IMG/VR virus record: IMGVR_UViG_3300033886_000044
Location: 1 to 40,570 of that record
Source of the DNA: a virus
Reading direction: 5' to 3' (one strand)
DNA length: 40,570 nucleotides
A model generated the notes under the pieces. The model ran no database searches and was not told where the DNA came from. It saw only the letters and a program-made list of their open reading frames with translations. Every line of letters begins with the position of its first letter. Positions within the stretch are counted from its first letter, which is position 1. Of the stretch, positions 1 through 40,570 are shown in pieces. A program made the position numbers and the translations under genes.

Positions 1-89
1 GTGAGGTGTACGTCGTAACCGAGAAGGTAATTGGAGGGTATGGAATGTAGACGCCTCGAAACGGGTCGTAGACCCACCCTTCGGTAGCT
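1..89. repeat. Terminal direct repeat, copy 1 (contig overlap)
   Basis: Bases 1-89 are identical to 40482-40570. The repeat lies inside an open reading frame that continues in frame across the join. It is therefore more likely an assembly overlap of a circular or circularly permuted genome than a physical T7-type terminal repeat. Confidence 0.9.
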
Positions 90-580
90 GTGGTCGTCTC
101 GGTTTGAGTTGTAGTTTCTTGAGGAGGCGTGGTAGTGGTCTCGCTTGGTGCTGTGGTGGTTACCGTCACCTCGTAGTGGGGCTGTTTCCACTCTCCGGTG
201 TCCGGGTCGTAGTAACCTCTTAGCAGCCGCAGCGCCGCGAGCAGGTCGAGGATCGCACGCAGGCTCCGTGTAAGGTCCCAGATGTAGTCGAGCTGCGACC
301 TTACGTCGTTCGGGATGTCCTCAACCAGAGCGCCGATGGACGCTAAGGCCCCTTGCCAGCCGCCAGAAGGTCTTGGTATGCCTCCACCTATGATGGTCCA
401 AGGGTCAAGGCTGCCGGGCCTCAATAAATCCCCCGGCCTTGGCTGGGGCATGAGTATGCCCCAAAGGGGGTCCGTTGGCCCCAGCCACCAAGGAGCACCG
501 CCCGGGGGTATGCTGGCATACCACCCACCACCCCAAGCTCCACCCCACGGGTCTCTCGCGAAGAACGGATCGTTCGGCAT
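1..580 (-). CDS. Thr-rich repeat virion-like protein, N-terminal part (gene continues at 40481)
   Basis: Function is not recognised. The ATG at 580 lies one base after the stop of the upstream gene. The frame runs open to base 1 and, in the circular genome, continues from 40481 to a stop at 39952, giving 369 aa in total. Residues 1-80 are rich in Gly, Trp and Pro. Residues 85-120 look alpha-helical. A degenerate repeat with the motif YYDP follows at about 122, then Thr/Glu/Gln linkers, then a full repeat (GWVYDPFRGVYIPYP) at about 168-182. Its place among tail and ejection genes makes a structural, perhaps surface-exposed, role likely. The low-complexity Thr stretches resemble mucin-type linkers, but no glycosylation can be shown from sequence. 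Confidence 0.75.
   Translation of the reverse strand, partial: MPNDPFFARDPWGGAWGGGWYASIPPGGAPWWLGPTDPLWGILMPQPRPGDLLRPGSLDPWTIIGGGIPRPSGGWQGALASIGALVEDIPNDVRSQLDYIWDLTRSLRAILDLLAALRLLRGYYDPDTGEWKQPHYEVTVTTTAPSETTTTPPQETTTQTETTTATEGWVYDPFRGVYIPYPPITFSVTTYTS
90..127. repeat. 38-bp direct repeat, copy B (Thr-rich linker)
   Basis: This segment is identical to 40445-40482. Both copies encode the linker peptide PPQETTTQTETTT in the Thr-rich protein on the minus strand. The two copies immediately flank the 89-bp contig overlap, so the number of linker units at the join could be mis-assembled. Confidence 0.85.
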
Positions 581-581
581 C

Positions 582-1391
582 TCACCACCACCCAAACAGT
601 CGCCCTAAGTAGGGCAGCAAACTGAGTCCGAAGGACGCCCACTGGGCGGCTGCGCCCGGGGCAGAGCCATGCACTTCGCTCGTGGTCTCACCGCCCAGCG
701 GGATGCCAACCAACCGCATGTACTCCTGCAAGGCCAGTCGTGGGGCCATCTGCCCCCACTGGAACCTTGCGATGTCCTCATTGATCCGGGCCTGCTCCAA
801 GGCCCGCTCCTGCGCCCCGACTCCGCTTAGCACTTGGCCCGGAAAGGCTAAGGTCTGCTGGATCGTGGGGATTGCCCCAATGCCACTGAGGGCTGCTTGC
901 AGCCCCGTCTCGTAGGCCCGGTTGTACATCTGAGAGGAGATGTTCCCCATCTCCTGCGCGGCCCGCTGCATGGCAAGGCCCTCGGCCAGCGCCTGGCGCG
1001 TGCCCCCATAGCTCCCGGAGGCCACCGCCCCGCTCCGGATAGCCGGGAGGGCCTGCTCCCTTAACTGCTGCATCACCGGCTGGATTGCTCCCTGCACAGC
1101 AGCCCTGATGTACGGGTTCCTCTCTACATCGTAGGCCTGCATCAAGAAGTTCGCAGTCGGGATCGCGCCCTCAGCGAGCTGGGCCATCGGCCCTGCCTGC
1201 TCCTGGAGGTACTGATGCGCCAGGACCTCCGCGGGCCTGAAGTCTGCCACAGTGGACCCGGGATAGAACTGGGGCGGCCCCTGTTCATACTGCCTCCTGG
1301 CCTCTTGGAGGCCGTGCAGCAGGTACGGCAACTGGACCGATGGTACGCTAGTGGACGATACCGTCCTTGTCGTCCCGGCGCTCTTGGACAT
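582..1391 (-). CDS. Putative virion / DNA ejection protein
   Basis: 269 aa, starting at an ATG with a strong upstream AAGGAGGTAGG ribosome site. It is Ala-, Gln- and Gly-rich and mostly helical. A central segment of the type GSYGGTRQALAEGLAMQRAAQ recurs in internal virion or ejection proteins of podovirus-like phages, and the C-terminus is hydrophobic (LLPYLGRLFGWW). It lies between the nozzle/GNAT genes and the Thr-rich and giant ejection genes, which fits an injected virion protein. There is no catalytic motif. The first 44 nt overlap the end of the GNAT gene. The ejection role is inferred from position and composition. Confidence 0.6.
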   Translation of the reverse strand: MSKSAGTTRTVSSTSVPSVQLPYLLHGLQEARRQYEQGPPQFYPGSTVADFRPAEVLAHQYLQEQAGPMAQLAEGAIPTANFLMQAYDVERNPYIRAAVQGAIQPVMQQLREQALPAIRSGAVASGSYGGTRQALAEGLAMQRAAQEMGNISSQMYNRAYETGLQAALSGIGAIPTIQQTLAFPGQVLSGVGAQERALEQARINEDIARFQWGQMAPRLALQEYMRLVGIPLGGETTSEVHGSAPGAAAQWASFGLSLLPYLGRLFGWW

Positions 1392-1827
1392 TGCCCCCTA
1401 CCTCCTTAACTACGACCGAGTATACCTCACGAAAGCCCAGACCGGCTAGCTTCCTTACCCAGCCACGCCGACCTACTACCTCAATCCGCTGGAGGCCCTG
1501 CTCGCGGCAGAACTGCTCTAGGACACGCAAGAGGGCCTCCATCCACACACTCAGGTTCTTGCCTTGCAGGGTCACCACTCGCAGGATCGCAATGCGGGGG
1601 AAGTCCACGACCTGGGTCGTAGCGACCCCTACAATCCGCTCATTCTCAAGGACGGCCCAGATCTGAATCCTTCCCTCCTCGAAGCCCTTCAGGAGGTCTT
1701 CGACCTCCATCTCACCGTTGGCGTACTTGAGCGCCTGGTGGGTCCAGTCGTGGAGCCACTGGAGCACCCGCTCCGTCCCGACGGAGACCCACGTGACTTG
1801 GTACACGGACACTACAGCTTCACCCAT
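1348..1827 (-). CDS. GNAT-fold acetyltransferase-like protein
   Basis: 159 aa. The central and C-terminal part has the GNAT layout: a strand pair around IWAVLENERIVGVATTQVV, a helix (about residues 93-112), then RIEVVGRRGWVRKLAGLGF and a final strand. Comparable small GNAT proteins sit beside tail and ejection genes in many podovirus-like phages, and their substrates are unknown. The start at 1827 overlaps the end of the previous gene by 16 nt and has a poor ribosome site. A GTG seven codons further in is an alternative. The last 14 codons overlap the next gene. Activity is not established; the acetyl-CoA loop is poorly conserved to my eye. Confidence 0.65.
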   Translation of the reverse strand: MGEAVVSVYQVTWVSVGTERVLQWLHDWTHQALKYANGEMEVEDLLKGFEEGRIQIWAVLENERIVGVATTQVVDFPRIAILRVVTLQGKNLSVWMEALLRVLEQFCREQGLQRIEVVGRRGWVRKLAGLGFREVYSVVVKEVGGNVQERRDDKDGIVH

Positions 1828-2015
1828 ATCCCGTTAACCCTTGCGTAGTAGCCCCGACCAGAGCCGGGGTTCCAGTTCGTCCCGTCCGCATACACTACCA
1901 TCGGCTCATAAATCCGACGCGGCTCCCTGTGCTGCTCCTTGAGGAGCAGCTCCCTCAGCTCCTGCACCTCGGCGCGGAGCGCCTCAAGCTGCTGTTGAAG
2001 GTCACCTACAACCAT
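1812..2015 (-). CDS. Small coiled-coil virion-like protein
   Basis: 67 aa, preceded by GGAGGATCTGGG. Residues 1-28 form a short heptad coiled coil (leucine-rich, with LEALRAEVQELRELL). The C-terminal half ends in an aromatic beta-like tail (GYYARVNGIWVKL). A similar aromatic ending is seen on the 395-aa protein at 38761-39948. It overlaps the nozzle gene end by 10 nt and the GNAT start by 16 nt, so it is translationally coupled within the tail operon. The function is unknown; a small tail accessory or chaperone role is possible. Confidence 0.65.
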   Translation of the reverse strand: MVVGDLQQQLEALRAEVQELRELLLKEQHREPRRIYEPMVVYADGTNWNPGSGRGYYARVNGIWVKL

Positions 2016-3550
2016 CCCAGATCCTCCGCAACCTCCAAGGCGTAGCCGTGTAGGGTCCAGTCCTGCGTCCCCGTGTGCTCGAACCTGATGTCGAAGAAGC
2101 GTCCGGTGACGTAGAGGTCTACTTTCTTCTCGTTCGTCGTGTAGACCTTCTGCACCACCGGTCCAGCTTCGTCCGACAGGTGCATCCGGCCACGCACCGT
2201 CACAAGGAACGATGTAGGCGTCGAGGCCTCAAAGCGAGGCCAAATGGACATGAGCCGCTTCACGCGCGGGGGCGGCTCAATGGAGAGCCACTTGCGCTCC
2301 AGCACGCTGTACGTCTCGCCAACCGTTCGCGAGGGCCGCTTGACAGTGCTGTCCGCACACGCAAGCACGATGCTCCCAATCACCTCCCGGCTGGCTACCG
2401 CCCCTATGTCCCACTGATCCCTTCCAGAGTTCCAGTCCCCGCTGCTGCCGCTCCACCGGTCCACAGCCGACCTGGCAACCCCAACCGCAGCAGCCCCCAT
2501 TACCCTGCTAAGGGACCTGATGGTCCATGTGTTGTATGCCCAGTTCCACACCAAGGCTGTGTCTAGCTCCGTTCCTCCCGTTGGAAACAGGATCCACACC
2601 TCACGTGTCAGACGGTCCGGCACCACACAGACCCGGTGGCGGCTCTGGGCACGCAGGTTCCTGAAGAACCAGGACCGAACCTTGGGTGTGGCAATGCTCT
2701 GCACGCCGCCCTGCGACAGCAGGACGATGTCGTTGTCCGTCACCACGAAGTGGCCTGTGCCGATGTCGGCTACCGCCCCAAGCGCCAGGATGCCTGAGGT
2801 GTTCGACACCTGGGAGAAGGCAAACACGCTCATGCCGCCGACATAGCGCATGGCCCAGGTGGAGGTTTCACCGTAGATGATGTTCACATCACCTAGGGGG
2901 AGGCAGTCCACCAAGGCGTCCGATCCCGGCACGAGCACCACCTCTCCCGCGTCCACTGCGGGGTCCGCCTCGTTCCAGCTTGCCGGCACCGTACCTGGGT
3001 CTGCGGTGTGAGACCACTTCACCATGCGCGGGAAGGTACCCGAACTCTTCTTGACGTTGAGCGCCACTAAGTGGTACTTGAAGGGCCGCAAGGCCCCAGC
3101 CGTGGTACCCGCGGGCCAAGCGGGCAGGTCTACCAGCCGTACGCTGACGTCCTGATCAAGCCAAGCCTGCGGCGTGTCCACTCCGTTGTTGAAGATCGGC
3201 ACGCCGTTGAAGTCCGCCAGATGCCATCTGTGCTCCAAGCTCCCGCTGTACGGACCGGAGGCCCGGGTGATGTTCTCCTCATTCCCCTCCACATCACGGG
3301 CGTAGATGCTCTCCCTGTCCGCGTAGATGTAGTGGCTCGTAAGCGTGCCCGGGATGAACATCAACTCCAGCGGCTCGACCTGGGTGTCGAAGGCCACCTC
3401 AAGGCCCCGCGCCTTCTTGGCGACGCCCTCCTCGAACACCACCCCTCGAACGTCAGTCCACACGTTGATCGGGACCTGACGGTAGGCGTCAGGAGAGAGG
3501 TCCTTCACGACCCCGTGCTCGCCCGGAGATGTTACCTCAACGAAGATCAT
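2006..3550 (-). CDS. Tail nozzle / head-completion protein (P22 gp10 / T7 gp12-like)
   Basis: 514 aa, all-beta in appearance with repeated Gly/Asn/Trp turns. It includes an N-terminal motif typical of podoviral nozzle proteins (DAYRQVPINVWTDVRGVVF) and a central beta-propeller-like region with VWNWAYNTWTIRS near residue 335. Proteins of this kind plug the portal-adaptor channel and form the tail tube tip. The gene directly follows the adaptor, and the ATG at 3550 overlaps the adaptor stop by 4 nt (ATGA). This adaptor-nozzle order matches podoviral tail modules. The assignment to nozzle rather than needle-side accessory is by layout and size. Confidence 0.7.
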   Translation of the reverse strand: MIFVEVTSPGEHGVVKDLSPDAYRQVPINVWTDVRGVVFEEGVAKKARGLEVAFDTQVEPLELMFIPGTLTSHYIYADRESIYARDVEGNEENITRASGPYSGSLEHRWHLADFNGVPIFNNGVDTPQAWLDQDVSVRLVDLPAWPAGTTAGALRPFKYHLVALNVKKSSGTFPRMVKWSHTADPGTVPASWNEADPAVDAGEVVLVPGSDALVDCLPLGDVNIIYGETSTWAMRYVGGMSVFAFSQVSNTSGILALGAVADIGTGHFVVTDNDIVLLSQGGVQSIATPKVRSWFFRNLRAQSRHRVCVVPDRLTREVWILFPTGGTELDTALVWNWAYNTWTIRSLSRVMGAAAVGVARSAVDRWSGSSGDWNSGRDQWDIGAVASREVIGSIVLACADSTVKRPSRTVGETYSVLERKWLSIEPPPRVKRLMSIWPRFEASTPTSFLVTVRGRMHLSDEAGPVVQKVYTTNEKKVDLYVTGRFFDIRFEHTGTQDWTLHGYALEVAEDLGWL

Positions 3551-4425
3551 TCGTCTTCGAACCCCTTGAACCTCGGATCCGTGCTCGCGACCGCCCGCGA
3601 GATGGTTTGGGTAGCGAGTCTCTGCAATGCCAGCGTGAGGTCCTCCTGAAACAGCACAGCCGCCGATTGGTCACGCAGGTAGCGGGCCACTTGTCGCCCG
3701 GCGTAGGAAACCAGAACGTCCGGTGCATATGTGAGCCACCTGTTCTTGTCCACATCGCCTAAGTTAGCATCCCGTGCATAGTAGAGAATGTTGATGGCGT
3801 ACGAAATGTCCGGAATCGGACGGAGGTAGATCTTGTCGCCGACCACTGCGTAATAAGTAGGGGGGCCTTGCAGGGGCAGCATGCCTTGGATGCGATGGAC
3901 TCCCACCTTCTGGAGAGGCCTCCAACCCCCACTTACCTGCAGGGCAGCACTGCTCGTGTGCCCCGACTCAGCATGCTCCCGCAGAAAGTCATCCGGCAAC
4001 GTTACGTGCTCGACGCCAGCAGAGGTGCCCAGCGTGGCGGCTGCTACGAGGAACCACGGGAGTGGCTCCGTAGCCTCCAGCGCGTGCTGGGCCATGATCA
4101 GCTCCTGCACGATGTAGTCATCCAGCCCCGTGCGGCTCCCGAGCCGAGAGGAGATAAGGCTTATCGCCTCGGGTTTGGTAAGGCCCAAAGTGGTAACGAA
4201 CGGCCCCACTGTGGTGCGGTACCACGCAATGTGGGAGTCACCGGGCTGAGGTGGGTACACGTAGGTGATGACATTCCCGGACAGCGTGAAGTCCGCACCC
4301 GGCCTCTGCACCACACCGTTCAGCACGAGCAAGAGGCTCTGCGGCGGGTCCGGCGCGTACTGGAGGGTAAAGACCCTGTTGGTGCCGTCTATGACACCTT
4401 GCGGAACCTCACTGTCTCTGAACAC
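3547..4425 (-). CDS. Head-tail adaptor protein (gp11/gp4-like)
   Basis: 292 aa from a GTG with an upstream GGGAG. Residues 1-68 form a beta domain found at the start of several phage structural proteins (VPQGVIDGTNRVFTL, LVLNGVVQRPGADFTLSG). Residues 80-292 resemble podoviral adaptors (tail tubular protein A type): helices around LISSRLGSRTGLDDYIV, a beta insertion, and a terminal helix with YAGRQVARYLRDQSAA. It would form the ring beneath the portal and receive the nozzle encoded next. The unusual point is the extra N-terminal beta domain. Adaptor identity is inferred from fold-like features plus gene order. Confidence 0.65.
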   Translation of the reverse strand: MFRDSEVPQGVIDGTNRVFTLQYAPDPPQSLLLVLNGVVQRPGADFTLSGNVITYVYPPQPGDSHIAWYRTTVGPFVTTLGLTKPEAISLISSRLGSRTGLDDYIVQELIMAQHALEATEPLPWFLVAAATLGTSAGVEHVTLPDDFLREHAESGHTSSAALQVSGGWRPLQKVGVHRIQGMLPLQGPPTYYAVVGDKIYLRPIPDISYAINILYYARDANLGDVDKNRWLTYAPDVLVSYAGRQVARYLRDQSAAVLFQEDLTLALQRLATQTISRAVASTDPRFKGFEDE

Positions 4426-4768
4426 CTTCTTTCTCTCCCTTCAGCGCACCTACAGCCATCTCGATGGCCAGATTGATGGCTGAGTCCGGAGCGTTCGGGA
4501 AGGCCTTCTTCAAGGCCTGAAAGGCAATCTGCCGCAGGCCCTCCTCAGGCGTCCCGTAGGCAAGCAGGGGCACGCCCAAGTGATCAGCGGCATTGAGCAG
4601 CTCCTTAGGGGTCCTGTTCGGTGTAAGTGCTGCAATCACACTGCACACCTCATACGCCTTGCGGATGTACGGCACCGCCCGCTCCACGCCCTTGAGCAGC
4701 TTGTCTGCGAATCTGCCACCGAACAGGTCACTGAGAAGCTGGCGAAGCTTCGACAGAAACGTCTTCAT
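4409..4768 (-). CDS. Hypothetical small helical protein
   Basis: 119 aa. The ATG at 4768 overlaps the upstream stop as ATGA, which decides the start over a longer in-frame option. It is predominantly helical with a basic N-terminus (MKTFLSKLRQLLSDLF). A short hydrophobic stretch lies around VCSVIAALTP and an amphipathic C-terminal helix at NLAIEMAVGALKGEKEG. It follows the coiled-coil membrane protein in the lysis/tail block. I do not recognise the family. A minor virion or lysis accessory role is possible but unsupported. Confidence 0.6.
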   Translation of the reverse strand: MKTFLSKLRQLLSDLFGGRFADKLLKGVERAVPYIRKAYEVCSVIAALTPNRTPKELLNAADHLGVPLLAYGTPEEGLRQIAFQALKKAFPNAPDSAINLAIEMAVGALKGEKEGVQRQ

Positions 4769-5376
4769 CTCAACACCCCCACAACAGCGACTGCCGCCGA
4801 ACCAAGCAGCAACCACTTCTGCCACTTAGAGAGCTTCGTGGCTTGCTTCACATTGGCCGTGGCCTCCCGCACGTTCTCGGCAATCGCGGGGGTCTCCCGA
4901 CGCCAAGTGCGCGCGGTCTGGGCCAGCTCTCCGGCCGTTACCTTGGACGCAGCAGTGAAGCCCAAGACCTGCGGAGTCACAAGCTCCACCATTCGGTTCG
5001 TAGACTGGAGGACTCGGGATGCGTCCGATCGCAGCACAGACAGCTCGCTCACGAGCTTCTCTTCCGTCGAGGTTAGCCCTCGTTCCACTTGGCGCTCCAA
5101 GCCCTCCAGCCTACGATCCAGAACGAGGCGGAACCCGTCCACCTCGCTCCGAAGGTCCTTCCTCACGGCTCTCAGCTCTGCCCGAAGCTCAGCACGAGTA
5201 GCCTGGATCTCAGCGATGGCGGCAGCCCGAGTGGTGCGGATTTCGTCCACTGCGTCGGCCCTCGCCGCACGGATTTCGTCCCTGATGCCTAGGACCGCTT
5301 CCCGGACCCCCGCCGCGAGCCACGCAAAGCTGAGGGCCACAACCATGACACCGATACTAAGAGCCTCACGCAACAC
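4765..5376 (-). CDS. Coiled-coil protein with terminal membrane segments (possible spanin-like)
   Basis: 203 aa from a GTG at 5376. Residues about 6-22 are hydrophobic (IGVMVVALSFAWLAAGV). Residues about 30-115 form a long Ala/Arg/Glu coiled coil with 11-residue-like repeats (EIRAARADAVDEIRTTRA). A second hydrophobic segment ends the protein (WLLLGSAAVAVVGVL). No cysteine or lipobox is present. It overlaps the end of the lysozyme by 11 nt. Its place beside lysozyme and its two membrane segments joined by a coiled coil suggest an envelope-spanning lysis role. However, unimolecular spanins normally start with a lipobox, so spanin is only an inference. A tail or ejection role is the alternative. 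Confidence 0.55.
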   Translation of the reverse strand: MLREALSIGVMVVALSFAWLAAGVREAVLGIRDEIRAARADAVDEIRTTRAAAIAEIQATRAELRAELRAVRKDLRSEVDGFRLVLDRRLEGLERQVERGLTSTEEKLVSELSVLRSDASRVLQSTNRMVELVTPQVLGFTAASKVTAGELAQTARTWRRETPAIAENVREATANVKQATKLSKWQKWLLLGSAAVAVVGVLR

Positions 5377-5818
5377 CGCTCAACCCTCGAAGGAAGATGG
5401 CTCTCTCACGCTTCCTTCTGTCGTACAAGCCCCTTGAGAACCTCCCCTTCACGTTGGACCACCTCAAGAATTCATCGGCGGCCTCCTGATACTTGCCCTG
5501 CTTCAGCAGCCTCACAAGGGTGGAACCCTCCATCGCCCTCGTCCCCACGTTGTAGGTCCACAGGACTAGCGCGTCCCACTGATTCTGGTTCAGCTTGACG
5601 CCCTGCAAGGCCTTGCGCAGGGCCGGCTCGACCACCTTGCTGATGTGCTCCACCATCAGCTTCCGAGCCTCCTCCCGCGTGATGGACTTGCCCCTGTACT
5701 TCTCTGGATCCACGTGGGTCCCGAAGCCAATGGCGTGGCCCTTCACGTCGAACTTCAAGATCGGCGTAAAGCCCTCTAGGCTCTCTAGAATCTTCAGGGC
5801 TTCCTCGCTGACCTTCAT
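5366..5818 (-). CDS. Endolysin, GH24 phage lysozyme
   Basis: 150 aa, the usual size for T4/P22-type lysozymes, which hydrolyse the glycan strands of peptidoglycan. Glu15 in LEGF matches the catalytic acid, Asp24 follows nine residues later, and the GxG turn IGFG follows at 30-33. Later conserved parts are NQNQWDALVLWTYNVG (residues 78-93) and the C-terminal RRKRE helix. The Thr expected just before the IGxG turn is Ala29 here, and a Thr occurs after the turn at 34. No signal peptide is visible, so release would rely on the holin encoded upstream. GAGGCAGAAGCG precedes the ATG. Confidence 0.85.
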   Translation of the reverse strand: MKVSEEALKILESLEGFTPILKFDVKGHAIGFGTHVDPEKYRGKSITREEARKLMVEHISKVVEPALRKALQGVKLNQNQWDALVLWTYNVGTRAMEGSTLVRLLKQGKYQEAADEFLRWSNVKGRFSRGLYDRRKRERAIFLRGLSGVA

Positions 5819-5856
5819 CGCTTCTGCCTCACGACAGCGCCCTCAGAGCAACTGCC

Positions 5857-8832
5857 CTACTGCGCATTCGGTCCGCTCCAGTACCACCGATCCGCTTCTA
5901 CGCGCTTGGCCGCAGCCTCCTCGGTCCTGATGCCGAACATTGGCGCTAAAGCGCTCGTCGGTACATTCGTGTTGATGGAGACTTCAGTCCCGCCATCGAG
6001 CGAGAATAGAATCGTACCCGCGGTCTGCGAACGGATACGCAGTTTGTGCCACGCCGTGTCGAACGACACGCCTGAGGACTGCCGAGTGCAATTGGTACCG
6101 CTGCAGGCCACGAACATGAAGTTCGTGTCGCCGCGAGAGGTGTCGTACTCAACTCCAATCCGCCCTGTCGAGGCCCCAGCGCCCGGCGTATTGTTGCCAC
6201 CTACGATGTAGCCGACAAAGAGGACCATTCCCGTACTTGCAGCGCTGTTGTTGCGGAAGGAGAATATCGAATCCCAAGACCCGTACGATCCTAACGCCCC
6301 TAGAACAGTAGCTGAACTGCCCGCAGAGCCAAGAGCGATATGGCAAAGGGCGCTTGAGGTATTACCCGTCTCCATCCTGTACGCTTTCTTGAAGGGCGAA
6401 GACCCTGTCTTCGATACCGAGCTAATGGGGCCGCTACAATTAGCCCCCCATCCATACGCGCCGATCTGGTGGCTGGAGGTACTTACGGTCGGGAAGTCCT
6501 CCCGGAACCACAGCACGGTGTCGTCCAAGGGGTTGAAGCTACCCCCACCTCCGCTCACCGTAGCCGGCTTCCACTGCGACTCAGCCGCGTTCCACACCAG
6601 GGCCTGTCCATCGCTGGGAGCAGCACTGGACACATTGCGGCCCTGAATCCTAGCGACCGTGGTGGAACCTACGTCTCCGGTCACGTCCCCCGCCAGCGTA
6701 TGGCTATGCCCATCCACCGCGCACGCGCCGGACGCCACCGTCAGCGACTGCCCGTCCGCGGACGACTGAATGCAACGCCCACCTGTGAAGGAGCTGGCCC
6801 CGGTCCCCCCGCGGGAGACCGGAAGCGTGCCCGAGCTGATAGCCGATGCGTCGTGCTCGTGGCCTTGAAGCTCCAAGGTCCCGTTGGCCGCAGGCAGCGT
6901 GAGGGTAAAGTTGCTCGAAGTGCTTGGAGCCTGAAGAGCCACACTTCCACCAGCCGTGCTGTTCAACGTGACGGAGCCTGCCTCTGCTTGGCCCTGAACC
7001 ACAAGCGAGCGGTCTACCGTGACGGCAGTAGCGCTCTGAGACAGGGCGGAGTCGCCTAGAGAGAAGGGACCAGTCCACACCGGCAAACGCCCTGCCGTGC
7101 CCGAACCAGACACACCTCCACCCCCACCTCCACCCTCAGAGCACACCCACGCGCCACTGATCCGCCGAGCGATTGCGCCGGTGCCGCCACCTGCACAGAG
7201 CGCAGACGCCGTGCAGTTCGAGCAGTAAACAATTGAGCCGTTCGCGGCGGCAAGGCCGGACAAGCTTGCGTAGTTCAAGGTAGCATCGGACAGCAACAGC
7301 TTGCCTGTCGCCGCCGGACTGCCTCCCCACATCATCAAGTTTCCCGAAGCCACCACGCTGCTCGCCGTACTTACGTTCTCCATAATCGGCGTCGAGCAGG
7401 CAATTGTAACGTTCCCGGTTATCGTAACAAGACCAAGCCCTTCAACCCTGATCCCATAAGCATTTCTGGTCCAAGGACAATGAATGCTGTTGTTCGAGAC
7501 CGTCCAATCATAAACTGAGCCACTAACTTGGATCGCCGAGCTGTTCTCGACAAGGTCATTCCCGTAAATACGGTTGTTCGCAATCGTGCCCGACCATACG
7601 TAACCCGTTCCTACATGCTCAACAACAATCCCTCCGTTCCGCACGATGTCCATTGTGTTGCTGGTGATCTCGAACATGTACGAGTCCACAGTCACGTTCC
7701 GGTAGTAGTAAATCGGCAGAGCCACGCCCCAGAAATCGTTGCCAGTAATTCTCACTCCAACCGCGTCTTTGACGTAGATCCCGTAGGAGCTGGTTGTGTT
7801 GTGGGGCCACGCGAACCTACAATCCCGAACGGTTAGATAACCGGTATCAGGATCGTCGTGCTCTGCCAGGATCGCCGCGTTGTTCCACCCATTAAAGCGA
7901 GCGCGGCTAACGGTTGTCCGGATAGCCTTAACTAAGTGTATTCCGTTGTGCCCACCACTGATATGAAGCTCTTCGAAAGTAGAGTTGACGTTACCCCAAT
8001 GGCCCGGGCCAGTTACACTGATCAAAGCGCCTGAAGTCTGGCCTGTTCCAGCATAAATAGTGAGATGGGCTACACGCACAGCATAGTCCGAGTTAATCGC
8101 GATCGCTGAAGACCCAGTTGGCATCAAAGCCGTGAATCGGTGGTGAGCACCAACTAACGCAACAGCCTTGTTCACAATAGAAAGCGGAGCGGTGATCCTG
8201 TACGATCCAGCAGGAAAGAACACCACACCACCGTTCGGGCAGGCATCAATCGCATCTTGAATCGCCTGGGTATCGTCAGTAACATTATCGCCCTTCGCCC
8301 CGTACGCCTTCACGTTGAACACGGCCCCGCCCTGATCCCTCAACTCAGCCTTGATTGGTTTGGAAGAAGAGACATCCGACGTGCCTTCTGTGAGTGAGGA
8401 CCCGCCCAAAGTAGACCCTACAACCCACCTAACCAAGCTGCCTGCTGGACCCGTTCCAGACATGCAAGCCGCAGGCGCAACCTCCAGCTTGGAGCCGTCC
8501 GGTGCCACTTGAACGCACCTACCACCAACCCAACTGGCCTGACCGGTGCCGCCCCTATTCAGTTGCAGTACACCCCTCGTCTGGCGGTTGATGTCCACCT
8601 GAGTCTGCGCGTGCCCGAAGAGGGCGCAGAGCAGCAGGCACGCCAGCCAGTAGAACCTCTGCCTCGAACCGTTCCCGGATCGAAAGAGTGCCGACTTCAA
8701 CCTGCCCACCTCCACCAACTTACTGAGCCTCCAGACGGCTGTCGTGCGCGGAAGCCCTGCATAGGCCGCGTAGTCCGCAGCCGTGAAGGAGCCTTGGGGC
8801 GGAGCCGCCCCAGTCCCGCACCTGAGACGCAT
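5857..8832 (-). CDS. Tailspike with pectate-lyase-like beta-helix and N-terminal winged-helix domain
   Basis: 991 aa from the ATG at 8832, preceded by GGCGGAG. Residues about 12-62 look like a winged helix-turn-helix (SFTAADYAAYAG, wing at GNGSRQRFYW). It is followed at once by a hydrophobic stretch (61-72, then GHAQ). A repeat of the form RGGTG..GGRC occurs near 92 and again near 674. Residues about 172-215 carry the Pectate_lyase_3 start motif AYGAKGDNVTDDTQAIQ, and a long right-handed beta-helix follows to about 590. The last about 220 residues look like a jelly-roll carbohydrate-binding domain. The product probably binds or cleaves a host surface polysaccharide. A TTG at 8700 behind GGAGGTGGGCAGG could start a shorter form lacking the winged helix. 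Confidence 0.8.
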   Translation of the reverse strand: MRLRCGTGAAPPQGSFTAADYAAYAGLPRTTAVWRLSKLVEVGRLKSALFRSGNGSRQRFYWLACLLLCALFGHAQTQVDINRQTRGVLQLNRGGTGQASWVGGRCVQVAPDGSKLEVAPAACMSGTGPAGSLVRWVVGSTLGGSSLTEGTSDVSSSKPIKAELRDQGGAVFNVKAYGAKGDNVTDDTQAIQDAIDACPNGGVVFFPAGSYRITAPLSIVNKAVALVGAHHRFTALMPTGSSAIAINSDYAVRVAHLTIYAGTGQTSGALISVTGPGHWGNVNSTFEELHISGGHNGIHLVKAIRTTVSRARFNGWNNAAILAEHDDPDTGYLTVRDCRFAWPHNTTSSYGIYVKDAVGVRITGNDFWGVALPIYYYRNVTVDSYMFEITSNTMDIVRNGGIVVEHVGTGYVWSGTIANNRIYGNDLVENSSAIQVSGSVYDWTVSNNSIHCPWTRNAYGIRVEGLGLVTITGNVTIACSTPIMENVSTASSVVASGNLMMWGGSPAATGKLLLSDATLNYASLSGLAAANGSIVYCSNCTASALCAGGGTGAIARRISGAWVCSEGGGGGGGVSGSGTAGRLPVWTGPFSLGDSALSQSATAVTVDRSLVVQGQAEAGSVTLNSTAGGSVALQAPSTSSNFTLTLPAANGTLELQGHEHDASAISSGTLPVSRGGTGASSFTGGRCIQSSADGQSLTVASGACAVDGHSHTLAGDVTGDVGSTTVARIQGRNVSSAAPSDGQALVWNAAESQWKPATVSGGGGSFNPLDDTVLWFREDFPTVSTSSHQIGAYGWGANCSGPISSVSKTGSSPFKKAYRMETGNTSSALCHIALGSAGSSATVLGALGSYGSWDSIFSFRNNSAASTGMVLFVGYIVGGNNTPGAGASTGRIGVEYDTSRGDTNFMFVACSGTNCTRQSSGVSFDTAWHKLRIRSQTAGTILFSLDGGTEVSINTNVPTSALAPMFGIRTEEAAAKRVEADRWYWSGPNAQ

Positions 8833-8843
8833 CAGCTCCGCCT

Positions 8844-9641
8844 CTAAAGCTTCAAAAGTGAAACCGGCTTCAAACTTGGCAGGGGATACAGGATCTTTCG
8901 CACCCCTACCTGCCCCGGAGCCACGTCGAGCACCACCGCCCCGATGTCCGGCACCATCCGGTACACGCTCCGACGCCGCATGAAGCGAGTCTGCAATTGC
9001 CAGCACGGGGTCACCACCGCGTGCTTGCTCGCGTGCTCCACGTGCACGAAGTAGTGCGCGTGGCTCCTCACGATCACGTCTGCCTTTGGCAGGCAACCCA
9101 CCTTTCCCGCCAACGCGGACCATAGCGCCTCCCTGTCAATGGCTACTGCTCGGTAGAGTCCGGTTCCTGTAGAGATGCCATGAGCAAAGTTGACAACAAC
9201 TCCACCACATTCCAGATCAAGGACCTCTCTTGTATAAACTCCTGCACCAAGTCCGGTGTAGGCAGTTCCGACCCGGCTCGCCACCACCTCCACCTCCCGG
9301 CCCACCTCCGAGTCGTGGAATTCGGTGCCCTGAATGAAGAACCACTTTGCGCCCCGGCAGCCGAGTGCCTGCAATACCTGTAGGCAGGCCTCGGCCTGAT
9401 CCACAGGACTCTGGAGGCACAGCTCTCCTCGTCGTCCGTCCACCAAGTCGCCGTTGACCACCACAACATCCGGACGGAGCCGCTTGAGGCGGGCCGCCAG
9501 GTCCATCCAGCAGCCCCAAAGGTACTTCTGGCCGATATTCTGCCGGATCTCGTTTCCGCGACTGTCGTGGTAGCCGGGAGGAAGCAGTCCATAGACACTC
9601 CCTACGTGAAGGTCACTGACCACCAGAATCCGTACCGCCAT
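8844..9641 (-). CDS. Calcineurin-like metallophosphoesterase
   Basis: 265 aa. Metal-binding blocks are in the standard order: SDLHVGS (Asp10, His12), NGDLVDG (Asn63-Asp65) and SHAHYFVH near residue 190. The usual GNHD/E block is replaced by GTEFHD (105-110). Similar GTxxH variants are, to my recollection, seen in phage members of this superfamily. The ATG overlaps the holin end by 29 nt and the stop lies 11 nt before the tailspike start, so it is co-transcribed with lysis and host-recognition genes. Substrate is unknown; nucleic acid, cyclic nucleotide or a surface phosphoester are all possible. Confidence 0.8.
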   Translation of the reverse strand: MAVRILVVSDLHVGSVYGLLPPGYHDSRGNEIRQNIGQKYLWGCWMDLAARLKRLRPDVVVVNGDLVDGRRGELCLQSPVDQAEACLQVLQALGCRGAKWFFIQGTEFHDSEVGREVEVVASRVGTAYTGLGAGVYTREVLDLECGGVVVNFAHGISTGTGLYRAVAIDREALWSALAGKVGCLPKADVIVRSHAHYFVHVEHASKHAVVTPCWQLQTRFMRRRSVYRMVPDIGAVVLDVAPGQVGVRKILYPLPSLKPVSLLKL

Positions 9642-10020
9642 CAGCCTTCTCTACAACCCTTTTCAGCGCGTCCGGAAGCGGCACCCCAACCTGCACGCAG
9701 TGCTTCAGGATCGAGGCCGCCTCAAGCACGCAGTAATAGCCCGCAGCCACAGTCGCAAGGTCAACCGGCAAGCCGGGAACCACCTGATAGGAGTCAAGGA
9801 TCCAACCAACCCCCACCACGCACCAGATGAACATCTTGCGCGCGCCGCCCATCAACATCACGCGGGACCGGAAAGACGCTGTGGCCACAGCGGACACCAA
9901 CCCCACCGCCACGTCCAGCGCGTTGAGCATGATGAGTGCCCGGACAAGCGCCGGTAGGTTCACGAAGAACTGGGCAAGGCTACCCAGGACCAATGCCGGT
10001 ACTACCAACCGCCCGTTCAC
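9613..10020 (-). CDS. Holin-like membrane protein (phage holin 4 type)
   Basis: 135 aa. The GTG at 10020 is chosen because GGAGGTGCTGC lies immediately upstream. Longer in-frame starts would read through the neighbouring gene with implausible Arg/Trp-rich sequence. Hydrophobic segments lie at about 4-20, 26-45 (ALIMLNALDVAVGLVSAVA) and 62-78 (MFIWCVVGVGWIL). The pattern LDVAxG followed by a small basic loop resembles the Bacteriophage_holin_4 family. It would open the inner membrane for lysozyme. It overlaps the preceding small gene by 41 nt and the phosphoesterase by 29 nt. Confidence 0.65.
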   Translation of the reverse strand: MNGRLVVPALVLGSLAQFFVNLPALVRALIMLNALDVAVGLVSAVATASFRSRVMLMGGARKMFIWCVVGVGWILDSYQVVPGLPVDLATVAAGYYCVLEAASILKHCVQVGVPLPDALKRVVEKADGGTDSGGQ

Positions 10021-10213
10021 GCAGCACCTCCAACACAATCTCCCGGACAAGGTCCCGGATGTTCTGTACAGGAGGCGGTGCAGCCACCACCTCCACCTCC
10101 GGCTTGGCGCTATCCGGTACCTGCCGGAACTCAAGAGACGGGTGAAACTTGTCCCGAGGATCAAAGTCGAATACCTCACGGATCTTGCCATTCTGGATCA
10201 ATGCCCACTTCAT
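9980..10213 (-). CDS. Small protein following tail fibre (hypothetical)
   Basis: 77 aa. The ATG overlaps the tail-fibre stop by one base (TGATG), showing translational coupling. The N-terminal half reads MKWALIQNGKIREVFDFDP, followed by FHPSLEFRQVPD. This layout is common in short phage proteins encoded beside tail fibres. A Pro-rich joint (VVAAPPPVQ) leads to a C-terminal helix (IRDLVREIVLEVLRERA) that could oligomerise. A role as fibre-associated protein or chaperone is an inference from position. Confidence 0.6.
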   Translation of the reverse strand: MKWALIQNGKIREVFDFDPRDKFHPSLEFRQVPDSAKPEVEVVAAPPPVQNIRDLVREIVLEVLRERAVGSTGIGPG

Positions 10214-11214
10214 CACTTGTACTCCCACACAATGACTGCGCCAGAAGCGCCGTCGTAGCCGCTGCCGACCCCACCAACCCCAGCTCCACCGCCTCCCGGG
10301 AACCTGCCAAACCCGGCTGACGGGGCAGCACGGTAGTTGCTACCGCCATACCCGTAGGGAAAGTTTCCATCCGGTCGCCCTAGAAACCCATAGCCTCCGT
10401 ACAGGTTTATGTCCCCACCGCTGCCCGAGCCGCCAGCGCCAGCGCTAACACCAGAGGCACCGGAGCCTCCTGTAGCCGAACAGTAGTTCCCGAAGGACGA
10501 AGTCCCACCATTGCCCCCAGGCAGGTTGATAGACGTACCTCCCGCGCCCCCTGAACCTACAGTTACAGACACACTGGACACCGAGGTCACATCTATGAGC
10601 TTGATAGCAACGCCACCGGCTCCGCCACCAGAGGTGGCAACGGTGGACATGTTGTTTCCTGACCCGCCGCCACCCCCACCGTACACCTCCACCAGAACCT
10701 TCCTCACCCCAGAGGGCTTCACCCAAGTCCCGCTGGACGTGAAGACCACAACCCGGTACAGCTCCCCTCCCGCCCCGTGGATCGAGGTATCGTTGATGTG
10801 GGCATCAATCTGAGCATGCGTGTAGGTGCCCTTGTTCAGAAGGTTGTTGTGGTCTATCGGCGCTCCATCCCCACCGAAGTGGTCGTGGCTGTCGCCGTTG
10901 GTCACGCCCTTCTCAACCGGGGCGAACTCCGAGGCGTGCTTCCCGTCCACCGTGTCCGCATTAAGGCCTCCGCCCGGACCCTGCGCAATGAGGTCATAGG
11001 CCGTGCCAGAGCTGTTGACCTTCAGCAACCTATTGGGCTGAACCGTGGCGGGGAAGCCCAACTGCTCCAACCCACCCGGAAAGTTCAAGAGGCTCTTCAC
11101 AGCCTTTTTGATGTTCCGGATGTGGTCGTCCCCCTCATAGACGGGGTCCTGCGACCCCACCGGCCAGTTCTCGTTGAGATCAGCGAGCTTCTGAACGTTC
11201 GACTCAAGCCCCAC
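10213..11214 (-). CDS. Glycine-rich tail fibre / adhesin
   Basis: 333 aa from a GTG behind GGAGGTGAGTA. Residues 1-50 carry a virion-attachment-type start (LNENWPVGSQDPVYEGDDHIRNIKKAVKSLL). Residues 85-145 are His/Asp-rich fibre shaft-like sequence (NADTVDGKHASEF, HDHFGG, HAQIDAHIND). Residues about 155-333 form a Gly-rich adhesin of the type FTSSGTWVKPSGVRKVLVEVYGGGGG, ending in GASGAVIVWEYK, a familiar fibre tip. It probably contacts the host receptor alongside the tailspike. A strong hairpin precedes the gene on its own strand. Confidence 0.8.
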   Translation of the reverse strand: MGLESNVQKLADLNENWPVGSQDPVYEGDDHIRNIKKAVKSLLNFPGGLEQLGFPATVQPNRLLKVNSSGTAYDLIAQGPGGGLNADTVDGKHASEFAPVEKGVTNGDSHDHFGGDGAPIDHNNLLNKGTYTHAQIDAHINDTSIHGAGGELYRVVVFTSSGTWVKPSGVRKVLVEVYGGGGGGSGNNMSTVATSGGGAGGVAIKLIDVTSVSSVSVTVGSGGAGGTSINLPGGNGGTSSFGNYCSATGGSGASGVSAGAGGSGSGGDINLYGGYGFLGRPDGNFPYGYGGSNYRAAPSAGFGRFPGGGGAGVGGVGSGYDGASGAVIVWEYK

Positions 11215-11232
11215 TACTCACCTCCAAAAGAC

Positions 11233-11258
11233 GGGGAGGGGCGGTCAAGCCCCTCCCC
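11233..11258 (-). terminator. Hairpin before tail fibre gene
   Basis: Perfect 10-bp stem GGGGAGGGGC / GCCCCTCCCC with a 6-base loop. Read on the minus strand it is followed by GTCTTTTGG, which merges into the tail-fibre ribosome site GGAGGTGAG. It probably acts as a partial terminator or attenuator within the late operon, between the 63-aa gene and the fibre gene. Confidence 0.6.
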
Positions 11259-11293
11259 GGAGCGGGCAAGGAGGACCCATGCGTGGCGAGAAG

Positions 11294-11485
11294 CTAGAGC
11301 AAATCGTCCCATCCCCGAGATCCCTTCTTGCGACGGCGCTTGCGCGCGAACTCTTCAGGCGTGTGAGTGGCACCGGTCTCAAGGTTCTTGGCCTCGATGA
11401 CCTGATTGCCCTTGAACGCCAGCCGGACTTTCTTTCCCGTCTTGGTCGTCTTGACCCTGTACCGAACTCCCGGACCTAAAGGCAT
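11294..11485 (-). CDS. Small basic protein (hypothetical)
   Basis: 63 aa. The ATG at 11485 is chosen for the upstream AAGGAGCCACAAG. The protein is strongly basic (YRVKTTKTGKKVRLAFKGN in the first half, ARKRRRKKGS near the end) and may bind nucleic acid or act as a small capsid component. About 107 nt of its start overlap the low-complexity tail of the glycosyltransferase gene in the +1 frame. The family is not recognised. Confidence 0.6.
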   Translation of the reverse strand: MPLGPGVRYRVKTTKTGKKVRLAFKGNQVIEAKNLETGATHTPEEFARKRRRKKGSRGWDDLL

Positions 11486-12188
11486 CTTGTGGCTCCTTGC
11501 TGTTGATCGCTCCGAGCTTGTAGGCGGTACGGAGAGCCTCCGTGAGCCGCCTCTCGGCCCCACAGTAGTCGTGGATGTACTCCAGGTCTCCGATGTGGCC
11601 TACCTGGAGCGAAAGACCATGGTCTACGTGGATCGGGAAGCCTGCGGCCTCCACCTTCTCACAGAAGTACCAGTCCTCCCCCATGAAGGTGTTGTTCGGC
11701 ATGTACTTCATCAGGAACCACGGCTCTTCAATGGCTCGGAAGACCTGAGTGTCTATGAGGGCGACGCCCAGCCCAATGCGCCAAACCTTTTCGAGACCGG
11801 GGCCGGTGGAGTAAACCACACGGCCCCGGTTGTCCAGCGGGTCTAGCGCTCGGGCGGTGGGAACCGCAGGGAAGGTCTTCACGACCACGTTGCAAGCAAC
11901 GAACGGTAACTTCCAAGCAAGCAAGCGATTCAGGGTGTCCGGAGGGAACGTCTGATCTGAGTCCACAAAGAGGATGTGGGTTGCATCCGCCTTCAGGGCG
12001 TCGCGAACCAGCTCCTCCCGCAACTGGGGAAGAATGGACCCGCGCTTGTTGTAAATGGTCAGGGATTGAGACTTGGCCCAAGGCAGGCGATTGGCAATGA
12101 AGTGCATCGCCATACCGGCAAGGGACATCCCAAACTTCGCCGACCATTCACGGCCTGATGGAACGCAGATGATAACTCTCACATCCAT
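11379..12188 (-). CDS. Glycosyltransferase-like protein (GT-A fold)
   Basis: 269 aa. Key features are an N-terminal Rossmann-like strand (VRVIICVPSGREWS), the nucleotide-sugar/metal motif VDSD (DxD, Asp76-Asp78), a central GVALIDTQVF segment, and the acceptor-side GEDWYFCEKVEAAGF. This is the layout of GT2-like and Anp1-like transferases. The last about 38 residues are Gln/Gly/Asp-rich, unlike a folded domain, and are overlapped by the next gene. It lies between capsid and tail genes and so is expressed late. Possible acceptors are virion proteins or host surface glycans. No strong ribosome site is seen; it follows the capsid stop by 3 nt. Confidence 0.75.
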   Translation of the reverse strand: MDVRVIICVPSGREWSAKFGMSLAGMAMHFIANRLPWAKSQSLTIYNKRGSILPQLREELVRDALKADATHILFVDSDQTFPPDTLNRLLAWKLPFVACNVVVKTFPAVPTARALDPLDNRGRVVYSTGPGLEKVWRIGLGVALIDTQVFRAIEEPWFLMKYMPNNTFMGEDWYFCEKVEAAGFPIHVDHGLSLQVGHIGDLEYIHDYCGAERRLTEALRTAYKLGAINSKEPQDAFRSGSSVQGQDDQDGKESPAGVQGQSGHRGQEP

Positions 12189-12191
12189 AGC

Positions 12192-13370
12192 TCACACCAC
12201 GAAGTTCCCAATGTAGCCGTTCGTACTCTCGTGCTGAACCTCAAGCCCCGCTTCCGTGTACCACAGCGCTTCACGCGCAGCCTTGCCCGGGGTCTGCACG
12301 TTGTCAACAAACTTGGTGTCGTACAGGTAGCGGTACTTGAGGCTCGTCGGGTCAAGGATGATCATGCTGTAGGTGTAGCGCGGGTGCACGTTGAACAGCG
12401 GGTGGCTACGGAACAGCAGCGTGCCTTGGGGCAGAACCCAGCGCTGCAACTGCATGCCGTACACCCTTACCACGTCGTTGAACTGAATCCGGCCCGAACC
12501 GCGGGCCAGCTTGTTCAGGCTGTTCAACGCCCCGTTACCGGCCAACACGATGCGCTCGTTCCCCGCCGCAGTGTCATAGTCGAAGACCCTGTACACTGCG
12601 TTGAGGAAGGTGTCCTCAGTCGGAGTCGTCGTGAAGATCGTCACGTTGGTCTCGATGAAGTGCCTCAAACCGCCGGTAAACCGACGAGGTTGAGGACCGG
12701 AAGTGTCCTCGTACGGCTTGCCGAAGATGAAGGCAAACTCCATCTGCACGGCGTGATCGAACATCTTCCGACGCTTCTCGTTCTTCCAAGGATCGCCCGT
12801 ACGAGCGTAGGTCTTCTGGGCGGTCCAGGTAATGCCCATCGCCGTTTCGAAGATCTGGCAGTAGTTGTACTTCCTGATCGGGTTCCGGCTGGCGTAGGCA
12901 GGCTTGTCCGTGCCTTCCGGATACGCCGTGCCGAGGCAGGTCAGCCACGTATTGTTCGGGATGGGCGCTGCGCTAGTCCCTGCAACACCACGCTTCACCA
13001 CGATCTGCGTGTCACTGGTGACGGACGAGATCATGATGTGCTCGTTGTCGTAGGTGGTGGATTCGGACTTCTCCACCTGGAACACCATCCCGGGCACGCA
13101 CAGCAAGCCGTTGCCTGCAATGGTCAGGGTGGTGTCGGTGGTAGAGAAGCCGGCGTTGAAGTTGATTCGAACCCGAAGCGGCTCCAGCTTCTCCTCAAAC
13201 CAAGAGAACTGCGGATCGTCCACGGCCTCCTCAGCCGTCTTCGACAACAGCGCGGTCAGAGGAGCCGAGCCGTTCGGGTTAAGCCACAAAATGGCTTCCC
13301 GGAAGTTGGTCGGACGCTCATGGTCCCCCCAACTCCCGGTGCCACGGAGACCTGCAAAGGTAATAGGCAT
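12192..13370 (-). CDS. Major capsid protein (SU10-type, HK97 fold)
   Basis: 392 aa, preceded by CGGAGGTTGAACG. The sequence fits the SU10 major capsid family: an N-terminal arm with FREAILWLNPNGSAPLTALLSK, an E-loop/P-domain region with FNWFEEKLEP-like spacing (PQFSWFEEKLEPLRV), RNPIRKYNYCQIFETAMGIT, and KRRKMFDHAVQMEFAFIFGK. A beta-rich A-domain follows, with RYTYSMIILDPTSLKYRYL. It builds the icosahedral shell around the scaffold encoded just upstream. The size suits an unprocessed HK97-fold capsid protein. No decoration-protein gene is evident beside it. Confidence 0.85.
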   Translation of the reverse strand: MPITFAGLRGTGSWGDHERPTNFREAILWLNPNGSAPLTALLSKTAEEAVDDPQFSWFEEKLEPLRVRINFNAGFSTTDTTLTIAGNGLLCVPGMVFQVEKSESTTYDNEHIMISSVTSDTQIVVKRGVAGTSAAPIPNNTWLTCLGTAYPEGTDKPAYASRNPIRKYNYCQIFETAMGITWTAQKTYARTGDPWKNEKRRKMFDHAVQMEFAFIFGKPYEDTSGPQPRRFTGGLRHFIETNVTIFTTTPTEDTFLNAVYRVFDYDTAAGNERIVLAGNGALNSLNKLARGSGRIQFNDVVRVYGMQLQRWVLPQGTLLFRSHPLFNVHPRYTYSMIILDPTSLKYRYLYDTKFVDNVQTPGKAAREALWYTEAGLEVQHESTNGYIGNFVV

Positions 13371-13391
13371 CGTTCAACCTCCGAGAGTTGG

Positions 13392-14123
13392 TTAGTCCTC
13401 AACGAGCTCCGCCCACAGATTCGGCTCGGGTTTCTTTACCGGCTGGGCCGAGCTTGCAGCCCCGCGCCCTGCCGGCACATACGACCTCGGAGACGGCGAA
13501 GTGGGCCTCGCCTTCTGCTCTGGAGACTTGGGCTTGATTCCGAGCTTTCGCATCGCGATCCGCCCAATGTCCTCGATAGCATCCTCCGGAGTCGCATTAG
13601 GGAAAGCTTTGCGGTACTGGGCCGCGACCTCACGGATCACCGGCTCATAGCGCGGGTCCTTGAGTTCCGGCCACCGCTCAAGAAACTTGCTGTGCGTGGT
13701 CTGCGCGACCTGGTGACCCTGAATAGCCTGCCCAATGAGGGTGGGCAGCACCGAGTGCAAGGCTGCCAGCACCATCTCGTAGGTCTCCACCTGGAGACGC
13801 GCAGCCAGCGAGGGCAGAACCTTCTCCGGCTCCTCGCGAAGCGACTCGCGCTCTTCGTCTGTGAACGTGAAGCGCTGTGCGATACGTTGTATCGCATCGT
13901 TCCGGGCCTTGGCAAGGGCCTCCGGCGTCAACGCTGGAGGCTGTTGTTGTGGAGGCTGCTGAGCAGGGGCCTCCGCCTCAGCAGGAGGTTGAGGAGCTTC
14001 CGCCTCGGCGGGAGCCTCCTCCTGTGGTGTCTCCTCCTGTGGAGCCTCCACAGGAGGCTCCGCCAACGCCTGCTGCTCCACCTCCAACACATCCGCCACT
14101 TCGGCAATCGCCTCTTCCGGCAT
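13392..14123 (-). CDS. Scaffold protein
   Basis: 243 aa, located between the portal and major capsid genes, the standard scaffold position. Residues 1-75 are an acidic, low-complexity Glu/Pro/Ala/Gln tract (EAPQEETPQEEAPAEAEAP). The centre is helical (AQRFTFTDEERESLREEPEKVL and onward). The C-terminus is basic and Pro-rich, suited to capsid-protein contact. GAGGAGGCATAGGT precedes the ATG at 14123 and contains the stop of the previous gene. No protease motif is seen, so it is probably a non-proteolytic scaffold. Confidence 0.75.
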   Translation of the reverse strand: MPEEAIAEVADVLEVEQQALAEPPVEAPQEETPQEEAPAEAEAPQPPAEAEAPAQQPPQQQPPALTPEALAKARNDAIQRIAQRFTFTDEERESLREEPEKVLPSLAARLQVETYEMVLAALHSVLPTLIGQAIQGHQVAQTTHSKFLERWPELKDPRYEPVIREVAAQYRKAFPNATPEDAIEDIGRIAMRKLGIKPKSPEQKARPTSPSPRSYVPAGRGAASSAQPVKKPEPNLWAELVED

Positions 14124-14125
14124 AC

Positions 14126-14413
14126 CTATGCCTCCTCAAGCAGAACCGCTAGGTCCGCCTCGATGTCGTTCAGAATGGCACGTGGGATCTCCTTCGAGAC
14201 CATAAGACCGCCAACCTCACCCTTCGTGCGCACGAGGCGCACGATGGAGTCAAGGGAGTCAAGCGGCTCACCAAACACCTGCAACCTCCGTGCTAAGATC
14301 ACCCGGTCCAGGGCATCAAGAAAGAGGCCCCAGCCCGGGGATTCCAGCAAGGATTGGAGTGCCCGCTTCTTCGCGAACAGCTCTTCCTTGCGCTTGAGAT
14401 CCTCTGGCCTCAC
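14126..14413 (-). CDS. Hypothetical helical protein overlapping the portal gene end
   Basis: 95 aa. The GTG at 14413 sits behind GCAGGAGGTGGGC, a near-ideal ribosome site that decides the start. It is mostly helical and charged (PEDLKRKEELFAKKRALQSLLE, later LNDIEADLAVLLEEA). It overlaps the last 98 nt of the portal gene in the +1 frame, and the portal tail there is Gly/Arg-rich and unstructured in appearance. It lies between portal and scaffold, so a head-assembly accessory is plausible. The family is not recognised. Confidence 0.6.
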   Translation of the reverse strand: MRPEDLKRKEELFAKKRALQSLLESPGWGLFLDALDRVILARRLQVFGEPLDSLDSIVRLVRTKGEVGGLMVSKEIPRAILNDIEADLAVLLEEA

Positions 14414-16265
14414 GCCCACCTCCTGCGGGGACCAAGTTGCCCAACTGGGCCTGCTTCGCAATTATCTCATCAGGACGCAGCTCGAACTGCGTGATGTTAC
14501 GCAGCCCGGCAAGCTGGGCCACCCAAGAGAAGATCCCCGCGATGTCGTATTTGGCAATCACTTCGGGCACCTGCGTCATGGTGGCGAGCAGCTCCCGCCA
14601 GAGCATGGCTTGCGCCACCCGGTCTATAGGCATTGTACCATCAACGGGCACGAAATCATAGAACCCCGCAATGTCCTCGGGCCGCACTTCAACTACCTGG
14701 GGCAGCCCGGTCCGGCGGGCTAGATCCCCGGCAAGCCGCACCTTGATCGGCTCGGTGTACATCTCCTGGCTGTTCTGTAGCAGGACCTGAGCCAGCGGCT
14801 CCCAACCGATGACGGAGCAGAACTCGGCTAGAACCTTCAAGCGGTTGATGCCGAAGGAGGTAGCTGTGCGAACCTCCGTCGCGGTCTTGCGCCCGCCGGG
14901 GTACACCACACCCATCATGTTGTCGGTCACGCCCGTGACCCGCTGGATCAGCTCCATCAAGAGCTTCACATCTTGGAAGTGAGTCACCGTGACGTCCGCA
15001 ATGGATACCTGAGCGAAAGCCGTCCGCGGATCGGTGCCGTAGGCTGTAGGCAGCAACTGGGCGATGAAGCCCGGGCCGCGCTCCAGTTGCGCTACATTGA
15101 TCTTCGAGGGATCAACGATCAGTTGGTTGTTGAGCATCTGACGGACGTTCGCCATGCGGCTGTCAATCAGCCAGTTCAAGACGTCCGACAGCGGGGCGGT
15201 GATTTCGAGCATGCCCCGGGAGCTGTGGCTGTAGCCGTCGAACTCATAGGTCTGCACGAAGTACGGGAACTGGCCGTGCGAGAGGCCCAGGGGCCTCGCC
15301 CCGATGATCACCCGGCCTTCGGCCACCGTGAAGACCCACTTCTCGGGCCACACTTGGTCGCCCAGGTTCCACTCGGCTGGCGATAGCTCCCATACGATCT
15401 CCCACAGGCGAACCCGGCTCGGCGTGCGGCCCCTCTCGTCGAAGTGCATGGACATGCGCCATTCGTCCACCTCCTCTGGGAGGTCCTGCGGGAACCGCTC
15501 CTCCCGACCCGTGTAGTCAGCCATGCCCCGAGAGATCTGATCCACGTTGAAGTATTCACCGGACTCGGAGCGGCGCAAGATCTCGTTCCAGCCCACGATC
15601 ACGCGCCGACCACAGAACTCCCCGCTCTGGAAGTTCGTGAGGGACACGCCCGGGTCCACGATGAAGTCGTACGGGCTTACGTTGATCAGCTTGTTGCCCT
15701 CGTACGTCGTGATCAGGTCGTAGACCTCTTCCTCGCGCCGGGTCCCGGGGATCGGGATTCCCATGAACTCCCGCGGGACCTCCACGCGACGGCGGACGCC
15801 GGTCTGCTCTACAGCCCAGTAGTTGCAGACGACGCCCACGCCGTACTTCACTAGGTCCATGAGCCAGACGTAGAGAGGAACCAGCATGCGGCCCACGTGC
15901 ACCTGATAGTCAACGATGGCCTCCACGGCTTGGGTCTGGGCCTCGGCCTGGCCGTGCCGTCCTACGTACTGGAAGATGGGCGAGCGAGCTAGAAACACTG
16001 ACGAGAGGTAGGTGTGGGCGGCCATCGCCATGGCGTAGCTGTAGGGAATGAACAGCGTGCGGTACTGCGGCTTGCCCGCCTCCCGCTTGGCTCTACGTTG
16101 AGCCTCGGCCTCGGTCTCCGGGATGTAGGCCTTGAAGTGCTCCTCCGCCTTGCGCCACGCAGCATAGCGGTCGGCCATCTTGCGGCGCGAGGCCATGTAA
16201 CGCTCCGTCAGGGCGTCTAGAAGGAGCCGGTGCTTCTCCGAATCGTAAGGAATCACGGTGCCCAC
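14316..16265 (-). CDS. Portal protein
   Basis: 649 aa, the large portal type of podovirus-like phages. It forms the dodecameric DNA channel at the capsid vertex. Recognisable stretches are PQYRTLFIPYSYAMAMAAHTYLSS near 68-90, LVKYGVGVVCNYWAVEQT (about 138-155), INVSPYDFIVDPGVSL (about 195-210), and the long wing/stem helices (APLSDVLNWLIDSRMANVRQMLNNQL near 355-380, MELIQRVTGVTDNMMG). The start is taken as GTG 16265, overlapping the terminase end by 13 nt, with GAGGAGTTCGCAG upstream. The C-terminal about 33 residues overlap the next gene and look low-complexity. Confidence 0.85.
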   Translation of the reverse strand: MGTVIPYDSEKHRLLLDALTERYMASRRKMADRYAAWRKAEEHFKAYIPETEAEAQRRAKREAGKPQYRTLFIPYSYAMAMAAHTYLSSVFLARSPIFQYVGRHGQAEAQTQAVEAIVDYQVHVGRMLVPLYVWLMDLVKYGVGVVCNYWAVEQTGVRRRVEVPREFMGIPIPGTRREEEVYDLITTYEGNKLINVSPYDFIVDPGVSLTNFQSGEFCGRRVIVGWNEILRRSESGEYFNVDQISRGMADYTGREERFPQDLPEEVDEWRMSMHFDERGRTPSRVRLWEIVWELSPAEWNLGDQVWPEKWVFTVAEGRVIIGARPLGLSHGQFPYFVQTYEFDGYSHSSRGMLEITAPLSDVLNWLIDSRMANVRQMLNNQLIVDPSKINVAQLERGPGFIAQLLPTAYGTDPRTAFAQVSIADVTVTHFQDVKLLMELIQRVTGVTDNMMGVVYPGGRKTATEVRTATSFGINRLKVLAEFCSVIGWEPLAQVLLQNSQEMYTEPIKVRLAGDLARRTGLPQVVEVRPEDIAGFYDFVPVDGTMPIDRVAQAMLWRELLATMTQVPEVIAKYDIAGIFSWVAQLAGLRNITQFELRPDEIIAKQAQLGNLVPAGGGREARGSQAQGRAVREEAGTPILAGIPGLGPLS

Positions 16266-17710
16266 CCTGCGAACTCCTCTACCGGCGCTGCTTCGTAGAG
16301 GGGTGCCACCTCCGGCAGCGCCAGCTCCTGCGCGGCCTCCACGGCCCGCGCCACGGCGTCAATGACGTCGTCGTGCTTCCCTTGCGGGAAGACGCCGAAT
16401 TGCTCGATGAACTCCCTGTGAGCACGGTGAACGAATAACCGCCCTTGTGAAGCAATTCCCGACAGGGCCTGGTCCACACGGTGGACCTTGCTGCGTCGGT
16501 CCGAAGGACTGTCAATCTGCACGTACCGCCCACGGTTCCGCATCGCGTTCTCCAGGATCCAGCGAAGGGTGCGCTGGTAAGCGACACCCTCCACCCGGAC
16601 CTTGAGAGGCCTCCACTTGTCGAGGAGACGAAAGAACTCCGTCACGGTCCACTCCGGTGTGTGGCCGCGTGACATGGAGTAGTCGAGGAGGAAGTAGCCG
16701 GACTTGCTGAAGCCGACAACGGCCAGAACTTCGTAGTCCCGATCACCGAGACCCTTCTCCATCTGGGCGTCTGTGACGGGCGGCACCGGGTCAATGCCCA
16801 TCACGGTGATAAGGTCCTCGGGCAGCGCCTCCCAGTACCGGAGCCACTCCAGGCGGAAGCGGGAGCCTTCCTCGCCCACGGCGGTGCACTCCATCTCGCG
16901 GAGCCACAGGCGGAGGTAGTGCTGGCCCCGGCGCATGTGCGCCTCCTTCTCCGCCTTGAGGGTCTCCGTAGGAAACCTCTCGGGCCACCGGCTCTCGCCG
17001 CTCTCATCGAAGATACCGAACTTGCGCGAGGCCCAGGCCGGGTCCCGGTGGCAGTTGTTGATCAGGTCGTCCTCGTGCAGAGAGGTAGCCAGGATCACGA
17101 TCTTGGCATCCGGACATTCGGTCTCCGGCGCGAGGCTCTTGTCCAGCGCGCCGAAGACAAGGTCCTCGATCTTGCGGCGCTGCTCGGGCGTGGCCGCGGT
17201 CTCCTCGTTCATGGGGTCGTCCACGACGATCAGGTCGGGACGATAGTCCCCTATGTTGATGCCACGGATCTGGCCGGTGATGCCGAGGGCCATCACCGTG
17301 GCCCGATGGCCGAACGGTCTGAGGTGGATCTCCATCACGTCCTCGGTCCATCGCCGCCCCTTCTCCACGCCGAACACCGTGGTCCAGAAGCGGTTGAACT
17401 CGACCTGGGTGCGAAGCCAGTTCAGTGAGGCCTTGGCGTGCTCCTGGCTGAGGCCCACAAACAGCACCGTACGCGAGACACCATACACGAGGCGCTTCGC
17501 CACGTAGGCCCGCAGGATGGTGGTCTTCGCCGCGCCGCGGAACATCTCCAGCGCGACACGGCGGTGCTGCGGGTCCTCAAGGATCTTGAACACCTCTGCG
17601 TGGAAGGGCGGCGAGGGCTGGCGGAACGTCCCCTTGAAGAACGTGCGACAGAACAGCAGGGGATCAACCGCGCACGCCTTCACTAGATCCGACAGGGAGG
17701 AGTCTTTCAT
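16253..17710 (-). CDS. terL: Terminase large subunit
   Basis: 485 aa. An N-terminal packaging ATPase has a degenerate Walker A, FRGAAKTT (about residues 60-67), and a Walker B VVDDPMNEE (about 162-170). The C-terminal RNase H-like nuclease starts at VMGIDPVPPVTD (about 304), with the final acidic HDDVIDAVARAVE near 456. It cuts and pumps the phage DNA into the prohead through the portal, which is encoded next. The ATG lies inside the end of the small subunit gene (47-nt overlap). Confidence 0.9.
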   Translation of the reverse strand: MKDSSLSDLVKACAVDPLLFCRTFFKGTFRQPSPPFHAEVFKILEDPQHRRVALEMFRGAAKTTILRAYVAKRLVYGVSRTVLFVGLSQEHAKASLNWLRTQVEFNRFWTTVFGVEKGRRWTEDVMEIHLRPFGHRATVMALGITGQIRGINIGDYRPDLIVVDDPMNEETAATPEQRRKIEDLVFGALDKSLAPETECPDAKIVILATSLHEDDLINNCHRDPAWASRKFGIFDESGESRWPERFPTETLKAEKEAHMRRGQHYLRLWLREMECTAVGEEGSRFRLEWLRYWEALPEDLITVMGIDPVPPVTDAQMEKGLGDRDYEVLAVVGFSKSGYFLLDYSMSRGHTPEWTVTEFFRLLDKWRPLKVRVEGVAYQRTLRWILENAMRNRGRYVQIDSPSDRRSKVHRVDQALSGIASQGRLFVHRAHREFIEQFGVFPQGKHDDVIDAVARAVEAAQELALPEVAPLYEAAPVEEFAGWAP

Positions 17711-18113
17711 CTTTTCTCGGCACAGCCTCTCGGTACTGCTCTGCTATCTTGCGGGCCTCCATCAGCTCCGTTGCGGTAACGTGGAAGTGCAACTGGGGCT
17801 GCACCGGGGCCGGTTCCGGCCCGGACTTCAGGAGGTCCATGACCGCGCGCTCACTCATCTTGCCCTCCACCAGAAGCTCCTCAGCTCGCTCCGCGGCAAG
17901 GAGCCGAAGGGCCTCAAGACGAGCCTTCAGGCTCAGGACCGACTCCGCCCCCAACTCACGCGCGCGGGCCGCGTACTCGGCCTTGAAGCTGTCACTCTGC
18001 ACGAGCTGCGCCACCCAGCCCGGGCGCAAGCCCAGGGCCTTCGCACAGTCGCGGACCCGCCCCTCCGGATTCAGGAGGTACCAATGCAGTACGGCCTGGG
18101 CCTTCGGCCCCAT
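17664..18113 (-). CDS. terS: Terminase small subunit (DNA-binding)
   Basis: 149 aa from ATG 18113. A helix-turn-helix (RVRDCAKALGLRPGWVAQLV) lies at about 19-38, followed by helical coiled-coil oligomerisation sequence (LSLKARLEALRLLAAERAEELL) and a basic Arg/Lys region near the C-terminus. It recognises the packaging site and recruits the large subunit. A TTG at 18152 would add 13 residues but falls exactly on the -35 box. With the -10 at 18123-18128 the transcript would begin about 3 nt before the ATG and no Shine-Dalgarno is seen, which suggests leaderless translation. Confidence 0.75.
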   Translation of the reverse strand: MGPKAQAVLHWYLLNPEGRVRDCAKALGLRPGWVAQLVQSDSFKAEYAARARELGAESVLSLKARLEALRLLAAERAEELLVEGKMSERAVMDLLKSGPEPAPVQPQLHFHVTATELMEARKIAEQYREAVPRKDERLLPVGSSEGVRG

Positions 18114-18122
18114 CTCAGCCAC

Positions 18123-18152
18123 AGTGTACCTCGGTCCGCAAGGACTTGTCAA
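18123..18152 (-). promoter_or_regulatory. Late promoter upstream of terS
   Basis: On the minus strand, TTGACA (18152-18147) is separated by 18 bp from TACACT (18128-18123), a sigma70-type arrangement with a consensus -35. It is the only clear promoter reading into the leftward late genes. The predicted start near 18116 is only about 3 bases before the terS ATG. Confidence 0.6.
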
Positions 18153-18159
18153 GAGGGGT

Positions 18160-18477
18160 GGTTAGATGGTGTCATTAATTGGAACCGGGGTAGCGGGGTG
18201 TGGGGGAAGGAGATGCGCGACGCCGGGGCCGGCATGGGGGGATTGGGTCCGGGAAGCGCGCGGATGCCGGTGGCAGGGGAAGTGTGCGCACTTCGTACGC
18301 CGCAGGCATGCGTGCGGAGTGCGTGCGCGCGTGCCTGGAGTGCGGTAGCGTGCGCGCTAGCGCGCAAGCGGGAAGTGTGCGTGCGCATGCGCTAGCGGCA
18401 GTGTGTCCAGGATGCGCACGAAGTGCGCGGTAGCATGCCCGGGATGCGGTAGCGAGCAGCAAGCCTGCATGTGCAGA
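18160..18477. repeat. Gene-free, palindrome- and GTGC-rich region between the late and early promoters
   Basis: No gene is supported here. The stretch is dominated by alternating G/C with repeated GNAGTGYG and GCGGTAGC elements: GGAAGTGTGCG near 18278 and 18371, GGAGTGCGGTAGCG near 18337, GAAGTGCGCGGTAGC near 18420, and GGGATGCGGTAGCG near 18441. It also holds a perfect 16-bp palindrome TGCGCGCTAGCGCGCA (18351-18366), GCGCATGCGC (18383-18392), and a hairpin GAAGTG-TGCG-CACTTC (18279-18294). Its position next to terS makes it a candidate packaging site. An origin or regulatory role is also possible. Confidence 0.6.
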
Positions 18478-18522
18478 TTTAACATTAAAATTGCTTCATG
18501 GTGCACCAAATTGTGATATAAT
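18478..18522 (+). promoter_or_regulatory. Early promoter P1 (extended -10) with TTTAA-dyad
   Basis: The -10 is TATAAT at 18517-18522 with TGTGA just before it (extended -10). TTCATG lies 16 bp upstream as a weak -35. The site TTTAACATTAAA (18478-18489) is followed by the shared GCTTCAT. A perfect palindrome TGGTGCACCA (18499-18508) lies between the elements and may be an operator. It drives the first early gene, whose TTAGGAGGTACC ribosome site begins 7 bases later. Confidence 0.7.
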
Positions 18523-18538
18523 GGAGTTAGGAGGTACC

Positions 18539-18889
18539 ATGCTGGGTTACAGGATTGTGAAGATCGAAACGGACCCAGCGGAAGCTTGGGTCCGGATGAA
18601 GGAAGCCGCCAACGAACTGGCGGTTTCCTTGTGCGAGGCCTGGCAGGAAATCTGCCAGGAGACGAGGGAGAAGTGCGGGCAGGATCTGTACATGACGATC
18701 CTGCCTGGGATCAGCATCGGGCGCACGCAGGTTTGCGTGCGGGCCGGTGACCAGTACATGTGGCTTCCCAAGAACCCGAAAGACCATTGGGAATACAAGG
18801 CTTCCCAAGTCAGGGAAGCCATCGAGAAGATGGCTTCCGTGGCTAGGGAGCATCTCCAAGAGGCAGCAAACAACGAACTGGAGAAGTAA
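18539..18889 (+). CDS. First early gene, hypothetical
   Basis: 116 aa. The ATG at 18539 follows TTAGGAGGTACC and a close promoter, so an upstream TTG start is rejected. It is mixed alpha/beta. Residues 12-48 form a helical segment with two cysteines in ELAVSLCEAWQEICQETRE. A strand region (DLYMTILPGISIGRTQVCV) and a C-terminal helix (REAIEKMASVAREHLQEAA) follow. Being first behind the strongest-looking early promoter, it may act on the host immediately after infection. The family is not recognised. Confidence 0.65.
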   Translation: MLGYRIVKIETDPAEAWVRMKEAANELAVSLCEAWQEICQETREKCGQDLYMTILPGISIGRTQVCVRAGDQYMWLPKNPKDHWEYKASQVREAIEKMASVAREHLQEAANNELEK

Positions 18890-18897
18890 ATTCCATC

Positions 18898-18933
18898 TTG
18901 GGGCTGGCGCATGCCAGCCCCAATTTTGTTTTT
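18898..18933 (+). terminator. Intrinsic terminator after first early gene
   Basis: Perfect 11-bp stem TTGGGGCTGGC / GCCAGCCCCAA with loop GCAT, followed by TTTTGTTTTT. The T-tract runs directly into GGAGGGC, the ribosome site of the next gene, with no new promoter between. Confidence 0.85.
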
Positions 18934-18942
18934 GGAGGGCAT

Positions 18943-19230
18943 ATGATCACCAATCCCAAGAAACTCGAAAGCCTTGATGAGCTCAAGGCCATGTTTGACC
19001 CCAGCGTGCATGGCGCGCTAGAACAACTAGCGCGCGATGCGCGCCACATCGTAGTCTATGAGGTCCTCGACTTCTGGTCGTCTCGGTTCGGCCACCGGAC
19101 CGCCCTGAAAGTCGGGCCGGGGTGCAGCATCAAGAGCCTGGAACAGGCTCTCCAGATCTGGCTTGGGGACCTGCCGTCAGAACGGCAGTACGCGGTGGCG
19201 TACTGGGAGCGTGAAGGAGGATCGGCATGA
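18943..19230 (+). CDS. Early paralogous protein P1 (duplicated with 24255-24551)
   Basis: 95 aa from the ATG at 18943 behind GGAGGGC. It is clearly paralogous to the protein at 24255-24551. Both share the start (NxKKLxSxxELxxMF), a central ARxIVVY, an F-G-x-R-[TS]-ALKVGP block and a terminal VAYWE. In both places it sits beside a member of the beta-rich family, here followed by one through an ATGA overlap. The layout (two helices, strands, helix, strand) suggests a small alpha/beta domain. Function unknown. Confidence 0.7.
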   Translation: MITNPKKLESLDELKAMFDPSVHGALEQLARDARHIVVYEVLDFWSSRFGHRTALKVGPGCSIKSLEQALQIWLGDLPSERQYAVAYWEREGGSA

Positions 19231-19556
19231 AGATCAAGATCGGTACGACCAACTGGGTCTGCGGAGAGATTCTCTCCGCGGACCGGATCGAGGTCAGGTT
19301 TGACACCCTCGTTGTTGAGGGGGACGGGGTGGACATCTCTGTCCCCTTCAACCCCGGAGACCTGGAAATCCAGGTCTGGGTATATGCCCCGCAAGGGGTT
19401 ACCCTGACCCTGGAAGGAAGGTATGAGCTTCGAATTCCATCTGGTCTGAGCATTTGCTCGCACCACGATGGGGTTATTGAAGTCAAGGCGCACAGAGACG
19501 CATTGCACATTAAGGTCTGGCAGTACAAGACGGTTGTGCTGCAGGAAGCCGAGTAA
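19227..19556 (+). CDS. Beta-rich early protein, family member A
   Basis: 109 aa, starting at the ATG overlapping the previous stop (ATGA), with GAAGGAGGATCGGC upstream. The sequence alternates hydrophobic residues like a beta-sandwich, including DTLVVEGDGVDISVPFNPGDLEIQVWVYAP. It aligns with three other proteins in this window (19623, 22815, 23951) through an M-x-[IV]-x-I start, a D-x-[LI]-x-V strand, an (E/D)(L/I)P(V/L)xPG turn and a V-E-x-x-[AV] stretch. Function is unknown; its amplification suggests a target-adapting role such as inhibition of host factors. Confidence 0.7.
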   Translation: MKIKIGTTNWVCGEILSADRIEVRFDTLVVEGDGVDISVPFNPGDLEIQVWVYAPQGVTLTLEGRYELRIPSGLSICSHHDGVIEVKAHRDALHIKVWQYKTVVLQEAE

Positions 19557-19567
19557 CCGCCGCAGGA

Positions 19568-19605
19568 GAAGGTAGGGTGCTAGCACCCTGCCTTCCCCTT
19601 TTTGT
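19568..19605 (+). terminator. Intrinsic terminator
   Basis: Stem GAAGGTAGGGTGC / GCACCCTGCCTTC with one internal mismatch, two-base loop TA, followed by CCCTTTTTG. The following GGGGAAAGGAGATGGC is the ribosome site of the next gene. Confidence 0.8.
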
Positions 19606-19622
19606 TGGGGAAAGGAGATGGC

Positions 19623-19937
19623 ATGCACGTCACGATCAAGAGCCCCAACCGGGGCATAATCCTGTACGCGAGGCGTGTTGGTCTCAACTGTAACTTGCTA
19701 GTAGTTGAGAGCGATAGCTTGATCTGTGAGCTTCCGCTCAAACCGGGAAACGTAGAGCTTGAGATTCGTGTGGTAGAGCAAGCCGTCCTAGTATCGTCAG
19801 GACGCTTCCGGCTTGACCTGCCTGAGGATTCCACGCTGCTCGTTCGCACGAGCGAGCAGCGTGTGGAGGTTGAGGCTGTCGGCGGCTTCGGGAAGTTCGC
19901 TGTGTTGGATGGGATGGCCTGGATCGAGGCCATCTAG
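19623..19937 (+). CDS. Beta-rich early protein, family member B
   Basis: 104 aa. The ATG at 19623 follows AAAGGAGATGGC. An overlapping ATG five bases earlier is out of frame. It belongs to the beta-rich family: start MHVTI, ILYARRVGL as in member C, SLICELPLKPGNVELEI at the PG turn, and a Val-rich second half. It is adjacent to member A, forming a tandem pair, and is followed by a terminator and the large intergenic dyad. Function unknown. Confidence 0.7.
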   Translation: MHVTIKSPNRGIILYARRVGLNCNLLVVESDSLICELPLKPGNVELEIRVVEQAVLVSSGRFRLDLPEDSTLLVRTSEQRVEVEAVGGFGKFAVLDGMAWIEAI

Positions 19938-19947
19938 GCACAGCGAA

Positions 19948-19988
19948 GGGGGACGTAGCGTCAAGGCTACGTTCCCTCTTTTTGTTTT
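19948..19988 (+). terminator. Intrinsic terminator ending the first early block
   Basis: About 12-bp stem GGGGACGTAGC / GCTACGTTCCC (one G-T pair), loop GTCAAG, followed by TCTTTTTGTTTT. It separates the first group of early genes from the long non-coding dyad region. Confidence 0.85.
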
Positions 19989-20002
19989 CAAGCACTTACA
20001 GG

Positions 20003-20060
20003 AGCGAAAACCTCAAGCGAAAACGCAGGTTAGTGGTCACTAACCTAGTGGTCACTAACC
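20003..20060. repeat. Tandem short repeats left of the 400-bp dyad
   Basis: AGCGAAAAC occurs at 20003-20011 and 20016-20024, a 13-bp period. Next, TAGTGGTCACTAACC occurs twice head to tail (20031-20045 and 20046-20060). Each copy contains a dyad TAGTG-GT-CACTA, extended in the first copy to GTTAGTG-GT-CACTAAC. These look like protein-binding iterons abutting the larger structure. Confidence 0.8.
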
Positions 20061-20460
20061 GGATTGCGGCTGATTGCGGCTGTTGCCCAATTGTGGCCGA
20101 TAGCGGCCCTTTGCGGCCAGCGGAGGCCAGTAGAGGCCAGTGGAGGCTGGTGGAGGCCATAGCGGCCAATTTTCAAGGACCCGGGGGTATCTGTCGTGGG
20201 TTCTATATGGTTCCATTGTACTTATAATGGTGCCATCCCTATATATAGTTCTATAACATTAATTTTTTTTAATAATACCCATATATAAATAGCACCATTA
20301 AGAATGGCACCATCATTTAACCCACGACGGATAGACCGGGGGTCCTGGAAATTGGCCTTAATGGCCTCAGGTGGCCTCCAGTGGCCTTCAGTGGCCTCTA
20401 CCGGCCGCAGGCGGATCAGATGGGCAGTAATGGGTAGCAATGGTAATCAATGGTTGCAGC
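20061..20460. repeat. 400-bp dyad with mirrored decamer arrays and AT-rich centre (candidate replication origin)
   Basis: No gene is supported. The left half carries about 10-bp repeats with GGCC cores at 20095, 20105, 20115, 20125, 20135, 20155 and 20164 (GGCT at 20145). The right half carries the inverted motif with GGCC at 20354, 20363, 20373, 20383, 20393 and 20403. The two arrays are in register around 20260/20261, including the same 9-bp step of the innermost pair. Inside lie inverted arms (CTGTCGTGGGTT at 20191 against AACCCACGACGG at 20319). At the middle is an AT-rich core with TATATATAG, ATTAAT exactly at the centre, and an A/T run. Outer units on the right continue as TGGGNAGNAA decamers. 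It resembles a replication origin with an unwinding element; a MITE-like relic or centromere-like site are alternatives. Confidence 0.8.
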
Positions 20461-20481
20461 GCACCTTCTCCACTTCGGGGC

Positions 20482-20511
20482 TTGCGCCGGGGTGCACAAG
20501 TGTGCTATAAT
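20482..20511 (+). promoter_or_regulatory. Early promoter P2 (extended -10)
   Basis: TATAAT at 20506-20511 with TGTGC immediately before it, and TTGCGC 18 bp upstream. GGTGCAC (20491-20497) also occurs in P1 at a similar distance from the -10. It drives the gene at 20560 with a leader of about 40 bases. Confidence 0.65.
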
Positions 20512-20559
20512 GCAAGGGGCCGCCCGCGCTCGGGCTGCGCCCACGATGGAGGTTGGAGC

Positions 20560-20901
20560 ATGCTCAGAAGGAAAGACCGCATACAGTTCCCGGAGCAGCA
20601 AATCGTGTACCTGCTGCGCAAACTCAGGGCTGAAGGCCAAGTCTCAATCCGCTTCGAATCCCCCCAAGTTGCATCGAAGTTTCGGTTCATGCTGTACGCT
20701 TGGCGCAACTTGCAGCGCGCTGCTGAGTATCAGGGCTTAGAGCCTGAACTGGCAGCGACCGCTGAGACGTTCGTGGTCTCCGTGGATGGCCCGATCTTGA
20801 AGCTCTACGGTGACCGCTGGGACTGGCTGGACGAGGCGCTGCTAGACGGCAAGCCCTTGCGCGAGTGGCTGCGCCGGGAGGGAAAGGTGAAGGACCTTTA
20901 A
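20560..20901 (+). CDS. Hypothetical early protein next to the dyad
   Basis: 113 aa, ATG at 20560 behind GGAGGTTGGAGC. The N-terminus is basic and helical (MLRRKDRIQFPEQQIVYLLRKLRAEG). A region of mixed structure follows (SIRFESPQVASKFRFMLYAWRNLQRAAEYQG), then strands (ETFVVSVDGPILKLYG), ending in an acidic/basic helix with WDWLDEALLDGKPLREWL. It is the first gene after the 400-bp dyad and has its own promoter, so it is a candidate dyad-binding protein. This is only positional inference; no known fold is recognised. Confidence 0.6.
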   Translation: MLRRKDRIQFPEQQIVYLLRKLRAEGQVSIRFESPQVASKFRFMLYAWRNLQRAAEYQGLEPELAATAETFVVSVDGPILKLYGDRWDWLDEALLDGKPLREWLRREGKVKDL

Positions 20902-20952
20902 TGTTAAAGTGGCTTCATCTTGGCGTTTCTCAGCGCCAAGATGTGCTATAAT
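20897..20952 (+). promoter_or_regulatory. Early promoter P3 with operator-like inverted repeat
   Basis: TATAAT at 20947-20952 is preceded by TGTGC (extended -10). Directly upstream is a perfect inverted repeat CATCTTGGCG / CGCCAAGATG (20916-20925 and 20934-20943, 8-bp spacer). TTTAATGTTAAA at 20897-20908 is the exact reverse complement of the P1 site and is again followed by GCTTCAT. The arrangement suggests regulated transcription of the anti-CRISPR gene at 20979. Confidence 0.7.
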
Positions 20953-20978
20953 GGGAGTAGAGACAGCAGGAGGACCCA

Positions 20979-21359
20979 ATGGTAGTGGCGAATGCAATCT
21001 CGCTCAACATGCTGCCGCTAGAAGTGCAATCCGGCGGGATCATCTTCCGCCGCATCGGCCTCTCCGAGGCCCAGCGCCTCGTCCGCGAGGCGGGCGAGAT
21101 CGTGTCCGCGATCGGGCACGCGGACACTGCCCGGATCGTCGGCGGGCTGCTCGGCGTCGAGCTTCCCGCCGATCGGCGGTCCATCGTGCTGGGCGACGAG
21201 CACGTGCTCGTGGCCCAGTACACCGGTCCTCGTCTCCCTGAGGGCGCAACCGAGCTCCCTGAGGGAGCTCGGATCGAGTTCTTTCTGGTCCGACTGGCCA
21301 GCAGCGAGGAGCTCGCCGGTCGGGGCGATATGGTGTTCTTCCCGCAGGGCGGGCGGTAA
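20979..21359 (+). CDS. acrIII-1: Viral ring nuclease, AcrIII-1 anti-CRISPR (DUF1874)
   Basis: 126 aa. It matches the DUF1874 family founded by archaeal virus proteins (STIV B116, SIRV1 gp29). The N-terminal NAISLNML block is at residues 5-12, and the catalytic-region AIGHADTA puts His at position 47, the number given for the SIRV1 active-site histidine. GGLLGVELPADR follows, then RLPEGATELPEGA and a terminal strand IEFFLVRL. Family members degrade cyclic tetra-adenylate and so switch off type III CRISPR ancillary nucleases such as Csm6/Csx1. AGCAGGAGGACCCA precedes the ATG. It has a dedicated promoter and terminator, so it would be expressed very early. Confidence 0.85.
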   Translation: MVVANAISLNMLPLEVQSGGIIFRRIGLSEAQRLVREAGEIVSAIGHADTARIVGGLLGVELPADRRSIVLGDEHVLVAQYTGPRLPEGATELPEGARIEFFLVRLASSEELAGRGDMVFFPQGGR

Positions 21360-21376
21360 GCCCGCCCTATTTCTTT
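21346..21376 (+). terminator. Terminator overlapping the acrIII-1 stop codon
   Basis: Perfect 9-bp stem AGGGCGGGC / GCCCGCCCT with loop GGTAA that contains the TAA stop of the preceding gene, then ATTTCTTT. The coding end forms half of the stem. Confidence 0.8.
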
Positions 21377-21397
21377 ATGGAGGAGCGAATAGATTCT

Positions 21398-21715
21398 ATG
21401 GCGGTCACCAAGGAACAGGCCAGGGTAGCACTGACTAGCGAGGCGTACGCCATATTCTACCAGTGCATAGACCACGCCCGGGCCAAGTTTGGGCTTGAGC
21501 GCATCAGCGGCATCGCTGCAAACGCGCAGCAGTGCCTCGAAGCGGCCTTGGCCGGCATCGAGAAGTGGCTTGATGCCGTGTACAACCAGGGAAAGAGTCC
21601 GGAAGAGGCGGACTTCGAGCACTTCATCGGGTACCAGGAGCGGGCTAGGGGCTTGGGCTACCGAGTCCCCTCACAGATTCTGAGCCAGGAGGCTTCTCAA
21701 GGGAGTGGGGGTTAA
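21398..21715 (+). CDS. Hypothetical helical early protein
   Basis: 105 aa. I favour the ATG at 21398 because GGAGGAG precedes it, although the 12-base spacing is long. An ATG at 21377 has no ribosome site and lies in the terminator tail. It is almost entirely helical: VTKEQARVALTSEAYAIFYQ, AANAQQCLEAALAGIEKWLD, EADFEHFIGYQERARGLGY. The C-terminus is Ser/Gly-rich and contributes to the next terminator stem. Directly downstream of the ring nuclease, it could be a further counter-defence gene, but no family is recognised. Confidence 0.6.
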   Translation: MAVTKEQARVALTSEAYAIFYQCIDHARAKFGLERISGIAANAQQCLEAALAGIEKWLDAVYNQGKSPEEADFEHFIGYQERARGLGYRVPSQILSQEASQGSGG

Positions 21716-21736
21716 CCCCACTCCCTCTTTGTTTTC
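21701..21736 (+). terminator. Terminator overlapping a stop codon
   Basis: Perfect 10-bp stem GGGAGTGGGG / CCCCACTCCC, loop GTTAA containing the TAA stop, followed by TCTTTGTTTT and then CGGAGGACGC, the next ribosome site. Confidence 0.85.
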
Positions 21737-21745
21737 GGAGGACGC

Positions 21746-22006
21746 ATGGCAAAGAGGATCAAAGCTGGTACGTGGTCAGCCGTCCGCGGAGGTTGCATCG
21801 CCGCCGTCGTGGAGCTGAACGACTCCGGCGAAGCCACCCTCATGAGGCCGCAGCAATGTGGCCCTGACGGTTGGGAGCTGACGGCTGAGTGGGGGTGCTA
21901 CCCCGACTGCACCCCTAAAGATGCAATCGCCATCCTTCGGCGGGCCGCGCCGGGGTCGCGCATCGTGCGAGGCATCCCTCGGCCCTTGCCGTTGGAGAGG
22001 TACTGA
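21746..22006 (+). CDS. Hypothetical small early protein
   Basis: 86 aa, ATG behind TCGGAGGACGC. Beta-rich in the first half (GTWSAVRGGCIAAVVELNDSGEATL), with a Cys/Trp-rich middle (QQCGPDGWELTAEWGCYPDC) holding four cysteines in the whole protein. A short helix precedes a Pro-rich end. The cysteines could bind metal, but spacing does not match a known finger. It begins a long run of tightly packed, overlapping small genes without terminators. Function unknown. Confidence 0.6.
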   Translation: MAKRIKAGTWSAVRGGCIAAVVELNDSGEATLMRPQQCGPDGWELTAEWGCYPDCTPKDAIAILRRAAPGSRIVRGIPRPLPLERY

Positions 22007-22018
22007 ACGGGAGGACAC

Positions 22019-22177
22019 ATGATGAGTGCGGAAAACCTGTTGAAGGTGATAGTAAGGCGCGCTTCCAAAATGCAACGGCATCGTGTCAGATGCCGCTGCA
22101 TCCGGTGTGCGCGCCTGCGCGTGCGCCTGAAGCGCTACGCCAGGAGGAGAGGGCTTCTGTCGGAGGACGCGCAATGA
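22019..22177 (+). CDS. Very small Arg/Cys-rich basic protein
   Basis: 52 aa, ATG at 22019 behind GGGAGGACAC. After a short helical start (MSAENLLKVIVRRA) the sequence is extremely basic with a cysteine cluster (RVRCRCIRCARLRVRL). The stop overlaps the next ATG (ATGA), and the spacing fits the operon, supporting it as a real gene. It could bind nucleic acid or act as a small host-directed peptide. No family is recognised. Confidence 0.55.
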   Translation: MMSAENLLKVIVRRASKMQRHRVRCRCIRCARLRVRLKRYARRRGLLSEDAQ

Positions 22178-22410
22178 GGCAGCAGGAAGTCGTTATCGGA
22201 AGGCGGTATTTCGCTAAGGTAGACGGTGACCTCGTCATCGTGCGGGTCACCGCTCGCATGCCTTGGCGTCGCGGCAGGTTGGACGTCTTCGAGGCCGAAA
22301 ACCTGGCCACAGGCCGCCGTATCCACGTGACCGCCGCGCGGCTGCTGGCTCGCGTGACGGAGCTGTACGACAAGTTGGAGGCAGGCGATGAATTCGACGG
22401 TAGCTTATAA
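22174..22410 (+). CDS. Small SH3-like hypothetical protein
   Basis: 78 aa from the ATG overlapping the previous stop, behind TCGGAGGACGCGCA. The pattern VVIGRRYFAKVDGDLVIVRVTA, later FEAENLATGRRIHVTAARLLARV, is that of a small beta-barrel found in many mobile-element and phage ORFs of unknown function. A helical tail ends the protein. The last 23 nt overlap the following gene. A nucleic-acid or protein-binding SH3-type fold is an inference from strand pattern. Confidence 0.6.
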   Translation: MRQQEVVIGRRYFAKVDGDLVIVRVTARMPWRRGRLDVFEAENLATGRRIHVTAARLLARVTELYDKLEAGDEFDGSL

Positions 22411-22804
22411 AGTGGTCCGCAGGACCGAGCAAGGCACGCTTGTGTCCTGCCTTATGGACCATCCCGAGCTCCTGGTTGAGTACAAGCCCGGCGAGTGGGC
22501 CGAAGCCCCGGTGGGCGGGCTGTTGGTCTTCTCAAGTCGGGCCTCCGCCGACGGCTTCGCCCAGAGGCTTCGCGCCAAGACGCACAACTGCTATGAGGTC
22601 TGGGAGTGCGAGGCAAAGGAGCCGGTCCGGCTCCCGGACCTCCGAGTGGCCTGCACTGACATGGTCAACGCGGCTAAATGGCTCTGGAGGCACCCCTGCC
22701 TCCGGCCAGTCATAGACGAAATCCGCCTGGGCGGCTTCGGTAGCTGGCCCACGGGCACGTGGGCCTTCAGGCGGGTTCGCCTGCTCAGGAAGTGTGGAGA
22801 GTGA
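22388..22804 (+). CDS. Hypothetical early protein
   Basis: 138 aa, ATG behind TTGGAGGCAGGCG. The N-terminal two thirds look alpha/beta (VSCLMDHPELLVEYKPGEWAEAP, LLVFSSRASADGFAQRL, YEVWECEAKEP). The C-terminal part is Trp/Arg-rich (AAKWLWRHPCLRPVIDEIRLG, WAFRRVRLLRK). The middle resembles small phage proteins in which a residue-level value is transferred through a GxLVF strand, but I cannot place it in a family. Part of the overlapping early operon. Confidence 0.55.
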   Translation: MNSTVAYKVVRRTEQGTLVSCLMDHPELLVEYKPGEWAEAPVGGLLVFSSRASADGFAQRLRAKTHNCYEVWECEAKEPVRLPDLRVACTDMVNAAKWLWRHPCLRPVIDEIRLGGFGSWPTGTWAFRRVRLLRKCGE

Positions 22805-22814
22805 AGGAGAACCT

Positions 22815-23156
22815 GTGTACATCACGATAGACAGCAGTGGCCCCATTAATGGCTGGGTATACTCCGCCAGGCGGGTTGAGATCGCGCCCGACGTAATTTC
22901 GCTGGCGGTCGGATCCACGGACATTCAGATGCCCGTAGAACCCGGCAGTGTGGAAGTCCGGGTTCTGGCACCCAACGGCGTTCTCCTGGGCACGGACGAC
23001 GTTGAGCTTTACGTCAACGCAAACCTCAACATCCGCGTTGAGGCGCACGGGCGCATCGCCGTCACGGCGCGAGACGTGGACGGGTTCTCGATGACCACTT
23101 GGGTTGTCCGGCTCGTCGAGCCTGAGAAGGTGGAGACCCGGAAGGAGGACCGATGA
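22815..23156 (+). CDS. Beta-rich early protein, family member C
   Basis: 113 aa. A GTG at 22815 behind AAGGAGAACCT is preferred to an upstream in-frame start. It aligns with members A, B and D: start VYITI, VYSARRVEI as in member B, TDIQMPVEPGSVEVRVLAP at the PG turn, then VELYVNANLNIRVEAHGRI. It has a charged C-terminal tail (EPEKVETRKEDR) that the others lack. The stop overlaps the next ATG. Function unknown. Confidence 0.65.
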   Translation: MYITIDSSGPINGWVYSARRVEIAPDVISLAVGSTDIQMPVEPGSVEVRVLAPNGVLLGTDDVELYVNANLNIRVEAHGRIAVTARDVDGFSMTTWVVRLVEPEKVETRKEDR

Positions 23157-23467
23157 GACCTAGAATCGAGGTTCAAGATCCCTATGGCACGTGGGCTGTG
23201 GTGAAATGCCCGCGCGGAGGCTGGGCGCTCTGGCGCTACTCCAACGAGCGCCGGGCTTGGGTTGGAGATCCGCCGAGTAAAGGCCCCTTCAGGACCCAGC
23301 GCGAGGCCTTGATAGAGGTTAGGGCCAGGGCGGAGGATGCCTTCACTGTCCGCGAGCTCTGGCAGCGGCTGAGCGAGCAGCGAGATGAGGAGGGCCGGCG
23401 AGAGGTCGCGCGTGCCTGGCTGTTGTGGAAGCCGTGCGGGCACTGGGAGGACTCACATGCTGTCTGA
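23153..23467 (+). CDS. Hypothetical early protein
   Basis: 104 aa, ATG overlapping the previous stop, behind GGAAGGAGGACCG. The first half is a Trp-rich beta sheet (YGTWAVVKCPRGGWALWRYSNERRAWVG). The second half is helical and strongly charged (REALIEVRARAEDAFTVRELWQRL). The final 11 bases overlap the next gene. It may be a small adaptor or inhibitor. No family is recognised. Confidence 0.55.
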   Translation: MRPRIEVQDPYGTWAVVKCPRGGWALWRYSNERRAWVGDPPSKGPFRTQREALIEVRARAEDAFTVRELWQRLSEQRDEEGRREVARAWLLWKPCGHWEDSHAV

Positions 23468-23723
23468 GAAGCTTGGGATCCGCAACAAGCGCGAGTTGAT
23501 CCGCTACTTGGCTCGCGCCATTAAGCTGGCGGAGCTGGGACCGTACTGCCATCCGGATCACTGCACGCCATCCGAGAACGACGCCCTGGCCTTTCTCGAC
23601 TACTGGGGCCTCGAAGAGGCCTTGCACATCCTTGAAGCCCAGGACGAGGAGCGGCTCGCCCAGGCAATTGACGAGGCGTGGTACGCCGGGGCCTGGGAGG
23701 ACTATGAGGGCAGCGATGACTGA
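23457..23723 (+). CDS. Hypothetical early protein
   Basis: 88 aa, ATG at 23457 behind TGGGAGGACTCAC. Helical and acidic towards the C-terminus (EDYEGSDD). The first part, LGIRNKRELIRYLARAIKLAEL, could be a helix-turn-helix-like bundle, followed by a His/Cys patch (YCHPDHC) and two more helices. It overlaps the next gene by a few bases. Function unknown. Confidence 0.55.
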   Translation: MLSEKLGIRNKRELIRYLARAIKLAELGPYCHPDHCTPSENDALAFLDYWGLEEALHILEAQDEERLAQAIDEAWYAGAWEDYEGSDD

Positions 23724-23934
23724 GCGCAAGATGTCTCCCTATGAGGTGTTCCGCTGGATGGACGAGCACCAGGTGCTCGTCTCACGGGCATGGCACACCG
23801 CCAAGGCTATGGCCACGAACAAGCTTGAGCGAATCAACCAGACCGCGCGATGGCTGGTTCGAGAGAATCCAGAGCTAACTGGCTGTTTCACGCCGGTCAG
23901 GGAGTGGCTCATCCACAACCTAGCCGGGTACTAA
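23716..23934 (+). CDS. Hypothetical small early protein
   Basis: 72 aa. The ATG at 23716 has GAGGGCAGCG upstream. An ATG four codons earlier is also possible but leaves only three bases after GGAGG. The protein is helical with many aromatic residues (SPYEVFRWMDEHQVLVSRAWH, NQTARWLVRENPEL, REWLIHNLAGY). No motif is recognised. A 16-base gap separates it from the next gene. Confidence 0.5.
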   Translation: MTERKMSPYEVFRWMDEHQVLVSRAWHTAKAMATNKLERINQTARWLVRENPELTGCFTPVREWLIHNLAGY

Positions 23935-23950
23935 TGGAGAAGGAGGACAA

Positions 23951-24265
23951 ATGGAAGTTGAGATCATCACAACGAATTGTTTCGGGGGAAGCTTCCCCTC
24001 TACGGAGAAGCTTTCAGTGTTCAACGACTTGATCCAAGTAGACACCTTAGACGGTAAATTCGAGGTACCAATCTCGGGCTGCGAGGCGAGAATTACCATC
24101 AAGGCTGACAGCTATGTGAACGCCTTCATCGGGGCTTGCGCCCTGGCCGTGAAGGGGACCTTTCAGGTCCTGGTGAAGGACAGGCAGATCACTTGCGAGG
24201 GCTTGGACGATTCCAAGTTCAAGGTGGAGTGCAGGGAGATCATTTGGAGGACCTATGGCCACTAA
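23951..24265 (+). CDS. Beta-rich early protein, family member D
   Basis: 104 aa, ATG behind GAAGGAGGACAA. It is the most divergent member of the family with 19227, 19623 and 22815: start MEVEI, DLIQVDTLDGKFEVPISGCEARITIK, then a Val-rich second half. It carries several cysteines absent from the others. It is followed, with an 11-base overlap, by the second partner gene, recreating in the opposite order the pair found at 18943/19227. Confidence 0.6.
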   Translation: MEVEIITTNCFGGSFPSTEKLSVFNDLIQVDTLDGKFEVPISGCEARITIKADSYVNAFIGACALAVKGTFQVLVKDRQITCEGLDDSKFKVECREIIWRTYGH

Positions 24266-24551
24266 CGTGAAGAAACTGTCCAGCTTCGAAGAGTTGGAAG
24301 AGATGTTCATCCCGGAGGCCCGCGAGGACCTCCGGAAGCTAGCGCAAGGTGCCCGGTACATTGTGGTGTACCAGAACGTAGACCTAACGTCGTTCTGGTT
24401 CGGTACTCGAAGTGCGCTCAAGGTAGGCCCAAGCTGCCAAGTCCAAACCCTGTTAGAGGCTTTGGAGGGCTTCATTCAGGAGCCGATGTCGGGGCGGCTC
24501 TATCCGGTGGCTTACTGGGAGTCACCCGAAGCTGCAAGGGAGGTGAACTGA
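24255..24551 (+). CDS. Early paralogous protein P2 (paralogue of 18943-19230)
   Basis: 98 aa, ATG behind TTTGGAGGACCT. It shares the framework of the 18943 protein throughout: NVKKLSSFEELEEMF, ARYIVVY, FGTRSALKVGPSC, LLEALEGFI, YPVAYWES. The two copies lie 5 kb apart and are each next to a beta-rich family gene, so the pair rather than a single gene seems to have been duplicated. Function unknown. Confidence 0.65.
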   Translation: MATNVKKLSSFEELEEMFIPEAREDLRKLAQGARYIVVYQNVDLTSFWFGTRSALKVGPSCQVQTLLEALEGFIQEPMSGRLYPVAYWESPEAAREVN

Positions 24552-24766
24552 TGCCACGAGGCCGCACACCTAGGGGCGACAGCCCCGTCCGTTGGGTCAT
24601 TTGGTTGCCCGGTGAGCTGGCAGCCAAGGTTGAGCTTCTGCTCTACGATCCGCTCCTGCAGCGCCCGCGCTACGGCATGAAGAGCGAGGCATGCCGTCAG
24701 GCGCTGGAACTGTGGCTTGAGCAGGTTGCCGGAGGTGAGCATGGTGAGAGCCAGACTCCTGCTTGA
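24551..24766 (+). CDS. Putative ribbon-helix-helix-like small protein
   Basis: 71 aa. The ATG overlaps the previous stop (TGATG). The layout strand (RWVIWLP), helix (GELAAKVELLLYD), helix (MKSEACRQALELWLEQV) resembles ribbon-helix-helix DNA-binding proteins, although the first helix is longer than usual. If real, it could be a regulator of the early operon or of the divergent promoters. The last 26 bases overlap the next gene. Confidence 0.45.
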   Translation: MPRGRTPRGDSPVRWVIWLPGELAAKVELLLYDPLLQRPRYGMKSEACRQALELWLEQVAGGEHGESQTPA

Positions 24767-24995
24767 GGCGGCTTACGCCCTGCTTGACGAGCTGGCCTTT
24801 TTGGCTCCGTCAGAGGAGCTAGAGCAGATCCTCCGGGAGGTCAGGCAGGCCAGGCTGGAGATGCTCTACAACACGAGGTCTGAAGAGGTCACAGACCGGC
24901 AGGTTGCCGAGTACCTCTGCGATGCCGCGGTCCTGCTGCTGCAAGCCGGGCTGGGAAAGTTGGCCTTTAGGGTCCTTGAAGGGAGCAAGCGATGA
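24741..24995 (+). CDS. Hypothetical helical early protein
   Basis: 84 aa, ATG at 24741 behind GGAGGTGAGC. All-helical, Leu/Ala-rich: VRARLLLEAAYALLDELAFL, EELEQILREVRQARLEML, QVAEYLCDAAVLLLQAGLGKLAF. It could dimerise with the following small coiled protein. ATGA overlap with the next gene. Function unknown. Confidence 0.55.
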   Translation: MVRARLLLEAAYALLDELAFLAPSEELEQILREVRQARLEMLYNTRSEEVTDRQVAEYLCDAAVLLLQAGLGKLAFRVLEGSKR

Positions 24996-25198
24996 GCGAC
25001 GAACTTGACATTCTGACCTTAGTCAGCGAAGCGCGGGCGAAAATCCTGCGCGGAGAGGAGGTCCCGCTCGAAGAGCTGCGGCAGGCTCTCGCCGCGGTTC
25101 GAAAGGCGCGGGCCGCCCTCGTAGGGGCGAAGCCCAAGCGCAGGTCCGTTAAGGTGAAGTTGGAGGACATCTTCGATGATCAGGGGCAAGCCCTTTGA
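24992..25198 (+). CDS. Hypothetical small helical protein
   Basis: 68 aa, overlapping the previous stop by 4 bases. Two helices (ILTLVSEARAKILRGEEVP, EELRQALAAVRKARAALV) lead to a basic linker (KPKRRSVKVK) and an acidic end (LEDIFDDQ). Small proteins of this layout often precede phage RecB-like nucleases. Here the nuclease start lies inside its last 23 bases. Coupled translation suggests a linked role, but none is known. Confidence 0.55.
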   Translation: MSDELDILTLVSEARAKILRGEEVPLEELRQALAAVRKARAALVGAKPKRRSVKVKLEDIFDDQGQAL

Positions 25199-26054
25199 GC
25201 CAGTCGAGTTCTTGGACTCCACGGGAGTCCAGGACTTCCGAGCTTGCCCAGCCCGCTTCTACTGGCGCTACGCCCGCCGCTTAGCGCCAAGGGCACCTAA
25301 CGTCCACCTTATCGCTGGCGGGGCTTTCGCCGCCGGGCTGGCGGAGTACCGCCGTACGGGGAGTGAGGAGTTGGGGCTGAAAGCCCTCCTGACAGCCTAC
25401 ACGCTGGACTCGGTGGACGACAGGCACCGAGCGAAAGCCCTGGACCGGGTGGTGACGGCTTACGCCGCCTACTTGGACCAGTACGGCAACAGCCCTGTAC
25501 CCCTGCGCCTTGCGGATGGCACGCCCACGATCGAGGTGAGTTTCACCCTTGAACTGCCCCTGAACTGGAGCGACGGCACGCCGATGCTCTACTCCGGTCG
25601 CATTGATCTCATTGGGGAGCATCCGGAGCTGGGCATCGTCGTGGTGGACGAGAAGACCTGCCGCTCCTTCGAGCGGGACACCAACTCCTGGGAGCTTCGA
25701 GGCCAGTTCTGGGGCTACGTCTGGGCGGCCCGGCAGTTGGGCTTCGACCCCAGGTGGATTCTCGTCCGCCGGGTGGCGCTCCAGGTGACCGCCATAGACT
25801 TCAGCACCGTCATAATCGGCGTAGCCGACTGGCGCATCGAGCGCTGGTTCGAGGAGTTGTGCTTCACGGCCCGTCAGTTGCGCGATGCCGTGGAGAGAAA
25901 CCTGTGGTCTCAGAACCTGGGCGACGCCTGTTCCTCCTATGGGGGCTGCCCATTCCGTCAGCTCTGCGTCATCGAGGAGCCTCACGGCTGGGAAGCCGCC
26001 TGTGGCTTCGAGGAGCAGGCGTGGAACCCAGTTGCAATTGGCAAGGAGGACTGA
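25176..26054 (+). CDS. PD-(D/E)XK nuclease, Cas4/RecB-like, with predicted Fe-S cysteines
   Basis: 292 aa, ATG behind GGAGGACATCTTCG. Active-site residues Asp144 (SGRIDLI) and Asp158-x-Lys160 (VVVDEKT) match the PD-(D/E)XK core of PF12705-type nucleases. A QxxxY-like stretch follows at LRGQFWGYVWAARQL. Cys24 (FRACPARFYW) plus Cys252, Cys258 and Cys264 form the one-plus-three arrangement of Cas4/AddB 4Fe-4S nucleases, although the spacing is C-x5-C-x5-C. It probably resects DNA ends and works with the AAA ATPase and binding protein encoded next. Exonuclease polarity cannot be told from sequence. Confidence 0.8.
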   Translation: MIRGKPFEPVEFLDSTGVQDFRACPARFYWRYARRLAPRAPNVHLIAGGAFAAGLAEYRRTGSEELGLKALLTAYTLDSVDDRHRAKALDRVVTAYAAYLDQYGNSPVPLRLADGTPTIEVSFTLELPLNWSDGTPMLYSGRIDLIGEHPELGIVVVDEKTCRSFERDTNSWELRGQFWGYVWAARQLGFDPRWILVRRVALQVTAIDFSTVIIGVADWRIERWFEELCFTARQLRDAVERNLWSQNLGDACSSYGGCPFRQLCVIEEPHGWEAACGFEEQAWNPVAIGKED

Positions 26055-26296
26055 TGCACATCGAAACGGCACAGCTCTTTCGCGGGCGGGATGCGCTTCG
26101 CTCCGCGCTGGACAAGCTCGACGAAGCGTACGAGGCAGTGGATAGCATCAGCTACCGCTTTTTCGACTTGGACATCGTCACGAGGCTGGAGGACATCACG
26201 CTCCGCATCGAGAAGCTGCGAAAGCGCTTGCGCAGGGACCTGTCGTCTGTCGAGAAAGAGCTTCTGGAGGCGAAGCCATGCAGCGGCACGGAGTGA
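26054..26296 (+). CDS. Small coiled-coil protein between nuclease and ATPase
   Basis: 80 aa from an ATG overlapping the nuclease stop, behind GCAAGGAGGACTG. It consists of helical heptads (LRSALDKLDEAYEAVDSI, VTRLEDITLRIEKLRKRLRRDLSSVEKELLEA). The last 19 bases overlap the ATPase gene. The position between recombination genes suggests an accessory or loader of the nuclease/ATPase, which is inference only. Confidence 0.55.
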   Translation: MHIETAQLFRGRDALRSALDKLDEAYEAVDSISYRFFDLDIVTRLEDITLRIEKLRKRLRRDLSSVEKELLEAKPCSGTE

Positions 26297-27087
26297 AAGT
26301 CTTCCTGTGCGGCCCGCAGGGCGTGGGCAAGACCTATTCCCTGCGGACCCTTCTTGATCCGTCGCTCGACCTCAAGGTCGCGGCGCTCTTCACCGAGCCG
26401 AGTCCGCAGAACGTGCTGCGGGACCTGCTGGGCCACGAGCGCTTCTACTGGACCTACCTACCACCTTACGCCCCGGACTGGTCCACGCTCATTGACGTGG
26501 GCAAGAAGCTGAACCTGCTTGCGCCCGCGGACCTTCAGAAGATGAAGGGCGTGGACCATGCGTCTTCGACGCAACTGCTGGACTTTCTCAAGCTCTGCAA
26601 CGACTTCGTGGACGCCAAGGGGCGTCGCGTGGGCGACATCGGTCAGCTCGGCACCGACTGGGCCTTCGTGGTGGACAGCCTCACGGGCCTCAACCGCATG
26701 GCTCGCGCCCTTGTGGTGGGGGCGAAGCCCGTGCTGTCGCAGCCCGACTGGGGCGTCGCGATGGACAACCTGCAGCGCATCATTGACACCCTCGCTGTGG
26801 CGCTCAAGTGCCATCTCATCATCACCGCCCACATCGAGTACGTGCTCGACGAGATGGCCGGCAACGTGGCCAAGTTCGTGATCCACACCCTGGGCCGCAA
26901 GCTCGGCCCGGTGCTCGGCGTCAATTTCGATGAAATCATCCTCGCCCGGCGCGAGGGGGACAAGTTCTTCTGGTCAACGGCAGACCCCAAGATGGACCTT
27001 CGGTCCTCCCATCTGCCGTTGTCCAACAACCTGCAACCGAGTTTCGTCACGCTCATCCAGGCGTGGCGAGGGGCTAACGCCAAATAG
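26278..27087 (+). CDS. AAA_24 / Sak4-like RecA-fold ATPase
   Basis: 269 aa. Walker A GPQGVGKT lies at residues 12-19, Walker B at WAFVVDSLTG (about 134), and a sensor-like segment at CHLIITAHIEYV (about 181). The family (AAA_24, including Sak4) handles single-stranded DNA in phage annealing or recombination and usually pairs with an SSB. Here it is followed 9 bases later by the candidate binding protein and preceded by the RecB-like nuclease, making a coherent recombination module. No clear Shine-Dalgarno; translation is probably coupled to the overlapping upstream gene. Confidence 0.75.
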   Translation: MQRHGVKVFLCGPQGVGKTYSLRTLLDPSLDLKVAALFTEPSPQNVLRDLLGHERFYWTYLPPYAPDWSTLIDVGKKLNLLAPADLQKMKGVDHASSTQLLDFLKLCNDFVDAKGRRVGDIGQLGTDWAFVVDSLTGLNRMARALVVGAKPVLSQPDWGVAMDNLQRIIDTLAVALKCHLIITAHIEYVLDEMAGNVAKFVIHTLGRKLGPVLGVNFDEIILARREGDKFFWSTADPKMDLRSSHLPLSNNLQPSFVTLIQAWRGANAK

Positions 27088-27096
27088 GAGGAAACT

Positions 27097-27546
27097 ATGT
27101 TGTTCGATCCAAATGCGTTTCTCAACGCTACCGTCACGGGTGCGATGAGCACTCGCGTTCCTGTGGTCCCCGATGGCGAGTACATTGCCGGGATCACCGG
27201 CGTCCGCGTCCGCGCGGTCACTCGGGATGACGGCACGCAGGCCGTGATCTTGGACGTGACCTGGCGCATCTCCGACAGCCCCACGCTGGCGGACAAGGAC
27301 CTGGCCAACGTGCCAGTGCGTCAGTCCATCTTCTTGGACCTGACGCCCGAGGGCACGCTGGACCTCGCTCCGACCAAGAACATCCGCTTGGGCCGGTTGC
27401 GTGAGGCGGTGCGCCAGAACGATCCGGGACGGCCTTGGTCTCCAAAGATGCTGGAGGGCCAGGTGGCCCGGATCCGAGTCACGCACCGCGTGGACCCGGA
27501 GACTGGCGATGTCTACAACGACGTCGCTCAGGTGAATGCCGTCTAG
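27097..27546 (+). CDS. Candidate single-stranded DNA-binding protein
   Basis: 149 aa, ATG behind AGGAGGAAACT. Beta-rich with an OB-like strand pattern (GEYIAGITGVRVRAVTRDDGTQAVILDVTW, VRQSIFLDLTPEGTLDL) and a C-terminal strand set with GQVARIRVTHRVDPETGDVYNDV. Comparable proteins are regularly encoded next to AAA_24/Sak4 ATPases and are taken as phage SSBs. The acidic SSB tail is absent. The assignment rests on neighbourhood and strand pattern. Confidence 0.6.
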   Translation: MLFDPNAFLNATVTGAMSTRVPVVPDGEYIAGITGVRVRAVTRDDGTQAVILDVTWRISDSPTLADKDLANVPVRQSIFLDLTPEGTLDLAPTKNIRLGRLREAVRQNDPGRPWSPKMLEGQVARIRVTHRVDPETGDVYNDVAQVNAV

Positions 27547-27552
27547 CGCTCA

Positions 27553-27576
27553 GGGGGTGGGGGCCTCCCCACCCCC
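27553..27576 (+). other. Strong hairpin without T-tract
   Basis: Perfect 10-bp stem GGGGGTGGGG / CCCCACCCCC with loop GCCT, six bases after a stop codon and followed by ATCTCAGGAGGC, the next ribosome site. Lacking a T-run it is not a classical terminator. It may protect the upstream mRNA 3' end or modulate translation. Confidence 0.65.
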
Positions 27577-27592
27577 ATCTCAGGAGGCACGG

Positions 27593-28840
27593 ATGCAGTT
27601 CGTGAAGATCTCAGAAATCCAAGTGGAGCCGAGCCGGTTCCGCAAGACGATTGAAGAAGAGCCGCTCCAGGAGCTGACAGAGTCCATCCTGGAGCACGGC
27701 TTGCTCCATCCCCTCGTGGTGCGAAGAGAGGGCATGAAGCTCATCTCGGGCGAGCGCCGCCTGCGCGCGATTGACCGGCTTTACAGCCAGGGCAAGACCA
27801 TTCGCTTTGGGGATACGGAGGTTCCGCCGGGCTGCGCCCCGGTCCTGGTCGTAGACCGCTCCGAGCTTCAGGTCCGCGCACTGGAGCTGGAGGAGAACCT
27901 GCGTCGGGTGGACCTACCGTGGCAGGAGAAGGTGGCGGCTATCGCTGCGATCCACGAGATGAAGAGGGCGGAGTCTGAGGACTGGGCCTTGAAGGACACC
28001 GCCGAGCTGCTTTCGGAGAAGGGGGTGAAGGCCTCTGTGCCCACGGTGAGGCAGGCGGTGATCCTGAACCGCTACCTCTCCGTCCCCGAGATTGCCCGTG
28101 CTCCGAGCCAGAGGGAGGCCCTGAGGCGGCTTTGCCGGGTGGCGGAGCTTCAGCTTCGTCAGGCTATCGCCAGGAGGGACCCCGACAGCCCGCTGGCGAA
28201 CAAGTTCGTGTTCCGACAGGTGGACGCGCGAGAGGGGCTGAAAGCCCTTGAAGAGCCGGTAGACGTCTACATCGTGGACCCGCCCTACCACGCGAGGAAG
28301 CACAGCTTCTGGGAGGCCTGGCCTCCGGACAACTGGAGGCACATTTCGCCCCTTCTGAGCGAGGTGGCGCAGCTCATGGCCGAGAAGGGGCCGTCGGCCC
28401 ACGCCTACGTGTTCTGCACCACTCGCCGCTTCGCTGATCTTGCGGAGCTGATGGAGAAAGCCGGATGGAAGGTTTGGGCGAAGCCCTTCATCTGGGTGCG
28501 CGAAGGAGCGCAGTCGAAATACACGGTTGGGCATGTAGATGCCTACGAGCCGATACTGTTTGCGGTGCGTGGAGCGAGGTCTCTTGTCAACATGGGGCCG
28601 GACGTGATTCTGTGCCCAAGCGTCGGTAAGGATCAGAAGCCCACAGAGTTGTACGTGGAACTTCTGAGGCGCAGCGCCTATCCTGCAAGTGTGGTCTGCG
28701 ACCCCTTCTGCGGCTCCGGTCCCATCTTCGGGGCCGCGCACCGCCTGGGCCTGAAGGCCTACGGCTTTGACACAGACTCGGAGGCAGCGGCTATGGTCTT
28801 GGAGCGCCTCAAGCAGATTGAACAGGAGCGGGCGAAATGA
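27593..28840 (+). CDS. ParB-like / DNA methyltransferase fusion
   Basis: 415 aa, ATG at 27593 behind CAGGAGGCACGG. Residues 1-110 are a ParB/sulfiredoxin-type domain with the phosphate-binding motif GERRLRAI, followed by a helical linker (about 110-200). Residues 205-415 are an N4/N6-type methyltransferase with catalytic DPPY at 229-232 and the cofactor motif DPFCGSG at 370-376, the beta-class order. It probably modifies adenine or cytosine amino groups in phage DNA to evade restriction. The ParB-like part may use CTP or nucleotides, or contribute DNA binding. Stop overlaps the polymerase ATG (ATGA). Confidence 0.85.
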   Translation: MQFVKISEIQVEPSRFRKTIEEEPLQELTESILEHGLLHPLVVRREGMKLISGERRLRAIDRLYSQGKTIRFGDTEVPPGCAPVLVVDRSELQVRALELEENLRRVDLPWQEKVAAIAAIHEMKRAESEDWALKDTAELLSEKGVKASVPTVRQAVILNRYLSVPEIARAPSQREALRRLCRVAELQLRQAIARRDPDSPLANKFVFRQVDAREGLKALEEPVDVYIVDPPYHARKHSFWEAWPPDNWRHISPLLSEVAQLMAEKGPSAHAYVFCTTRRFADLAELMEKAGWKVWAKPFIWVREGAQSKYTVGHVDAYEPILFAVRGARSLVNMGPDVILCPSVGKDQKPTELYVELLRRSAYPASVVCDPFCGSGPIFGAAHRLGLKAYGFDTDSEAAAMVLERLKQIEQERAK

Positions 28841-31176
28841 AGGTACCGTTCGAGGGTCCGCTGGACAGCTCCATCTGGGTCGTGGGCGAGGCTCCGGGAG
28901 TTGAGGAAGAGCTTCAGGGCCGCCCGTTCGTTGGTTCCTCCGGGCGGGAGCTGACGAACATGCTGCACCAGGCCGGGATCGTCCGCACTTCGTGCAGGAT
29001 TTGTAATGTCTTCAAGGTCCGCCCGCTGAACAATGACATCTCCCACTTCGTAGCGAAGCGCAAGCGCGCGCCGTGGCCGGACGCTGTTCAGTTCCATGGT
29101 AGGTGGGTTCGAGCGGACCAGTTTCCGGACCTGGAGGACCTCCTTACGGAGATCCGCACCCACAAACCCAAGGTGGTCCTCGCCTTGGGCGACATCGCCC
29201 TGTGGGCCTTGACGGGCCGCAGCGGCATCGGCACTTGGCGAGGCTCCATCCTCTCCTTCGAGGAGGGAACGTACGTCGTTCCCACCTATCACCCAGCAGC
29301 GATCCTTCGCCAGTGGTCCGACCGCAAGGACGTGATCGTGGACATGAAGCGGGCGCTGTGGCTCACTACAGGCGAGCGCCGGCCTCCCGCATGGTCCACT
29401 TACGTGGACCCCTCCTTCGATGAAGCCCTTGAGTTCATCGAGGAGTGCAAGCACCAGTCCATGGTGTCCCTCGACCTTGAGACAGGCAGCGGCCAGATCC
29501 TGTGCATCGGGCTGGCCTTCGGCCATGAGGCCATGTCCATCCCCTTGGTTCATGACAGTGTCAGCCGGTGGAGCGAGGGCGAGGAGCTTCAGCTCCTCCT
29601 GTCGCTTCGCGACCTGTGCAGCTCCGGGCGCGTGGTGGGCCACAACCTGCTCTACGACGCCTTCTGGCTTGCCTGGCTCTTCTCCATCTGGCTGACGCCG
29701 AAGCTGGACACGATGCTGGTGCACCATCTGTGCTTCCCCAGCACCAAGAAGAGCCTCGCTTACTGCGCCTCCCTGTACTGCGACTGGTACACTTTCTGGA
29801 AACACGAGCGCTACGGTGGTGAGGAGGAGAAGAAGGACTGGCCTACAGCCCTGCTGGAACAGCGGGCCTTGCGCCGCTACAACTGCCTTGACTGTCTCTA
29901 CACCCTTCAGGTGGCGGAAGCCCTTTACCGCATCGTGGATGCGCGGCAGCTCCACCAGCAACTCTCCATCCAGATGGGTCTTTTCGCCCCCGTGCTCAAG
30001 ATGGAGCTGCGGGGCCTCCCTGTGGACGTGGAGGAGCGTCAGCGCATGTCCACAGCGGCTGTGAAGGCGATCTCTGATCGCCTTGCCTACCTCCGACAGC
30101 TGTTCGGCCACGATGTAGATCCGTGGGCTACCCGTCAAGGCGGCCAGCTCCACAAGCTCTTCGCAGAGGACTTCGGGCTTCGCCTTCCGCTAGACAGGAA
30201 AACCAAGAATCCCTCGGTGGGAGACGAAGCCCTTGATGAGCTTGCGCGGACGGAGCCGCTTCTAGCCCCGGCCATCCGGGCCATTCGGGAGGCCCGCTCC
30301 GTGCGGAGCCTGCGCTCGGGCCTGCTTCAGGCTCCCGGACCCCTGGACCGGCTCTATTGCAGCTTCAACCCGGCTGGCACCGCCACCTTTCGCTTCTCCT
30401 CAAGCCGGAACCCGCTAGGTTGGGGCACCAATTTGCAGAACATCCCCAAACCTGGGGCGAAGGGCAAGGCCTCCATCCCCGATGAAGTCGGCTCACCCAG
30501 GGCACTAATCGTGCCCGATCCCGGCTACGTCCTCATCGAGGCGGACCTTGAGCGCGCGGACCTGTACGTGGTAGTGTGGGAGGCGGACGATGAAGTGCTG
30601 AAGCACCTCATCCGCCACGAGGACATCCACGAGGCCAACGCTAAGGTCATCGGGACGAACCGCGACTTCGCGAAGCAGTTCGTCCACATGGTCAACTACG
30701 GGGCGAAGCCGCGCACTGTGGCCAAGACCCTGCGCATCTCCGTGGCCTGGGCCACCCAGTGCCGGAACCGATGGTTCGCGGAGCATCCGAAGATCCTGCA
30801 ATGGCACTGGCGCATTAATCGAGAGATCAGGGAGAATCGCCGAGTCCGGAACCAGTTCGGTTACGAGCTGATCATCTTCGACCGGCCTGAGGATGCGCTT
30901 ACGGAGGCTCTCGCCTGGATTCCCCAGTCCACCGTAGCCATCTGCACGAACCTCGGGCTTCTGAACATCGAGCGAGACCCTGAGGCCCGGCGGCTTGACA
31001 TTCAGCCTCTGGCTCACTGGCACGACGCCCTCCTGCTTCAAGCGCCGGAGGTCCATCTCCAGGAGGCCTTGGAGGTGGTGAAGCGCTGCATGTCCGTAGT
31101 GGTTCCGTACCCGGACCCGCTTGTGATCCCCGTAGACGTCAAGTATGGCCTTCGCCAATCAGAGATGAAGAAATGA
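28837..31176 (+). CDS. Uracil-DNA glycosylase / family A DNA polymerase fusion
   Basis: 779 aa. Residues 1-165 match family 4/5-like uracil-DNA glycosylases: GEAPG at 17-21, the QGRPFVG segment, NVFKVRP at about 57, and His152-Pro153 in VPTYHPAA. The paired N-terminal cysteines of Fe-S members are missing. Residues 205-360 are a 3'-5' exonuclease with Asp213-x-Glu215, a GHN-xxx-D block and Tyr348-x3-Asp352. Residues about 380-779 are the polymerase: motif A at Asp570 (EADLERADLY), motif B FAKQFVHMVNYG, and motif C HDA at 729-731 instead of HDE. It is the likely replicative enzyme, with uracil removal or recognition built in. Confidence 0.9.
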   Translation: MKVPFEGPLDSSIWVVGEAPGVEEELQGRPFVGSSGRELTNMLHQAGIVRTSCRICNVFKVRPLNNDISHFVAKRKRAPWPDAVQFHGRWVRADQFPDLEDLLTEIRTHKPKVVLALGDIALWALTGRSGIGTWRGSILSFEEGTYVVPTYHPAAILRQWSDRKDVIVDMKRALWLTTGERRPPAWSTYVDPSFDEALEFIEECKHQSMVSLDLETGSGQILCIGLAFGHEAMSIPLVHDSVSRWSEGEELQLLLSLRDLCSSGRVVGHNLLYDAFWLAWLFSIWLTPKLDTMLVHHLCFPSTKKSLAYCASLYCDWYTFWKHERYGGEEEKKDWPTALLEQRALRRYNCLDCLYTLQVAEALYRIVDARQLHQQLSIQMGLFAPVLKMELRGLPVDVEERQRMSTAAVKAISDRLAYLRQLFGHDVDPWATRQGGQLHKLFAEDFGLRLPLDRKTKNPSVGDEALDELARTEPLLAPAIRAIREARSVRSLRSGLLQAPGPLDRLYCSFNPAGTATFRFSSSRNPLGWGTNLQNIPKPGAKGKASIPDEVGSPRALIVPDPGYVLIEADLERADLYVVVWEADDEVLKHLIRHEDIHEANAKVIGTNRDFAKQFVHMVNYGAKPRTVAKTLRISVAWATQCRNRWFAEHPKILQWHWRINREIRENRRVRNQFGYELIIFDRPEDALTEALAWIPQSTVAICTNLGLLNIERDPEARRLDIQPLAHWHDALLLQAPEVHLQEALEVVKRCMSVVVPYPDPLVIPVDVKYGLRQSEMKK

Positions 31177-31182
31177 ACTGCA

Positions 31183-32400
31183 ATGAGAAAGTTCAAGGGA
31201 TGGCTCGAAGCGTACCTGGAGTTCACAGGGCCTACGGAGGCCCCCACTGTATTCCACTTCTGGGTGGGAGTCGGCACCATCGCTGCGGTGCTCCGCCGTA
31301 AGGTCTACATTAATCAGGTCTTCTTCGAGTGGACTCCCAACTTCTACATCTGCCTCGTCGCCCCACCCGGTGTCGCGACGAAGTCCAGCGCCATCGGCAT
31401 CGGCGAGCAGTTGCTCGCTGATCTGGGAACCATCCGGCTTGGCCCCAGTGCGGCTACATGGCAAGCCATGATCAAGATCCACGTAGAGGCGGCGGAAGCC
31501 GTTCAGATGCCTGACGGGTCGTGGATGCAGATGTCCTGCGTGACATACTGCACCTCCGAGCTTGGGACCCTTGTCAACTTCCACGACCCGCAGATGATTG
31601 ACGTGCTGTGCGATCTGTGGGACGGGAGAAGGACCTGGTCCAAGGCCACGGCTCACTTTGGCTCTGCCGTACTGGGCAACCCGTGGGTGAACATCATCGC
31701 GGCCACGACGCCAGCTTGGTTGTCGGACAACCTGCCAACAAGCCTGCTTGCCGGAGGCTTCGTCGCGCGGACGGTGTTTGTGTACGCGGACCGTAAGCGC
31801 CAGCTTATTGCCTATCCCAAGGAGCACTTCGCCAAGGTTCAGCACAGGGTTCGGAGGGAGGATCTGCTGAGCGATCTAGAGAGAATCTCCCTTCTCAAGG
31901 GAGAGTTCCAACTAACGCCGGAGGCCATTGAGTGGGGCACGAAGTGGTATGAGAAGCTCTACCACGAGTTGCAGTCTGCGCAGACCACCGAGTGGCAAGG
32001 ATACCTTGCCCGGAAGCAGACCCACGCCCACAAGTTGGCCATGGTCCTGTCCGCTTCCCGCTCCGACTCCATGGTCATCGAGGCAAGTGACCTGCAACGG
32101 GCCGTGCGGTACCTTGATGAGATAGAGGCAGGCATGTCCGAGGTCCACCGCATGATGGTGTTCACGTCGGAGGGCGAGCAGACCAGCCGGTTGGTGGACC
32201 TTGTGGCCAAGCGCGGCCCGATGCCCCTCTCGGTCCTCTACAGGGCCTACTTCTCCCGCTACGGAACGAGCTTTCAGGACTTTCAGAAGATCCTGGAGTC
32301 CGCCCTTCGAGCAGGCCTTATTGTGGAGTGGGCTGACGGGGGGCGGATACTGGTGGGTACGCCTGCCTCAGCTCCCGAGCAAGGGGAACAAGTTCCTTAG
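31183..32400 (+). CDS. DUF3987-like primase-helicase ATPase
   Basis: 405 aa. A short N-terminal helical region (WLEAYLEFTGPTEAPTVFHFWVGVGTIAAVL) precedes a modified Walker A, APPGVATKSS (about residues 60-69). Walker-B-like acidic sequence and an arginine-finger-type stretch follow, then a C-terminal winged-helix-like part (LVDLVAKRGPMPLSVLYRAYFS). The layout matches DUF3987 proteins that act as phage primase/helicase ATPases. It closes the replication cluster. The ribosome site is weak, and the last 83 bases overlap the convergent giant gene. Confidence 0.7.
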   Translation: MRKFKGWLEAYLEFTGPTEAPTVFHFWVGVGTIAAVLRRKVYINQVFFEWTPNFYICLVAPPGVATKSSAIGIGEQLLADLGTIRLGPSAATWQAMIKIHVEAAEAVQMPDGSWMQMSCVTYCTSELGTLVNFHDPQMIDVLCDLWDGRRTWSKATAHFGSAVLGNPWVNIIAATTPAWLSDNLPTSLLAGGFVARTVFVYADRKRQLIAYPKEHFAKVQHRVRREDLLSDLERISLLKGEFQLTPEAIEWGTKWYEKLYHELQSAQTTEWQGYLARKQTHAHKLAMVLSASRSDSMVIEASDLQRAVRYLDEIEAGMSEVHRMMVFTSEGEQTSRLVDLVAKRGPMPLSVLYRAYFSRYGTSFQDFQKILESALRAGLIVEWADGGRILVGTPASAPEQGEQVP

Positions 32401-35400
32401 AGAGCGGGTAGCCGCGGAGGCGGAGCTGGGTGTTCTTCACCCGGGTGCGGAGGGACTCGGCCAGCTCCCGAGCCGTGATCCGGAACTCCCTCGGCGCAGT
32501 GCGGTTGAATTCCACAATTTCCCGCCGGGCGTCTGCGGCTGCCTCCCGGTCCTTAGTGGCAATCGCACGTGTATAGGCGGCAAGGATGGCCGATCTACGG
32601 CCGGTGTAGTAGCGGACCATGTCATTCAGCACGATGTTCCGCTCCGCCTCCACCGCCACCCGAGTGGGCTGGAAGCCCAGGGCCTGCCCTACGATCTCTG
32701 CGATGTGACCCGGGTTGTGCAGGTCGAACTTGACGATGACCCTGCCGTGGGCATCCGTGGCTGCGCCGAGGCTCAGGTACTCCGCTGCCCGGGCTATGTT
32801 CCGCACGACGGCGGGGGCCGCGACGCGCAGCGTGTAGAGGGAGTCCGACCCGTGGGTCATCATGGCCTTGGCCATGGTGGTCATGGTGGAGGCACCGGCA
32901 CCGGCTGTCTCTAGGATCATCCCCAGCACGGCCTCCTTCCACTCCCTCTCACCGAGCAGTCCTGCCACCAGCGGCTCTGTGGGCAGGACGTAGCCCATCT
33001 GGATAGAGGGTGCTATGTTGAAGGCCGGGAAGGGCACGCCAAACAGATGCTCCAGGGCCGCAAGGCCCAGCGAGTACTTGGACAGCCCGTCTACCAGATA
33101 GTCAGGGTTCGTGCCCAGCTCGGCGAGGAAGCGCCGAGTTTCGAGGAGGAGGTCCGTGTAGGGGTCTTTCAGACCTAGAAGCTCCTTGGACTTCGTCAGC
33201 AGGAGCTTGAGCAGGTCCGCAACGTTCTGGGCGAAAGGCAGGCCAGCGAGGCCGCCTGCCAAGCCCATCCCAAGCCAATACCGCCACCCGCCCTTGCTTC
33301 TGAGGCTGAACTGCCCCTCCTTCCCCGTGAAGCTGTAGTAGAGGGCGTTCTGCAGGAACATGCGGAACACGAAGAAGGGCGCGGCGATGCCTCGCATCAT
33401 GCGGGGCCGAGCAAGGCGGGTGTACTCGAACATCGTATCGTCCACCGCCTTGCGGGCAAGGCGGAATGCCTCCTCCGGCCCCGCCCCCTTGGCGGCAGCC
33501 AGCCGGTACGTCGCCACGAACGTGACTCGGCGCATGAACTCCTCAGAGAGCCGGAACCCGTACGTGGCCCAATCGAGCAGAGGTTTGAGGACTCGATCTC
33601 CGAGGTCCAAGGGCAGCGCCCTCGTCAGGAGCTGCCGCTCGGCGTAGGCCGAGACCTCAGTTGCATAGCTCTCGTTGATGAAGCCTTCCTTCACCGCTCG
33701 CCTGACCGCGTCCGCCACGTCGGAGAGGTTCTCCATGTAGCGGCTCGGCTTGGAGATGTGGGCGATAGCCCGGGACAGCTCCCTAACCGTTGCGCGGTCC
33801 CCGTAGGTGTCAGCCAGGTAGGGGTAAGTGAAGAGCGGGAGCTGCGTGAGGTTGACGAGGATCTGCTTGGGGTTGAACCCGAAGTACCACAGGAACAGCC
33901 CGCCTCGCAGAACGGCGAACTCGTGCCCCGGGTTCATCAGGTATTCGTAGTGCCGGTTCACCTCACTCACCAGCCGGTCGTACGCCACCGAATCGAGGGG
34001 CTGCTTGGCAGCCAGCTCTTTGAGGTCGCTTATGGCCTGCTCCAGCTCCCAGCGATACTTCAACCTGGGCAGATGGTTCGACACCGAGCGCATGTAGCTG
34101 GCGTAGGCCCGCTGGGCATCCCGTGAGAAGCCCTTGATCCCGCGGCGACGTCGCAGGTACTTTACGAAGCTCCGGCCCGGCGCGTAGCGGTACATGATGT
34201 CCTTCAACAGGACCTTCTGCTCGTCGCTCAGCTCCAGTTGAGAGGCCAACTGCCTGAACAGTGAGGGCGGAAAGCCCGTGAAGTTGTGCACGGCGTCCCC
34301 GGCCATTTGCACCTTCACCTGGACTGCGTCCGCGGGGAACTTCTTCAGCATCTCCGCCTGATAGGCTTTAGCCTCCCGCAGACGCTCCCACGCCGTGACC
34401 TCCACCGTGTCCCCTTCCTTGAAGCGGCGGTCCTCGTAGGTTACCGGGCCTTTGGCCTTGATCACCACCATGTACTTCCCGAATCTGGCCATCGGGAAGT
34501 AGGTTCTGTCCCTCAACCTCGCGAACTCGATTCGGATCTCCGTCTCGCGCAGGAACTTGTCAATGGTATCCCCACCCAGCCTGTTGGATTCCTCGATCAG
34601 CTCTTGCTCTAGGGTGTTGAGCACCCACCTGAGGTCTCCCAGCACGCGGTGGAACACCCATATCACTTCCTTGTCCGCACCCAGCTTCTTGGCCAGCTCG
34701 TTGATCTCCTCCTGTGTGAGGGGTCTACCGAGGGTCTCCGACTTCTCGGTGGCTTGCAGGAGCATCTCACTCAGGATGTTCGCCCTGCGCACGCCGAGGC
34801 GGGACCACTCAGTGAGGCGGTCGTAGGCCACGCTGGTAATAGACGTCTTGTAGGGCAGCCACTTGCCCCTCGCAATGTCCACGTACCGCCGCAGAGGCTC
34901 GATGTGCGGGTTCCGGTCCGCCCATTGCAGGATATGCAGCGCCCACTTGGAGAACCACCCGAACCGGACTGTGGTCTGCTGCACGTCCTGTTGCACGCTG
35001 GGCGGCAGGGCTTGCGCCCCTACGAAGCTGGAGAGCTGGGGATCCGGTTCGGGGGTTCGGGGTTCTCGGATGTACTCGAAGTAGGCATCGTCGGCTGGCT
35101 GTCTTTTCCAACTGCCTGGAGCAAATCGTTCAGGGTCAAGCCAGCGTTCACCTCCGCCCATTGAAGGGGTCTGTCCCCGGGTTCTTCCGGTAGCTGGAAG
35201 CCTAGCAGTCGGGCCGCCGCCTCTACTGCCAGGAGCAGCTCCGCTACGTCCTTCGAGCGCAGTCGGGGGTCCGACAGGACCAGGTGTTTGGTAATCGCTA
35301 AGTCGTCCTTGTGCCTCTTGTCCGGGCCTAGCTCCAAGTGGTGCTGGACGAACTGCTTCAAGTAGTCTGGTACTTGCCTCATATACCCTCCTGTAATGCT

Positions 35401-38400
35401 GCGTCACAATTTCGCTTCGATCCAGCGGTCTGCGTTGTATTGACGAGAACACGCTGTAGCTTTCCTTCCAGAACTTCTCTTGTAGGGCCTTTTCGATCTC
35501 ATCTACGGTCTTCTTGTCACGCCCGATGATGGACTCCGTGATCCTTGCTAGCGCGTTAGCGAGACCGAACTTCAGCTCCGGGTCCAGCGCATCTATCTCT
35601 CTAAGGGTCTGAGAGAACTCTTGGTCGTGTTTGAAGGCCGTAATGTGGGACAACTCGTGGATCACCGTTTTCACTACGTTCAAGGCCCACGCAGTCAGCG
35701 TCGGTTCCTCTGAGGAGACCACGCCGGAGGGAAGCCTCAAGAAGAAATTCCCCGTGAACACTATAGTCGCTTCGTTGTTCCCCCAGTGGTGAACGAAGTA
35801 CGCGCGCATCTCTTCGGCGGCTACAGGGCTGACAGTGTAGGCTACTCTGATCTTGGGTAGGGTTCCATACCTTCGCATCCAAGCGGGGGAGTTCTGAATT
35901 CGTTCGAGGTACTCGTCTACCGTCAGGCGAATAAAGTTCATGAACGTAGAGATGTTCTTTAGCCGTTTGAAGGCTGCCTTGACGGTCTCCGGAGTAGGCT
36001 CCATAACAAGGAAGAGCTTCTCTCCCGATGACAGATAGGGACGGAACGTCTCCCGCCATGCCTGTGCGTCGGTGATGGATTCGGAGAACACTAAGTAGTA
36101 TGTGCCTGTGGGGTCCGGGTGCCGGAGGAGGTGCTGGTGTGCGGCCTCGTCGGTTATCTCTCGCAGGAAATAGTTCTGTTGGGGGTCGGCGGAGTGCCTG
36201 TGTAGGAAGTCCCACCATCGGCTGTTGACCGGGTCAAGCCCTAGGGCCAAGGCTCGGCGCACAAGCCGATAGGCGTCGTCTCCCAGGCTATCAGCCGCCC
36301 GGACGATCTCATGGACCAGACGCTGGTAGCTCGGGCTTTGCATCGCCCTATGCCACGTCTCTGCTCCGTAGAGGACGGACAAGTCCCTTGTGATTGTAGC
36401 GGTCCTTGCGTCTTGGGGGAGTGAAGGGTCTGCTGCCCCTGCCGCTCGCACAATGGGAAGGATGCCGTATGAGGTTTGGATCTCCGTGGGGGAGCTGACA
36501 GCGATCTGCAGGGGCGGTGGCGGCAGGTCCGGTGCAGGACTTGTCTCCTCCCAGAACTGCGTGTAGGCCTCCAAGAGGCTCCGGTACTTCTCCGAGAGCA
36601 TGCCTAGCTCTGGGCCTGTGAACAGGCCGGTGGTGTCTACAAACCCGGCCTTGAGGCCAAGACGCTTCAGCCGATCAAGGTACTCGGAGTACGCGAAGTC
36701 CCACTTCGTGGCGTGGAACTCCCGCGCCTCGGACCACAGCGCCCTGTACTCTGAGACGGACCTCAACTGCCCTGTGCGGGGCAGCTTTCTCGGTCGCTCC
36801 TGAACGAACTGGTACAGGTTCTTGAACAGGTACGCCAGTGTCTCGTTGGGATCTTCGATCCTAGCGGTAGCGCCGATCTCCTGCAGGGTTTGCTCCAGCC
36901 TCTGCACGATCTGGGGCCGGGCCGGGTCCATGGCCCGGGCGGTTGCGAGCAGGGCCTGCTGAAAGTTCCCCGACCCATGGAGCAGGGAGAACGTATGCGC
37001 TAGCTCGTGCGCAATTGCCCCTGCCATCTGGTCGGGGTTCAGGGCCGCGGCAGGCCCTACCGAGATGTGGAAGCCCTCACCGTCCAGCCTCGGGTCGAGC
37101 CGCAGGACAGTGGAGGAATCCGGCCAGTCAATGCCAAGGCGGATGCCACGATACTGCTCCTTGAGCAGGCCGAATGTCTGCGGGGCGGATTGCGCCGCGG
37201 CGTCTAGGGCAAGCTGGATGGAGTCGTCAACGGCTGCGAGCCACTTCTGTAGGTTCTCAGGCAGGGAGCTGAAGCTCTCCGAGAAGCCCTCGATGGGCCG
37301 CGGGCCGCCTTCGCCCACCTGGAAGACCTCAAGCGGCCTCCCGTCAGGGAGCTTCACCTCCACCTTGGGCATCTGCACATGCTCGTAGCCCATCACATTC
37401 ACGAGGTCCAAGATCGCCCTGCGCTCCTTCGGGCTTCTGGACAGGGCTACAAGCCGGGACAGAATCTCGTTCGCTTGCGCGAGGCGCAGGGTTTGCTCGC
37501 GGCTTGCCTCCTGTAGCTTCTGCACGATGGGGATCATCTCAGGGCGGGTGAACGGCCCCAGCTTATCGTCTGGCAGCTCGATGCCCGTGCTCTCCTTCAC
37601 TGCAAACCGAACCGATGTGGGCAGGTCTACAGGGTTGAGATCTTCCACGTGGACGATGGGCCTCGCCCCTTCCTCGGTCTGCAACTGCAAGGAGACCTTC
37701 GGTCCGATAGCCAAGTGCGGAGGCGTCACGTCCTCAGGCAGGGCCTCCTTGATGGCTTGAGCCAAGGGCGCAGCTTGGATCGTCAGCTCGTCTAGCTTCG
37801 AGCTGGGAGTCACCATGCCGGTGTCAACGACGGAGGAGGGCACCTTGAGCCGCTCCGTGCGGCTCTGAGCGTCTACGGCCTCGATCTGGGCGAGGTCCTG
37901 TACCGGTTCTGTGGGGGAGGGGGCCAAAGGCCTCGTCGCGAAGTGCTCTATCACCCCACCGGCTCCGCCGAAGAGGCCTCCGACCACAGCGGCCCCGGCT
38001 CCCGCATTGATTACTCGTTCGAGGATCTCTTCACCGGCAACCGGAATCTTGTTCATGCGCACTGCCTGAATGTCAAGCAGCTCTTGGGCGACCTCAGTGG
38101 GAACCTCTGTTGCCACACCCTTAAGGGCTTCTGATGCGAACTTCTTGAGAGCGGGGGAGGTAGCCTTGCTGGTGACGGCCTCCTCTAACACCTTTCGGGA
38201 TATGAGCTTGGTCTTGCCCAAGAACCTAAGCGGGGTCACCACGTCCAGCCCCGCCTTGAGAGTACCGATTGGCAATGCCGTGTTTCGGGCCTGTTCATGG
38301 GGAACTCCCCTGCTGACCAGCTCGTTGTATGTCTCGCCGGCGTTCAGCATGAAAGCCCCAATAAGGGCACCGACGGTTGCACCTACCGGCCCGCCGATCA

Positions 38401-38779
38401 CGGCACCTGCTGCGCCGGATGCAGCGACAGCTCCCATGAAGGGAACCTGGCTCGCGGCGTTTGTGATGATCCAGTTGACGGCGTCTCCAACGTTTCTGAT
38501 TTGGGTGACGCTGGGAATGGGCGTTTCCTCTGGGGGTGGGCCTGGTTTTACGATTCCAAAGGCTGTAGCAGTGCCGCGGAGGGAGTGAAGCACCCCCGTG
38601 ACCCCCGACGCGAGGCCCTCAAGAATCCCGCTGGCCTGCTTCGGCTCCTTGGCCAAGGCCTGCACTTCAGGTGGCAGGTCCTCGAACTTCACCGGAAGGG
38701 GACCAGCGAGCGCGCGCACCTCCGGCGGCAGGTCCTCAGGTCTTACCGGGATTGGGGCCTTCACCTGGTTCTGAACCAC
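32318..38779 (-). CDS. Giant polyvalent virion / DNA ejection protein with two HExxHxxxxxH motifs
   Basis: 2153 aa from a GTG behind GGAGAGACGGACA. Residues 12-44 repeat the motif EDLPPEVxALA. About 85-155 is Gly/Ala-rich and membrane-compatible (GAVIGGPVGATVGALIGAFML). Two zinc-peptidase signatures follow: HELAHTFSLLH at 591-601 and HELSHITAFKH at 1041-1051, both with the third His spaced as in metzincins. A linker of about 130 residues near 1190 is low in complexity. The last about 750 residues resemble the LPD38 polyvalent domain (FLWYFGFNPKQILVNLTQLP near 1626, FEYTRLARPRMMRG near 1783). It is probably packaged in the virion, injected with DNA, and could clear peptidic barriers. Confidence 0.75.
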   Translation of the reverse strand: MVQNQVKAPIPVRPEDLPPEVRALAGPLPVKFEDLPPEVQALAKEPKQASGILEGLASGVTGVLHSLRGTATAFGIVKPGPPPEETPIPSVTQIRNVGDAVNWIITNAASQVPFMGAVAASGAAGAVIGGPVGATVGALIGAFMLNAGETYNELVSRGVPHEQARNTALPIGTLKAGLDVVTPLRFLGKTKLISRKVLEEAVTSKATSPALKKFASEALKGVATEVPTEVAQELLDIQAVRMNKIPVAGEEILERVINAGAGAAVVGGLFGGAGGVIEHFATRPLAPSPTEPVQDLAQIEAVDAQSRTERLKVPSSVVDTGMVTPSSKLDELTIQAAPLAQAIKEALPEDVTPPHLAIGPKVSLQLQTEEGARPIVHVEDLNPVDLPTSVRFAVKESTGIELPDDKLGPFTRPEMIPIVQKLQEASREQTLRLAQANEILSRLVALSRSPKERRAILDLVNVMGYEHVQMPKVEVKLPDGRPLEVFQVGEGGPRPIEGFSESFSSLPENLQKWLAAVDDSIQLALDAAAQSAPQTFGLLKEQYRGIRLGIDWPDSSTVLRLDPRLDGEGFHISVGPAAALNPDQMAGAIAHELAHTFSLLHGSGNFQQALLATARAMDPARPQIVQRLEQTLQEIGATARIEDPNETLAYLFKNLYQFVQERPRKLPRTGQLRSVSEYRALWSEAREFHATKWDFAYSEYLDRLKRLGLKAGFVDTTGLFTGPELGMLSEKYRSLLEAYTQFWEETSPAPDLPPPPLQIAVSSPTEIQTSYGILPIVRAAGAADPSLPQDARTATITRDLSVLYGAETWHRAMQSPSYQRLVHEIVRAADSLGDDAYRLVRRALALGLDPVNSRWWDFLHRHSADPQQNYFLREITDEAAHQHLLRHPDPTGTYYLVFSESITDAQAWRETFRPYLSSGEKLFLVMEPTPETVKAAFKRLKNISTFMNFIRLTVDEYLERIQNSPAWMRRYGTLPKIRVAYTVSPVAAEEMRAYFVHHWGNNEATIVFTGNFFLRLPSGVVSSEEPTLTAWALNVVKTVIHELSHITAFKHDQEFSQTLREIDALDPELKFGLANALARITESIIGRDKKTVDEIEKALQEKFWKESYSVFSSIQRRPLDRSEIVTQHYRRVYEASTRLLEAVRPAPLGARPGQEAQGRLSDYQTPGPVGPPTALEGRSGAAPGSRGGGPTARLPATGRTRGQTPSMGGGERWLDPERFAPGSWKRQPADDAYFEYIREPRTPEPDPQLSSFVGAQALPPSVQQDVQQTTVRFGWFSKWALHILQWADRNPHIEPLRRYVDIARGKWLPYKTSITSVAYDRLTEWSRLGVRRANILSEMLLQATEKSETLGRPLTQEEINELAKKLGADKEVIWVFHRVLGDLRWVLNTLEQELIEESNRLGGDTIDKFLRETEIRIEFARLRDRTYFPMARFGKYMVVIKAKGPVTYEDRRFKEGDTVEVTAWERLREAKAYQAEMLKKFPADAVQVKVQMAGDAVHNFTGFPPSLFRQLASQLELSDEQKVLLKDIMYRYAPGRSFVKYLRRRRGIKGFSRDAQRAYASYMRSVSNHLPRLKYRWELEQAISDLKELAAKQPLDSVAYDRLVSEVNRHYEYLMNPGHEFAVLRGGLFLWYFGFNPKQILVNLTQLPLFTYPYLADTYGDRATVRELSRAIAHISKPSRYMENLSDVADAVRRAVKEGFINESYATEVSAYAERQLLTRALPLDLGDRVLKPLLDWATYGFRLSEEFMRRVTFVATYRLAAAKGAGPEEAFRLARKAVDDTMFEYTRLARPRMMRGIAAPFFVFRMFLQNALYYSFTGKEGQFSLRSKGGWRYWLGMGLAGGLAGLPFAQNVADLLKLLLTKSKELLGLKDPYTDLLLETRRFLAELGTNPDYLVDGLSKYSLGLAALEHLFGVPFPAFNIAPSIQMGYVLPTEPLVAGLLGEREWKEAVLGMILETAGAGASTMTTMAKAMMTHGSDSLYTLRVAAPAVVRNIARAAEYLSLGAATDAHGRVIVKFDLHNPGHIAEIVGQALGFQPTRVAVEAERNIVLNDMVRYYTGRRSAILAAYTRAIATKDREAAADARREIVEFNRTAPREFRITARELAESLRTRVKNTQLRLRGYPLSKELVPLARELRQAYPPVSAPRQPTPQ

Positions 38780-39948
38780 TGTCCGTCTCTCCGCAGCTCG
38801 TACACTTCGCCGTTGGAGGTCTCAATGGCACGAACGTACTCACCACTGGAGGGCTGAACCAGCCGTGCTCCCTTCTCGCTGGGTGGCGAGGCTACGGGCT
38901 GGGCCGACTGGCCCTTCTGACTTCTTACGTAGGTATCTACAAGCATGTCCACGATCCGGACATATTCCACTACGTCTTTCTTAGAAGCTTCAGGAGGCAA
39001 GAGGTCCAAGATCTTCCCGTACAGGTTCGCTCTCAGCTTTTCTGGAGGCACGCCGCCAGACGCAGCCTCAAGGACCTTGGCCTGCGCCGTGAGCATGTAC
39101 GCATCGGTCCTTATGCGGTCCAACTCCACTCTAGCCTGCTCCAGCTTCAACTTAGCCTTGTCTATCTCGGCCCGAGATGCTCTGTCCCGTACTAGCGACT
39201 TTACGCTCTCCTCCATAGCCGCCACCTCTCGCTCTTTCAAGGCAAGCTCCCGCTGCTTGGCGGCAGCTTGGTTAGAGACCTTAGTCTCCTCTATCTCCAG
39301 TTCCTTCCCCCTAAGCTGAAGCTGACCTTCCACCTGCTGCGTATAGGCCTTAGCCCGCACCTCCGCCGCTTCTGCCTCTTTCTGTCTGGCTTCAGCCGTT
39401 TTTAGCCTGGCTTCGGTTGTGGGCCTTACAGCCTTGGCCTCCTCGACAGTCTTCCCGGTCTCAGCCCGCGTGCGCTCGATGTCCGCCAAGGTCTTAAGCT
39501 CTTGGAGCTGCTGCTGCCGCTGGGCCATCTGTTGGGCGTACCGCATCCACTGCAACTGCGCAAGAGTGTTGTAGCCCTGCACGAGGGCCTGCGTAGCAGC
39601 CATCATGCCGCTCTCGCCTACCTGGCGGGGCTGCGCCATTCGCTGGGCCACTGTGGCGGCAGCCATGGCTAGGTCCGGGAGCATGGCCCTCAGCCTCGAC
39701 GGGGGCTTGGCCTCCTCCGGGCGGGGCGGAGCAATAACTGCTGGAGGCGGAGGAATCCTTGCTAGTGGCGGAGTCGTCGTGACCGCGACGGGAGGCACAC
39801 CGGTCCAGTAGACGTCCTCAGGAGACGGCGTGCCCGGCGGAGGAGCTGCCTCCTTCTTCTTGCTCTTCTTCGGAGGAGGCAGCGGCACGGCGACAGCCGC
39901 CGGGCCGAGGGCCTCGTACCATTCAGGTGGAATGTAGAACGGATACAT
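38761..39948 (-). CDS. Coiled-coil virion protein (putative ejection protein)
   Basis: 395 aa, ATG behind GGAGGTGAAGC. Residues 1-85 are Pro/Ala-rich (IPPEWYEALG, PLPPPKKSKKKE). Residues about 110-270 form an extended Gln/Ala/Glu coiled coil (QWMRYAQQMAQRQQQLQELK and onward). The C-terminus is a small beta element (GEYVRAIETSNGEVYELRRDG). It overlaps the giant gene by 19 bases and follows the Thr-rich protein by 3. A rod-like internal virion protein that assembles with the giant protein is the best reading; no enzymatic motif is present. Confidence 0.6.
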   Translation of the reverse strand: MYPFYIPPEWYEALGPAAVAVPLPPPKKSKKKEAAPPPGTPSPEDVYWTGVPPVAVTTTPPLARIPPPPAVIAPPRPEEAKPPSRLRAMLPDLAMAAATVAQRMAQPRQVGESGMMAATQALVQGYNTLAQLQWMRYAQQMAQRQQQLQELKTLADIERTRAETGKTVEEAKAVRPTTEARLKTAEARQKEAEAAEVRAKAYTQQVEGQLQLRGKELEIEETKVSNQAAAKQRELALKEREVAAMEESVKSLVRDRASRAEIDKAKLKLEQARVELDRIRTDAYMLTAQAKVLEAASGGVPPEKLRANLYGKILDLLPPEASKKDVVEYVRIVDMLVDTYVRSQKGQSAQPVASPPSEKGARLVQPSSGEYVRAIETSNGEVYELRRDGQWFRTR

Positions 39949-39951
39949 GCT

Positions 39952-40570
39952 TCACCTCCCAGCAAGGAAATAGCCAAGGTGCGGCACCAGCGCAGGAATG
40001 TACTGCGAAAGCTGCCACACGGACTCACCGAGCGGGCGACCGACCACTGGGGCTGGAGGCCCGGGCATGGGGGCACCGGCTCCGCCGCCTTCTGGGGGTG
40101 GTGGGGGCGGAGGGGGTGTGACAACAGTGGTTGTGGTCTCAGTCGTAGTGGTGTCAGTCGTAGTGGTCTCGGTAGAGGTCGTAGTGGTGTCCTGCCAAGT
40201 GGTCCACGTGGTTGTGAAGGTGAGCGGAGGCCAGGGCGTGGTTCTGCCTGGTGCGCCTATGGTAGTGGGTAAGGGTGATGTGTGATACTCCTCCTCGGGT
40301 CTGGTCGTGGTCACGTCCACGACGAAAGTGATTCCAGGAATGGGAATGTAGACATCCCGGATAGGATCGTAGATCCACCCAGGGGGGAATGTCACGGTTC
40401 CCCCAGTCTCGGTGACTGTGGTTGTGGTCGTCTCGGTTTGGGTTGTGGTCGTCTCGGTTTGAGTTGTAGTTTCTTGAGGAGGTGAGGTGTACGTCGTAAC
40501 CGAGAAGGTAATTGGAGGGTATGGAATGTAGACGCCTCGAAACGGGTCGTAGACCCACCCTTCGGTAGCT
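39952..40570 (-). CDS. Thr-rich repeat virion-like protein, C-terminal part (gene starts at 580)
   Basis: The frame enters from the window edge and ends at 39952. Joined to 1-580 through the 89-bp overlap it makes a 369-aa product. This part holds a second full repeat, GWIYDPIRDVYIPIPG, which pairs with GWVYDPFRGVYIPYP. Long Thr runs separate the units (QTETTTTTVTETGG, TTTTSTETTTTDTTTTETTT), followed by a run of eight prolines and a helical C-terminus (ESVWQLSQYIPALVPHLGY). The alternation of small folded repeats and mucin-like linkers is unusual for a podoviral protein. Function unknown; a virion surface or ejection role is inferred from its neighbours. Confidence 0.7.
   Translation of the reverse strand, partial: ATEGWVYDPFRGVYIPYPPITFSVTTYTSPPQETTTQTETTTTQTETTTTTVTETGGTVTFPPGWIYDPIRDVYIPIPGITFVVDVTTTRPEEEYHTSPLPTTIGAPGRTTPWPPLTFTTTWTTWQDTTTTSTETTTTDTTTTETTTTVVTPPPPPPPPEGGGAGAPMPGPPAPVVGRPLGESVWQLSQYIPALVPHLGYFLAGR
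40445..40482. repeat. 38-bp direct repeat, copy A
   Basis: Identical to 90-127. Preceded by further partial copies of the same element (GGTCGTCTCGGTTT recurs at 40428-40460), so the Thr-linker DNA is a short tandem array. Confidence 0.85.
40482..40570. repeat. Terminal direct repeat, copy 2 (contig overlap)
   Basis: Identical to bases 1-89; see that entry. Removing it leaves a circle of 40,481 bp in which the Thr-rich gene is uninterrupted. Confidence 0.9.

Follow-up and report, generated by a model that had tools for sequence, protein, structure and literature searches.

Mirrored, helically phased repeat arrays around an AT-rich core form a predicted replication origin in a lineage of PolA- and DUF3987-encoding phages

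Introduction

In the HSV-1 origin OriS, inverted initiator sites flank an AT-rich spacer, and initiator dimers cooperate across this spacer and distort it (PMC12543377). Helical phasing is documented for the iterons of plasmid origins, and in the iteron plasmids P1 and RK2, as well as in ori-lambda, helix-phased repeats adjoin an A+T-rich melting region (PMC5043065). RepA_N iterons, as in pSK41 and the PLE satellite, contain inverted sub-repeats that converge on a poly-A tract (PMC7145576), while SaPI and SCCmec replicons combine an initiator helicase with short iterons near the helicase gene, the SCCmec protein Cch being MCM-like (PMC7581432). The DUF3987 family, in turn, was predicted by Kazlauskas et al. 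to be a novel helicase family replacing MCM, RepA or DnaB (PMC5862659).

The locus described here lies in a 40,570-bp IMG/VR virus record, analysed at its full length and referred to below as the window. Like OriS (the UL9/OBP origin), it places inverted repeats on either side of an AT-rich centre; OriS, however, has two or three boxes and belongs to an animal virus, whereas the window has arrays of decamers. Iterons of P1, RK2 and ori-lambda are usually one-sided, whereas the dyads of the phage lineage to which the window belongs are mirrored and change in sequence between relatives. RepA_N iterons are small semi-palindromic units in direct repetition, in contrast to a single 400-bp dyad, and no RepA_N protein was found among the window genes scanned. 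SaPI and SCCmec origins adjoin the helicase gene, whereas the DUF3987 gene of the window is about 11 kb from the dyad, and the SCCmec protein Cch2 requires direct repeats, not inverted ones. With OriS, SaPI and SCCmec as precedents, the remark in the initial annotation that no known phage origin has this design was too strong. Within the literature searched, no origin mapped or described for this lineage was found, nor was one reported in the paper on the member phage Kuura (PMC9959647). The individual ingredients are already known; that literature yielded no mirrored design shared across a lineage in which the iterons are rewritten and the core can invert.

Results

Architecture of the mirrored dyad

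The dyad occupies a 622-bp intergenic gap between an upstream ORF ending at 19937 and a downstream ORF starting at 20560 (Table 1), and is single-copy within the record. Direct reading confirmed the design first proposed for it, namely GGCC decamer arrays mirrored about 20260/20261 with ATTAAT at the centre and a 9-bp innermost step. GGCC cores start on the left at 20095, 20105, 20115, 20125, 20135, 20155 and 20164, with GGCT in place of GGCC at 20145, and on the right at 20354, 20363, 20373, 20383, 20393 and 20403. Both arrays have an innermost step of 9 bp, the other left steps being 10 bp; the mirror axis of all cores falls at 20260.5, and ATTAAT spans 20258–20263. The two best-scoring sites for a lag-10 repeat in the window begin at 20063 and 20363 (z 8.3 and 7.4, the next one 3.8), and therefore the period reaches further out than the GGCC cores, running a few units beyond them, with GCGGC units in the left array and ATGG units in the right one.

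This 400-bp dyad is the strongest in the window, and its arrays are the strongest 10-bp repeats. The best ungapped dyad of all 40,570 bp is centred at 20260, with 88 matches of 150 (z 8.2) and 104 of 200 (z 7.3). With arms of 160 bp its score is 91, against at most 67 in 1000 dinucleotide shuffles of the region, which excludes a chance origin. The symmetry is imperfect: the arms are 75% complementary over 91 nt, and in the inner part the two halves match only if small indels are allowed (gapped arms 20112–20246 and 20281–20409). An RNA hairpin or terminator is thought unlikely because the arms are just 75% complementary and the core is far longer than that of a terminator. Each half has two ATGGTGCCAT-type palindromes between its inner arm and the core. 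No 100-bp stretch of the window is richer in A+T than the one starting at 20201, at the dyad core, and the T8 at 20263–20270 is the window's sole A/T homopolymer of at least 8. The dyad thus has both helix-phased tandem short repeats and an adjoining AT-rich region, as iteron origins do. The second-ranked ungapped dyad, at 21161 (z about 5), is within a likely coding region.

Table 1. Coordinates of the dyad, its parts and flanks, and selected genes of the window
Feature	Position	Strand	Remarks
Intrinsic terminator of the upstream gene, left edge of the intergenic region	19948–19985	+	12-pair stem, T-rich tail
Palindrome TTAGTGGTCACTAA and a second abutting 15-bp copy, just beyond the dyad	20029–20060	.	
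Whole mirrored dyad, predicted replication origin	20062–20460	.	top ungapped dyad in the window
Left helically phased array: GCGGCTGATT-type units on the outside, followed by GGCC decamers with a 9-bp final step	20062–20167	+	lag-10 z 8.3; GGCCN6GGCCN6GGCC matches
Inner left arm AATTTTCAAGGACCCGGGGGTATCTGTCGTGGGTT with GGGGGTAT motif	20168–20202	+	mirrors 20319–20353
Segment inverted relative to flanks in L239	20178–20366	.	78% identity +/+
Inner palindromic sites, left: ATGGTTCCAT (20207–20216), ATGGTGCCAT (20227–20236)	20207–20236	+	
AT-rich core ATATATAG...ACATTAA-T8-AATAATA...ATATATA, predicted unwinding element	20241–20287	.	
Inner sites, right half: ATAGCACCAT (20289–20298), ATGGCACCAT (20304–20313)	20289–20313	-	
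Inner right arm AACCCACGACGGATAGACCGGGGGTCCTGGAAATT	20319–20353	-	inverted copy of 20168–20202
Right array: inverted copy of the left decamer, then outward 10–11 bp ATGG units	20354–20452	-	lag-10 z 7.4
Candidate promoter TTGCGC-N18-TATAAT, extended -10 (TGC), right edge	20482–20511	+	read directly
Downstream gene, 113 aa, no family match	20560–20901	+	structure model poor, pLDDT 48
PolA-type phage DNA polymerase	28837–31176	+	phrog_17, E 2e-91
DUF3987 / phrog_14296 protein, MCM-like AAA+ fold, candidate replicative helicase/initiator	31183–32400	+	

At the right edge, the -10 element of the candidate promoter is retained in two near relatives, L041 and L239; a consensus scan for promoters did not pick this promoter up. 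At the left edge, the stem of the terminator is kept in L041 despite sequence change in both of its arms. In the window, as in four other phage lineages (L013, L057, L038 and L039), the palindrome TTAGTGGTCACTAA is located 21–81 bp outside a mirrored-repeat dyad, and the 15-mer TAGTGGTCACTAACC is present in 59 viral contigs, several times in some of them.

Genes of the record

The window carries PolA and DUF3987 genes. Its structural and terminase genes run leftward, and its early and replication genes rightward, the latter including an exonuclease, a Sak4 ATPase, a ParB-N/methyltransferase, PolA and DUF3987. No initiator gene adjoins the dyad. Family searches with the product of the gene at 20560 returned no family, so a cognate initiator was not recognised next to the repeats; such a gene beside iterons is common, not universal. 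The initial annotation had put this product forward as a candidate binder, yet it has only one close relative and two short partial matches, and because its relatives do not span the lineage it is unlikely to be a general initiator. PHROGs searches with the small early genes gave no match. Two adjacent early genes upstream (19227–19556 and 19623–19937) stem from a tandem duplication and have since diverged (32% identity, E 7e-10), and shortly after the gene following the dyad, at 20979–21359, a protein with an STIV B116-like domain is encoded (PF08960, over the curated cut-off). In a near relative, L002, a cytosine-5-methyltransferase-like gene was seen in the early region (3459–4200 and beyond); none was seen in the window.

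A PF13148 match was found in 38 of 40 DUF3987 family members. The AF2 model of the window's protein has a pLDDT of 91.5, and in its comparison with the PDB all 50 matches listed were MCM/CMG entries (best E 2e-11, TM 0.46 on the query). With a TM of only about 0.46, the model points to kinship with the MCM fold, which is not proof of function. A profile search of the PDB with the DUF3987 alignment returned only spurious repeat-protein matches.

Dyads across the lineage

No phage record matched the window region in a near-DNA search. The survey comprised 40 genomes (30 contigs from IMG/VR, the other 10 being named records or the window), chosen by their PolA and DUF3987 genes, each of which is present in 39 of the 40. 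Named relatives are Microcystis phage Mel-JY34, Manatee Spring ctMlz233, Vibrio VS-ABTNL-3, Caulobacter Kuura, Polaromonas Tiera and a Desulfofustis phage. Gapped inverted repeats were sought around AT-rich cores. A single outlying inverted repeat of this kind was found in 30 of the 40 genomes (score 38–99), with differing repeat sequences, against at most 34 for the runner-up position in each genome and at most 33.5 in shuffles. The remaining 10 scored below 38, among them several whose dyad is weaker or whose contig breaks at the tract. Six unrelated phages (lambda, T7, FF47, Troje, SuMu and LUZ7) have no outlier dyad (score at most 31), and neither do eleven loci with distant terminases (at most 24). 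These phages and the distant-terminase contigs replaced the motif contigs L003–L061, which were unsuitable as controls because several of them have dyads beside the motif. Since the search was devised after the window had been seen, its weight rests on the shuffles and the control phages.

The A/T tract is a recurrent part of the design. A/T runs of at least 8 fall within 60 bp of a dyad midpoint in 24 of 45 cases, against 0.11 expected (G028 left out), and a central tract of 7–20 bases, in a TTAA-Tn-ATA context, occurs in about 32 of the 40 genomes. Its T strand follows the early direction in 24 cases and the opposite in 7 (p 0.003). Across the lineage, C6/G6 tracts are enriched beside dyads (59 vs 3.8 expected), as are GGGGGTAT/ATACCCCC near them (12 vs 0.17 expected). 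The repeat units themselves vary wholly by genome, being GGCC decamers, GCCATTTCC, TGCATTTT, GGGCAGTT, or CAT/CAA/CCA triplets.

The address of the dyad is constant: non-coding DNA of the early region, mostly 2–5 kb from terL (range 1.9–11.3) and mostly 8–16 kb from polA, which lies in the early direction. An earlier search limited to PolA flanks (the first 80 loci) mostly found no array because polA is more than 10 kb from the dyad in most genomes; full contigs were searched afterwards. In five annotated members (L062, L063, L146, L148 and L152) almost all genes on both sides are directed away from the dyad region. Clustering of the genes near dyads for a common initiator brought out only a terS-like HTH protein and a 210-aa family, the terS-like gene being 0.5–2.3 kb from most dyads. 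Outside the lineage, the unrelated phages L057 and L013 have a similar dyad about 110 bp from a D5-like primase-helicase gene, so that there an initiator gene does lie beside the repeats. Metagenome contigs of the lineage (G001, G020 and G023) are repeatedly cut at the A/T tract of the dyad, which is probably a homopolymer assembly effect.

For Caulobacter phage Kuura, 606-bp terminal repeats were determined by PhageTerm (PMC9959647), and they were verified in its record. In the 43056–43813 region of this lineage member (L147), the dyad abuts the start of the terminal repeat, which begins at 43208, 55 bp from an A12 core and within the right arm.

Near relatives

Two close relatives of the window illustrate how the dyad changes. 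In IMGVR 3300031812_000007 (L041; 97% PolA) the core is almost unchanged and the arrays are altered by substitutions and by loss of about two left units. In IMGVR 3300027863_001432 (L239), whose TerL is 96% identical to that of the window, the period of the arrays is still strictly 10 bp (42/60 and 41/60 matches) but the units are new, mainly of the GCGGCTGATT type, and terL, the genes in between, the left array and the flank with the promoter all align in the orientation opposite to that of the central 190 bp. Because L239 combines the same period with new units and an inverted core, the dyad keeps its geometry while its repeat sequence is rewritten, with no fixed core orientation. Among the viral contigs, the inner arm sequence occurs in only one near relative, at the same position.

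Discussion

Comparison across the lineage suggests that the dyad is probably a phage replication origin, bound by an initiator on both sides and melted at the A/T tract. This assignment is well supported by the occurrence of one dyad per genome at a fixed position, by the central A/T tract, and by the lineage having its own PolA and MCM-like DUF3987 proteins. Genes pointing away on both sides are what would be expected if forks start at the dyad region, and the primase-helicase gene next to the dyads of L057 and L013 is an origin context. Against an origin stand the lack of an initiator gene beside the window dyad, the 10 of 40 genomes scoring below 38, and the Kuura repeat at 55 bp from the core. 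GC skew, proposed initially for mapping the replication start, was dropped as evidence: it switches near 18.1 kb, away from the dyad, and because this switch coincides with the divergence of transcription it is confounded with gene orientation and speaks neither for nor against an origin.

The Kuura repeat, in the lineage's only phage with mapped ends, together with the terS-like gene close to most dyads, would also fit a site of packaging or terminal-repeat processing, where the mirrored arrays would serve as the recognition site, either for the terminase small subunit or in a T7-like repeat-duplication reaction, and the genome would be cut beside the core. Cut and pac signals have a fixed polarity, whereas the L239 core is inverted relative to its flanks and the T tract takes both orientations (24:7); packaging, moreover, does not require an AT-melting core, and the dyads of the unrelated L057 and L013 adjoin a primase-helicase gene. 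In addition, the ends of contigs G003, G020 and G023 overlap by 127 bp, and therefore reads cross the dyad without a unique end. We regard packaging or repeat processing as the strongest rival, though an unlikely one; the inverted core of L239, the occurrence of both tract orientations, the A/T tract itself and the primase-helicase genes beside dyads of other phages favour an origin over it, and a dual role in origin function and packaging or repeat processing is possible. A regulator bound to the arrays could instead loop the DNA and control early promoters, making the dyad an operator or enhancer of the early operon. Cooperative regulators typically use short phased repeats, such as those found here, the dyad is flanked by a terminator and a candidate promoter, and the T tract mostly follows the early direction. 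Genes running in the same direction, however, give an operator no need of mirror symmetry round an A/T tract, the L239 core is flipped without the promoter, and one dyad per genome persists across very divergent phages and adjoins primase-helicase genes in others, which makes this explanation quite improbable.

Of the origin or centromere-like complex suggested in the initial annotation, the origin part has gained from the lineage comparison and the centromere part has found no support. A partition site could be imagined since one gene of the window encodes a fusion of a ParB-N domain with a DNA methyltransferase; the fusion, however, is a methyltransferase present in 25 of the 40 genomes, fewer than have the dyad, and no link between the two was found. 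The genes scanned included no ParA, and neither an integrase nor a plasmid-prophage gene was seen, so that a centromere-like function has only a very slight probability. A MITE-like or transposon-like element with long terminal inverted repeats, raised initially as the outcome that would undo the origin, has next to none: a long imperfect inverted repeat in intergenic DNA would suit it, yet it is refuted by the single copy in the record and by the lone homologue of the inner arm at the same locus in a near relative. No target-site duplication was seen, and highly diverged phages have their dyads at the homologous position with unrelated arm sequence.

If the dyad is an origin, a phage- or host-coded initiator would bind the helically phased decamers on both flanks, and because the arrays are inverted, two like complexes would stand opposite one another with the A/T tract between them. 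The strain exerted by both could open the tract, one helicase would be loaded per direction, and bidirectional replication would follow. As helicase or initiator, the MCM-like DUF3987 protein is the leading candidate, and PolA would extend the new strands. It is tempting, if decidedly tentative, to hypothesize that throughout the lineage the mirrored phased arrays load two DUF3987 rings head to head across the A/T tract, the arrays being rewritten fast with their geometry kept and the core being invertible without loss of function.

The predicted origin offers a simple test, a single gapped inverted repeat round the genome's A/T tract, which yields a candidate in about 30 very different genomes. 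Candidate sites are thereby predicted in the named phages Kuura (at 43.15 kb), Tiera (about 43.85 kb), Mel-JY34 (about 44.2 kb) and VS-ABTNL-3, and a phage family of MCM-like helicases, DUF3987, would be tied to a defined DNA site. The lineage may also provide a natural series in which the sequences of initiator sites change wholly while spacing and symmetry persist, which bears on the co-evolution of initiators and origins. Head-to-head loading of DUF3987, if true, would be the phage counterpart of double-hexamer loading at the origins of eukaryotes and animal viruses.
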